Of a stretch of 64,000 nucleotides of DNA, positions 1 through 64,000 are shown piece by piece. The stretch lies in the NCBI RefSeq assembly GCF_964355755.1, contig NC_092679.1:19272932-19336931 (forward strand), given 5' to 3'. Position 1 is the stretch's first letter; each line of letters begins with the position of its first letter. The notes beneath the pieces were generated by a model. It searched no databases and was not told the DNA's origin. It saw only the letters and a program-made list of their open reading frames with translations. The position numbers and the translations under genes are program-made. This DNA is from Antedon mediterranea. Its lineage: Eukaryota > Echinodermata > Crinoidea > Comatulida > Antedonidae.

Positions 1-1883
1 TATACAAGTACCAAAAGTGAGAGTTGGTCTAGTGGGTAATGAGCTCTTATACAAGTACCAAAAGGGAGAGTTGGTCTAGTGGGTAATGAGCTCCTATACA
101 AGTACCAAAAGTGAGAGTTGGTCTAGTGGGTAATGAGCTCTTATACAAGTACCAAAAGGGAGAGTTGGTCTAGTGGGTAATGAGCTCCTATACAAGTACC
201 AAAAGGGAGAGTTGGTCTAGTGGGTAATAAGCTCTTATACAAGTACCAAAAGGGAGAGTTGGTCTAGTGGGTAATGAGCTCTTATACAAGTACCAAAAGT
301 GAGAGTTGGTCTAGTGGGTAATGAGCTCTTATACAAGTACCAAAAGGGAGAGTTGGTCTAGTGGGTAATGAGCTCCTATACAAGTACCAAAAGGGAGAGT
401 TGGTCTAGTGGGTAATAAGCTCTTATACAAGTACCAAAAGGGAGAGTTGGTCTAGTGGGTAATGAGCTCTTATACAAGTACCAAAAGGGAGAGTTGGTCT
501 AGTGGGTAATGAGCTCCTATACAAGTACCAAAAGGGAGAGTTGGTCTAGTGGGTAATGAGCTCCTATACAAGTACCAAAAGGGAGAGTTGGTCTAGTGGG
601 TAATGAGCTCTTATACAAGTACCAAAAGGGAGAGTTGGTCTAGTGGGTAATGAGCTCCTATACAAGTACCAAAAGGGAGAGTTGGTCTAGTGGGTAATGA
701 GCTCTTATACAAGTACCAAAAGGGAGAGTTGGTCTAGTGGGTAATGAGCTCTTATACAAGTACCAAAAGTGAGAGTTGGTCTAGTGGGTAATAAGCTCTT
801 ATACAAGTACCAAAAGTGAGAGTTGGTCTAGTGGGTAATGAGCTCTTATACAAGTACCAAAAGGGAGAGTTGGTCTAGTGGGTAATGAGCTCTTATACAA
901 GTACCAAAAGGGAGAGTTGGTCTAGTGGGTAATGAGCTCTTATACAAGTACCAAAAGGGAGAGTTGGTCTAGTGGGTAATGAGCTCTTATACAAGTACCA
1001 AAAGGGAGAGTTGGTCTAGTGGGTAATGAGCTCTTATACAAGTACCAAAAGGGAGAGTTGGTCTAGTGGGTAATGAGCTCCTATACAAGTACCAAAAGTG
1101 AGAGTTGGTCTAGTGGGTAATGAGCTCCTATACAAGTACCAAAAGTGAGAGTTGGTCTAGTGGGTAATGAGCTCCTATACAAGTACCAAAAGGGAGAGTT
1201 GGTCTAGTGGGTAATGAGCTCTTATATAAGTACCAAAAGGGCGAGTTGGTCTAGTGGGTAATGAGCTCTTATACAAGTACCAAAAGGGAGAGTTGGTCTA
1301 GTGGGTAATGAGCTCTTATACAAGTACCAAAAGTGAGAGTTGGTCTAGTGGGTAATGAGCTCTTATACAAGTACCAAAAGGGAGAGTTGGTCTAGTGGGT
1401 AATGAGCTCTTATACAAGTACCAAAAGGGAGAGTTGGTCTAGTGGGTAATGAGCTCTTATACAAGTACCAAAAGGGAGAGTTGGTCTAGTGGGTAATGAG
1501 CTCTTATACAAGTACCAAAAGGGAGAGTTGGTCTAGTGGGTAATGAGCTCTTATATAAGTACCAAAAGGGCGAGTTGGTCTAGTGGGTAATGAGCTCTTA
1601 TACAAGTACCAAAAGGGAGAGTTGGTCTAGTGGGTAATGAGCTCCTATACAAGTACCAAAAGGGAGAGTTGGTCTAGTGGGTAATGAGCTCTTATACAAG
1701 TACCAAAAGTGAGAGTTGGTCTAGTGGGTAATGAGCTCTTATACAAGTACCAAAAGGGAGAGTTGGTCTAGTGGGTAATGAGCTCTTATACAAGTACCAA
1801 AAGTGACAAAATAATTGAGTCATTTGGAAGGAGAGTTGTTCTAGTGGGTAATGAGCTCTTATACAAGTACCAAAAGTGACAAA
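1..1883. repeat. 47-bp satellite array, about 39 copies
   Basis: A 47-bp unit containing TATACAAGTACCAAAAG, then GAGAGTTGGTCTAGTGGG and a GAGCTC (SacI) site, repeats head to tail from the first base. Copies differ at few sites: GTGAG/GGGAG, final CTCT/CTCC, TGAGCTC/TAAGCTC. A rare variant (TATATAAG with GGGCGAG) recurs at about 1223 and 1552, seven units apart, and the four-unit pattern of copies 3-6 recurs in 7-10. This points to recent block duplication. The last units are interrupted by a GTGACAAAATAATT flank sequence that itself appears twice (about 1804 and 1876). The array starts outside the window and lies within a formin intron. Confidence 0.97.
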
Positions 1884-1896
1884 ATAATTAGTGTAC

Positions 1897-4800
1897 CTCC
1901 GTTCATGTAGTTTCCAAAGGTCAATATAATTCCACAAATTGTTTCAACTTCTGGACTATGTAAAAGCATCTACAAATAAAAAAAGATGCATTATAAGTGT
2001 TACTACAATTGCTGCAGTAAATTTATCACTACAGAACAATGTATATTAGACTAAAGCTCTGTCCACACTATCAAACTTTATGTGATGTGCCTATATACGG
2101 ACAGGATGATATTGATGATACCATATTTGAGCATATCACTACCATATTTGGGCACACATTTTTGTCAAACTAGTTTGATAGACAGAGCTTTAGAATCAAA
2201 TAATCATATGGGAATAAAAATCAAATGTAAACAAAAGTAACACATTTTTACACAGTAGAAGGACTTTGGATGCTTTCATTTGGAAATGGTACTGTAGATG
2301 ACGGAAAAACATTAGATCTACAAAATACAGTTCAAATAATAAACAGAATGGGGTATACGTGTGCCCAAATATGGTAGTGATATGCCTAAATATAGTAGTG
2401 ATTTTGAGATCATCCTGTCCATATATGGGCAGATCACATTTTTTTTTCACATTAAGTTTGATAGTGTAGATAGAGCTTTAGACAGGATTTGAACCCCGGA
2501 TCCTCTATAATACATACCTTTGAAACTTCATGGAGGTTCTTAACCCTGGATGCTATATCTTGCAGACTGTCTTTAAATATCTCCTGGTAGGTTAAACAAT
2601 ACACACGATCCTCAAAACTTGGAATTTGCGATAGTTCATATAAAAATCTGAAAGAAAGCACATAAAATAATCCCAAGAACATGATGTATCTATCTATCTA
2701 AAATGTTATTAGTCAGATGTTTGCCTTATTCTTGACCTAATACTACATATATATGATAATTAGGTCAAACTTATGTCCTTAAGATGGCTAAGCTGACGTT
2801 TATACCTCGAGTCCAGGATGGGGATGTGGCCTAGGACTATATGTCCAGGAATATTCCAATACATGTGTTATAGTAAATACTACTGCTGTACTACTACTAT
2901 TAAAAGTTTCTTTTTCTTTTAAAACATACTGTTCTGGTTTGTCTAGTGATACATCTGGTTTCTTCTTGCAATGTTTTTGAATTAGTTTCAGCTCTTCTGG
3001 TTGTGGTCTCTGCAATTAAAACAAAATATATCATAGAAGAATACCTTTTTTACTTACTAACTAATAGAAGGGCTTATTTTACTTTGTTATATAGGGTTTA
3101 CTTACCAGATCATAGAGGGCTGACTTACTAGTTTATAGAGGGCTTACTTACTAGTTTATAGAGGGCTTACTTACTAGCTCATAAAGGCTTACTTACTAGA
3201 TCATAGAGAGCTTACTAAATACTAGATTATAGAAGGCTTACTTACTAGCTCATAGAGGGCTTCAAGGTTTTCAAGATCCAACACTGAAGAATCAAGGTTA
3301 AGAACAGCAGATTCTATGTCCGACATCTCCGCATGTAAGCTGGACATGAGGATACCAACGGCTTGGGATCGCTTACTGTCTAATAATTTGGCCACCTGAA
3401 AAAAGGGTCATCAGAAATTTTAAAAGAATATTTGTTATCAATAGAAAAGATTTGTTCAAACTTGCACAACCAATAAAATGAGAACCGGTTTAAAAAATGT
3501 AAAGCATTAATTGTATTATTATTGTTATTGTATTATTATCATATTTTTATGTGGCATTCAAACTTCTATACCTATGGGTCATGTTCAGTTCACACTGTCT
3601 GGCTAACGTTACTTAAACCAAAAATTCAATGATTTTTTCCCCAAATACACACAATAGAGTTGAAACGCACCTTAAGCTTCCATTTTAAACATTTAAGAAT
3701 TGGTTTTGTTATATAATATTTTAAAAGTTCAAAAGTTTGTTTGTATAAGTTTGGAAGTATACATGCAATAAAAATGAATTTAATACAAACTGAAAACGTT
3801 TTAAAGGATTAAAAATATATAAAGCTATGTCTACACTATCAAACTAGTTTGACAAAAAATGTGTGATGTGTTCAAATATGGTAGTGATATGTTTAAATAT
3901 GGTAGTGATATGTTCAAATATGGTAGTGATATGTTTAAATATGGTAGTGATATGTTTAAATATGGTAGTGATATGTTCAAATATGGTAGTGATATGTTTA
4001 AATATGGTAGTGATATGTTCAAATATGGTAGTGATATGTTTAAATATGGTAGTGATATGTTTAAATATGGTAGTGATATGTTCAAATATGGTAGTGATAT
4101 GTTTAAATATGGTAGTGATATGTTTAAATATGGTAGTGATATGTTTAAATATGGTAGTGATATGTTCAAATATGGTAGTAAGTGATATGACATCATCCTG
4201 TCCATATATGGGCACATAATATTTTTTTTGTCAGATAAAGTTTGATATTGTAGACAGAGCTTAAGAAAGAAGAAATTACCAATTTAGAGCTTAAGAACGT
4301 TAATTAAAATAATGTATTTAGAAATTATTAATATTTGGAAATTATGATATCATTTTTCTTAAACAAACCTTCTTTGTCTTTTGTTTAGCTTCATATGTAT
4401 CTGATAAAGCCTTCTTTTTCGTTAATAGTTTCTTACTGAATAGACCTTCAAATTCACTGGAGTCTATTTCTAAATCATCAAGCTTTTTCCACAAACATGT
4501 TTCTCTGAAGAAAAAAAACAAATTTGTAAATTTTATATTGGTTCAAAAACAAGTGAAATCATCCATTATATGAATTATTCATATATGCATGCAAACGGCA
4601 AATACTGTATTACCATGGACCTATAATAGGTCCATGGTATTACAAATATTTATCCACAATTTTGGCTTTCCACGGATTAGAATTTCTCAATTTTCTTTCA
4701 AATTAATAATAAACTACATGTATTTTTTTTTGTTATCTGTACAATGAATTCTTAGACTAAGGTTCTTTATTTGCTATGGATATTATGATTTAATTATTCA

Positions 4801-7800
4801 GAAATAAAAAGATGAATAAATGAATAAATACAAAAGTATACTTACAATGTAAATTTATTGACAGTTTTTAGTTTTTTAAGTTGAATTCTTGTCCAATACA
4901 ATGGTTTCATAGGCACTGATGGTTCTACGATTTTCTTAAGCTTCTCTGAATCAGGAGTGACTGCCCCTCCTCCAGGAGGTGGTGGGGCACCAGGAGGGGG
5001 AGGTGCACCTGGAGGCAGAGGTACGCCAGGTGGTGGTGGTGGTGGTGGAGGTGCACCACCAGGTAATGGAGGAGGAGGTGGTACACCACCAGGTAGAGGA
5101 GGTGGCGGTGGCACTCCACCTGGGAGAGGCGGCGGTGGTGGAATTACTCCTCCTGGGGGTGCCGGAGGTGGGGGTGGTGGCGGTATAACAGACGTGGAGG
5201 GTGTAACAAATTGTGAGCTGTCTTGTTTTCCTTCAAACAGTTTAATATGATCGTCCATAGCGGTTCTGTCAATTCCAATAGTCTCTGTTTCGACGGCTTT
5301 GTCAACAAGTTCTACTTTCTTTTTTTGGTTAGATTTTGATTGGACTATTGCCAATTGTGAGCTAATTATCATCACATCCTCTTTTAATACGTTTATCTCT
5401 GATGTGTGCTCATCCCTAAGTAATGATACTGCATTATCCTGCTCTTCCTGAAATATAAATTACATTTAAAATAAATAGTATATAAATATAAATTGATAAG
5501 GCAAAGATTCAGTTTGATTTATTTATCATTATGATTTATATAGTGCCTTTCCATAATTTGATAATTTTAGGCTAAATCACTGTACAGTCAACCCAAACAT
5601 ATGAAAGACTTACTTGAAACTTAGAAAAAAGATGAGTTTCAAAATTTGTTTAAAGTATTCGTTCATGTACACTAATTCGAAAACTTTATGTGAAAAAAAA
5701 TATGATTTGCCCATATATGGACATGATGATGTCATATCGCTACCGTATTTGCACATATCACTACCATATTTGGGCACATCACAATTTTTTTTGTCTAACT
5801 AGTTTGATAGTTTAGACAGAGCTTAACATAAAAGTATATTACATATTAGCTGTTCAGTTAAAGCCCAGCTGCTTGACTATAAATGTGGGGTTATTAAGAA
5901 ATAAAATATATCTTACTCTAATTTGGTCAATAAGAATTTGGTGTTCTTTCTTTATCCCCATTATAATCTTCTGATGATCTGAAAAAAAATTTAATTAAAA
6001 ATGTGAAACAAAGAAATTAATTATTAATCAGGAAAATATTTAGCTGCTAATAGGAAATAATAAAAGAACAAATACATGAAGCTGTAGCTTGGTTTCTAGC
6101 TTGTTTGCTTCCAATTCCAAGGTCTAGTGGCCGTATTCACTAATCACACTCAAGTGAGATATTTCCCTTAAATATTAAGTATTTCACTTAACTCAATAAA
6201 TAATAAGATAGGAGATTTTTTTTTTAACTTTTAGATTAAGTATTTTCCTCATCCTAAGTGTGAATGGTGAATACGGCCACTGAGTTCAATCTGGCCCTGG
6301 TGTCTGGGTTGTAACACAAGGCTGTATCTACTCACTTAAGCTTTTATTTAGCTTAGCAAAACTCTGAAGTTTACACACACCGAGGCACAAACCATACCAT
6401 ATAAGTGCGAGTAGGTGGCCAAGCGCTTAAGACAGTGGAACCGTAATTACGTAGCCATAACATCGGCAATGGTTCGAGGCTCACTAGCTCCATGGTTTTG
6501 GTCTTCTCGGATAATGACTATAAACCAAGTTCCAGTGAAGAATCTAGCTTTAAAGAACCTAGTACATCTTTCAAGACCAGGATGGGGTGCTTACCCCGGT
6601 GTACTAGTTGACACATCCACTGTCATATGCAGACACTGATCATAACTGGGCCCTTGACTGAAGAGGTCACCCAGTATAAATAAATAATAAACTAAAATCT
6701 ATCCATCCCATAACTTAATGTTGGATGTGTATAAAATTCAAAAAAATCTAACTTTACCTTTCTCAGAGTATTTCAATGAACCAGGGGCTGGTCTTGGTGG
6801 AGGCCAGACAGATGAAAGTTTGCCCGGTGCTAGATTCAGGGGTTGTGATGGACTCGTTACTTGAACACCATGGTTCCAACAGTACATAGCATCCAGCTGA
6901 AATGATTTTAACAATTTATATTGGCTTAATACGAATATTTATTATCATAAATGTGCAATATTGAATAATTATTATAAGTAAGTTTTAATCTTTTATCCAA
7001 TTTTTATCTGAGAATTGAATTGTTTTTGTGTTGTTGCTGTGTTGGTGAAATATTTCTGTGTATTTTTACTGTTTTTTATATATTATATGCCAGTTTATAT
7101 ATTATATGCCAGTTTATATATTATATGCCAGTTTTCAAATAAAAATTCTGTTAATTTCATTTTAGTGGACAAATATAGATACTATGACAATGGCAACAAC
7201 CTAAAAACCGTTTATAAGCCCACTCTGGGATATCTAAACACATTGCAAAGACTTTAAGTATAAACTGTATATCTCAAGTATATGCCCACTCTGGGATATC
7301 TAAACACATTGCAAAGACTTTAAGTATAAACTGTATATCTCAAGTATATGCCCACTCAGGCAGGAACCTAAAAGTGAACCTAATCACTATAACAAGAGTT
7401 CAGGTTCCGTACTCCCAAAGTAACAACAATGATATAAAATAAAAAACTATATAAAAATATTTAAATAACAAATAGACGAATCAACAGTGTCAATATAAAA
7501 TAAACGGATAAAATACATAATAGTCGATTCAACAAAGTCAATATAAAACATGTGATTTAAGTGAATTTAAAAAGCCCATTCTGGGATATATGCCCACTCT
7601 GGGATATCTAAACACATTGCAAAGACTTTAAGTATAAACTGTATATCTCAAGTATATGGCCACTCTGGGATATCTAAACACATTGCAAAGACTTTAAGTA
7701 TAAACTGTATATCTCAAGTATATGCCCACTCTGGGATATCTAAACACATCGCAAAGACTTTAAGTATAAACTGTATATCTCAAGTATATGCCCACTCTGG

Positions 7801-10800
7801 GATATCTAAACACATTGCAAAGACTTTAAGTATAAACTGTATATCTCAAGTATATGCCCACTCTGGGATATCTAAACACATTGCAAAAACTTTAAGTATA
7901 AACTGTATATCTCAAGTATATGCCCACTCTGGGATATCTAAACACATTGCAAAGACTTTAAGTATAAACTGTATATCTCAAGTATATGCCCACTCTGGGA
8001 TATCTAAACACATTGCAAAGACTTTAAGTATAAACTGTATATCTCAAGTATATGCCCACTCTGGGATATCTAAACACATTGCAAAGACTTTAAGTATAAA
8101 CTGTATATCTCAAGTATATGGCCACTCTGGGATATCTAAACACATTGCAAAGACTTTAAGTATAAACTGTATATCTCAAGTATATGCCCACTCTGGGATA
8201 TCTAAACACATTGCAAAGACTTTAAGTATAAACTGTATATCTCAAGTACATGCCCACTCTGGGATATCTAAACACATTGCAAAGGCTTTAAGTATAAACT
8301 GTATATCTCAAGTATATGCCCACTCTGGGATATCTAAACACATTGCAAAGACTTTAAGTATAAACTGTATATCTCAAGTATATGGCCAGTTTGGGATATT
8401 TAAACACACTGTAAACAGGTAAAAAGCATGATTCCACTCCAGATCACTCCAGCAAACTTGTACTGAATGAATGTTTGCTAATAGTTTACAACATGCAGTT
8501 CCTTGGTATGTAAACTTAAAAACTTACACACACACACTATCCTCCACAACTTTTCCTGTAACTCTCTCACCTCCTCCCCCATTCCACCCTCCCATCCCCC
8601 TGGCCCATTACACCCACCCCCTCAACCCCCATATACAAATTTGATTTTTTTTCTTTGGAAGCGACATCATCATGGTTATTATTGTAAGAACATACAATAA
8701 AACCGGAAGATTTTGCTATTATTAAACTTGATGAATTCAAATGTACACAATCAAACTACTTCTTTAGCGGTGCAGTCAATTGTTGAAAACTATTTACTGT
8801 ATATTCAGTATTGTATAGTGTTTGAATATGATGATCCTATGGTCTATTCCATTACCTGAACTACCTACATAATACATTGTTATGACTCAATGGATAAACA
8901 TAGTTAGTTAATAGTTTAAATATCAATTTTGAATAAAGGGAGTGTAGGAGTGCAGTATTAAAGCATTAAGCCATTTACAAGCAGTTTGTCATTAGAATGG
9001 AGGCCTTAGATTTAAGCACTAAAATAATTGTTGAAATTCACAAAGATGAATCGCATTTGTGTACATGTCATGAACTGACAGGAGACGATGACAGATTACC
9101 TTACATTAAACAATCAGGAAGTTTAATCAACTCTGGACAAAACATTGGGTATGGAGAAATTAAAGAACAACCAACTGAAATGATCAAGCAACAAGTGGAA
9201 ACATCAAGAAAAACGGAAACAAATCAATTGTTTACCTATCAACGTTCCACAACAGGCAAGAAAAAGATGGTCGCACTTGATCTACGTGTACACAGAAAGA
9301 ACACGAAACCTGCATTTAAAATTCCACAAGAGAAATTTCAACAGAAGAAAGTTGTGATAGATGCTGTAAATGATGATCTAATGAATAAATCACTGCGAGA
9401 AAAGACTAAGAAAAACCAAGCAATACCGCAGCACGTTAAGAATCAACTGATTAATGCGTATGAGGACGTTAATATGCAGTATACGTGCATCGCTGACAAG
9501 TTGGGAATAAATAGATCTACAGCTGGAAGCATTATAAGACGATACAGAGTAAAGAACAAAATTGCTGTTAAGAAATGTCATCAATCGGTAACATTTACGA
9601 ATGAACTGTTGTAGAGGATTGTTGTTGTTGTTCTGAGGGCCTCATGTATGTCAGCCATGTTGTTGTGAGTTACACTCATGATCCATGATTTAAAATAGGG
9701 GGTGGAGAGGATTGTTGTTGTTCTGAGGGCCTCATTTATGTCAGCCATGCTGTTTTGAGTTACACTTGTTCAAGAAATAACATAAATAATGCGTACATAT
9801 CAATGTGGCATATGCTCACATCAAATTCAAAAGTGACATTTTTTACTCTGTAGCAGTAGCTATTAAAATTGTTTAGGGGGAGGGGGGATATTTTAAAATT
9901 GGGTGTAGGGTCTAAAAATGGCAAAATTTATGCCCTCATCCTTCCCTTTGATTCTGCCTTTGTAGTGTAAGACCCATCTTCCACCCCTTGCACCCAACAT
10001 TGTTTTGGATTAATACTTAAGTATCAACATTTTGTTTGACCTGTTATCATTGTGGATAGAAGACTTTAAATTGTTGGGTTTTTACTTACATGACTTGTAA
10101 TGATGTTTGTATTTTAATTTTAAGTTACCTAAAGCTCTGTCTACACTATCAAACTTTATGTGACAAAAAATGTTATGTGCCCATATATGGACATGATAAT
10201 GTCATATCGGTACCATATTTGGGTATATCACTACCATATTTGGGAATATTACTACCATATTTGGGAATATCACTACCATATTTGGGTATATCACTACCAT
10301 ATTTGGGAATATCACTACCATATTTGGGTATATCACTACCATATACTGCACATCACACTTTTTTTTAAACATTTGTTCTGGTATTTGTATGCGTTTTGTT
10401 CTTACCCACCTTTTAATTGGCGAGTTCCTTTTTGCTGTTGGTTGGTTTTGGAAATAAAATAAAAATAACTAGTTTGATAGGGTGGACAGAGCTTAAGGTC
10501 CGATTGAGTGATTGAGCGACCCTCGTTGGATAACAATAGAGTAGTATATTATAGGCTAGATATTCAGGGATTTATGGGTGGTAGACATAAAAATAAGCTA
10601 ATGGAAGATTGTACAATTTTAGACTATTTAAAAAACAATTTAGGCTGTTCTCTGCTTTCAAAAATACAACTACATCCTACCTGCAATTCATTTGTACCAA
10701 TTTATAAATCCAATTAAACATTTAAAAAACTGTATAATTATTCGCAATGTCTATACTCTGTCCTTGATACTATACTACAAATGGGCCTGACTGCGAAACC

Positions 10801-13800
10801 AACAATGTGTGTACATTGTGTGAAACAAATCTGAGATTAAATTCATATTAATATTTTGCATTAATTAACTGTTGTTGTGTTATGTATTGTTATTGGGTGT
10901 GATGTTGCATGTGTCATTATTGATTGCTATTGGTACACTCCATTGATGACTAAAGCGTTTAACGTTACGCATGACTGACTTCTCCTGTTTGTGGTAGCGG
11001 GTAACGAAGCATGACTGACTTCTCGTGTTTGTGGTAGGAGGTAACGAAGCATTCCATCAACAGTATAAGTTCGAAAATGAGAATAATAAATTAATTACAC
11101 AAACCAATAGTGGTGTTAATGGTCTGTAAGTCTTCCTTAGCTTTACCTGGATAAACCGACATAGGCCTTTCCCCTTCGAAGGTAGAACATAACTCAAAAA
11201 GAGTATGTATGGGCGTTGTCGCCAATCTGAGGACGTGGGACACAGATACCACTGTCTTGGAGGGAAATTTTTAAATTTTTTGTACTTTCAGTATGTTCTC
11301 CTCTCGAAGGGGAAAAGGCCTGTCGGTTTATCCAGGTAAAGTTAGTCACGAAATAGACTAAATAAAATACCGCTACAAATACAATAGAACTTCTATTTAG
11401 GAAAGATTTTCAGAACCCAACAAAGTTTCCCCTTATAGGAACTCCCTTTGAATAGGGATTGATCGTACCAATAAAATTGCGTTATTCACATGAATGCATT
11501 TCTTAATAGGGGTGTCTCCCCTGAATATTCGTGCATTTATTAAGAACATAAATAAATCAAATGAATGCAATAACCAACGACCTACAATTTAATTATTGTG
11601 CGCATGCAAGCAAGTTGGGACGTGCTGCTTCTCTCTAAACCTCAACGCAGGTTAGGGTATTTCTAGCTGAGGTGACAACAACAACAAATCGATTGACATG
11701 ACCTAACCTATTCCTAAGGGTCGTTGCAATTTGAAAGTCTACTTTCGCATCCACATAGCAGTTATATCAATCAAAGCTCCCAGTATCCTAGAAAGGCTGG
11801 GCAACCTATTCTAGCTACTGGCTGCAGCTCTTTGTGCTACTGTACCAATTGTTACTCCTGGGTAGAAAACTTTCTTTACCATGAACATGGATACTCAAAC
11901 CCACAATAAAATTGATGTAATATTCAAATAAAATAATACATGGCTGCCAGTAGTCTATTGCACTCTCTAAATACGAAAGAAGTAAACTATAAGTTAACTG
12001 AGACATGGTACCTGAAGCTGTAGACTGGACATTGCTAGTAATGAATCCAGGCATCAAACACATACAAACTACAAACCTAAGGCATATACATACATTCAGC
12101 TAATAATTGTGTAAAATTGTCCAAGATATTCATAAAATATTACACATGAATTAATGACTATTTAGGGTATTTTGAATGATTTCGATAATTTATTAACGAT
12201 ATATACTTAAATGTTTCCGCAAACATTTCAAAATAATCTTTTGATGGATGGGGAAAATGTCTGGTCGTGAACCGACATTACTGTAATGGATGAAAAAGGT
12301 TATTGCGTAAAACAAAAAATGCAAAGTAATGCAAACTGGTTATGAGTGTATGATTAGGCGGCCTGGGCATAAAAGTTTAATAGTGTAGACAGAGCTGAGG
12401 GTCTCCATTAAAAGGGGGTTTTTAACTAGACAAGTGGACCAGTAAAATTATATTTTTACTGGTCCTCCACTCCTTTTCGGCCTATACCCTCATATTTTTG
12501 AAAACAATAAATTTATGCTGCCCAGATTAATGGAAAATCGCAACATACTCTGTATAGAAATTATGCTTTTTACAGATATTATTATTATTATTATTGATAT
12601 TTAAATTTTATTATATTGATTATAAAAGATTTTGTTGAAATTTTGAAAGATTACTTCTTATTCAACTGGTCCACTAAGCATTCAACTGGCGGACCAGTGT
12701 TAATTAAAACACTCTTAAGCTCTGTCTACACTATCAAACTAGTTGGACAAAAAAGTGTGATATGCCTATATATGGTAATGATATGCTTAAATATGGTAGT
12801 GATATGCCATCATCATGTCCATATATGGGCACATCACATTTTGTTATCACATAAAGTTTGGTAGTGTAGGCAGAGCTTTAGAGGGTGCAGGATTATACTG
12901 GATTCCTAATAATGGTATTTAGCAATGTCTTTGTGTCAAAGTGTGGGCTAAACTAATAGGGGTGGGATTATACTCAATCTAGGTCGTATACTATGGAACG
13001 CCGTTTACGCAACATTTTGATGATATGAATTTTATGACGCGATATGTGAATGAAATGCATCGATATGAATTAAATGGTGCGATATATGAATGAAATGTTT
13101 TGAATTGAATGCTTTGAATTGAATATTTTGAATGAAATGTTTTGAATGAAATGTTTTGAATGAAATGTTTTGAATGAAATGTTTTGAATGAAATGTTTTG
13201 AATGAAATGTTTTGAATGAAATGTTTGAATTGAATTGAAAAGTCAAACTATTGGTGGCGTATGTCATTCTCGCTCGCGATTATTTTCTCAACCTCTTAGG
13301 CCTAAGCCTGGGTACCCTCATCTCCTTTCTTCCACGCTGCCTTTACAGAGAATCCTAACAGACCTGGGTTCGGAAATATGTATTCCAATGTTTCAGGTCT
13401 GTTAGAGAGTCTCTGTAAAGGATTCATATTGATGACAGCGTTGAAAGGAGATGAGGGTACCCATGCTTAGGCCTATTAAGAGGTTGAAAAAAAATCGCGA
13501 GCGGGAATGACATACGCCGCCAATAGTTTGACTTTTCAATTCAATTCAAACATTTCATTCAAAACATTTAATTCAAAACATTTCATTCAAAACATTTCAT
13601 TCAAAACATTTCATTCAAAACATTTCATTCAAAACATTTCATTCAAAACATTCAATTCAAAGCATTCAATTCAAAACATTTCATTCATATATCACGCCAT
13701 TCAATTCATATCGATGCATTTCATTCACATATCGCGTCATAAAATTCATATCATCGAAATGTTGCGTAAACGGCGTTCCATAGTATACAGTAGTATACAT

Positions 13801-16800
13801 AGTGTGAAATGTATTCCAAGATAGTGTATACATTATACCTAATGACTGTATACATTACTGTTGAATTTCTTTCAAAGTCAGTAAAGATCTTTTTGTATTT
13901 GTGAGGTCAAATGTAACTTGTTTACCTCATAGAGGTATTAGTTTATTTTATAGTATATCTCCAGGTTTAAAATTGCCTATTGTTGATATCAGACTGGTAA
14001 TAAAATACTACTTTTTTAGAAAGTAGGAAATCAGAAAGAGTTGTAAAAGAAGATCCTTTAACGATTGGCGATATAAAAATACTTTTAGATAGATATTTAT
14101 TATCTATTTAAAATATAGTAAAAATCTTCACAATTTATATTACAATTATGGTTAATATTCAAATTTTTATGATTTGTTGATGACAATATCTACAGTTCTG
14201 TTTATATTATAACACATGCAGGTTCAGGGAATTCTACTTGGGGCGTACGTTTCCCCTTTTGACAGTTAAAATAAAATTGTTACTACTTTTAGATATCGAT
14301 TTTTTACAGTCTTTTTAAGTACTATGTTATCGCTCGCCATTTGACAAATTCTGGATGATCCACCCCTGATTCTTTAGGATATTTTATATTTCTTAAAAGC
14401 AACCCATTCAGTGCCTCATAGATTCTTTTTATTACAATTAATAACTATTTATTTTGATTTGTATTAACTTGATGTACCATAAATATATATGTTTTTTTGT
14501 TGTTGTTAATGTAATCTTGCTTTAGTATAATTTTGAGTATAATACAAATGCAGATACGAGACACAATAGGCCTCCATACTTTAAAATAAGGGAAAAGAGA
14601 AGTGTTGTAAAGTCCCAATAGGCCTCCATACGTTGAAATAAGGAAAAAGAGAAGTGTTGTAAAGTCCCAATAGGCCTCCATAATATGAAATAAGGGAAAA
14701 GTCAATTGTTGAAAAGTCCCAATTTAAATCTTAACACTTACCATAAATGCATCCGCCCCTGTGTCTGCCTCAAGAGGTCGCAGCACACCAATATCTAAAA
14801 GACTGTTGCACAGTGAGATGGACGCTTGCCGGACATCTGCCTCTGTGGACGGCGACTGCACCGTCTGGTCAACCACTGACGAACATAGCCAGTCTAGCAA
14901 TCGTTTCCCTGTAAAAATAACACGTCCGTGGAAATCATTTATAATTGCAGATTGGATCTTTTCAAATGAGCCCTGCCGTTTAACACGGTACATTGTGGGA
15001 TACTTCGCACTATACAACACAGTCCGAGTTTGTCTAAATCTACAGCCTGGTACTAAATGGAACCAAGCACCTCCAAATATATAAAAACTCCCAACAAGTA
15101 TTTACTAAATAAACATTCCTTTTATCTATGTAACGTTTGATTACTATGAATTATAAGTTTGATAACACAATCATAATTAGTCAGGTTCATATGATTTAGC
15201 TACGTAAACAAATGCTTTTCTTAAAACATAAAGAATGTTAACATATGATTTAACAAAGTAAATATAAGAGTTATGCGACGCAAGAACTATGATATATGAG
15301 CTCAATTAAGTGTTTACATCCAGTTTGGGAAAAATAACAATATCATAAAAATTATTTAATAATAATAATAATAAATACAATTTTGCCAATTATTTTCTAT
15401 TGGCACAGGCATTTAGTTCCTATTATCATCAGCATACTGGAAGATAACGATAACTCCTTACTCACACACTGTACCACTATCACATTTGTCTAACCTTCAA
15501 AGTTTACTGTACACACCGGTGAACACAGAAAACGCTGACAATGCCCTGTGTTTGTGTAAATTCCGGAGTTTTGCTAGGCAATGCGAAAGGGGTACAGCAT
15601 ACATACGGATTTCTAAACACAGGGCTTATGGAATAATTTTAAATGTATATATTGATGAACAATTCTATGTAGTTAAGTTCTTATGTTATGGAGACTCTGT
15701 TGCTTTTGGGGTCCCCAGGACATTTTGATGTCGAATAAATAAATGAAATAAAACGATAATTTCTCATCTAAATGTTGAGAAAATTATTCTGCCAATTGTA
15801 TCTCGAAAATGTTTAGCCATCTTGATCATACTCACTAAGAGGAAAAGATTTTTAGTAGTGTTTCAAAATACTAGATTATGCTAAAAAAGATTGATTATTT
15901 GTTGTATGAATTTTGATTATGAATATTAAAATAATAATTAGATAATCAAAAGATGGATTGTCACTCATATGCCTTTGATTTTAAATAATAAACAAACTTA
16001 AATTTCTGCTAAAATTGGATAATTACAAGATGGATCAATTGTTATACAAATTTTGATTTTTGAATATTAAATACACTGAAAAAAATATGTGGTAGAAGTG
16101 TATGCAAATTACTCTCACTATTCAATTTTAAACCAACAATGGCACTGGTACAGTAGTATACAAGTGCCACTTACCTGGATAAACTGAAAACAGCCCTGTC
16201 TCTCCAAACAGGGGATGCATTTACAAAAAAAGAATTTGACATGTGGCATGGTTCCCACTAGAGGATGCAGTTCTCAGATGAAACCATTAAGCAATACGGG
16301 TGCCCTCTTCAGAAAGAGAGAAGGCTATTGTCGGTTTATCCAGGTATGCTAGGCACGAAATGATTCAACTTACCAGCAAAATTCTCCTGATCTTTACAGA
16401 GGGCTCTGAAATTTAACAGTGATAGCTTCTGTTTTTCTGCAAATCCTTCCAGAGCTCCATCCTTTGAACTTAGTGCCGATTCAAGTGATTTCGAAACTCT
16501 CAAACTTCTATGTTCATTTAGCTGTTCCGGTGACATCAGACGCGATGTTGACGATCTAACTAACCTGTCTTCGGTGCGCTTTCTGCCAAACCTACGCATA
16601 GTTGTCGCATCTCTTGAATAAGGTTTTGCAGTGAATTTAAACAGGTTTAACGTTTGTGGACGTTTACGAGGGAATGATCCAGTGGCAGGGTCAAGGAATG
16701 ATATATCTGGCATAGAGAAAGCAGATGTTAAGATGTCATCATCGCTGGTGTCTTCTCCTGCTAGAGGAAGACTCTGACCAAGCTTAGCACTTTCAGGGTC

Positions 16801-18600
16801 TCTACCTTCACTGAATGTCCTCTTATAGAATGGCTTTGCCGTCCGCTGCTGCACATCCTCAGAAGATACTGTTTTCTTTATTAAGCTAGGATCAATGACT
16901 GTTTTTAATTTTTCTTTCAGACTTTTCCCGGCAGATGATTTCTTTCTCTTTTTACCTCCACGTTTAGAAAGAGACGGCATCGTCGCATAACCTGAAAATA
17001 TAGTTGATTCAATATCTGGACTGAGACCTGCCTGTAAACTTGGAACCAACATTGGTTTTTTAAAGGTTGTGTCGTCGCAATCGAAAAAGACATCTGAATC
17101 CGGAGATTTGTCTTTTTTACTACCTTGGAGATCATAAGAACCGGCAAGAATCCTACTCTCGTCGTGTGAAGAGACTGTATGGTTCTCCATATTCAAATCA
17201 TCTTCAACAATATCTATAAAGGTATTATACTTCAGTTGGTAATAAGGCACTGGACTGGTCAACGATTCATCTTTTGTATTAGATTCATCTTTTGTAAGTG
17301 ACTGAAGATCAGACTCTGACAAAGTTGGCAGCGATTGCTTCCAGAAAGAGAAGTCATCAAAGGACTCATCCGTCTTGTCAGCATCAGCTACCAACAGATC
17401 ATCCATCAATATCGATTTATCTGGTGCATGAAGATCCTTTTCATTTGATTCTGCTGTAACATCCTGATCATTGTCCATAACTATCTGAATATCCTCTGTT
17501 GCAACGGTATGGTCAATGAAATCATCAGAGGCATCTCCATTTGTTTGGTCTTCACTACCAGTTGAGCAAGAATTATTGCTATTTTTATCGGGCAGTACTG
17601 TGGTTTTTAACTGTGAAACAGCAGAAATACCAGATGTTATTGTTTTGTTAGTTAAAACCTTTGATAAATTGTTAGTACAAAATTTATCAGAGTTTTCTTT
17701 TGTTAGATTATCAGTAATGTTAGTGCTCTCGCGTCTACTATCAATGTTAATTACAGGTGTACGCTCATTTGCATTAGCCACCTGGGTGTTATTCCTATCG
17801 GTAGTATTAACAGAGGTTTGTTTCCCTATTTTAACTACTTTATTCTTCTCAATCAGATCTTGTTTATCACTTTCACTGACATCTGGTGTCTTGGCGTTCC
17901 CCTGCATGTTGGCTAATACTTCAACACTCATAGACACAGAATTATCTGGACATACTAAATGGTCATCTTTCGTGTTAGAGTTGTTAGTAGTAGGTTTAGT
18001 TTTAATTCCTATTATACCTGAATCATCAGTGTTATTACTTACTGATGCCTCTTCGTTAACAACCTTTGCATTGTCATTAGCTTTGGAATTTCCCTTTTTA
18101 CGTAAAAAGCTTCTCCTCCCATCAGCCTTTCCACTTTTTTGCTTAGCAACCGGTTCAAAATCCAAGTCACTTGAAAATGTCACATACTCGATCGTCGCAA
18201 AGCTTGATTTGTTTGAATTATCAATTGAACCTTTCTGAGCGACGCTTAACGGCACCCGCTTATTGTCACCGGAATTACGAGTACTACCTGACATGTCTAT
18301 TTTTGTTATTTCCGATGGCACATTCTGTTTTGTTTTGCTTTGCACGCCTTTTGTAATTTCATTGGTTATTCCACCACCAGCAAATAAATTCACAGCATCT
18401 TTGTGTTCATTGTGATGACGGCGTTTACTTTTATGAGACGAGTCATGGTGGTGTTTAACTTTAAACCGGCCACTAGACTTCGACAGACTGTGACGGAGCC
18501 CTCCACTTTTAGATCGAGGGACTTTCTCATCGGTTCGACCGGTTGAAGTTGAATGACCTGCTGGAGTTTTTCCTCCTTCTTTACTCTGATTTTCTCCCAT
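1897..18600 (-). CDS. FMN2-like: FMN-subfamily formin, 5' ten coding exons (3' end outside window)
   Basis: Formins of this family nucleate and elongate unbranched actin filaments: FH1 recruits profilin-actin and FH2 dimers ride the barbed end. Coding exons, in transcript order: 18600-16374, 14908-14742, 6896-6758, 5978-5917, 5447-4846, 4504-4369, 3395-3246, 3009-2930, 2647-2518, 1969-1897. All have AG/GT borders and the phases agree, giving 1255 codons. Residues 1-742 are low-complexity, Ser/Thr/Asp/Lys-rich and start MGENQSK, recalling the MGNQ start of vertebrate FMN2. Residues about 727-805 look like a DEP winged helix (G743, D748-W749-L750, LLDIGVL 779-785, MYCW 802-805). A Glu/Lys/Gln-rich likely coiled coil covers 846-930. 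FH1 (954-1027) has PPPPP-LPGG blocks. FH2 starts with [12 protein letters not shown] at 1044 and reaches GNYMNG at 1250-1255. [14 protein letters not shown] in exon 7 is the conserved FH2 helix. The remaining FH2 and C-terminus lie left of position 1. The start is the first ATG of a long open exon. Subfamily call is firm; FMN1 versus FMN2 is not, since invertebrates usually carry one gene. Confidence 0.93.
2054..2190. mobile_element. MITE-A copy
   Basis: Terminal inverted repeats AAGCTCTGTCCACACTATC and TTTGATAGACAGAGCTT flank an interior with CATATCACTACCATATTTGG. It lies in the formin intron between the exons ending at 2518 and beginning at 1969. The right end has lost a few terminal bases. 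Confidence 0.88.
2355..2478. mobile_element. MITE-A fragment next to a formin exon
   Basis: Only the right half is present: AAATATGGTAGTGATATG, then CCATATATGGGC, then TTTGATAGTGTAGATAGAGC. It ends 40 bp from the formin exon at 2518. Between them, 2480-2510 carries a GGGTTCAAATCC-type B-box on the minus strand, probably a SINE scrap. Confidence 0.8.
3038..3262 (-). repeat. Tandem repeat built from a formin exon end and its splice donor
   Basis: On the minus strand, exon 7 of the formin ends GCCCTCTATGAGCTA and is followed by the donor GTAAGTAAG. The intron then continues with about eight imperfect copies of the same 22-29 base block, most keeping CTATGAGCTA or CTATAAACTA followed by GTAAGTAAG or GTAAGTCAG. 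The array runs almost to the next exon (acceptor at 3010-3011). It therefore carries a series of consensus-like donors. Confidence 0.9.
3822..4261. mobile_element. MITE-A copy with internal 21-bp array (about 15 units)
   Basis: The ends are the family terminal repeat (AAGCTATGTCTACACTATC and TTTGATATTGTAGACAGAGC), with TAA on both flanks. Between about 3868 and 4185 the internal motif GATATGTTTAAATATGGTAGT (21 bp) is repeated about 15 times with a T/C alternation. The 21-bp period opens frames of over 100 codons in several phases; these are repeat artefacts. It lies in formin intron 6. Confidence 0.93.
5660..5824. mobile_element. MITE-A copy, degraded left end
   Basis: CCCATATATGGACATGATG, CACTACCATATTTGGGC and TTTGATAGTTTAGACAGAGC match the family. 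The left terminal repeat is recognisable only as a diverged TGTACACTAATTCG stretch. It lies in formin intron 4. Confidence 0.82.
6126..6281. mobile_element. Short inverted-repeat element (MITE-D)
   Basis: AGTGGCCGTATTCAC at the left matches GTGAATACGGCCACT at the right, with further pairing inwards (CACTCAAGTGAG against CATCCTAAGTGTG). The 156-bp interior is AT-rich and non-coding. Formin intron 3. Confidence 0.75.
6400..6692 (+). mobile_element. tRNA-derived SINE, copy 1
   Basis: The head reads TGGCCAAGCGCTTAAGACAG (A-box region) and GGTTCGAGGCTC (B box), like a Ser/Leu-type tRNA. The body contains TGATCATAACTGGGCCC. The tail GGTCACCCAGTATAAATAAA ends in an ATAAATAAATAA run. A second copy at 20463 matches along its whole length. 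It lies in formin intron 3, opposite to the gene. Confidence 0.88.
7080..7134. repeat. Short tandem repeat, three units
   Basis: TTATATATTATATGCCAG is repeated three times just after the formin exon at 6896. Confidence 0.8.
7205..8402. repeat. 66-bp tandem repeat, about 15 copies
   Basis: The unit contains CCCACTCTGGGATATCTAAA, CACATTGCAAAGACTTTAAG and TATAAACTGTATATCTCAAG. Spacing of the GGGATATC motif is exactly 66. Two leading copies (7205-7355) are separated by about 215 bp of other sequence from the main block at 7568-8402. Copies are nearly identical. Formin intron 2. Confidence 0.95.
8997..9614 (+). CDS. Unrecognised protein with C-terminal helix-turn-helix, nested in a formin intron
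   Basis: A 205-codon single-exon frame on the strand opposite the formin. Residues about 146-190 ([13 protein letters not shown], then [20 protein letters not shown]) have the spacing and residues of the DNA-binding helix-turn-helix at the N-terminus of Tc1/Pogo/IS630-type transposases or paired-like proteins. Residues 1-140 are charged and I do not recognise them. The frame stops at TAG (9612-9614), right after VTFTNELL, where a catalytic DDE domain would normally begin; no such domain follows. The next 160 bp hold a 93-bp direct repeat starting with GTTGTT runs. It may be a truncated transposase, a domesticated HTH protein or a retrocopy. The long open frame in AT-rich DNA argues against chance. 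Confidence 0.5.
   Translation: MEALDLSTKIIVEIHKDESHLCTCHELTGDDDRLPYIKQSGSLINSGQNIGYGEIKEQPTEMIKQQVETSRKTETNQLFTYQRSTTGKKKMVALDLRVHRKNTKPAFKIPQEKFQQKKVVIDAVNDDLMNKSLREKTKKNQAIPQHVKNQLINAYEDVNMQYTCIADKLGINRSTAGSIIRRYRVKNKIAVKKCHQSVTFTNELL
9610..9770. repeat. Direct duplication, about 93-bp period
   Basis: GAGGATTGTTGTTGTT, then CTGAGGGCCTCAT and TATGTCAGCCATG appear at 9612 and again at 9706 with few changes. It directly abuts the stop of the nested HTH frame. Confidence 0.85.
10132..10494. mobile_element. MITE-A copy with 21-bp internal array and an insertion
   Basis: AAGCTCTGTCTACACTATC at the left and GATAGGGTGGACAGAGCTT at the right, flanked by TAA on both sides. Between 10214 and 10345 the motif GGGAATATCACTACCATATTT (21 bp) is repeated about six to seven times. 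About 100 bp of unrelated sequence (10365-10468) separates the array from the right end. Confidence 0.9.
10500..10940. other. Formin intron sequence, nothing recognised
   Basis: Contains a 69-codon open frame (10508-10717, plus) of unremarkable composition, which I do not treat as a gene. The rest is AT-rich. Confidence 0.5.
10968..11050. repeat. 40-bp direct duplication
   Basis: ATGACTGACTTCTC, TGTTTGTGGTAG and GTAACGAAGC occur at 10971 and again at 11011. Confidence 0.85.
11141..11341. mobile_element. MITE-B copy 1
   Basis: CTTTACCTGGATAAACCGAC at the left pairs with GTCGGTTTATCCAGGTAAAG at the right. Pairing continues inwards (AGGCCTTTCCCCTTCGAAGG with CTCTCGAAGGGG) for about 50 bp. TTAG lies directly on both sides, a possible target duplication. 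Formin intron 2. Confidence 0.88.
11395..11530. repeat. Dispersed GGGACAC-type repeat, diverged copy
   Basis: Contains AACCCAACAAAGTTTCC, CCCTTTGAATAGGG and CTTAATAGGGGTGTCTCCC. The same phrases recur near 34440, 43020, 54730 and 56150. Confidence 0.55.
11540..12360. other. Formin intron sequence, nothing recognised
   Basis: Unique-looking AT-rich sequence. Frames of 61 and 82 codons overlap on opposite strands near 11724-12063, with no recognisable motif. Confidence 0.5.
12371..12397. mobile_element. MITE-A terminal fragment
   Basis: Only the right end remains: AAAGTTTAATAGTGTAGACAGAGCT. Confidence 0.75.
12717..12878. mobile_element. MITE-A copy
   Basis: AGCTCTGTCTACACTATC and GGTAGTGTAGGCAGAGCT are flanked on both sides by TTA. 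The interior holds one KYGSD-type 21-bp motif and CCATATATGGGC. Confidence 0.92.
12986..13788. mobile_element. Near-perfect 803-bp inverted repeat (foldback element)
   Basis: The left end GTATACTATGGAACGCCG is mirrored by CGGCGTTCCATAGTATAC at the right, and the two arms match along almost 390 bp each. Both arms carry the same 14-bp minisatellite (GAATGAAATGTTTT and its complement) and the same AGGTTG, GGGTACCC and ACAGACCT landmarks. The loop is about 30 bp near 13365-13395. The right arm has a short extra stretch near 13428. The ends contain palindromic GTATAC, so a target duplication cannot be defined. No coding capacity is visible. Formin intron 2. Confidence 0.93.
14569..14725. repeat. 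52-bp tandem repeat, three copies
   Basis: GGCCTCCATA, then AAATAAGG and AAGTGTTGTAAAGTCCCAAT repeats with 52-bp spacing (14569, 14621, 14673). It ends 17 bp before the formin exon at 14742. Confidence 0.92.
15110..16080. other. Formin intron 1, retroelement-like 3' tail
   Basis: 15540-15745 contains CCGGAGTTTTGCTAGGCAAT, GTCCCCAGGACATTTTGATG and a terminal AATAAATAAATG run, in the style of a LINE or SINE 3' end. A related phrase (GAGTTTTGCAAGGCGATGCA) occurs at 60755. The 80-codon frame here shows no known domain. The remainder is AT-rich without visible features. Confidence 0.4.
16171..16346. mobile_element. MITE-B copy 2, 27 bp from a formin splice donor
   Basis: TTACCTGGATAAACTGAAAA at the left and TCGGTTTATCCAGGTA at the right match the ends of the copy at 11141, with more inner divergence. 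The formin exon donor is at 16372-16373. Confidence 0.8.
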
Positions 18601-18930
18601 TTTAATCAGTTATTAAAACAATTAAACATATTGGAAATAGATTAATTATTCTCTCATTTATATTCACCCTATAAAAATAGAATATTCTTCATGAAAATGG
18701 GTCAGGTTTTTTAATAGCTGGTAAACAAAGACATGCTATTCAGATATTCAAAGTTCAAATAACAGATTGAATACACTAGGATGTAACGATATATGCCAAG
18801 TTAAAAGCTCAGTAATCCACTGAAGGTTTGCCTATTGTGTTCAGTTCAAAATTCAATGAATGAAGTCTTTAACAAAATGCTTTCCTTGTGTGGTTTACCA
18901 AATCATATGCCACAACTTGATCGACCTTTT
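18601..18930 (-). other. Formin 5' UTR with likely splice acceptor
   Basis: On the minus strand a pyrimidine tract ending in ACAG precedes position 18930, about 330 bases before the ATG at 18600. No long reading frame lies between. This looks like the acceptor of the exon holding the start codon, so at least one non-coding leader exon should lie further right, possibly in the GC-rich stretch at 30960-31140. Based on splice-site appearance only. Confidence 0.5.
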
Positions 18931-20275
18931 CTGTAAAAAAAGTAAATAAATTGTTATGTTATGTTATGATATTTATAATAATTATGAATTACACAGTAAT
19001 ATATATTTACAGTAAATTTGTGTTAAATCCACACAATTTTTTTTTTACTAATGTTTGATCTTTTTTGGTTTAAAGCACTTGTGCTTATTTTGTATCCTAT
19101 TCCATTATCATATTTTATTGTATGTGTATGGGGTTTTCTTTATTATGGAATAAAAATGTTGATGATTGATTGAAATATAATAATTTACTTAGACTTTTAT
19201 GACAATAATTTCATTTTAAATAGGTTTTTTTTAGGATACAGCAATATTTATCTATAATCTTTTCTACAGTATACCAGCATAAAGAACCAGCATCACAGAA
19301 CGAACCAGGATTTCTATAAAAGGCAAGGAGCTATTTATATATCAAAATAATTAAATATATAGATTAGGAGACTGTATGCATGGGTGGGGTCATTACCAAA
19401 ACAGAATAATAAATACAGGATGAACATTTGAAAATGTTGGTGATATAAACAATTAGTTTAAATATTTGTTTATATTATAATAGACAACTAATTAAAAGAA
19501 TTTATTTTTAAAAAGGGTGACAACTTTCCTACTAAAACAAGAATGGTAATTTTTGTTGTTACCATTTTTTCTAGTACTGTATTTATGGTAATATTTTATA
19601 AGCACTAAATCACTGTATTAAGTGTTACTTATCATTTGCCATTGGATGATTCTAATTAATTATTATACCAACCACAACATTGTCCTACTGTAAAGTAGAT
19701 GGCACTACATTACATTTAGGACTTTCCTAACATTGGTTTGCAATATAAAATTATAGAGGGCAGTAGAGCATTTTAGAACTTTATCATCCCAGCACTCCTG
19801 ACAATCAATGGTAACCAATTAAAAAAATTAATTCAAAAATATTTTGATAATTTAAATTAAATTTCAGTATATCACCAGGTAGTTTTGAATTCATGTTCTG
19901 TGCCTGATATGTTGATAAATAATAACAAATTTATTTTTCTTACATTGTATAGAAATTTTAAATGTTATCTAAGAAAAAAACGTTCACAATTTCATTAATT
20001 CTATGTGTTGTCTTGGGGTTATATTATATAGACCATGGAAAATTGATTGCTGTTTTATATTCTCTTATTCGGTTAAGTTATTCATATCAAAGTATATTTA
20101 TGATATAATAATGCATCTAGCCTCAAGCTATTCTGCATAATATTAAGTAAAAAAAAATTTATATTGCTATAATTCTGCTACACAATTATGACATTGAATA
20201 GCATTCATATTACATTACAGTACATTATGTTTCTCTAGGAAATAGAGTAGTATAGTTGGGAGAGATTGAGGGTTG
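18931..20275. other. Intergenic or formin leader intron, AT-rich
   Basis: No gene is seen. 19060-19170 ends with TTATGGAATAAAAATGTTGA and a TGATTGATTGAA run, possibly an old retroelement tail. The rest is simple AT-rich sequence. Confidence 0.5.
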
Positions 20276-20299
20276 ATCTGCATTATAATTTGTAAAGTG

Positions 20300-20350
20300 A
20301 ATTTTTGGGGAAATGGGGGCAGGGGGAGATGGGGGCAGGGGGAGATGCAG
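20300..20350 (+). other. G-rich tract with G-quadruplex potential
   Basis: Runs GGGG, GGGGG, GGGGG, GGGGG and GGGGG separated by short A/C/T stretches occur within about 50 bp as a duplicated 19-bp motif. This exceeds the four-run minimum for a quadruplex. Confidence 0.6.
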
Positions 20351-20462
20351 TGTCAGGGAGAGAAGGGATGTCAACTCATCCAATGATACCACATGTCAAT
20401 TTCATACAGCACAGTAGATTCTTTACACAAACCATCAGTAGTGTTGGGATATTGGTATTCTA

Positions 20463-20735
20463 TGAGTTGAGTGGCTGAGCGGTTAAGACAGTGGAATCGT
20501 AAATATGTAGCCATCATCAGCAAGGGGTCTATAGGTTCACTTGCTCCATGGTTCTGGTAGTAGAACAAGTCTTCTCAGATATAAGGACTATAAATCGTTT
20601 TACTTAGTATATCTTTCGATACGAGTAGGGGGTTACTCCGGTGTACTAGTACATCACAGCCACTGATCATAACTGGGCCCTCCTGGAGACCAGTATTTGA
20701 CTGAAGGTTACCCAGTATAAATAAATAACAAATTC
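20463..20735 (+). mobile_element. tRNA-derived SINE, copy 2
   Basis: TGAGTGGCTGAGCGGTTAAG opens the tRNA-like head, followed by TGATCATAACTGGGCCC and the tail GGTTACCCAGTATAAATAAA. It matches the copy at 6400, with the B box more eroded here. Confidence 0.88.
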
Positions 20736-21239
20736 AAATTCAAATACTACAAAAACAAACCTACTTTTTCTTACTGTACATGATATGATAATGACTAAAT
20801 TTCCTAAGTAGACATCTAAATTGACATATCTACAACACTGTGAAGCAATTCGTGTCTTATACTCAAATTACAACATGCGATATACATTTCTCTTATAGGT
20901 GATATTTGTTCTCTTTTAAGAGAAGCTGAAAAGACAAGTGTTCTATTTGAATGCTATTGATTCTCATCAGAGACTGTATTGATGTGGCTTGGTTCGTTAA
21001 CAAATTATGAAATACAAGCTGACATAATCTAATTCTCGTATTAGTATATCAGCCGTAATCAAAGTTTGTTGCAGATTTTAACACATTGAATAAAGTACAG
21101 TATGTGAATGGTAATGTAGAGCGAAATCATACAGTCAACTATCACCAATTGAAATCTCTTATGACTCGGATGCAGAATTCTTGCTTCCCTTTGAAAATAA
21201 AAACAATACAGATTCCAACTTGGAAAAATGAAATAACGT

Positions 21240-23095
21240 GAGAGACGGGATAAAAGCGTGATCAAACTAAGGTGATCTATTTTAAAATATATGGCAATAT
21301 GGAATATTGGAATTCGTGGTAGATTATGGAATATTATAAGTAGCTTGTACGACAATGTTAAGGGGCAAGTAAGATTTGGTGACATTGAAACACAGTCTTT
21401 TGATATAGAAGAAGGTGTTAAGCAAGGGTGTGTCCTTTCCCCAACCCTGTTTTGCATAATAATGAACGAACTCACTAAATTATTACGAGAACACGCGTTA
21501 GGTGTGCGCATACACGATATCTGCCTTGGTAGCCTTTTTTGGGCCGACGATATTGTACTTTTAGCAGATAGCGAAAAAGAACTCAATAAAATGTTAGATT
21601 TAGTATCCTTATTTGCTAAAAAATGGAAATTTAATTTTAATAGTGAAAAGTCAAATGTTTTGATAATAGGCCAGAATCTGAATAGCGAAAAACTTTGGAA
21701 ATTGGGGGATACTTTTATATCTGAAGTTGAAACATATAAGTATCTTGGTGTATACATTTCTAGAAATCTAAAAGACAATTTCCACATCAATCAAGTTATT
21801 AAAAAGGGCAATAGGATCATTGCGTACATTAAATCTATTATAGATAGACTCAACAATTTTGATCGTGTTGTATATGGAGATATCCTTTGGAGAAGTATCG
21901 GCCTTCCGACTATTAACTATGCTTGTGCTGTATGTGTCAATACAAATACTAAAGACATACAAAGGATTGAGTCTCTTCAATTACAAATGGCGCGAACAAT
22001 TCTTAAAGCGAGTAGAAGCACTGCAAAAGAGGCACTTTATGGCGATCTAGGTTGGCAACCAATTAAAGTAACTCAGGATATTTTTAAAGCAAAATATATA
22101 AGAAATGTTATGTGTATGGAAATGTATCGTTGGCCAAAACTTATATTAAACACAATTATTAGACATAAGAATTTTAATTCAAGGTACCAATTTATTAATG
22201 AATTTGAAAAAACTTGTGATTATATTAAGTTCGATTTCAATGCCATTCTTAATGATATATGTACAGGTACTGATATTGATATAAACTGGGTCAAGCCATT
22301 TGAAAATACAATTAAACAATCGTATTCTACTTTTTGGAAACAAGAAGTATTAAGAAAATCATCTTTGCTTGATTACTCTTTGATAAAAGAGTCACCTAGC
22401 CTAGAACCTTACCTACTGGATAAAACAGATTTTTATGGCTCAAGTTTAAAATTTAAACTTCGTATAAACACTTTACCACTTGGAAAAATTACAAATAAGT
22501 GGAACATTGATAATCTAAATGACAAGTGTAAGGTTTGTGGGTCAGGTGAAGAAGATGTTAAACATTTCCTGTTTATTTGTAATAAGTTACATTGTATTAG
22601 AATGGAAGAATTACAAACACTTCAACATAAACTTATTGCAATAAATTGTGTAGATACTTGGGTAAATTTTATTTCTGGTGACCTATCTATTAAGGTTCAA
22701 TATGTCCTAGGAAGCACGTTATTCCATAAAAATAACTCTCACGACATTTATGCTGTATTTGACAGTTATTGTAAAATGTACACAAGCCGTGCTTGGAAAT
22801 TAAGAAATGCAATTGTATTACAAATTTGAACTGTTTTATTTTTTAAAAAAAAGTGTTTTCTTTTCCATTGCTGTTGCAAAATTAGTAGTTGTATATTAGT
22901 GTAGTTTTAGTTTGTAAATAAGTTTTGTAATAGCGTCGAGTCAAATTTTATGTCTATCTCAAATATGTTTTATTTTCGTTTCAGTTTTTATTTTTCATTG
23001 TTTTTGTATTGAATTTTGTAATTGGTATGGACGCACCATCTACGCATGTGTGCCACTGTTAAAAAAGTGTTGTTCCAAATAAATATTATTATAGT
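21240..23095 (+). mobile_element. 5'-truncated non-LTR retrotransposon (LINE)
   Basis: The copy starts inside the reverse transcriptase. 21240-21290 preserves a frame-disrupted remnant of the region before the GIRGRLW motif. After the open frame (21291-22829) comes a 3' UTR ending near CCAAATAAATATTATTATAG. The left boundary is uncertain and no target duplication was found. It is probably in the formin upstream region, plus strand. Confidence 0.85.
21291..22829 (+). CDS. LINE reverse transcriptase C-terminal part
   Basis: 512 uninterrupted codons. VKQGCVLSPTLFCIIMNELT (about residues 43-62) is the LINE palm motif with the P-x-L-F pattern. LFWADDIVLLAD is the catalytic motif, with Trp where Tyr or Phe normally precedes ADD. 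KSNVLIIG and YKYLGVYIS are the following conserved blocks. The C-terminal half carries CKVCGSGEEDVKHFLFIC, a C-x2-C...H-x4-C zinc-finger-like motif common at the end of LINE ORF2. The endonuclease and fingers are missing through 5' truncation. The absence of stops suggests a fairly recent insertion. The clade (CR1/L2/Jockey-like) is not resolved by eye; the antisense 243-codon frame is a shadow. Confidence 0.88.
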   Translation: MAIWNIGIRGRLWNIISSLYDNVKGQVRFGDIETQSFDIEEGVKQGCVLSPTLFCIIMNELTKLLREHALGVRIHDICLGSLFWADDIVLLADSEKELNKMLDLVSLFAKKWKFNFNSEKSNVLIIGQNLNSEKLWKLGDTFISEVETYKYLGVYISRNLKDNFHINQVIKKGNRIIAYIKSIIDRLNNFDRVVYGDILWRSIGLPTINYACAVCVNTNTKDIQRIESLQLQMARTILKASRSTAKEALYGDLGWQPIKVTQDIFKAKYIRNVMCMEMYRWPKLILNTIIRHKNFNSRYQFINEFEKTCDYIKFDFNAILNDICTGTDIDINWVKPFENTIKQSYSTFWKQEVLRKSSLLDYSLIKESPSLEPYLLDKTDFYGSSLKFKLRINTLPLGKITNKWNIDNLNDKCKVCGSGEEDVKHFLFICNKLHCIRMEELQTLQHKLIAINCVDTWVNFISGDLSIKVQYVLGSTLFHKNNSHDIYAVFDSYCKMYTSRAWKLRNAIVLQI

Positions 23096-23099
23096 AGTA

Positions 23100-24850
23100 A
23101 AATACTGAATTATTTTAGAAAATCTTAGCATCTACCGGCATAAAGTAAACAATAATGTAGGTTTGACCAGCACTTTTCCAAGCGTTGCACGCCAATTAAT
23201 ATTTGCATATCTCAGATAAATTGTACCTTTAGCAAAGTTTCAGGATTGAAACTCCTGTGATTAACGGAAAACCTGGGAGGTCTGACATAGCAATGTTCAG
23301 TTTTAACACACCAGGTTTGTAAAACCGCAGTATATAAAATTATGAACCCCTAAATCTACTGTTTCATTATCATTGTTAAATATAAAATTTTCATCAAGAA
23401 TAACAGATTTATACTTGCCAATTTAGATTAGAAAACCACTATCAATCGTACAATAATAAACACTTTTTTCAGAGCACAGAAGCAATACAGCTCAGTAGTT
23501 TGAATACATTAACCAAATACTGCAAAAATCATATGTATTGAAAGTGTCTTATAATGCTTTTAAAATTATAAAACACTTGAAACTGAATAAAATAAAACGC
23601 ACAATCAGTTGAGTAGCAGGATATAAAACAAATTGTACTTAAGTGGTGATATATCTATAAAATCCATGGTGATTATTTGTACCACATCAAAAGATTATAA
23701 AACATAAAAATAAGAATCACACTGTCATTGTCAATTTATCGTGAAGTCACAATTTGTATACTAATAGTTTACATTGCAGCTACAGTTGTAGGAAAATTTA
23801 TCAATGTTAAAAAATGAAACTTTATTAAATTCATGGGTCAATTTTATTACAAACTATAAAAGAGATATAAATAGAAAAAAAATTAAGTGCCTGAAAAATG
23901 TATCCATAGTGTTTTAAAGGCAAATACGTTTTATTTTTTAATTTGTTGATGTTAATCATAAGTTAGAATTACATACGGTATCTGGTCTTGGTTTTTTGCA
24001 AGAAATAAAATAAAAGCACTCAGAAACCGAGTGAAATCAGAGGACGCATGTTTTATTTGTGAAGTTATTATACACCGATTTTTCTGTACTGTAAGTATAT
24101 ACTGTACCCATTCTATTTTGCCAAGTACAGTAATAAGAATATAATATCTAGTAACAACCTTTCCTTTTTTAGCAGTCTGTCTAGAAAAGGTAACAAGGTT
24201 ATCAGCACAAAAGTGTATAAAATATGATGGTCTAACTAGATACAGTTGAAATGATTGAAAACATTAGAATAAACTTGCGATTTCTTTTATATATGCACCA
24301 AGAAAATGTTATAAAATATTAAATAATCGCGATCATAGTATTTATAATGGATACTATACTATACTATACTGTACCAATCATCGTCGTACATTACAAAGTA
24401 AATTTTTACAAAACTCATTTATAAGCCGATTCGGATTTTAATAGACAGGAAATCAGAGAGATAGCATAATGGTTTAAAATGCAATAAGATGAAATAACAC
24501 TATTTACTTTTAAGAGCGTTTGAATGCAAAATATGGAAGTATAAGACTAAGACTAAAAGATCATGTCAAAAATTTGAAAGCTTTTTTTTTAGTATAATTA
24601 TTGATTCATGTTTACTACAGTAATTTAAAATTTGTATGAAAAAGTGGAAACTCATATTTTTATGCCAATCCATTGTTTTTAACAAGATTTTACAGTATAT
24701 ATTTATATTTATATATATCTGCTAACTTTTCTGGCTGTTTACTTTATCATTTTGATTTAGCTTTTCGCTTTTTTTTTGTATCTCCATAGAGATCCAGCCA
24801 CTGATACCCACAGCATTGTCATTTGTTTCAGTAATTTGCCTTTGGATTTA

Positions 24851-24889
<39 letters not shown>

Positions 24890-25430
24890 TTTATTTTCCC
24901 CTTGTACTTGGGAAAAAAAAAATGTTGAGGTTTGGTGTTTTGGTGTTTTTATTTATGTTTTTATCTGTGTCTATTTTAATTGTTATTATTTTATGTATTT
25001 GTTCACTCATAAGCCAGAATTGGCTGGTCTTTAAATAAATAAATAAATACAAAAAATACCTGAAATTGTAGCAGTAGTCACTCCAGTAGAAACACTTTGA
25101 CATAATTCATAACCAAAAAAAGCTACGTCGTCATTAAATGCTAGGCTACAGAAAATGCTCACGCAAGGATTGACGACACAAATGACACAAGGGAACAGTA
25201 CAGTATGTTGAAGCAAAACCATTGCTTTAATTTATGATACAAAATGTAAAATGTACTCTACCTTTATCCTTGTTGATGTCTGAACAGCAAAGAACTGACT
25301 AGGCCAGAGATTCTCTGCAAATAGAATAATAAAACTTTAATACTTCACATACTGTACTGGTATAAAACCTTTAATACAAAATTTTGTTTGGACAATTAAC
25401 CGACTGTACTGTACTGTACACATGTCAGTA
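23100..25430. other. Intergenic, AT-rich, with TA microsatellite and a retroelement tail
   Basis: No gene is seen. 24848-24886 is a TA run. 24895-25050 reads like a LINE 3' end: CCCCTTGTACTTGGG, GCCAGAATTGGCTGGTC, then an AAATAAATAAATA run. The remainder lacks recognisable features. Confidence 0.55.
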
Positions 25431-25437
25431 TTAAAGC

Positions 25438-25617
25438 CAATTTATACAGAAAAGCAGAAACGGTACGCATAAAAACGATGTGTAGCTTGTTCCATGTAGA
25501 ATCTGTATCTATCCTGAGCGGAAAACCGCCTGTCCTCTCCGCATTGTGTGTAAATGGTCATGTAAAACATAGATTCTATATTTTTATTGCCGTTACCGCT
25601 CGTCTGTGTAAATTGAC
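25438..25617. mobile_element. Short inverted-repeat element (MITE-G)
   Basis: CAATTTATACAGAAAAGCAG at the left pairs imperfectly with CGCTCGTCTGTGTAAATTG at the right over about 30 bp. The two opposed 68-74 codon frames are by-products of the fold. Confidence 0.65.
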
Positions 25618-25702
25618 CTTTATTATGGAAAACTACTATTTTGTGATTATGAACAGTATTTTGCAAATGGTACCCTCATCTTGAAGGACAAATATGACGC
25701 TA

Positions 25703-25854
25703 TCTCAGCTTGGTTCCTACTAGGACGCAACGCAATGAGATAAGCCGCAACTCAAGCAAATTGACCAATTAAATCAATGGATTATTCAAACTATTGCTTT
25801 TGATTGGTCAATTCGCTTACGTTCTTGCAATACGTCATATGTGAACCAAGCTAA
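25703..25854. mobile_element. Short inverted-repeat element (MITE-H)
   Basis: CAGCTTGGTTCCTACTAGGA at the left pairs with CATATGTGAACCAAGCTAA at the right. Inner segments AATTGACCAATTAAA and TTTTGATTGGTCAATT also pair. Confidence 0.65.
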
Positions 25855-25859
25855 TAGTA

Positions 25860-27000
25860 ATGTAATTTTATAATCCTTGTCTCTGATAGCTTAGCCCTTT
25901 TACTCACATAAGGTATAAAACTTACATTTTAAAACCGTAGTACTAGTAGTACTGTACTATTACATACTGTACTGTACTATACTAAGTATTCATATGCTAA
26001 AACGACTGTAGTGTTAAACAATTGGAAGGAAAAACACCTGTAAATGATTTTCAAACTTACAACTCTTGTTCGCATTCCAACATCAAATCAATCAATAACA
26101 CTCAGTATAATAAATGTTTATTTTCCAGTTATGTAATAATGGAAGAATGTTTATTTACTAATATTACAATGGAGGAATGTTTATTTTATGCAACAATTTC
26201 CTGAATGCTTTATCATATTGCATATCATAATGCAAATTGTGTATCAAAATAAATGTATGAAATCATCTAAAAATTATACTTTAACCTCACCAATGACCTT
26301 TTATAAGCAGTACCTTAACATCCCAAGAGGCTCTAACATTATGAGTGGAGTCATTAAAGGCAACGAGACCTATCAGGACTTGCACAGCATACTAAACTGT
26401 ATGAAGATATTAAACCGTTAAGAATAGTAGATTTAAAATGGACTTGAAAATATACTGTAGCATCATGAAGAATAATCATCATAAAGTTGTCGTAATAGTT
26501 TCATGAAAATAATTAATAATCAAAATGAAATAATATTGGAGATAAGATTGAAGATATTAAACGGTTACAAATATAAGATTTAAATAAAATGGACATTTAA
26601 ATGTAGCATCATGAAGAATATTCAACATAAAGTTGTCTTTAAATTCATATAAAGGTTCAAAAATCGAATACGGTAACATGAAAGAAATATTAGCAAATGC
26701 AAAAATTACACTGTTACAGTAGTAGTACTTTTTCTAGTATTCTCCGACATTCTGAATTTATTGTAATGTTTAGTTACTATATAAACAAATCTTTTAAAAT
26801 CAATAATTTATAAAACTTTGTTTAGTTATTGATATAATAAATTAAACTAGAAAACTAGAAAATCTTAATCTTGAAAATGATAGATTAAAACGAGGAAGGA
26901 TTTCAATTTGGGTCATCACCGTTTGTTTGTGTAATCAAAATACAGAAACAAGACGTGAAGTAATTCAACAGCCATCTGTTCTGTTAACTTTCCACCTCTA
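25860..27000. other. Intergenic, no supported gene
   Basis: A 77-codon frame at 26188-26421 (plus) contains IPRGSNIMSGVIKGNETYQD, slightly more protein-like than its surroundings. It has no family I recognise and no convincing splice context. The rest is AT-rich. Confidence 0.35.
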
Positions 27001-27007
27001 TCGGCTA

Positions 27008-27174
27008 AAGCTCTGTCTACACATCAAACTAGTTTGAGTGTGATATGCCCAAATATGGTAGCAATATGTCCAAATATGGTAGTGATATGACATCATCATG
27101 TCCATATATGGGTACAGTACATCACATTTTATTTTTCACATAAAGTTCGATAGTGTACTGTATAGACAGAGCTT
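27008..27174. mobile_element. MITE-A copy
   Basis: AAGCTCTGTCTACACATCAA and ATAGACAGAGCTT are flanked by TAA on both sides. The interior has two CAAATATGGTAG units. Confidence 0.9.
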
Positions 27175-27179
27175 AACAT

Positions 27180-29435
27180 CCAAAATTCTCAGCCATAATC
27201 CATTTCATATTTCATTAAAATTAAATTCCTATAGTATTAAGAATTTTAAATAGAATATTTATTAAGTTTGAACAATCAATACATTCATAATGCAACATTG
27301 ATAATAAAGTTTTGTTATTAAAATTTCAGAAGCATTTGTGGACTCGCGGCAGTTTTGTTGTCTGTAATCCATGGCTCCTTTGGGAGATATGTTAATGGTA
27401 ATTGTACTAATTTATCATTATAATGACTGGTTATCCAATGTATCATTTAAAGCCTGGTTTATACAACAAATCCACAATCTTGTCAATCTACAAAATTCTT
27501 TTCCAAAGATGATATCAATAACCAAGTATAATCCCATGGGACTAAGTCTGTAAAAATGTATCTATGAAATTTGGAGGACAAATAGGAGGTGGGAATCAAA
27601 TCTAGTCATATTGCAATAAACAATTATTATGTCAGAGTTGAGGACAGGGTTCATGGAATGTACCATTATCTGGTAGGGGTTTTTAATATTGTAGCTCTTT
27701 TTTTAGAGAGAATAGGCCAATGTAAGTTTATCCATGTATAAAGCTAGGCACAAAATAGACTAAAGTATTTTAAAATGCTGTTCAGGCCATGTGAAATTAC
27801 TTCATACATTTTCTTTAAAATATCAAATCTTTTTGATGGCCTTACATTACACATTGCTTTATATTTATCTTAATGGGAATAATATTCAAATCTTAGTTTA
27901 AGAATGGTAATTGAGAAATTGTGTATTGTCTTCTACTTGTACTTAATAGGCTATTAGTATTACGAAACAGGTAAATTGTCCAAGAGACGATAATAACATC
28001 TTCTTTCATACTAAATGAAGTCTAGATATATATTTGTCTACTGTGGAGTTTGGTTACAACTTTTAATGTTTAAGCATTGCTATTCTTAATTGTAAAAAGC
28101 ACTTTATTCCATTGATTATCTTCACCCAGGAGAAAAATGGGTACTGAATGTACATACCAATGCTGCTCTAATTAATTTTCCAACATTAGAATGACAAATT
28201 GTGTGTTTTGTAGCATTTGATTGAATTAATTTCTGATTATTAATATTAATTATTATATAATAAATTAATTAAATATTGTAAGTGAGTATGGTTGGTATAA
28301 TTAATAATATTAGCTGAAAACGGTTCTTTTTCTGAAAGAATGTTATGAAAGAAACTGTGTAAAAATTCACCAATGTGTAGCATAAAGAAATGCTACACAT
28401 AATATAATAATATAAATATAATAATGCAATATTTATATAGCGCTATTTCGTAACAAAGATCAGAGTGTTTCTAGTGTTTGTTGATTTAATTAAAATTATC
28501 TAGACTCTGAGCAGGAAATAGGCTAACCAAAGACAACCCATTAATGACAACAACAAAAACACCACCCCACTGTTCCCCCCGCTATTTAAGGTGCAATAGC
28601 CATAGTAGTGTTTGTTGTCTATGCCTATGTTTTAAAATATGCAGTTTACAAAACCACCACTGAGCACAAATTCCAATGCAATTTGTGTAATCTCAGGTCT
28701 TTAATTTTATAATACCATAAAACATACACTAAATGGCCACAATCTTTTATACCTTAAATCTAAGCAATTTATATCAATTTTCCACACTGGTTCCCATCAA
28801 TAAAAGAAACATTGTATTTCTGTGGATAACCCTGACTCTGTACAAAATTAGTTTATTTTATTATGCATCAATTCCCTTTACAAATATATAAAAATAATAG
28901 TTACTTTAAGGAACCACCTGCCTGCCAATATTACTACTTTTTTCTGACACTGTACAATACAACTGTACTTTTGTATTCTGATTCACACTAGTTCAAAATG
29001 GTTTTTTTGCATGACCATCTATCTATTTTAACTGTGGTTTAAATGGGGCAAAGATCCCGCTTGTAGTTTCGGGCTTATATGGTGATTCCCCCTGAGAAAA
29101 AAAGTATAAAAAATAAATAGTATAGCAAATTATTTAAATAAATATCTCCACATTTTACAGAATTTTTATTATAATATCCTCTTTTGTTTAATATTTAAAT
29201 TGATAAATTTATGTACACTCATTGCTGAGTATTTCACAAAAACATTTAATCTAATTTGATAGTGTGGACAGAGACTTTATAATCAAATGGGACAACCAGC
29301 TACTGATGCATTTACTGATTAATGCTAATACTTCAAACACCTTTTACAATAATTGATCATCATATAATTATTGTAACAAAAATGGCAATGATCAGGCTCT
29401 AATCGGCTAGTATTAGATGCGTTGATGCGTTTAAT
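27180..29435. other. Intergenic, fragments of known repeats only
   Basis: 27714-27770 resembles the MITE-B right end and its flank (TTTATCCATGTATAAAGCTA). 29247-29279 is a MITE-A right-end fragment (TTTGATAGTGTGGACAGAG). 28435-28450 carries TTTATATAGCGCTATT. No gene is seen. Confidence 0.5.
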
Positions 29436-29439
29436 TTTA

Positions 29440-29575
29440 AACATATGGTGGTGATATGGTGGTGATTTGATGGTGATGGTGATGGTGATGATTTGATGGT
29501 GGTGGTGATTTGATGGTGGTGGTGATTTGATTGGTGGAGGAGGTGATGGTGGATTGATAGTGGTGGAGGTGCAAT
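29440..29575. repeat. GATGGTGGT-type microsatellite
   Basis: Irregular runs of GATGGTGGT, GATTTGATGG and GGTGGAGG. Confidence 0.9.
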
Positions 29576-29762
29576 TTTAAAGCACTTAACAGAAACTTAT
29601 CCCATTCTGCCTTTAGATCAGATCCCTCACATTTGATTTGTATAACAATTATATAACAAACTTGAGGGTAGGATTATCTACTCAATGGTAGATTTTACCC
29701 GAGTCAGTGGTACAGTACGTACCTTTCAAACCAAAAGCAATTTATTTATTTGCTAAACATTA

Positions 29763-29921
29763 AGGTTTATCGCAAATCAAGTGATTTGCGAGAAACGTCA
29801 TTGCACAAAGCATGATTGGAAGGCCCGGTATATAAAGTATATACATTTTTTATTATACAGTGGAGCTATTTCTCCAAAACTCTTCCCATCATGCATCGCT
29901 CACGCTATTTGCGATAAACCT
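29763..29921. mobile_element. Short inverted-repeat element (MITE-E), TA flanks
   Basis: AGGTTTATCGCAAAT at the left exactly mirrors ATTTGCGATAAACCT at the right, with TA on each side. This fits a Tc1/mariner-type non-autonomous element of 159 bp. Confidence 0.82.
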
Positions 29922-30173
29922 TATTTGGCAATACTATACAGTAGCTCAATGTGGTTTCAGTCAAAATGATGTATCACTTAGATAATAAAATAATTTTTGG
30001 GAGTGCTGTTACTCTTATTTTTTACTAATGGAATACAAAATAATGTTCTACGTCTTTTTCTTTCATTGTCATCACATATTAAAGCCAATCATCAATCAAT
30101 AATTTCAAACTGAAATATGAATTTTTTATAACTAGAAAATGATTATGCATCTGTTTTAAACTAAGTATTCATT

Positions 30174-30290
30174 GCTTCACTTACAATACCTTATGTCTAG
30201 CCATATGGCCATCCTGAGGAAAAGTAACCTGCTTCACTTACAATACCTTATGTCTAGCCATATGGCCATCCTGAGGAAAAGTAACCTGAG
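30174..30290. repeat. 57-bp direct duplication
   Basis: TGCTTCACTTACAATACC, TATGTCTAGCCATATGGCC and ATCCTGAGGAAAAGTAACCT occur twice, 57 bp apart and virtually identical. Confidence 0.95.
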
Positions 30291-30959
30291 ACATCAAATT
30301 AATAAATTAAAGGCATTGAGTCATATTAAATAAAATATTTAATAAAATTTACGTGGTATGTGAAGACAAAAATAACAATGCAATTTATAATTGTATTAAT
30401 GAATAAAAATAGTATACAGTATTAATGTACAGTAGATAGGCTATGTGTAGTGTCTGTAGTAGTTAGGCCAGATTAAAATGTCGGCCTGTCTACATTCATG
30501 TAGAGTAGGCCTAGTAACAGTAGTACAGATGTTCCAACCCCGAATATTCAAAAAAAATTTTGCACTGTTCTGAATCCTGTTTTTTAGGTTATTTCTGTCT
30601 CTAAATACATATTATAGATAGAGGGCGTAAACACTTCAAATCCGCTAAAAAAAATGTAGACTGCCCGAAATTGTTAACTTGGGGGTTGGAACATCTGCAA
30701 GTACAGTAGTAGCAAAGGGATTTTCTTTAGCGGCAGAAGCCGAACAGACTTGGTAAATATTTTTCCTTGGTGGCAGACCATGAATTTGACCGTTCCATAC
30801 CTGGCAGCAAAAATGAACGACGGATGTAGAAAATGTAGTAAAATGAACTGCAGGCTATACAAATTAGAAAAAGCAATCCAACCAACATAAAAAATAATGG
30901 AATTTCTATAATAAATAAGCTAAGCTAAAGATATATGGTAAAATTTGCCATTTTGCCAA

Positions 30960-31140
30960 CAGCCAGTTTGGACGAGCAGGTTACCGCGCAGGAGAAAAGG
31001 CAATCAGCCGCCTTCTTTCTCGCCTGCCTCTCTCAGCTCTCCTCCTACTCCACGTCGTACTACTACTACTAGCTAGCCAGCTTCGACTGCATGTGTCTTC
31101 GTTCGTCGTCAAGAAGTACCAAACAGTTTGGCGTAAAAGC
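30960..31140. promoter_or_regulatory. GC- and CpG-richer island, candidate promoter or leader exon
   Basis: In an otherwise AT-rich intergenic region this stretch holds GCGCAGG, GCCGCC, CGTCGTAC and TTCGTTCGTCGTC. It lies 1.2 kb upstream of the RAB3GAP2 start. On the minus strand CTCCTGCGCG is followed by GTAACC, a possible donor for a formin leader exon. It may serve either gene or both; the evidence is compositional. Confidence 0.4.
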
Positions 31141-32284
31141 TAATAAAAATTTTTATATGATAAACAAAGGGCAGTTAATGATTAACTAACCTCTAACTAT
31201 GTGAAATGGTACAAATAATCCAAAATAAGTTCATTTCGGGAAAGTAAACAACCTCTATCATCCATCCATGTCATGAGCAGTCAGCTTGCAGACAGGTTGT
31301 TGAGAAAAAATGTAGACCGTCTTTTTAACAATCTCAACTTTGACCCAAATGGCAATGTTGACACGCTTCAGTTGTTATTGGATTTTTTTTTATTTAATCG
31401 TCGCGTAATTAAACAAAAATATAACAATTACAAACATATGGAATTCATTTCAACACCCGCAAATATACGTGGAAATAGATATTTTGTAATATAATTTTTT
31501 TTAAAGGTATTTTAATAACATTGAGCGCCAATGATACGTGTAATTATTTTTATAGTACAATTGTTTACAAATGGAACGAAGTTGATTTATGTTCTCTGAA
31601 AAAAAGATCATGAATGAATTAATGAATTTGCGGAATGTGATTAAAATTATAATTTTATTGCATGCGGTCATCCTCCCAAATGTAACTGAATGGCGACGCA
31701 AATTTATCACACATTCCGCCGATAATTATGATTTTTTATAGTTTTACAGTTTTGTGTTACTCCTTCCAACTGCTAAATTTGAGTGCCTATGTTGAGATAG
31801 AAACATTGCATAATTCAATTAAATTTGTTTTAAATATAAAACTAAAAATTAAAATAATATAATATATACAATGAACTCAAGAAAAAGAAAATAAGTAGCA
31901 ACAATTGTATTGTACACTTACTCTTAGAATAATAATATTGATAAAAATATATAAATTTAAAATTTAAATAAGTATACAATTGATTCGTAAAATTCATATG
32001 ACAAAATCAACTTTTTTAGGATAATCATCACTAGGCCTAAATCAACCTAAATCATGTTATAATTATAACTTGAGTAACTTTTTTTTGTTTATACGAAAAT
32101 CTAAAAAAAAATATAAATTTTCTATGAAGTTTCAATACATAGAACCTTATTAATATTATTTCGTATCCTTTTTAGGAACGTTTATAGTGTTCATCCAATG
32201 AAAACTAGTTATTACAGGGATTTCCACCTCTTGAGTGATCCAATCGAAATACAGCGATACGTAAACAAAATTGACTCATTCGCC
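31141..32284. other. AT-rich upstream region of RAB3GAP2
   Basis: No supported gene. Frames of 73 and 69 codons near 31273-31710 have no recognisable motif. Confidence 0.5.
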
Positions 32285-32299
32285 ATGAAAGTATCGTAA
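32285..32299 (+). promoter_or_regulatory. Four-codon upstream ORF before RAB3GAP2
   Basis: ATG AAA GTA TCG TAA ends 12 bp before the RAB3GAP2 ATG at 32312. If it lies in the transcript it could reduce initiation at the main start. Whether it is transcribed is unknown. Confidence 0.4.
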
Positions 32300-32311
32300 A
32301 ATCACATAAAA

Positions 32312-35300
32312 ATGTCGTGTGTTTTGAATAAGTTAGGACAATTTCAAGACATTTTGGCAGTAAGTTCCTTCTTACTGAACTCTCCATCAAACTTGGAAGC
32401 GCAATCGGAACAAAAAACGTCTAATGAAAATGGTAAGTTTTGCAGTCCAAAATTTCACCCAGCTAGGCCGACGATATGTTATCCGTGTATACGTAGGTGT
32501 GGCAAAAGACAGGCTGATTCGGGCTTTTAAAGCATGCCACACTCCAGTTAAGTTTGTCTCAAATAGGGCTAGAAAATATTGTTGGTTTCTGGAACTTTTA
32601 TAATAGAATTATAGATATAATTGTATTGAAGTTAACAATAATGTCGGATGATATTTCAGACCAGCCTACACTGGGTTTATTTTGCTGGTAAATATAATAA
32701 ATAAATTATTTTTTTGAAACTATATTTATGAGTAGGACAGGTATGATCTTTTGTGATCTAGGCCTACAGTAGTCTTAGTTATTGATAATAATATTTTATT
32801 TACAGAAGGCTGGGATGAAGACTGGTCGTGGCCTGATGATGCCAATGAAGCTAAACAGCAGGTACTATTTAAAAAAAAACAATTTCCGAATCTTTATTTT
32901 CAAACAAATATAATTTCATCAATCAGTGATTGTTAATTTTTCTTATAAATTAAACACACACAGTTTAATTTATTTAATAAATATTCTAAGCACACAGCAA
33001 TCCACATTTCTAGTACATTGCACCATGTCATATGTATAGTAATTTCTATAATAATACAATAGTATTTTATTGATTACATTTATTTGTTTTAAGGAGGAGA
33101 GAGGTAGCAACAAAGATGAGAGTGTAACTAAGGATGCTTGGTTACCTGACTGCAGTGTAAGCCTTTCGCCAGCTAATGATTTGTTGGTTTTAGCATATGA
33201 CGAGAGAGTCGTCTTTCTTCAACGTAAGTTGACATACTGTATTAGTTCACTACAGTATCTGTCTCCAAAGGTAGATAAATACAGTAATATATTCTTTGAT
33301 TATTATTAATAATTGAATATTGTAAATACACAACATTATATAAGTGCCTTTATAAAGAAAGATAAAGACTCTTTGTACCTATAAATCTGTCACACTCTGA
33401 AAAAAAAGATGAGAAAAACAAAGTTAGAAATATTGAGTCATAATGACTTTCCTCGCTTTTTTATTTTTGGAGTTTGTTTCATATTATGATTTATCAAACT
33501 TATTAGTATACCCTCTGGTTTCTGTACAGAAAAATTAACAAAATATAAACAGATACCGTAGCTGAATTTGGAGAACATATAATTTATATATTTTACATTT
33601 TTTTCTGTAGAAAAATGGGACCCAGACGAAACTGAAGGGGCAGGTTGCAGGTACCATATCATATACAAAGGAATGCTAAACCAGGAGGAAGGGTAAGCTG
33701 TGTATTTATTTCAGCATCTTTCACAAATGTAAAATAATAGCAAATCACATGTTTTGTTTGGGTAGGTGTCGGCCATAAGAAAATCCAGATTTTCCATATC
33801 ATTTACAGGGAATGTATAACAAAAGTGCTATGCGTGCCGTTGGCATCTCAACAACGCAGTTCCCAAGGAAGACCAGACTGGACGTGTGTCATAGTTGGAT
33901 TTACATCAGGATATGTTAGAATGTACACTGAGAATGGCGCCCTCTTGTTGTCACAGTTGCTCCACGAGGATCCAGTCTTAAACCTAAAGTGTAGAACACA
34001 TGATGTTCCGCGCTATCCCGGAATTGCGGAACAAACGGAAGAGCTTTCCATTCTTTTTCCAACATCTTTAGTACTTGTCGATGGATTTAGCTTGTTTCAG
34101 TCTCTCCGAGCTTGCCGTAACCAATTAGCAAGAGGTAATAATATTATATATAAATGTTTGTTTATTTATTTATTAAAAATGACACATAAAAATAATTTTA
34201 TACTACTGTATGAAAACGATGACAAAAATATTTTGTTTAAATAATTTATTCTTAATAATATGGATTATAAGTTTCAGTGGCTACTGTACTTTAAAATATT
34301 AATGCTTTCTACAGCACATGCAAGTGGGACCGATGCCATTCAGCCTCCACCATTAGCATACAAGAAATGGGGGTTACTAAACCAGGATACAACTGAAGAT
34401 CAAGTTAGTTGTGGTAAGTTTTATAATAAAATAATAATAAAACCTCTATTAAGGGGACACCCTCGAGACCCAACAAATTGTCTCTTTAGTAGGGCTGTCC
34501 CTGAATAGAAGTTGCCTCTCGTTTGTTTTAAGGGAAAGTGTTCCCTTAATAGGGGTGACCTCAAGGAGAGGTTCTACTATATGAGGACTTTCAAGCTCAA
34601 CACCAGTGCCATACATTTGCAGCAAATAATATATAGTGTTCGTTTCTTGGGAGTGTCCCATGAATAGGGGTGTCACAAAGGAGGTGTACTAACTGTATTT
34701 TCTTTTATAGGTGTGATAACCCCATGTGCATTTGATCAGTTACACACAGCATCCATTCTTGGTGGATACTCTGCAGCCATTAAGTCCCATGCACCAGTTT
34801 GTTCAAGGTACCTGTCTGTCGGAACAAGCCCATTTGTTGGGGTGTTTGATGCCATTGAGGTGAGGGAACATATTCTATTTTATCATTCCAATTTTATACT
34901 CAGTGTTCAAAGATTCAGAAGATTCAAATTTTATTCTCATCCATTTCTGAAAATTCCATTGCTTGCATTAAAAATTAGAAAATAACTACGGTATTGAAAC
35001 TACATTACTATAAACATATTTGATATATATAAAAACAATAAAAAGCATTAACTATTTACAGTATATTTCACTTATAACTTTCATTATTTGTAATATTTGT
35101 TAAAAATTGTAATGTATTTTCTAATTAATCATTGGTCCCATCCTCATCATCTTTCCCATTATCATTATCATCAACATCATTCAATAACCATTGATATCAA
35201 GCCACTTTTTCCTCATTATCGTCATCTGGTGACACATCCAGACTCATATTTAACACAATAACTGTAATTTTATTTTTAGGGTAGCACTCAGCCCCTTATG

Positions 35301-38300
35301 TCAGATGTAGCTTTTGCAGTAGCAAGCAAACTCAAATCTGCCCTCATTTCAGCTGCCAGGTAAGTATATAGGTTGTAAGTTTGTCAATTGGAACACAAAC
35401 CTGAGACAGTTATTACATACGTGTGTGTTATTGTGTGACATGAATATATTTATGTGTAAGTCTTTCTTTTTTTTTTTCTAGTGGATGGTGGTTTCGCGGT
35501 AAGCAACCAGCAGAAGATTTGTCAGCTGGAAAACCAAAAGTAGAACCAGCCACGTCATTACCGATCCGGTAAACATTCTTTATAATCATTAGTTTATTTA
35601 ATTTATTTTATTTTTGATTCAAATTTGTTTGTGCATTATTTTATTTTTATTGTTACATGTTTATGTCTCATCATTTTGTGTTTTTGTGAGGGTTCCTAAT
35701 GATCAGCTTCGGTTGGATGGACCACCCTCGTAAAAATTTAATTTCTTAAATAGAAGGCTATTTGAGTAAAAATCTGTTATAGTAAAAATTAAAAAGATAA
35801 CATTTATATATAGCAATCATTCCATTTTCATTTCATATCTTTTTACTTTTACTGTTCTTCTCATATCTCTTTATCAATTATATCATTTTGCAGATTTAGT
35901 ATTCCTGACTTACGACGCAATGGTGACAGTATACATTTAGCTCCAACCAATAGATTAGCTGTTACAACTGATAGCTTTGGGCGTGTCATGTTGGTTGATG
36001 TCACTAGAGGAATTGTTGTTAGAATCTGGAAAGGTAAGAGCGCTATACTTTATATTCATGAGAATATTCAAAGAGACATTCTCAATCCTACTTCAGTTTT
36101 TACATGATGTACTGTAAATCTAACTAGGCTGGTAATTTGCAACTTATTACAATTTTCTTCCACAAATGGAACATGAAGTTTTAGATAAAATATTATTTAT
36201 TTTATAAATATTCTAGGTTATCGTGATGCCCAGTGCGGGTGGGTACAAGTTAAAGAAGACTTCCATAAAGAGAAGTCGGACCAGAACAAAGGTTTAAAGA
36301 AAAAGAATGCTACATTTCCTAGGCTTGCGTTGTTCTTGGTAATCTATGCACCACGGCGTGGGATCCTAGAAGTCTGGAACATCCAGCAGGGGCCTAGAGT
36401 GGCTGCTTTTAATGTGCCTAAATCTTGCAGGTTAGTCTTCAAACTTTTTGAAGAATTAAAACCTTAAATTTTAAGTAGTAACAAATATGAATAAAATGTG
36501 CATTATTATAAAATACTGTATTTCTCATAAATACACATACTGTATATTAATTTCTTACTTTTTCTGTCAAATTTATTTTAGACTCCTTGCTCCAGGCTAT
36601 GGTATTCTTGGGCTTAACCATTTAACAGTACAGGATTCCAGGAGGCAATATAAGCAACTTCAGTGTGTCTTGATGGAGCCTAGTGGTTTATTAAAAACAG
36701 TCTATGTCCCATTTCACTTAGCCCTTAGCGATAAGAACAGCAAGAAAGCTAGAGATATGCATCTTGTAAAGAAGCTATCCAGTTTACTGCATAACAGAAA
36801 TAATCTTAAAGGTACGGTGATTAAAACATAAACATTGATAATATAAGGAGCTTTCGATTTGTTACGACTGACGACCTAACTACCGTAGGTCAAGTCAATC
36901 GATGTGTTGTCGGTCATCATCTGGACCTAGAAACCATAAAAACTATGTTGAGGTGTGGAGCGAGAAAACATGTCCCAATATCCCTAACATGGCGTAGTTT
37001 GGTCGTCAGTTGTCAGTCCTAGCAAATCAAAAGCTTTCTAATAATCTGTGAAAGAACCATATATTTGTGGTCTAATGGTATGATACTTGCCCTTCAAGAA
37101 ACCCTTTTCATACAATTCCAACAATCGTTGATAACATGCTCCAATAAGCACTATTTGTAGAATGTAGTTTGTTTATATTGATATTTAGTACCTCATAGTA
37201 AATCATTGTTTCTTTCGATATTTTAATCATTTAGAACCTTTAGAGCAAGCTATAACACCAGTGCTATTGGATATTAAGATAGCATCTTACAAACAACAGG
37301 TATGCAAATGCATTTTGTACAATCAAGTCAACCTCTCCCTTTAAAGCTCTGTCTACACTATCAAACTAGTTTGACACAAAAGTGCGATGTGCCCAATAGT
37401 GTAGACAGAGCTTAAGATTATATACCGTAATAAATAAATAAACATTTGATGTTTCCATTCAGATTTGAAACTTTATTAAGTATACATGCATACTAATTCT
37501 ATTAGTAATTTTCTTCCTAATTTTTGTAGGGATTAAATAAAATCTTAGCCACAAAAAATGTGCCATCAATGGTACAACTGTACGCAATGGAATCTCTGGT
37601 TGCACAATTACGATCACAGGAGCCAAACTCGCTGGACTATGAGAGCCAGTGCCTGCTGCAGTTCTGCCTAGCTCAGAAATGTCTACTAAAGTCTTACAAT
37701 GGTATCTTGAAAATTAATAGTAGTGAAATGGCAGGAAAAATGGAGGAAGACATTAATATAGAGGTACAGTATGGTTTCTATAACTTCTCAATCATAATAC
37801 AGTATGCAAATTTGGAAATTATAAATGCCAAAGATAGGACATTAGGTTAAGTTCTGAATTTAATTTCTCCATCCTCCACTGATACAATGTGTTTTTCTAG
37901 ATAATGCTGTTTTGGATGGAATCTCTGTCTTCACTATCAATGTTTATGTGACAAACAAATGTGATGTGCCCGTACTGTATATGGACATGTTGATTTCATT
38001 CACTACTACCATTTTGCTCATCACACTTTTTTTTTGTTAAACAAGTTTGATAGTGACAGAGCTTTAGTAACAATGTGATTGTATTCAGTATGCTCATCTC
38101 ACACATAGGGGCAGCCATTTTTTTAAAAACCATATTTAATGAGGGTGATCCATCCAGCTATTGCTGATCATTAGGGACATATACTGTACACAAGATGCTC
38201 TACATAAACAAAGTCTTATTACAAGTCTTTGGGAGTGGAGTAATTTGGTCCTTAGAAAAAATCCTGACATGTGACGGGACTTGAACCCAGGACCCTTGGA

Positions 38301-41300
38301 GTGGTAGCCAAGCATCATAACCACCAAGCCACAACGCCATATTGAATGCAAGACTTTGGTTATCTTTATGTTCTGTAACTAAGAATGAACACACTGTAAT
38401 AATGAACTGCTACAGAGTGTTGATTTCTAGCAAACAGCAAAGACTTATTAAGAAATACTGTGGACATAACATTGGCTATTAGCTAGTTTTCTGAAGTTTA
38501 TCTTCCACCCCTCTTTCTACAGACCCTTTCAGATACATTGACAATGGATGAAGAAGAGATCAAACAATTTCAAGAACAAATCACACACTACCTTAAAGCC
38601 TGCTACACCACTAAAGTGCATTTTACAGACACTGAAGCCTTTATGGACACGTCACAGTTCTTGCAGTGCTTTGAGGTCAAAGTTGAACATAGTTTAGAGA
38701 GCCAGGAAGAGAAAGATGTTGACACGATGGTAGATAACCAGCCTCAGGCTGTCATTAAGATCAAAGAGAACCTTTCTGAAGATCTGCAATCAGAATTAGG
38801 TAAGATGGTGGATACCATTAATACTCCTGGGTCCAAAAGAAGCATACGCCAAGCATCTCAACTACCTCTCCTTTATTTATTTTTTTCAAGAACAAGTTTT
38901 ATGAGATAACCATTTATTCAATGGGCAATTGTTGAAATTGCTTTTCTCTTTTTGTTTCTAGGTGTATTTTTATTCAAAGCTTGTTTAACTGGGCAAAGTG
39001 ATGTACAAGATTTGTTTCCAATCATTGAGCAGCTTAGTGTTCCTATTAAAGACTTCTTGGTGAGTTTATATATGAACCACAACTATGTCATTCATTCATT
39101 TAGTTTCTGGTCCATAGTAAAATTACGTATAAACTAACTAAAAAATGACTAATTACATCTCAGGATGGTATTCCACCTGGAGAGCATCTTCGACTTATAA
39201 GACATTTTTGCTATAATCTACATTGTAATCTTCCTTAAGCTCTATCTACACTATCAAACTAGATTGAAAAAAAAAGTGTGGTGTTCCCAAATAAGGTATT
39301 AATATGCCCAAATATGGTAGTAATATGACATCATCATGTCTATATATGGGCACATTTTTTTGTCACAAAAAGTTTGATAGTGTAGACAGAGCTTAAGAAT
39401 TTTAACTGTAGCACTTTCTTATTGCAGCATTATTTAAATTTAGCTGTAGCAATCTCTCTTATTACTGCAGTATTTATTATATGATACTCATAATAATAAC
39501 ATATTGTGCATGATAATTACTGTAGGTAACCTCAAAATGATCTAATCTATTTATGTTTATCTTCAAAAAATAAACATTTAGTGACATCTTTAATAAATAA
39601 AAGGATTATTTTTTTAATGATGATAATATTTTTATTCAATTTTAATCGATTTCATAAAAGGACTGGATGAAGGCAAGTTTGTGCATCAAATTTTAATTGC
39701 TTTTTTTTCTTCAAGGCCTTTTTATGCTACTTCCATTTTTTAAAATTTATAATTTACATACTTTGTGATCAAATAGTATTTTATCAATTTCTTAAATATA
39801 AACTATAATTCTTATAATGAACCCTTGATTAAATTTTATTTTTATATCTCTGGTTGTGGGTTTTTTAAAAGATAGACTACCTCATTTCAACTTATTGCAA
39901 CATATCTTTCCATTTGTAGCTTTTAATGTATCAACAACCTGTGTTACAAAATAAATTAAATTCTACCTTTGCAGCATACCTGTGCATAAATGTCACTCAA
40001 TGTTTAAGTGTTGCCAACCTACGCAGGGCTATGATTAATGCATTTAATGCGGGAGAACAATTCCACTCATTTCAGCATTACATTAACAGCGTATGTAGGC
40101 CTATGTTGCATAAAGTATGTATGTAGCAAAGGTCAAAGTTTTTTTCAAAATTGACCTACATTGAACATGTTCAACTAGGTATGAAGCTCTGTGTACACTC
40201 TAAACTTGTTTGACAAAAAAAAAGATGTGCCCAAATATGGTAGTGATATGCTTAAATATAGTAGTCGTATGACATCATTATGTCCATATATGGGCATATC
40301 ACATAAAGTTTGATAGTGTAGACAGAGCTTAAGTGGAGAACACAAACTTATGGTGACCAGGTCTCTGCTTTTTTCTGTTTCTGCTAACTCAGTTAGTGGG
40401 TTCCCTTGGTCCTGTCTGTGCATTTGGACAATGAAAGAAATTAGCACAACATTTGTAGTGGTATAAACCATGCTTATTGGCAGCTTGAAATTATATAATG
40501 GGTTTAGAAGACATTTTGCACAATAATTATCAATTGACAGGCATACATAGCATATCAAACAATCACAGACCAATCTTAACGTTTTTTTTGTTTGGAAAAC
40601 CGTAACTTCCCCCAACCCATGCCAAAGTTAGGACCCTCTAAAATAATTTATTGTAAAGTAAACTCTTCTTCACAAACCACTTATTGCTAATTTCTCTTTT
40701 AAACTATTGTAATAATTTTAATAAATAATATTAAATAATAGAATAATATATATTATTATGTAGGTCAATACATTATCATATAATTGCCAACTCATATTTA
40801 CAGTATATGACTTCTCTATTACTTTTGTAAACAGGTTCTTTTGGTTAAGACATGGCTTGAACAGGAAGAGACCGTTCTTAAGAACCTGACATCATCCTGC
40901 CATCTTTACCAGTTCTTAACACTCTTTAGCGATGCCTCTAAAACATCTCGGAAGGATGACTTTAGTTCTTACATACAGCTGCAGGAAATCATCATGACCT
41001 CCAAACAAGTTGCAGCTGCTTTGGTCATGTCTGTTGTTATTAAGTCGGTACTTGGCATGTCGTCGCCGGAGGACTCTTCCACTCAGGTACAGGTCAAGCA
41101 TATTTTTAAATTGTTTATACAGTACAATCAGGGAGATGTAAAAACATAACTTCATCTCCCTGTTGATTCTAGGCTAGTTCCCTACTCCCTGGCTGGTAGT
41201 TCTAGGTTAGTTCCTTACTCCCTGGTGGTTCTAGGCTAGTTGCCTACTCCCTGGTGGTTCTAGGCTAGTTGCTTACTCCCTAGTGGTTCTAGGCTAGTTG

Positions 41301-44300
41301 CCTACTCCCTGGTGGTTCTAGGCTAGTTGCCTACTCCCTGGTGGTTCTAACTAATATCAAATACTCAATTTATATAGGAGATGGAAACAAGTGCTGCAGA
41401 GAGCTCTGTTGAGCCAGAATCCACAAACAATGCTGAATCAGCTGTTGAGATCACCCAAGAGTTGGACCATACCTGGGTTAATATACTAGGAACATCAGAA
41501 TCATGGCAGACAGTAGTCAACCAATTACATGATGTTACATCGCTATGCAGTTTGCTCTACACAAAACCACATCAGGTATGGTAAATCATAAAACCAGACA
41601 CTTGTGGGGCAAGTGGTTCTGATACTGCAAATTTGGTAACATTCCAATAAACTAATTCATTATGAAACACATCCTTAATATGGTTTTTGTGCTTAAAGAT
41701 GGCTAACTTTCTTTTTAGGAGGTTACTGCCAACATTGGAAGGGGTGACATGGTTGGCTGGACAGCAAGCCAGGATTATTCTGTAGGAATACAAACTCCAG
41801 AATCTCCTATTACACTCAAGACGTTGCTAAAAGGTGGAAGAGGTAATTAAAGATTTTAGACTTATTTTGACCACCATCCACATTTATACTTAATTAATTA
41901 TCTATAAAGAAATATTTTATATATTATTATTTGTGGAAAATCAATAAACAAACAAAAACAAAGTAAAAGATGTTCTGTTTTAATGAATGTTGCTATATTT
42001 TAGGCAAAGGAATATCCCTGAACCTCTATGCTTTACAATTATGTTTTCTTATACTTTTTAGATATTTTTGCCGAGTTGCTAGGCAAATGGGTGGTAAAAC
42101 ATGGTGTTTCACCTACGTATTTGTCCAATCACCACGCCTTTCAGAGATCATTCAGTACAGGCAGTGATGCAGAAACAGTTGCCATGGAGACAGATGCAAA
42201 TGATGATAAAGATGCAAATGATGATAAAGATGATGGACAAAATTGTCTTCAGAGTATGTTGTATTAATAAGTACTGTATTGTGTCTCTAACCAAACTGCA
42301 GGCAATTATGTGATGACATGATAGAGTGAATACCCAAGTTTAATTAATTTGTATGATACCTTTATTTTCTAATAGAATTGTTGGCAGACATTTTGAAGCG
42401 GCTGCCCCATAGTTTAGAACATGATACCATTCAAGCTCACTGTTGTTGGGAATATATTGTACAGTGGAATAAAGCCCCAGAGGTAGGTAAATGTAGATGT
42501 GGGAAAATGAGAGACCAAAATGTGTAGGCCTAGTGTACTTTTACTGTACAATACAGTGGAATAATAATCCAGATAGGCATAATTATGGTAACATAAGGAT
42601 GGGAAAGAAAGGAGAGAATTACTGTCACACTACAGTAAGTATGATCATAAGGAAGCATACTTATATAGAAATGAATATCATGAATATGATTATTTCTTAA
42701 CCTATATTATTTAAATTTACTAGTTCAGTCTCTTTTACTTGTTGTTTTAAGGCAACAGATATGTTGGCGCAAGGATTAGAACACCTCAAGATGTTACAAA
42801 ATGGAATTCTGAGACTAGGTAACCAATTTGTTAAAGCTCTGTCTACACTATCATTTTATCAAACTAGTTTGAAAAAAGTATGATGTGCCCAAATACGGTA
42901 GTGATATGGCCAAATATGGTAGTGATATGACATCATCATGTCAATATAATTATGGGCACATCATTTTTTTGTAACATAAAGTTTGATAGTGTTGTCACAT
43001 TTTTAGTACACATCTTTTGAGACACCCCTATTCAAGGGACACTTCCCTGTGAAGCAGAGGTAATTTCTGTTCCAAACACCATTAATTGCAACCCCTATTC
43101 AGGAGACACCCATATTTAAAAAAGACACTTTTTGGGTCCCAAAAATTGTCCCTTAAAAGAGGCTTTATAGATATAACACTGTTCATGTGTTCATTAAAGA
43201 CATTATTAATAGCTAAATATAGTTTTCATTATAACCAACACACATTCTATTTACAATTAGTTTGATAAAAAAAGTGTGATGTGCCCAAATACAGTAGTGA
43301 TATACCCAAATATGGTAGTTATATGACATCATAATGTCCATATATGGGTACATCACATTTCTTTGTCAAGTTTGATAATGTAGATAGATCTTAATAGTTG
43401 TCACATGCATGTGAATGTTCTTTTTTTTTTATAGGTGTGGCGACGCTAATGTGGAGCACGTTCCTTGCTAAGAGAGTGTCGGCTGGCGCTTACTTAATGG
43501 ATAAAGTTGGCAAGGCACCCAAAGATAGGCTTTGCAGGAAGGTATATCGTGTTTAGTTTCACTTTCTTCAGAAAAACATTTTAATAATTAAATTTAGGAT
43601 ATGTAAACACAATTTAAAGTTTAATATAGTCTCCTCCAACTTAAAAACAATTTTGTAAAATGTTATTGTTCAGTTATTTTTCATTCATTTAATATTTCAC
43701 TTTGTGTTTTGCTACTTTACATAACACCTTGAACAAACTTACTTAAGTCATACCAACCCAAATGTCATCAAATTTAAGGATTTTTTAATTAAAGCATTCA
43801 AATTTAGTATGAGTTTATGTGGAAGTTAGTTCTCTTACAGTAGCTAGCTTCTTATAATAATAATAATTAAAATTTCAGCCGAGAATTTAAACCTATATAC
43901 TTATTTGTCATTAAAATAAAATCATCTTTACAAAAAAAATGGCCGAAAAGTTTGTTCAATTGATACTGTACTCAAGCAAACATAACAAAGTAATTACATT
44001 TTTAATGTTGTTTTTATGTGCATATTTAGGAAATCGGACTAAGTGACAGCGCTTTTCAGAAGTTTATGGGGTCAGTTTGTGATCTGTTTGACATTATTCA
44101 GATGGTAAGTGCATTTCATAATTATATTATTATTTTTTAGCATAATTCTAATGTTTGACTCATGTGAAACTATCTTTTAATTAATTTTATGAGGAAAATT
44201 AAGTTTAAATACAATGAATACATATTTCTTAACAGTTTTGAACTACCTTATATATGTACAGTTCTATTCATAAAACACAGCATTGTGTACTGTATCTGTA

Positions 44301-46243
44301 TTGCATGTATGAAATGCCATGCGTGCCAAAATTATGTCTGTATACTCTAAATTTGAAACAACCAATCATTTGTGCTGTATCTTGACCTAGGTCGAAGGAA
44401 TCACCTAAACCACTAGTATTTCGAGTTGAGGATCTTTAACACAGCATTGTGTACTGTACCTGTGTTATGTGTATGAAATGCCATGTGTGCCAAAATTATG
44501 TCTTATTATTACAAAACCCCTGAATACTGTAATTTGAAACAAATAGTTTGTGTTGTTTCTTAACCTAGGTCGAAGGTGAATCACCTAAGCCACCAGTATT
44601 TCGAGTTGAGGATCTTTGGCAGGTGATTCAAGGCTCAACACCACTGATGGTCCTTGCAAGTTACCAACAGCCACCAAATCAACAACTCGTTATCGTTCAC
44701 AAACAGCTGTGTACGGTAATGCAGGCAGTAATGACGTTTATGCTTAAATCCGTAAAGCCTCTGCAGTATTTTGATGGTACAACGAAAAGCATGTTTTTCA
44801 GAGAGCTAGGTGGCTCTGCGCCGACCCCTGAAAAGAATATTAGTCTTGCATTGATGGAGAAACGGCAAGAGGTAATGTGTTTCAGATAGACAGATATCAG
44901 TATCTATAGAAAATTGTAGATTTTCAATATAAATAGTATATGGCTTTTATTTCATAAATTCCGTTCAAAGAACTATTATTAATGAAAATTATTTAAAAAC
45001 TATAACTGTAATTTCAATTATTATTTTATTATTTAAATTTTCTTTTAGTTTGTAAATAAACTTGTAATATCATCATTTACGAACACAACTCCAAATCATG
45101 AGGATGGCGCCAAAACACCGGAAGTGATTGCCGTCTCTCCATCAGTATCGTTCATGATTCGATTCCGAAAGTGTTCACCAGCAAGTGTGTGGCCAGCAGT
45201 TGCCCAACAACTAGCCCTTGTTTGGAATGTTGATGTTGATATGGTTAAGAGACATCATTCGTTGCAGCTGTACAGCTTGGGATATGACAAGCAGGCTGAG
45301 GAGGTATGTTGCGCTTTATACGTTAACCATCTCAAAGTGCAGTGGACCAGTAACACATCTCTTCTAAAGGGTTGTCGAGTTTCACACTAATACTCTTCCT
45401 AACGATACACTGGGTTATTTAAAGTGCACAGGAGACAGATGTGTACACTAGACCGCCAGTTTTAGGTCCTTATCTGAGAACAGTTGAACAAGATTTTGTG
45501 CCACTCGACTCTTAACGGTTCTTTTAAGTCAAGTACTGCCACCAAACGGTGCTCGTTTATCTTTTCACAATAAGGGCTGAGTACATTAGGGTACTGCCCT
45601 ACTCTTCCAAAACATACACTGGTTTATTTAAAGAACACAGGAGACAGATGTGTACACTGTACTGGACCTCCGGTTTTAAGTCCTTATCCGAGAAGACTAG
45701 ATTTTGTGCTGCTCAACTCAAAATTAAGTTCTTTCTTCTGTTCTTCATTCATTTATTCTTCATTTCTTCCTTCAATCATCCAGATTTTAAAATGTTCCTC
45801 GATTCATGTATACGGGTTGAATCTCTTTCTTTTTATTGACAGGTTTTAACAACAGTGAGTGAAAATACAGAAATAGCGATGCAACTGATGGAGGTCGTAG
45901 GTCAACGACTTCATTACATCGCCGTTGATCAAGCAAATGACGTTAGTGTAGAGAAACTGACATCAGTCCCTGCCAACCTCATGAGTTGGATTAAAACAAA
46001 GGTATGTTATTTCGACACATTACTGTAAAGCTCTACCAAACCAGTCTAATCTAAACAGAGGTAAATGTGTTATGTATGATTATTTTTTTTCTCTAGGATT
46101 CAAGTTTACTAAGGTGTCCAAATGTTCCTATAGTAGACACTGTTCAACTAATGGGGAAAGTGGTAGGACTGTTACCAGAACATCACAGTCTATACAACAA
46201 GGCTATCAGCTTAGTCGAGACATGTCATGCATTAGCTGAATAA
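32312..46243 (+). CDS. RAB3GAP2: Rab3 GTPase-activating protein non-catalytic subunit (complete)
   Basis: Partner of RAB3GAP1: the dimer is a GAP for Rab3 and an exchange factor for Rab18, acting in vesicle traffic, lipid droplets and autophagy. Exons: 32312-32432, 32806-32861, 33094-33223, 33611-33692, 33809-34134, 34315-34413, 34711-34859, 35280-35359, 35482-35568, 35894-36033, 36217-36430, 36582-36811, 37235-37299, 37530-37763, 38523-38799, 38962-39059, 40835-41086, 41378-41575, 41719-41842, 42062-42253, 42376-42482, 42752-42818, 43435-43541, 44030-44104, 44569-44871, 45049-45303, 45843-46001, 46097-46243. All junctions are GT-AG and in phase, giving 1457 codons (human about 1390). Diagnostic strings: [47 protein letters not shown] (N-terminal propeller-like half), [20 protein letters not shown], then [13 protein letters not shown] and [16 protein letters not shown] (helical C-terminal half). 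The start matches the family's short N-terminus (FQD near residue 11). Exon 20 carries an 18-bp in-frame duplication encoding an Asn/Asp/Lys repeat. Identification is very secure; some exon edges could move by a few bases. Confidence 0.97.
34441..34690. repeat. Dispersed GGGACAC-type repeat in RAB3GAP2 intron 6
   Basis: CTCTATTAAGGGGACACCC, GTTCCCTTAATAGGGGTG and GTGTCCCATGAATAGGGGTG alternate in opposite senses. Related to 11395, 43020 and the array at 56150. Confidence 0.7.
36847..37040. mobile_element. Short inverted-repeat element (MITE-F)
   Basis: GAGCTTTCGATTTG with GACTGACGACCTAACTAC at the left pairs with GTAGTTTGGTCGTCAGTTG and CAAATCAAAAGCTTTC at the right. RAB3GAP2 intron 12. Confidence 0.78.
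37344..37413. mobile_element. MITE-A copy with internal deletion (70 bp)
   Basis: Both terminal repeats are kept (AAGCTCTGTCTACACTATC; ATAGTGTAGACAGAGCTT), but only GTGCGATGTGCCC remains of the interior. TAA flanks both ends. RAB3GAP2 intron 13. Confidence 0.92.
37921..38064. mobile_element. MITE-A copy, degraded ends
   Basis: ATCTCTGTCTTCACTATCAA at the left and GTTTGATAGTGACAGAGCTT at the right, with interior GTGATGTGCCC. RAB3GAP2 intron 14. Confidence 0.85.
38125..38350 (-). mobile_element. tRNA-derived SINE, second family, minus strand
   Basis: On the minus strand TGGCGTTGTGGCTTGGTGG (A-box region) and GGGTTCAAGTCCCGTC (B box) form a tRNA-like head. The tail has TGATCAGCAATAGCTGG, then GGATCACCCTCATTAAATA. 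That tail resembles the end of the SINEs at 6400 and 20463, although the heads differ. The 71- and 64-codon frames here are by-products. RAB3GAP2 intron 14. Confidence 0.8.
39237..39394. mobile_element. MITE-A copy
   Basis: AAGCTCTATCTACACTATC and TTTGATAGTGTAGACAGAGC. Left flank TTA, right flank TAA. RAB3GAP2 intron 16. Confidence 0.92.
40184..40330. mobile_element. MITE-A copy
   Basis: AAGCTCTGTGTACACTCTAA and TTTGATAGTGTAGACAGAGC, with two CAAATATGGTAG-like units inside. RAB3GAP2 intron 16. Confidence 0.9.
41155..41350. repeat. 29-bp minisatellite, about seven copies
   Basis: GGTTCTAGGCTAGTTGCC followed by TACTCCCTGGT repeats every 29 bp in RAB3GAP2 intron 17, ending 30 bp before exon 18. 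Confidence 0.93.
42834..42992. mobile_element. MITE-A copy, right end lost
   Basis: AAGCTCTGTCTACACTATC starts 16 bp after the exon 22 donor. The right side stops at GTTTGATAGTGTTGTCAC. RAB3GAP2 intron 22. Confidence 0.88.
43005..43170. repeat. Dispersed GGGACAC-type repeat
   Basis: GAGACACCCCTATTCAAGGG, GAGACACCCATATTT and TTGGGTCCCAAAAATTGTCC share phrases with 34441 and with the array at 56150. Confidence 0.65.
43250..43392. mobile_element. MITE-A copy, degraded left end
   Basis: TTAGTTTGATAAAAAAAGTG, GTGATGTGCCC, CCATATATGGG, then TTTGATAATGTAGATAGATC. Second copy in RAB3GAP2 intron 22. Confidence 0.85.
44277..44440 (+). pseudogene. Decayed partial duplicate of RAB3GAP2 exon 25 with its acceptor
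   Basis: 44277-44440 is repeated at 44440-44612, where it forms the end of intron 24 and the first 44 bases of exon 25. The upstream copy reads GACCTAGGTCGAAGG, then AATCACCTAA and TATTTCGAGTTGAGGATCTT. It keeps the TGACCTAG acceptor, but a two-base loss relative to exon 25 gives an early TAA stop, and the copy ends at GATCTTT before any donor. Confidence 0.88.
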
Positions 46244-46480
46244 ATATTTGTTATGGTGATAAATTATATTAACTTAAATTTTTATCCAATAATTCTATAT
46301 GATTTAATATTGGAAGTCGTTTGGTCAATCTTGGTTTCTCTACAGTGTTACTTGTATCACATATGATACCTGTATCATATGATGTGGAGAGGATCACGTG
46401 ATCACAACTATTTATTATGATCTGTCGGAGATCAGAGGAGACTTCAGTAAGATCATGCAAATAAATTGAAGTCAAATAAA
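46239..46480 (+). terminator. RAB3GAP2 poly(A) signal candidates
   Basis: AATAAA occurs at 46239-46244, overlapping the stop codon, and again at 46460-46465 and 46475-46480. The latter pair gives a 3' UTR of about 240-260 bases and is the more usual arrangement. Confidence 0.45.
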
Positions 46481-46609
46481 ACTATAGATTTTCTTTTTCC
46501 AGACATTACAATAATAATAAAGAATAATTAAAAAAAAAAATGATTTACTCACTTTTTTATTTATCACTATTCACCAATACACAACTATAATTGAAGATTT
46601 TATGAATAC

Positions 46610-46830
46610 AAACCAGACCGGCCTCTATTCAACAGCCCAATAGAAAGTTCTCCCGGAACCTAAGATTTGACCAACAGACAGATCTCTATGCAAGATTCCT
46701 CTAAGAATTTACCAGTAGACCGGTATCTATTGAACAGCCCAATAGACAGTTCTCTCGAAACCTAAGATTTGACCAACAGACAGACCTCTATGCAAGATCC
46801 CTCTAAGAATTTACCAATATACCATTGGCC
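46610..46830. repeat. Direct duplication of about 118 bp
   Basis: TCTATTCAACAGCCCAATAGA, then CCTAAGATTTGACCAACAGA and TCTAAGAATTTACCA recur with few changes. Confidence 0.88.
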
Positions 46831-46839
46831 TATAAATGA

Positions 46840-47860
46840 TATGTCCATATATAGACAGCTCTATACAAAAGCCATAAAAATTGACCAATATACAATAGAT
46901 ATCACTTTATTATTGTAATTCTTTTATGTAACTGTTGTACTGTATTGAAATAATCACAAAGCCATTTTAATTAGCTAAGACCTAATCAACAGCAACAATA
47001 GCAATAGTTTAATGAATGCAATTGTTAGGCAGTGAAATACGAAGTCCAATTTATATTTGTTTAGCACCCTGTTCAGAAAAGTGCACCCTGACCCTTTAGG
47101 AAAAAATGTATTCAACAGGTTCTCACTACTTAAAATAATTAAGAATACATTTGCACAAGATTCTCAGAATGGCAGAATGTATTTCTGAAGATATCCTTTT
47201 TTTTAAATATGCCTGTATTTTTTTTTTTTTTATTCAATTTTATGCAAAATATGTCTACAGCAATAATGTTCAAATTATTTTACATTTCTGCAATTGGATA
47301 GCCTATAATTGCCAAGATATCTAGCTATAATCCAATTAGTGACATTTCTACATTTGACAAAACGTTTGTACGCAAAAAAGAATATTAAATGTTGCTAATA
47401 TCATCAGTTTATTTTCCAGAAATCTTAATACAATATTGAAATATTGGTAATTCAATTAAAGAGAAAAAATATATATGAAATCATTAGTACAAAATAGACA
47501 ATCTTATCAAAATCATTCAATAAATAGTAATAGACACAATAAAAAATATTTTCTTCATAAAAAAAACTCACAACCACAAATAGTGTGTCATCATAGACAC
47601 AAACTATATAACTATCTTCGAAAAATATTGCGCTTGTATCGGGTCTATATAATATGTTATAAACAACAAATAATTACACTGAAATTAATATTAATACTGT
47701 AGCTATTAACCGATTGAAGTCGCTCAAACCAAACTTTGAAAGAGTTTTTGTTTAGAATGAGATTGTTAAAAAGAAATGTGATCCAATTATTTTATCATTG
47801 CATAAAGAAAATATATCAAAATAGAGATATTTGATAAACAACCAATTACATGTAGAACTG
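46840..47860. other. Convergent intergenic region, nothing recognised
   Basis: AT-rich with poly-T runs. A 75-codon frame at 47475-47702 has low-complexity AT-driven composition and is not taken as a gene. It may include the distal 3' UTR of the minus-strand GPR137-like gene. Confidence 0.45.
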
Positions 47861-47862
47861 TA

Positions 47863-48003
47863 AATCTCTGTCTACATCAAACTTTATGACAAAAAATGTA
47901 TATATATACATATGGACATATTACTACCAAAGACATATCACTACCATATATGGGCACATCACACTTTTTTTGTCAAACTAGTTTGATAGTGTAGACAGAG
48001 CTT
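47863..48003. mobile_element. MITE-A copy
   Basis: AATCTCTGTCTACATCAAAC and TTTGATAGTGTAGACAGAGC, TAA on both flanks. Confidence 0.9.
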
Positions 48004-48422
48004 AAATGATGACAGAGATCTGACAATTACAAGCACATTGTTGAAAACATTGGATCACAAATTCAATAAACATTGACATTCGATTAATTAGTAATAGTAT
48101 TGTTAAAAGTAAAAAAAAAAAGCACCGAAAAAATGTTATTGAAACCCAAAAGTCAGTAGGTAATGAGATCAAGTTAAAATAAAGATTTAAAGGTACTGTA
48201 GCAATTGTGACATCATGTAATTTGCATATTATGCATTATATTTAAATACAAAGTTACAAATAAAATGTAAAAATTAAAATGTTGAAAAATGTTAATTGGT
48301 TAGTTTCACAGCCTCAATAGAAATACATTGTGCATTACAGATATTCATAACATAAACAATTGATTTACATGTATTAGTGTTTAGTGTTTTCAACAAATCA
48401 GTTAAAACAAAATGCAAACCTA

Positions 48423-48570
48423 AATCTCTGTCTACACTATCAAACTTTAGGTGAAAGCAAAATTGTAATATGCCCACACACTGTATGGACATGATGATGT
48501 CATATCACTACCATATTTAGGCGCATTACACTTTTTCTGTCAACCTATTTTGATAGTGTAAACAGAGCTT
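48423..48570. mobile_element. MITE-A copy
   Basis: AATCTCTGTCTACACTATC and TTTGATAGTGTAAACAGAGC. The left flank is TAA and the right TTA. Confidence 0.9.
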
Positions 48571-49130
48571 TACAAAAGAAGAGGATAAATCCACTCATTT
48601 CAAACGCTGTGTTAACGGCACAGGCGATACTGTATGTGAATCAACATTAGGATTTTGGTTATGATCGTAAAAAGGATGGAATACTTTATCAAATCACAAA
48701 ATATACATAAAATCAATGAACACATTTACTAACTACAATTACAAGTAGGATGTATAAATGAAATCATCATAGCATACCACTGCATGTACAGACATTACAT
48801 ATAATTTGTTGCATTGATAGATAGATATACATAAAATTACACAAAAAAATAATATAGCACAATTATTGAAGAAAACTGATTTAATAAAGGATGATAGACA
48901 TATAAAATTACAAAAAAAATATTATTAAAGCAATTATAGAGGAAAACTAATTTACTAAGGGATATAAAAGCTAATTTTATTTTGGTCATACATCAATACT
49001 TTCGTTTCTCTCCCATTTGGGCAAGTTAGCTGCGGGTTTTACTAGCCCATTTCTTGTCAAGGTACTGCATACTGTACATGGGGGTGGGGAAAAGAACTAA
49101 AGGGGAAAATCCTAACTCAAATGTGTTTTT

Positions 49131-49276
49131 AAGCTCTGTCTACACTATCAAAACTTTATGTGACAAAAAAATGTGATGTACCCATGTATATAGACATGAT
49201 GATGTCATATCACTACCATATTTGGGCACATCATACTTTTTTTTGTCAAACTAGTTTGATAGTATAGATAGAGCTT
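49131..49276. mobile_element. MITE-A copy
   Basis: AAGCTCTGTCTACACTATC and TTTGATAGTATAGATAGAGC, TTA on both flanks. Confidence 0.92.
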
Positions 49277-49518
49277 TACTTCACTACATGTGATCTAATA
49301 GTACATAGTACTATCAACTCTCCCTGAGTGATTTTCACATTAATTTAAATGTACTGCATTGTAGCAGTTACAACATTACCCACAAGGAAACATCAATTTC
49401 CCTTTACATAAACCAGGTTAAACAGGCTAAATCAACGTCTATTGAACATATTGATACCAGAGCAGTCAGCCATATCACTTAATGTAAAAAAAAAACATAT
49501 CAATTGAAGTTTAACCTA

Positions 49519-49689
49519 AAGCTCTGTCCACACTATCAAACTAGTGAAACCATGATGTGCGCAAATATGGTAGTGATACAGTATGGCACATATAGTATAC
49601 AAATATAGTGATATGACATCATGTCCATATACAGTATGTGCACATCACATTTTTTTGTCACATAAAGATTGATAGTGTAGACAAAGCTT
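49519..49689. mobile_element. MITE-A copy
   Basis: AAGCTCTGTCCACACTATC and TTGATAGTGTAGACAAAGC, TAA on both flanks. The interior has small ACAGTATG-type insertions. Confidence 0.9.
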
Positions 49690-50244
49690 AACAATGTAAT
49701 AAGTACAGTACAGATCTTTTTAAATAGTTCCTCTTTTTCTGTTAATATTTATTTTCCTAATGGGTTTCCGATTTAAAATCAGAAGTAGTATTGTTATGTA
49801 ATATAATTATATAATTTGATTTCAGCAGGCCAAATAATACAAATTGCTCATTTTTTATAAATAATGTCATTCAACATACAGCTGCAGAATAATCATAATT
49901 GAGGAACATGTAACTATTGGATATATACAGTGCGAGTAATAAATGTGAAATTGAATTGACAGAGAAATGGTGCTATTGTCTGTCAGTACATTAATAACTT
50001 GAACTAAAAAATAATAATCTGTAGAGATAAAAATAATCTCATTAGTAGAAATCAGACTTTAGAAATATGAAAATAAAAAGAGACTAAAACTATATTTCAA
50101 ATCTATTAATCAATATTTTAACTATTAAACAATGTTGTATTGTAACAAAATGATATTTTTACTGAAATATCGAAATATATGGAATACTCAGGGGAAGTGT
50201 CTTGGAAAACTACGGGAAGTGTGAGCCTGGTGTTATCCCAGTAT

Positions 50245-51110
50245 AATTATTATTCAGAACATTGTCATGAATATTCAGCACATTTTCATGAATATTAAAC
50301 ACATGGTCATGAATATTAAACACATTGTCAATGTCATGAATATTAAACACATTGTCATAAATATTCAAATCATTTAACCACTAGTAGATAATTTTCACAA
50401 TCATAATAATCATCTTTTAAATTATTAATTTTTGACCGGCAATACATTTTCGAAAATTTCGCTTTCAATCCAATTACCTTCATTATTTCAGAATAAATCT
50501 CAAATGCTATAAATAATTCTATTTCATACTAATATTGCAGATTTTTAATTATATTTATACAGATAACTTTTGAATATTTTTACTTCGCATTCAACTTGTG
50601 CTTACAGCCATAGACAATTAGTACATTATAATGATGAATATTCAACACCATATCATGAATATTTAACACCATATCATGAATACTCAACGCCATATCATGA
50701 ATAGTCAACATCATATCATGAATAGTCAACATCATATCCTGATTATTCAACATCATATCATGAATATTCAACACCATATCATGAATAGTCAACACCATAT
50801 CATGAATATTCAACACTATATCATGAAGAGTCAACACCATATCATGAATAGTCAACATCATATCATGATTATTCAACCCCCTATCATAGATATTCAACAC
50901 CATTTCATAAATATTTAACATCATATCATGAATATTCAACACAATATCATGAATATTCAACACAATATCATGAATAGTCACCACCATATCATGAAGAGTC
51001 AACACCATATCATGAATAGTCAACACTACATCATGATTACTCAACCTCCTATCATAAATATTCAACACCATTTCATGAATATTCAGCACCAGATCATGAA
51101 TATTCAAAAA
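50245..51110. repeat. 21-bp minisatellite, more than 25 copies
   Basis: The unit ATGAATATTCAACACCATATC (21 bp; variants AATAGTC, AAGAGTC) runs from about 50630 to 51110. A diverged block with TTAAACACATTGTC lies at 50245-50365. The 21-bp period produces open frames on both strands (up to 175 codons) that are repeat artefacts. Confidence 0.95.
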
Positions 51111-51114
51111 CTAA

Positions 51115-51724
51115 TCACACAGTAACATTCAATGTTTGACATATGGGTAGGGCATATTTTGTCCAGAAACACACTATCTGGTTGGTTATATGTGGACATA
51201 CATTATAGTGAATAAACTGTATTCACCATACTTGTAATAATAATTTGTAAATGAAAAATTACAGCAAGGTTGAATTTTTTTAATGAAAAACTACCAGCAT
51301 TTTTCGTCATTTCTTGCTTCAAAATATTTTTTTTTAAACTTACAAACTATTTCAAAGCGCTGAAATGTACCCGAAATAATTGATTATAGACCATTTATTT
51401 CATACCTCCTAAATGTTATTCTATTTAACCTGGTGTGATGTGAAAATGATGACCTAGTTTTGGTTAATGAACTTCAAATTTTGACTACAAGAATCACAAA
51501 CATCAGTCAACTTGTACTCTTACTTACTGACATATTACTATCGCTAAACTCAGTTTTTTACATCTAGTATGTTAATTTGTTATCACATGACAGATTAGAA
51601 ATCAACAGAGCATAACGATCATTTATGCAAGCTTTACAAACCAATGCGATTATCTAAATTTGAAAATTTGAGATCTTCATTTATATGAAAACTTCAATAA
51701 GCTGATTGGCTGAAGACATGATTT
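51115..51724. other. Probable 3' UTR of the GPR137-like gene
   Basis: Directly downstream of the minus-strand stop at 51725-51727. AT-rich, no other gene. Several TTTATT strings (AATAAA on the minus strand) occur, for example near 51394, but none is clearly the used signal. Confidence 0.4.
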
Positions 51725-54700
51725 TCAGTCATAGATTTGCTGATAGCCGCCGATTGAAATTCTGCCTGAGAAAAGTAATGGTGGCGTGGTCCCAGGCATG
51801 ATGTACTGCCCCCCTGACGAGTAACTGTTGCTACGGATAATCGTCCCGTAGCCCAACTGCGGGGTCCCGTTTATCGATGTAGACGGTGAATGCATATCAG
51901 TAGAAAGGCTGTCAAAACAGAACAAAATATAAGGTTTAAATACATCTTGATTGAATAAAACATAATAAATACATTTCAAATTGAAAACTATAAAATAAAT
52001 AAGAAGCAAATTAAATATTTCACAAGCAATTATAAGAATGGCTTTTATTTCATACTATCATGGCAATAAAATTGAATTGTGGGTAAAATAGTATTATATT
52101 ATATAGTAACAAATAAAAAAAAAATTGTATAATGTGGTTTCATCATTATGTATTAATAATTATTGATACTAATAGGCAGGGTGGGATTGTCATTAAAATG
52201 AAAAGTAAAAGTAACTGAACATGCATTAGAACTCGTCAATACATTTCTAATATAATACTAACGAAAGCCTTGGCCAAGGGTCAGAAAATATTAAATAAGT
52301 GAGGATTATATTGAAATTATGGGATCACCCAATACAAGTACCACAAGATAAAATATGCAATTCATATTTAACTGAAGAAGTCACTATAAAGCTCTGTCTA
52401 CACTATCAAACTTTATGTGACAAACAAAATGTGATGTGCCTAGGGACATGATAATGTCATATCACTACCATATTTGGGCATATCTCTACCATATTTGGGC
52501 ACATCACAGTAGTTTGATAGTGTAGACAGAGCTTTACATTCAATCAAATAATTTATGTATTGTAGGATGAGAAACGTCATTGAAATAAAAAGTTAAAGCA
52601 AATTAACACATGTCTGATCTCATTTATATGGAAATGTAAACATTCATGCATTCTATACACTATCTACTTATAAATTCACTTTCTGGTTGTTTCTTTTTTT
52701 AACGTTGACTTTTTAAATACCATATTTGCTTAAATTGTCTGTGTATCAATCTATTGTTATCCACAGTATTGATTTTAGTCATTTGGTTTGGAAAATACAA
52801 AATGTCTAATATTATTTCTATGGTTATGGTTTCATTTGATATTAAAATGAAAGAAATTTGTTGAAAAAATCTGTTATGTTTAAATTAATACAAATTGGTT
52901 CTTTCCATATACAGTAGTACAGTATGTGTTAGATAAAATAGGGCTTCGTAGTACAAGAAATCTGTATCTTAAGTCTGAAGTAATGTTTGGTGGGCAGGGG
53001 TAGGGTGTTGGGAAGTCTGCATTTTCAGAACCATAGAAAAAGCTTGATCAACCAAACACATCTAGTATTCAACTAATCATGTGTAAATTTTATCTTCTTT
53101 TAGGGCAGGGGTGGGGTGTTGAGAAGTCTGCATTTCCAGAACCATAGAAAAAGCTTGATCAACTAAACACATCTAGTATATATTCAACTATTTGTGTAAA
53201 TTTTATCTTCTTTTAGGGCAGGGGTGGGGTGTTGGGAAGTCTGCATTTCCAGAACCATAGAAAAAGCTTGATTAACCAAACACATCTAGTATTCAACTAA
53301 TCATGTGTAAATTTTATCTTCTTTTAGGGCAGGGTGGGGTGTTGAGAAGTCTGCATTTCCAGAACCATAGAAAAAGCTTGATCAACCAAACACATCTAGT
53401 ATATATTCAACTATTTGTGTAAATTTTATCTTCTTTTAGGGCAGGGGTGGGGTGTTGAGAAGTCTGCATTTCCAGAACCATAGAAAAAGCTTGATCAACC
53501 AAACACATCTAGTATATATTCAACTATTTGTGTAAATTTTATCTTCTTTTAGGGCAGGGGTGGGGTGTTGGGAAGTCTGCATTTTCAGAACCATAGAAAA
53601 AGCTTGATCAACCAAACACATCTAGTATTCAACTAATCATGTGTAAATTTTATCTTCTTTTAGGGCAGGGGTGGGGTGTTGAGAAGTCTGCATTTCCAGA
53701 ACCATAGAAAAAGCTTGATCAACAAAGCACATCTAGTATATATTCAACTAATCATGTGTAAATTTTATCTTCTTTTAGGGCAGGGGTGGGGTGTTGGGAA
53801 GTCTGCATTTCCAGAACCATAGAAAAAGCTTGATCAACAAAGCACATCTAGTATATATTCAACTAATCATGTGTCAATTTTATCTTCTTTTAGTTTTATT
53901 GTTCATGTTCTGAAAGTTTCATTTTAAACTCATTGCATACAGGAAACTAGGAAAACCTTGTAAGATTGTAAGTAGTACCATTATTAATACTTACTCTGCA
54001 GATGCTGTGTTTGTATTAAACGCTCGGCAAAGATCATCGTCACTATCATATCGTCGTGGGTTGTCAAAGAAATAAGCTTTAGAGGGTGTTCTATTCACAC
54101 TCTTAACTTCTGGTGCAGTCTGAAAAAAAAAATTACAGAAATAATTTTGTCTTCCACATTTTTTAGAAATTAGATGATGATTCTAAATAAAGATTGTAAT
54201 CATGGCTTTCCTCTCGTTATTTGAAGTTAGTTTTATACTACTTTATTTTAGAATTGGCAAAATATATCATGACTCAAATTTCAGTTTTACCTTAAAAAAG
54301 AACATACATATTTCAGTAACCATTTTCTAAATGACAACAGTTCCAAATTTTATAAAGGTACTAAAAAGGTACCAAATATTACGGCAAACAAATTTAACAG
54401 TATCTTATGGACATACAGACGTACAGTAATCTAAGTGGTGGATCCAGGATTTTGCTAACATTAATTAACAGTCTTTCAAAAGTAGATCAAGAAGTAGTTT
54501 ATAATTTAATTTAGCTGTCAAATGACATTACTATAAGGCAGCTATTGCGTACCATACACAAAGTGTATCACTAAAAAATATAATACAACTTTCTGGATGA
54601 TATCTTCTCCAATTTTTCAAAAAAATTCTTGAAGATCATAAACTTAAAGAGCATACATAATTTTTAATGAAATCAAGATTTGCATACTGCAAACTTGAAA

Positions 54701-57700
54701 CCGATAATTTGAAACATGAATGTGTCTCCTTAATGGAGGTGCCTCAAAGAAGAGGGTCTAGTTTGTAATACTAATACATTTTAAAATGTTATTTTTGTGG
54801 CAAAATGTTTTCTAACATACTGTAACATACACTAGACTACTTCAAATGATGTATATTATATTCCAATAGTCCTATTCATACATCATAACTTTTTATAATA
54901 TTAATATTGAATTTGGCATTGACACTTAATTTTCCATCCTTTGATGCCTTTTGAAGGTCACAGATGGCTGCACTTTAAATAATATATCATAAAAGACTTG
55001 TTCATATAGCATATCTAATATAAAGGGTGTCACGAAAGCTCAGACCACGAAAGCTCAGACCCCCTAAGACCTAAGATCACGAAAGCTAAGACCCAACACC
55101 TAAGATTACAAATATTTATTTTTCGCACCTGCCTTGTATTTTAACTCCTAACATTTATTCTGAATACCACACCTTAGAATTGGCACTTTCATGAAAAAGA
55201 ATCACATAAAAAGTAACAAATACATTTTTAAATTGATGATTTTACAGACGTTTTTCTCGCACACAAAATGACTAGCCTACAGTACAGTAGGCCTACCCCA
55301 TGGGCCATGTTCAATGTTTTTGTTTCTATGGAACGTCAAAAGAGCAAAAATTATATAGAGGGCTGAAAACTCTGTGGAGTCCATCTACAGTGTGGATGGA
55401 ACAATGTAAAATTAAAATTGTAATGATAATAGTATAATCATGCAAGTACGAAGAAATAAATACTGGCAAATAAATTTTAATTTAAAAATCATGATAAGTT
55501 TTTTTGTTTCGTGTTCTTTCTGTTTTTATACTTGTACTATTATTGTTGCTCTTTTGGCGCTCCATAGAAACAAAAACATTGAGCATGGGGAGCTCGAGGA
55601 GTTACATTACAGTATACAAAGAAACACATCTGTAAAATCATCAATTTAAAGGATTTATTTATTTGTTATTATGTGTTTCTCCTTCTGAAAGTACTTATAA
55701 GTCGTAATTTTAATGTGTGGTGTTCAGGATAAAGTTAGTCAACAAATTTGGAGTCAAAATACAAGAAAGGCAGGTGCGTAAGAAAAACATCCTCTGAACC
55801 AACACAATGGAGTAAATATATACCAACAAACAACCCGTCAAGTTTGTTTGTTGTAAAGAAAAAATATACATTTACTCAACGGGCGAAAATAATGTGAGTT
55901 TATCTATGTTTTGCGGTAGTATTAAATTATATTTATGGTAATAAATGAAACCTACTGTGTTTAAAACTATGTATGGATAAACAAGTATTGTTTTTAAGCT
56001 GTAGTATATCTTAGTATTTGTAATCTTAGGTGTTGGGTCTTAGCTTTCGTGATCTTAGGTCTTAGGGGGTCTGAGCTTTCGTGGTCTGAGCTTTCGTGAC
56101 ACCCCTAATATAAATTATAGAATACATTTACAATACAGTACAACAACCCCTTCTTTGGGACACTCCTAATTGAAAGAACACTCCTATTCAAAGGACACTC
56201 CTATTAAGAGGACAGTTGGGTTTGTGTCCCTAAGGTGTCCCCTTAATAGAATGATGTTCAAACTATACTTTTAATACACTTTACATCATAAAACCCATCC
56301 ATTGAGACACCCTTATTAAAGGGACACCTTATTAAGAGGACAGTTTGTTTTGTGTCCCCGAAGTGTCCCTTTAATAGATGTTCTAACTATACTTTTAATA
56401 CACTTTACATCATAAAACCCATCCATTGAGACACCCTTATTAAAGAGACACCTTAGACACCTTAAGAGGACAGTTTGTTTTGTGTCCCAAAATGTCCCCT
56501 TGATAGACGTTAGTATACTTTTGATACACTTTACATCATAAAACCCATCCATTGAGACACCATTATTAAAGGGACACCCTATTAAGACAGTTTGTTTTGT
56601 GTCCCCAAAGTGTCCCCTTAATAGATGTTCTAACTATACTTTTAATACACTTTACATCATAAAACCCATCCATTGAGACACCCTTATTAAAGGGACACCC
56701 CATTAAGAGGACAGTTTGTTTTGTGCCCCAAAATGTCCCCTTAATAGATGTTCAAACTATACGTTTAATAATATAATACACTTTACATCATAAAACCCAT
56801 CCATTGAGACACCATTATTAAAGGGACACCCTATTAAGAGGACAGTTTGTTTTGTGCCCCAAAATGTCCCCTTAATAGATGTTCAAACTATACTTTTAAT
56901 AATATAATACACTTTACATCATAAAACCTATCCATTGAGACACCATTATTAAAGGGACACCCTATTAAGAGGACAGTTTGTTTTGTGCCCCAAAATGTCC
57001 CCTTAATAGATGTTCAAACTATACTTTTAATAATATAATACACTTTACATCATAAAACCCATCCATTGAGACACCATTATTAAAGGGACACCCTATTAAG
57101 AGGACAGTTTGTTTTGTGCCCCAAAATGTCCCCTTAATAGACGTTAGTATATACTTTTGATTTACTTTGTATAAATTTTCTTTAAACTTGAAAATTGCTT
57201 TAATTTCCTCAACATTCAATTGAGAACAGAAAGAAAGGAAGCCAACAGCAAACAACAGGAAAGCAAATTGTAAGATGAATAACCAAGACCTTTTTTTTTT
57301 ATATATATTGGAAGATTAAAATATCAGACAACAATTTTAAAAATAATACTTGATTTCCTTACATTATTAACATTTTTAATCAGTGAAAAACAGGGGTTTC
57401 CAGAAATGTACATTGCTTCATTTTTTAGTGCTTTATTTATGATGATTATTTTGTGTATGATGATGTGTAGATAATTATAATACATCGTAGGCTACGAACA
57501 ATACATCATAGGCTACGAACAATACATCGTAGGTTACGAACAATACATCGTAGGTTACGAACAATACATCGTAGGCTACGAACAATACATCATAGGCTAC
57601 GAACAATACATCGTAGGCTACAAACAATACATCGTAGGCTACGAACAATACATCGTAGGCTACGAACAATACATCGTAGGTTACGAACAATACATCGTAG

Positions 57701-60700
57701 GCTACGAACAATACATCGTAGGCTACGAACAATACATCGTAGGTTACGAACAATACATCGTAGGCTACGAACAATACATCGTAGGTTACGAACAATACAT
57801 CGTAGGTCACAAACAATACATCAGTTTTAAAAATACATGAAAAATGAAGATTAATAAAATAAGATTTTATTAGGCCATTTTGAAGGTTTAATGAAGTTAT
57901 TCACTTCTGTAGAAATAAACGGGAAAAAAAACAAATAAAAATAATTATTTCACTAATATAAAAAGACAAAATAAACTGTTAATTTCAACCAAAAACTCTT
58001 TGTCTGACAGACAATTTTAAAAGTATTTTTTTCAGGTAAATAATTTTTTTCAATCCAGTTATAACAAACTGTCATGTGACAATAAAATGACATATTCCCC
58101 AATATTTAAAAAAAAATTTTTCAGGGGAACAATATAACTTTAACTTCGTTTAACTGTTTATTTGAAAAAGGTCTCAAGATCCTAAATCATTTGTAATTTG
58201 TAGTTTCATATATTAAGTAAGTAAACATGAAACTATATTTTTTGTTATCTTTGTTGAAATTTGAAAATGTGTGTTCTATTCCAAATTTACCAACAAAGGT
58301 GACCTAATTTTTGTACTAAACAATACAACATTATCATTCAATTGAAAATGAAAGTATAGTCAAGTCTAGCTGTTATCTAGTATGAATTACACAACAAATT
58401 TGACAAACAAAAGTACAATAGATTTTGTGAACCATGTTATTTTGAAACCGTTTTAACCACATTCAAACAGATTATAATACTAAATATAGTTAGTCACTTC
58501 AGGATTTTTTTGAAAAAGTTTACAGTTTCAGGAAGTACAGTATGATGTACAGTAGACAAATGTTTTAATATTTTTTTAATTATTTTTACAAAGTATTACA
58601 ATTACATTGCAGTTATTTAAAAGAATAGTGCCTCTGCAGGGAAAAATTTCATTTTAAAATTTTGTTTAGCAATATTGCTAATCAAACTGATTTTTGAGTC
58701 GAGAAACATAGTTTTGTATTGTATTTTTTGCTACACAATTTAAAATATCTGTAGCAAAAAGGTTGTTTTGTATAGCTTTTTGCTATGCTACACTGGCGAA
58801 ATTATTCCCTGCTCTGTTGTGTAAGGAAATAATAAAAGTTATTATCATTATTGTTATTATGCAATTCAATCAATTTTTGGAAAAATATAAAAAAATATTA
58901 AGTAAAGGTAATGACTTATGTGAATGTTGAACCTGGGTGTTATGCTTGATGTACTGTAGCCACCATTGTTTGCTGAGTATTATTCCATTGGGGGCTTTCT
59001 CATGGTATGCTAAGGTTTGACTGTAGCCATAGCATAGCAACCAAATGCTCTGCAGTCAGGCCTATAGCAATCCTACATGAAAGCCCCAGTTGTCTATGGG
59101 TCTACATATCAAGCGGAACATACAGCTTCAACATTAACTGAAAATTCTTTCAGTTATATTAATGTCCCTTTAAAAAAATAATTTTTTAAAGGGTCGTTGT
59201 TGAAATGCCACTTTAATGTCCATATTCACTTTTAATGAAAATTGGATCAGAAAATATGTCTTTACATGAAAAACCTGTAATTTTTAAATTACATGTTTTT
59301 ATGGATGTTATTGTTAAATACTAATTTATACTTGTAATACTTTTCTGCTTTTATTTTTAATATACAGTAGTAGTTATTCTATATTTAAGCTCTGTCTATA
59401 CTTTCAAACTTTATGTGAGAAAAAAACGTGATGTACCATATTTGGGTATATCACTACCATATTTGGGAAAAAACTACCATTATTTGGGCACATCACACTT
59501 TTTTGTCAAACTATTTTGATAGTGTAGACAAAGCTTTAAACAAAAAATTGATACAAAGAAAGTGATGAATTATCTTACCAATCTTGATGCGTATCTTCTG
59601 ACACGGAAAAACATGACGACAATAAGTGTTGGCAGGAACTCCCACAGAAATAATATTATACAGAAAGTTATGAAACGGTATCCTTTTAGATTCCGATAGT
59701 CAGCCTAGAAAAAAATATTATTTGTTAGAACTTTGCTAAAACTGAGTGTTAATTAGGAGTGGGAACATTATTTTTGTTATCCTAGCCACATCCTGTCTAA
59801 AAGCCTTTAGCTTTTCAGTGTTTTAATCTAGAATTTTACACAATTTTTAACCAACTTTTAAAGATGTATTTTCCCCTGAAAACATGAAAAATATAAAATT
59901 TTGAGTATGCCATTTTGTTTTCATGGTACAATATCTTTTTTAAAAGATTTTTATTTGGTTTTCTTATCTTTAATGTATTGTTGTAATGTAAACAAACGCC
60001 TACAAGTTCAAACCACGTAATGTGATTAAGAATAATCGTGACATTAGAACTCACTTGGTCAGAAACATTTGGCCAACTGTACCCAAAATTCTCTTGGTTG
60101 TTGCAGGCCACAGCAATAATGTTGTACGCTGTCCTTGTAAGGTACAGGAACGTAATGATAATGCAGGCTGCTGTTGCATGGCATACTGTTGTTCCCTGAC
60201 AAAAGAAACAAAAAATAAAATAAAACGATCCGTCGGGTTGCAGAACAATAATCATTATTTTAAAAAGACAAATTTTATTAATTTACCGTGCTTATTTATT
60301 AAACTAAGTCTCAATTGAGGCTTAGGGAGTGAAGTTGAAAGAGTTATCAGTTACAAACCCTGGTACTAGGTCAGGATTTATTTATTCTTTCCTCATCTAC
60401 TGTAGGGGCTATTTTTAATCAAATTTAATGACATGAAAGTAGATCCACACTAGTACCCTTTTCACATTGTTTTTGGACTCCGACACAGACTAGGCTAGGG
60501 CATCAACACCAGTGTTTTGTATGGTGTGCACTCCAATGTACTGACACAGACTAGGCTAGGGCATCAACACCAGTGTTTTGTATGGTGTGCACTCCAATGT
60601 ACTGACATAGACCGACACAGACTAGGCTAGGGCATCAACACCAGTGTTTTGTATGGTGTGCACTCCAATGTACTGACACCGACTGACACAGACTAGGCTA

Positions 60701-62818
60701 GGGCATCAACACCAGTGTTTTGTATGGTGTGCACCCCAATGACAATGTAAACAAACTCCAGAGTTTTGCAAGGCGATGCAATTGAAAGGGTTATGTTTAT
60801 TCCCTTCTGCACGGTCAGCAATACAGTAAATCACTACCTTATCATATTGAATAAACTAATAACGGCAATGTTAGTTTATCCAGTTAAGTTATCACAATAG
60901 TCAGATATTTACTCTAAGTAAATATCAATATTGAATATTTATCACATGACATGTGTATCCGATAATACAACAAATAAAAAGGTGCCTGGCAAAATTTATA
61001 TAATATTTCTAGCACAGAACATTTCTTATAGTATTTTCAATATACAATAATTTTTATATGGTAATATATAAAATTTTAGATTTCAATCTATTTCAAATGT
61101 TGCAATAACCGTATCATACAGATTGTAATTATGGTCTGATGTCAAATAGGCTTATCAGATAATTTCCTTCATTAGGTCAAATTCTGTGAGGCCTTAAGGA
61201 TTTTGGAAAAACAATTTTTAATATATCACACAGCAGGTCAGCCCGTCAATATGTATTTTGCTATTGTTCTTGGCTAAGACACTGGGGACCATTTGATCCA
61301 TGTAGATAAATCATAACATGAACGATCTATTAATGATTTTTTTTTAAAGACATATCAGCAATTTTCAACAAATTTGTGTTCTTATTGTATTCTAAAACAG
61401 TTATTAATGCATGCATGTTGCAAAAATATGTCAAAGCTTTACTCAATATAAATTAGAGAGGAAATATTGTAGCTACAATTTGTTCATACACATAAAAAAC
61501 CGAGAAACTCTCCAATTTCAGGTTGGATCAACTAAATTGCTTTTAAATCAAGTCTAAATTCAGGCTTAGGAAATGGAGTACAAAACAGTACATAACCTTT
61601 GTACTAGCATTGAACGTGTCCAACAGAAATTAAAACCAGGCGGCAACAACACCTATACCTACCCTTGCTTCTAACAGTACGTTTGCTGATGTCATTCTTG
61701 CTAATTTCCATATTACGATAGATAATGAAATTCCACCAGTGAAAAACAATATACCACTAATTATCACTCGTAGATGTACAATTATGTCCTTCTCAAATTT
61801 TGTAGAAAGTATTACCGCTAATAGATTGACTAAAAAGAATGTTATAACTAAAAATGCAACACCAGTCCGAAGAAGCAGTTTTTTCCTCTTGTATTTCTCT
61901 GGTTCATACCTTATCTTTGCTTTAAAAACAACCTGAAAAATGAAAGAGAACAAAACAATTCATTTGTTGGTTGATTTTTCTATACCAGTTTGGTACGGAT
62001 TTAATGCCATCTTTTATTTAATTAAACTTTCTCAACATGACTCATGCATTTAGAATTTGTTTCATCTTTAATGTGTTAAGATTGAATAACTTTTTATAAT
62101 TCGGACTACACAAGATTAAATTTCAAAAACAGATAGTTCTCAAACTTAACGCTGTGGTTAGGCTTCATGAAATGCAACTGCACAACGTTGGAGATCAGAC
62201 ACTTTTGTAATCGATACGCATGAGAAGAGGCAAAAAAAGACGAATAAAGAGAATCGAACCCACAACCCTGCGATCTCAAGTCAGTCAAACAAATTAAGAC
62301 TTTAAATACGCTGTGCAATTTACTGTGAAAATATGTATTGGGTATTTTATTTAATTAATCAACCAATCACAATAGTGCGCATGTCGGAACTGTAACCACA
62401 TTTCGTAAGCTAAAACACGCACCTGTCCAAAGTATACTATAAGAAGACAAAGTGTTGTAAACTGGAGGCACACCGGAAAGCAATATAACAAGAAATATGC
62501 GCACAAATTCAATGTGTTCGCTAAATCACAATTGAAAATGTAAAAAGAAAACAATGTAGTCCTCAATGCTGCCCATATTAAACAGAGAAAAAGAAATACT
62601 GTTTGATAGCTTTTCCGTTTGTGTTTGTAGTATAAAATTAAGAACAACTGGACGTAAACAAAGAAGAACAGAAAGCTGTAGAGAACGATGAAAGTGATGG
62701 TAAAGCTTAGCTCAACACTTGGTGGGACAGCAGGTCCTGTGATGGGCACAGCAGGTGGCTCAGTCTCAGACGCCGATCGCATTTCCAGCCTCGAACTTGA
62801 CATTGCACTCGTTTTCAT
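51725..62818 (-). CDS. GPR137B-like: GPR137-family seven-transmembrane lysosomal protein (complete)
   Basis: GPR137 proteins are lysosomal membrane proteins; GPR137B promotes Rag GTPase and mTORC1 localisation at the lysosome. Exons in transcript order: 62818-62423, 61932-61663, 60195-60055, 59704-59579, 54119-53995, 51908-51725. Junctions are GT-AG and in phase, encoding 413 residues, close to human GPR137B (about 400). The ATG at 62818 follows an in-frame stop, and the nearer upstream frame has only GTG. Predicted membrane segments: about 39-63, 72-94, 103-130, 153-178, 192-213, 227-252, 278-300. Family strings: YVQLFLILYYKHKRKSYQTV, FLFLCLIWAALRTTLFSFY, LLYCFPVCLQF, and WPNVSDQ with WEFLPTLIVVMFFRVRR before the tail. 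Tail residues 328-341 are FFDNPRRYDSDDDL, as in vertebrate GPR137B. Intron 4 is 5.5 kb and filled with tandem repeats and a foldback element. Which vertebrate paralogue it equates to is not decidable; it is probably pre-duplication. Confidence 0.95.
52389..52534. mobile_element. MITE-A copy
   Basis: AAGCTCTGTCTACACTATC and TTTGATAGTGTAGACAGAGC; left flank TAA, right flank TTA. GPR137-like intron 5. Confidence 0.92.
52990..53893. repeat. 110-114 bp G-rich tandem repeat, eight copies
   Basis: Each unit holds GGGCAGGGGTGGGGTGTTG, AAGTCTGCATTTCCAGAACC and ATAGAAAAAGCTTGATCAAC, then ATCTTCTTTTAG. GGGCAGG recurs at about 52993, 53103, 53216, 53327, 53439, 53552, 53663 and 53777. It lies 100 bp from the exon ending at 53995. 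Confidence 0.95.
54722..54766. repeat. GGGACAC-type repeat scrap
   Basis: TGTCTCCTTAATGGAGGTGC followed by AAAGAAGAGGGTCTAG, similar to the longer copies elsewhere. Confidence 0.4.
55025..56104. mobile_element. 1080-bp foldback element with Mutator-like 10-bp target duplication
   Basis: The left end GGGTGTCACGAAAGCTCAG mirrors CTGAGCTTTCGTGACACCC at the right. The next 75 bp, with AAGACCTAAGATCACG motifs, also mirror, and further arm segments pair (CGCACCTGCCTTGTATTTT with AAATACAAGAAAGGCAGGTG; GTTTTTGTTTCTATGGA with TCCATAGAAACAAAAAC). CTAATATAAA (10 bp) flanks both ends exactly (55015-55024 and 56105-56114). No transposase is encoded; the 69-codon internal frame lies across the arms. Intron 4 of the GPR137-like gene. 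Confidence 0.93.
56140..57150. repeat. About 124-bp tandem repeat of the GGGACAC type, eight copies
   Basis: The unit includes CACTTTACATCATAAAACCC, ATCCATTGAGACACC, TTATTAAAGGGACACC, TAAGAGGACAGTTTGTTTTG and GTCCCCTTAATAGATGTTC. Copies vary by small indels (an extra ATAATATA in later ones). It looks like an expansion of the dispersed repeat at 34441 and 43005. Confidence 0.93.
57475..57830. repeat. 21-bp minisatellite with internal palindrome, about 17 copies
   Basis: The unit AATACATCGTAGGCTACGAAC repeats every 21 bp. TCGTAG-G-CTACGA inside each unit is a 13-bp inverted repeat, broken in the units with GGTTACGA. The minus-strand 113-codon frame is a repeat artefact. Confidence 0.96.
57840..59380. 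other. GPR137-like intron 4, largely unrecognised
   Basis: AT-rich. Near 58990-59090 GGGGGCTTTCTCATG and CATGAAAGCCCC are inverted relative to each other, perhaps an eroded short element. No gene is seen. Confidence 0.45.
59388..59535. mobile_element. MITE-A copy next to a GPR137-like exon
   Basis: AGCTCTGTCTATACTTTC and TTTTGATAGTGTAGACAAAG, TTA on both flanks. It ends 44 bp from the exon edge at 59579. Confidence 0.9.
60473..60745. repeat. Tandem repeat, four copies of 61-73 bp
   Basis: GACACAGACTAGGCTAGGGC, ATCAACACCAGTGTTTTG and TATGGTGTGCACTCCAATG recur four times with variable GACTGACA spacers. GPR137-like intron 2. Confidence 0.94.
60755..61600. other. GPR137-like intron 2, mostly unrecognised
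   Basis: 60755-60830 resembles the retroelement-like phrase at 15555 (GAGTTTTGCAAGGCGATGCA). The rest is AT-rich. Confidence 0.4.
62200..62300 (-). mobile_element. SINE fragment with tRNA-like B box
   Basis: On the minus strand GGGTTGTGGGTTCGATTCTC resembles a T-arm with B box, but no A box or acceptor stem pairs with it. GPR137-like intron 1. Confidence 0.4.
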
Positions 62819-63870
62819 CTTGTTGAAGAGACGAACCAAAATGACGTATACCACTAATGATACATTTTCACTTTATTGTTCAATTTTTTTGTTGCTGAAA
62901 TTAAACTCGGAAAAGCTCAGTAAACTTGAATTTGTGGGTAGTTGGCTAACATTCTCTCCAACAAGAAGGTTGACGTACGTTCGCGAACAGAATTTGTTGA
63001 ATGTGATCGATTTCCTCGGTGAATTCCATTGAACTTTGACCGATATTTAAAATTGATGGCGCACTTCAGAATTTGAGGCACAATCATTTTCATACATCAC
63101 CTTTACAATAAATCGTTGCTGAGACTTTTGACGAATTTTTCAACTTAGTATAAGCATGTGGAGGAAATATCCATGGTATAAGCATGGAAGAAAAATTATA
63201 TTAAAAACATTATATAATGTTTTCCTCTATGTTATAAGCTAGTAACTTAATGATACATGCCGGGAATAATAATTCTGTGGACATACCAAACGACATAACC
63301 TTATTCTCTGTTATTGAGTTAAAGTTTGCAAACAATTTCGTTTTTTAGCATTTAAGAAAATTATTTTATTTTCGTTTATGACTGCAAATGATAAACTGTA
63401 CCGAGTTGAATAAGAAATAGAAGTTGATTGAGAGGATGTGTTGAGTCGTGATCTATATTTCCAAAACGACCTATCGATACCTTTAGATATAATTAGTGTA
63501 GTATGATATCATTATTCTTATCATATATATATTATATTTTTGGAGGATTGCTATTTAGCCTCATCATGTATCATTATTTTTTGTCTAAAATTGCTCTTAT
63601 TATTTTTCGTTTTTGTGCAGCCTTCGCAAACTGTCTTTGGCTTCTCTAATATAGATGCCAAAACTCTGGATTTAACCAAAGACCTCAGATAAACAGTATT
63701 AATATTTTAATAACTGAAAAGAAAAACTGGACTACAAAAGTTGACAACATTTAAATAATGTATGTGTAGATGTGTCTGTGGTGGTCGGGGTGTTGGGGCA
63801 GCAGTGGAGGGTTGAATTTATTTATTTGTTGTTTGTTGCGTTTTTATGTTTGTTCTAATTGTGGTGTGAT
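62819..63870. other. Upstream flank and probable 5' UTR of the GPR137-like gene
   Basis: Contains the in-frame stop before the ATG at 62818 and moderately CpG-bearing sequence at 62890-63060 (CTCGG, TACGTTCGCGAAC), a plausible promoter region. No other gene is seen. Confidence 0.4.
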
Positions 63871-63876
63871 AATAAA

Positions 63877-64000
63877 TAGGATTTAGTCTAGCACTGTGTC
63901 CTACTATACCCATTTTGGTTGTACTCGCGCACGTCCATAGTGATAGGATTTAGTCTAGCACTGTGTCCTACTATACCCATTTTGGTTGTACTCGCGCACG
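63877..64000. repeat. 67-bp tandem repeat entering at the right edge
   Basis: TAGGATTTAGTCTAGCACTG, TGTCCTACTATACCC and GTTGTACTCGCGCACG repeats with 67-bp spacing (63877, 63944). Two identical units are visible and the array may continue beyond the window. Confidence 0.9.

Follow-up and report, generated by a model that had tools for sequence, protein, structure and literature searches.

A formin gene of the crinoid Antedon mediterranea carries, in an intron within its FH2 domain, a minisatellite whose unit consists of the last bases of the preceding exon together with the 5' splice site that follows them. This array is very probably a mirage, i.e., a boundary minisatellite born by slippage, in which the first donor is the one used and splicing tolerates a ladder of further donors that is otherwise passive. 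The FH2 part of the gene is encoded on the minus strand of the 64-kb stretch of DNA analysed (the window); from its resemblance to vertebrate FMN1 and FMN2 we take the gene to be of the FMN type. The features of the locus are listed in Table 1.

Table 1. Features of the formin exon-intron border in the window. Each donor-anchored copy starts, on the minus strand, at the higher coordinate of its donor GT; offsets (+) are counted from the authentic donor at 3245, and a slash precedes the GT of a donor.
Feature	Position	Strand	Remarks
FH2 exon of the presumed FMN-type formin	3246-3395	-	last 17 nt (3262-3246) form the exonic part of the repeat
Phase-0 intron	3010-3245	-	236 bp, GTAAGT...TTGCAG
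Next FH2 exon	2930-3009	-	starts at 3009
23-bp minisatellite	3050-3262	-	TRF counts 9.1 copies, the one at the exon border among them
Authentic donor GTAAGTAAG	3237-3245	-	CTA/GTAAGT
In-frame TAG stop	3222-3224	-	+21, read when splicing bypasses the first donor
Ladder donor GTAAGC	3210-3215	-	+30
Ladder donor CTA/GTAAGT	3191-3196	-	+49
Ladder donor CTA/GTAAGT	3169-3174	-	+71, after the sole exact intronic CTATGAGCTA
Ladder donor CTA/GTAAGT	3146-3151	-	+94
Ladder donor CTA/GTAAGT	3123-3128	-	+117
Ladder donor CTG/GTAAGT	3100-3105	-	+140, would leave a 96-nt intron
Degenerate ladder donor GTAAAA	3077-3082	-	+163
Last ladder donor TTA/GTAAGT	3052-3057	-	+188, would leave a 48-nt intron

When joined, the two exons encode 120 residues that match PF02181 across the splice (E 3e-27) and align to DAAM1 and mDia1 with no gap at the splice. 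Because both the match and the ungapped alignment span it, donor 3245 and acceptor 3011-3010 are predicted to be the true border of the intron; in the comparison with FH2 proteins, only donor 3245 fits the colinearity of the protein.

TRF, run on the window, fitted the array with the 23-bp unit and extended it into the FH2 exon; a second fit had a period of 71 and about three units. The array takes up most of the intron. The unit is made up of the last 17 exonic nucleotides (AAGCCCTCTATGAGCTA) and the donor, and the homology drops off farther up the exon. Successive donor-anchored copies are spaced by 30, 19, 22, 23, 23, 23, 23 and 25 bp; the irregular first intronic copy holds a broken donor, GTATTT, at +23, and a tenth copy, degenerate and without a donor, lies within 3026-3048, ahead of the acceptor. 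An earlier, sequence-only reading had described the exon end and its donor as copied about eight times into the intron, which agrees with the eight intronic donor copies and with the reach of the TRF array into the exon; the ladder of possible GTAAGT donors inside the FH2 domain that it proposed is likewise present, the hexamer being perfect in six of the eight. The coding-like CTATGAGCTA, which that reading said several copies keep, is exact in a single intronic copy (donor 3174). Ungapped identity of the intronic copies to the exon copy ranges from 0.52 to 0.91, and the mean pairwise identity of the formin copies is 0.72 (n=9, ungapped).

The last 17 exonic nucleotides match the intron at three places with two mismatches and at two places with three. 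Among 8,000 17-mers taken from the window, none matched the intron with two or fewer mismatches and seven did so with three; among 3,000 random 17-mers of local composition, one matched with two mismatches and seven with three. The sharing of the unit between exon and intron is above chance, in keeping with the proposal that exon terminus plus donor formed the founding unit; the comparison of exon end and unit, named beforehand as the point on which that proposal could fail, found the unit in the exon end.

Reading on from the FH2 exon into the intron gives VSKPSII and then the TAG at +21. This stop is retained by all seven of the downstream donors that were translated (+30, +49, +71, +94, +117, +140 and +188), and because it comes first, each of them would truncate the formin protein and none would insert a peptide. 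The suggestion that downstream donors insert peptides or shift the frame is therefore to be narrowed: peptides would not be added by any of the seven, and the frame would be shifted without meeting the TAG only by an overlapping donor at +4 (the only such donor, by inspection). Use of the weak GTATTT at +23 would make a stop at the junction itself (also by inspection). An alternative-donor cassette giving protein variants was rejected, none of the seven donors giving an open reading frame.

Donors were scored with an approximate weight matrix. On this scale the authentic CTA/GTAAGT and four ladder donors all have a score of 7.2, and the CTG/GTAAGT at 3105 reaches 10.6. Since the donor at 3105 outscores the authentic one and four others equal it, strength alone would not pick the first donor; position or exon context must do so, if donor 1 is used.

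Since the exonic part of the unit codes for residues within a conserved and colinear part of the FH2 domain, the exon end with its donor is the source, from which the intronic copies derive. Two AAG triplets, the first within the exon (3262-3260) and the second directly behind the GTAAGT (3239-3237), are separated by exactly 23 bp, the arrangement needed for slippage between short repeats. Such slippage probably placed tandem copies of the exon end and its donor in the intron, after which unequal exchange would have enlarged the array, the intronic copies drifting and coding constraint holding the exon copy. The spliceosome would take the exon-proximal donor, as protein colinearity suggests; splicing from any ladder donor at +30 or beyond would keep the in-frame TAG and give a truncated, presumably decayed message, and the ladder would hinder correct splicing slightly at most and would otherwise be passive. 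In view of the high divergence of its copies the array is most likely old, degenerate and tolerated. Since 14.4% of the window consists of tandem repeats, a repeat at this border needs no special cause.

Two other repeats of the window may be recorded here. Positions 1-1803 are occupied by a 47-bp satellite (38 copies, 97% matches) that runs to the window edge. A 21-bp satellite (ATATCACTACCATATTTGGG-like), perhaps part of a mobile element, forms many short dispersed arrays (3863-4179, 5733-5782, 10204-10344, 12758-12808, 27043-27089, 52458-52507 and 59434-59488).

It is improbable, though compatible with a mirage origin, that the ladder is regulated, with U1 binding across the array sending some of the transcripts to stop-containing isoforms and array length tuning formin dosage. 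The intact state of six intronic donors, the score of one of them above the authentic donor and the stop common to the seven tested donors speak for such regulation. The RNA of the array region is less folded than all of 200 shuffles (z +2.5), and the donors would therefore be accessible; for the same reason folding is no obvious mask over the ladder, and this idea was rejected. Under one of two alignment readings of the irregular copy the donor hexamers seem to carry fewer changes than other positions of the unit (Fisher P 0.024, and 0.16 under the other), but by column permutation the donor columns are not significantly more conserved under either reading (P 0.09 and 0.21); the ladder may be under some constraint. 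A stop ahead of the next ladder donor, considered as a sign of selection, was rejected, being present in 4/4 true frames and also in 5/8 other frames of four genes and thus not particular to the true frame. The mirages of lancelets are stated by their describers not to disturb regular splicing (PMC3087553, PMC3902484). Evidence against passivity comes from human genes: at a 68-bp duplicated border in CBS the distal of the two sites is reported to be strongly favoured (PMC2630376), and boundary repeats of human paralogues are reported to be able to change splicing (PMC2812944).

That the intron is young, having arisen by tandem duplication within an FH2 exon that was formerly unbroken and retaining the array as a remnant, is very unlikely. 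Repeats do fill most of the intron, and degenerate repeats within such introns are a stated prediction of the globin paper in the mirage work (PMC3087553). The position was compared in the six other formin genes of the genome whose FH2 match reaches it, with borders judged by eye: three read through with no border near (L003, L006 and L008), whereas in three an exon border seems to lie no more than about five residues away (L002, L004 and L005), and an intron near here may for that reason be old. Moreover, exon sequence is copied neither in the donor half of the unit nor in the ~40 nt that precede the acceptor. No TRF array overlaps any of the 24 other FH2 matches, the nearest arrays on their 3' side lying 54 and 81 nt beyond the match. 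In the diaphanous-like formin L003 an acceptor-like unit (TTTCTCTTTTAG) is repeated about 22 times at 654-1133 on the minus strand of its locus; this array stops 23 nt short of the last FH2 match, on its upstream side, and the genuine acceptor seems to be a different AG.

That the assembler stacked copies which do not exist is extremely unlikely: tandem arrays are error-prone, and one amphioxus mirage is reported as apparently aberrantly assembled in a draft genome (PMC3087553), but the formin copies differ from one another and are irregularly spaced, unlike the stutter of one read.

The boundary array of the formin has close counterparts elsewhere in the same genome. A partly hand-picked sample of 19 arrays with a donor motif was drawn, consisting of eight from AGGTAAGT (the first ones listed among 174 hits), two of the five listed for GTAAGT, four from AGGTGAGT and five from AGGTATGT, the last two lists being represented by one array per repeat family; all nine arrays of the scrambled motif GATAGAGT served as controls. 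Nine of the 19 were compared with Pfam and four of these also with PDB sequences; among the controls only L036 was compared, and it yielded no Pfam family. In two of the 19 an exon with a relative of solved structure ends in the repeat unit. One belongs to a homologue of DHX8, which is a spliceosomal helicase (E 1e-19; 37-bp unit, 29 exonic nucleotides shared), and the other to a TDP2-like gene (E 1e-10; 31-bp unit, 23 exonic nucleotides shared). At both loci the reading frame continues from the exon-proximal donor into the next homologous exon, the agreement across the junction being judged by eye against the human sequence, and an in-frame stop lies ahead of the next ladder donor. The DHX8-like array (L010; L039, G000:C1:17776200-17778800) stands at the intron start, combines the exon end with CAG/GTAAGT and contains 22 AGGTAAG sites; the TDP2-like array (L012; L038, G000:C1:41207950-41210800) combines the exon end with GAG/GTAAGT and contains 26 donors, at a mean identity of 0.96.

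A weaker form was seen at a GH31 glucosidase exon (L018; L040, G000:C1:1662000-1664600; E 5.5e-9), where the authentic donor is followed by two copies and only four exonic nucleotides belong to the unit. L022 and L024 look similar and matched no Pfam family, and L028 had one Pfam match, below its cut-off. L017 is open in frame, but its best PDB hit, to a designed protein (E 0.13), is not convincing, and L019 contains a lipoxygenase-like exon below the Pfam cut-off, with the ladder, by eye, outside the exon; no recognisable exon was found at the remaining sampled arrays other than L023 and L025. The 24-bp array of L024 (G000:C1:239100-239850) is open as repeated YVPPAGAR and may be a coding repeat instead of a ladder. 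A 34-bp GTGAGT array, apparently with a short exon end, occurs at several sites on C3 (L023 and C3:20.09-21.65 Mb), recurring as if amplified with a gene family.

Stop-free frames of at least 30 residues ending at the first copy were found at 14/18 of the donor arrays measured (L026 left out) and at 2/9 controls; since a search by donor motif already favours exon ends, the result shows that such ladders recur and not that they are enriched. Genome-wide hits, each given against its reversed-pattern control, numbered 6358 and 4736 for GTAAGT, 174 and 223 for AGGTAAGT, 270 and 49 for AGGTGAGT, 370 and 110 for AGGTATGT, and 75 and 96 for the scrambled GATAGAGT. Because these counts are mixed and a few large arrays dominate them, no genome-wide excess of donor ladders is claimed.

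Mirages are known from the lancelet genes Adh3, the globins BflGb6 and BflGb9, TnC and PGBD5, and have been proposed to seed introns (PMC3087553, PMC3902484). They are described there as minisatellite-like tandem duplications of an exon-intron boundary with splice signals in many units, at the 5' or the 3' boundary and with units of 10-72 bp in Adh3. At the formin locus, too, the unit spans the exon-intron boundary and the copies contain splice signals, whereas the host gene is a different one, presumably of the FMN type, and the copies are old and diverged. Human CBS has a 31-bp VNTR, c.1444_1467+7(16_21), with 16-21 copies, polymorphic in people, whose name implies 24 exonic and seven intronic nucleotides per unit (PMC2630376) and which is listed as exon 13-intron 13 (PMC1395315). 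Going by that name, each copy holds an exon end and a donor, as in the formin; unit length and copy number differ, and the two origins are independent. In a potato RdRp gene a tandem duplication likewise spans an intron-exon border, so that splice signals are duplicated with it, but is described as a single, acceptor-side duplication that makes a new intron, unlike the donor-side formin array (PMC4974935). The boundary minisatellites of human paralogues can also supply splice sites, and are reported, unlike the formin array, from genes of segmental duplications with transcript evidence of altered splicing (PMC2812944).

The view that expansion of an exon-intron border into a donor array is rarely described was too strong, since lancelet mirages and the CBS VNTR share the architecture, as do the DHX8- and TDP2-like loci of the same genome. 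The formin array is a further member of the known mirage class and is ordinary in kind; of greater interest, as a by-product, is that donor ladders recur in this genome, two loci having 22 and 26 near-identical donors. The formin is thereby added to a class that is known but little catalogued and that recurs within one genome (DHX8, TDP2). Such near-identical ladders offer a clean natural test of how a 5' splice site is chosen beyond donor sequence, and of whether boundary arrays seed new introns. We put forward, as a doubtful but wider proposal, that boundary minisatellites form a genome-wide class whose ladders hold as many as 26 donors of equal or greater strength, from which the exon-proximal one is regularly taken, some of these arrays, including that of the FMN-type formin, acting as length-tunable sinks into stop-containing forms. 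If such a genome-wide class exists, its loci would be natural experiments on the choice of one among many identical 5' splice sites.
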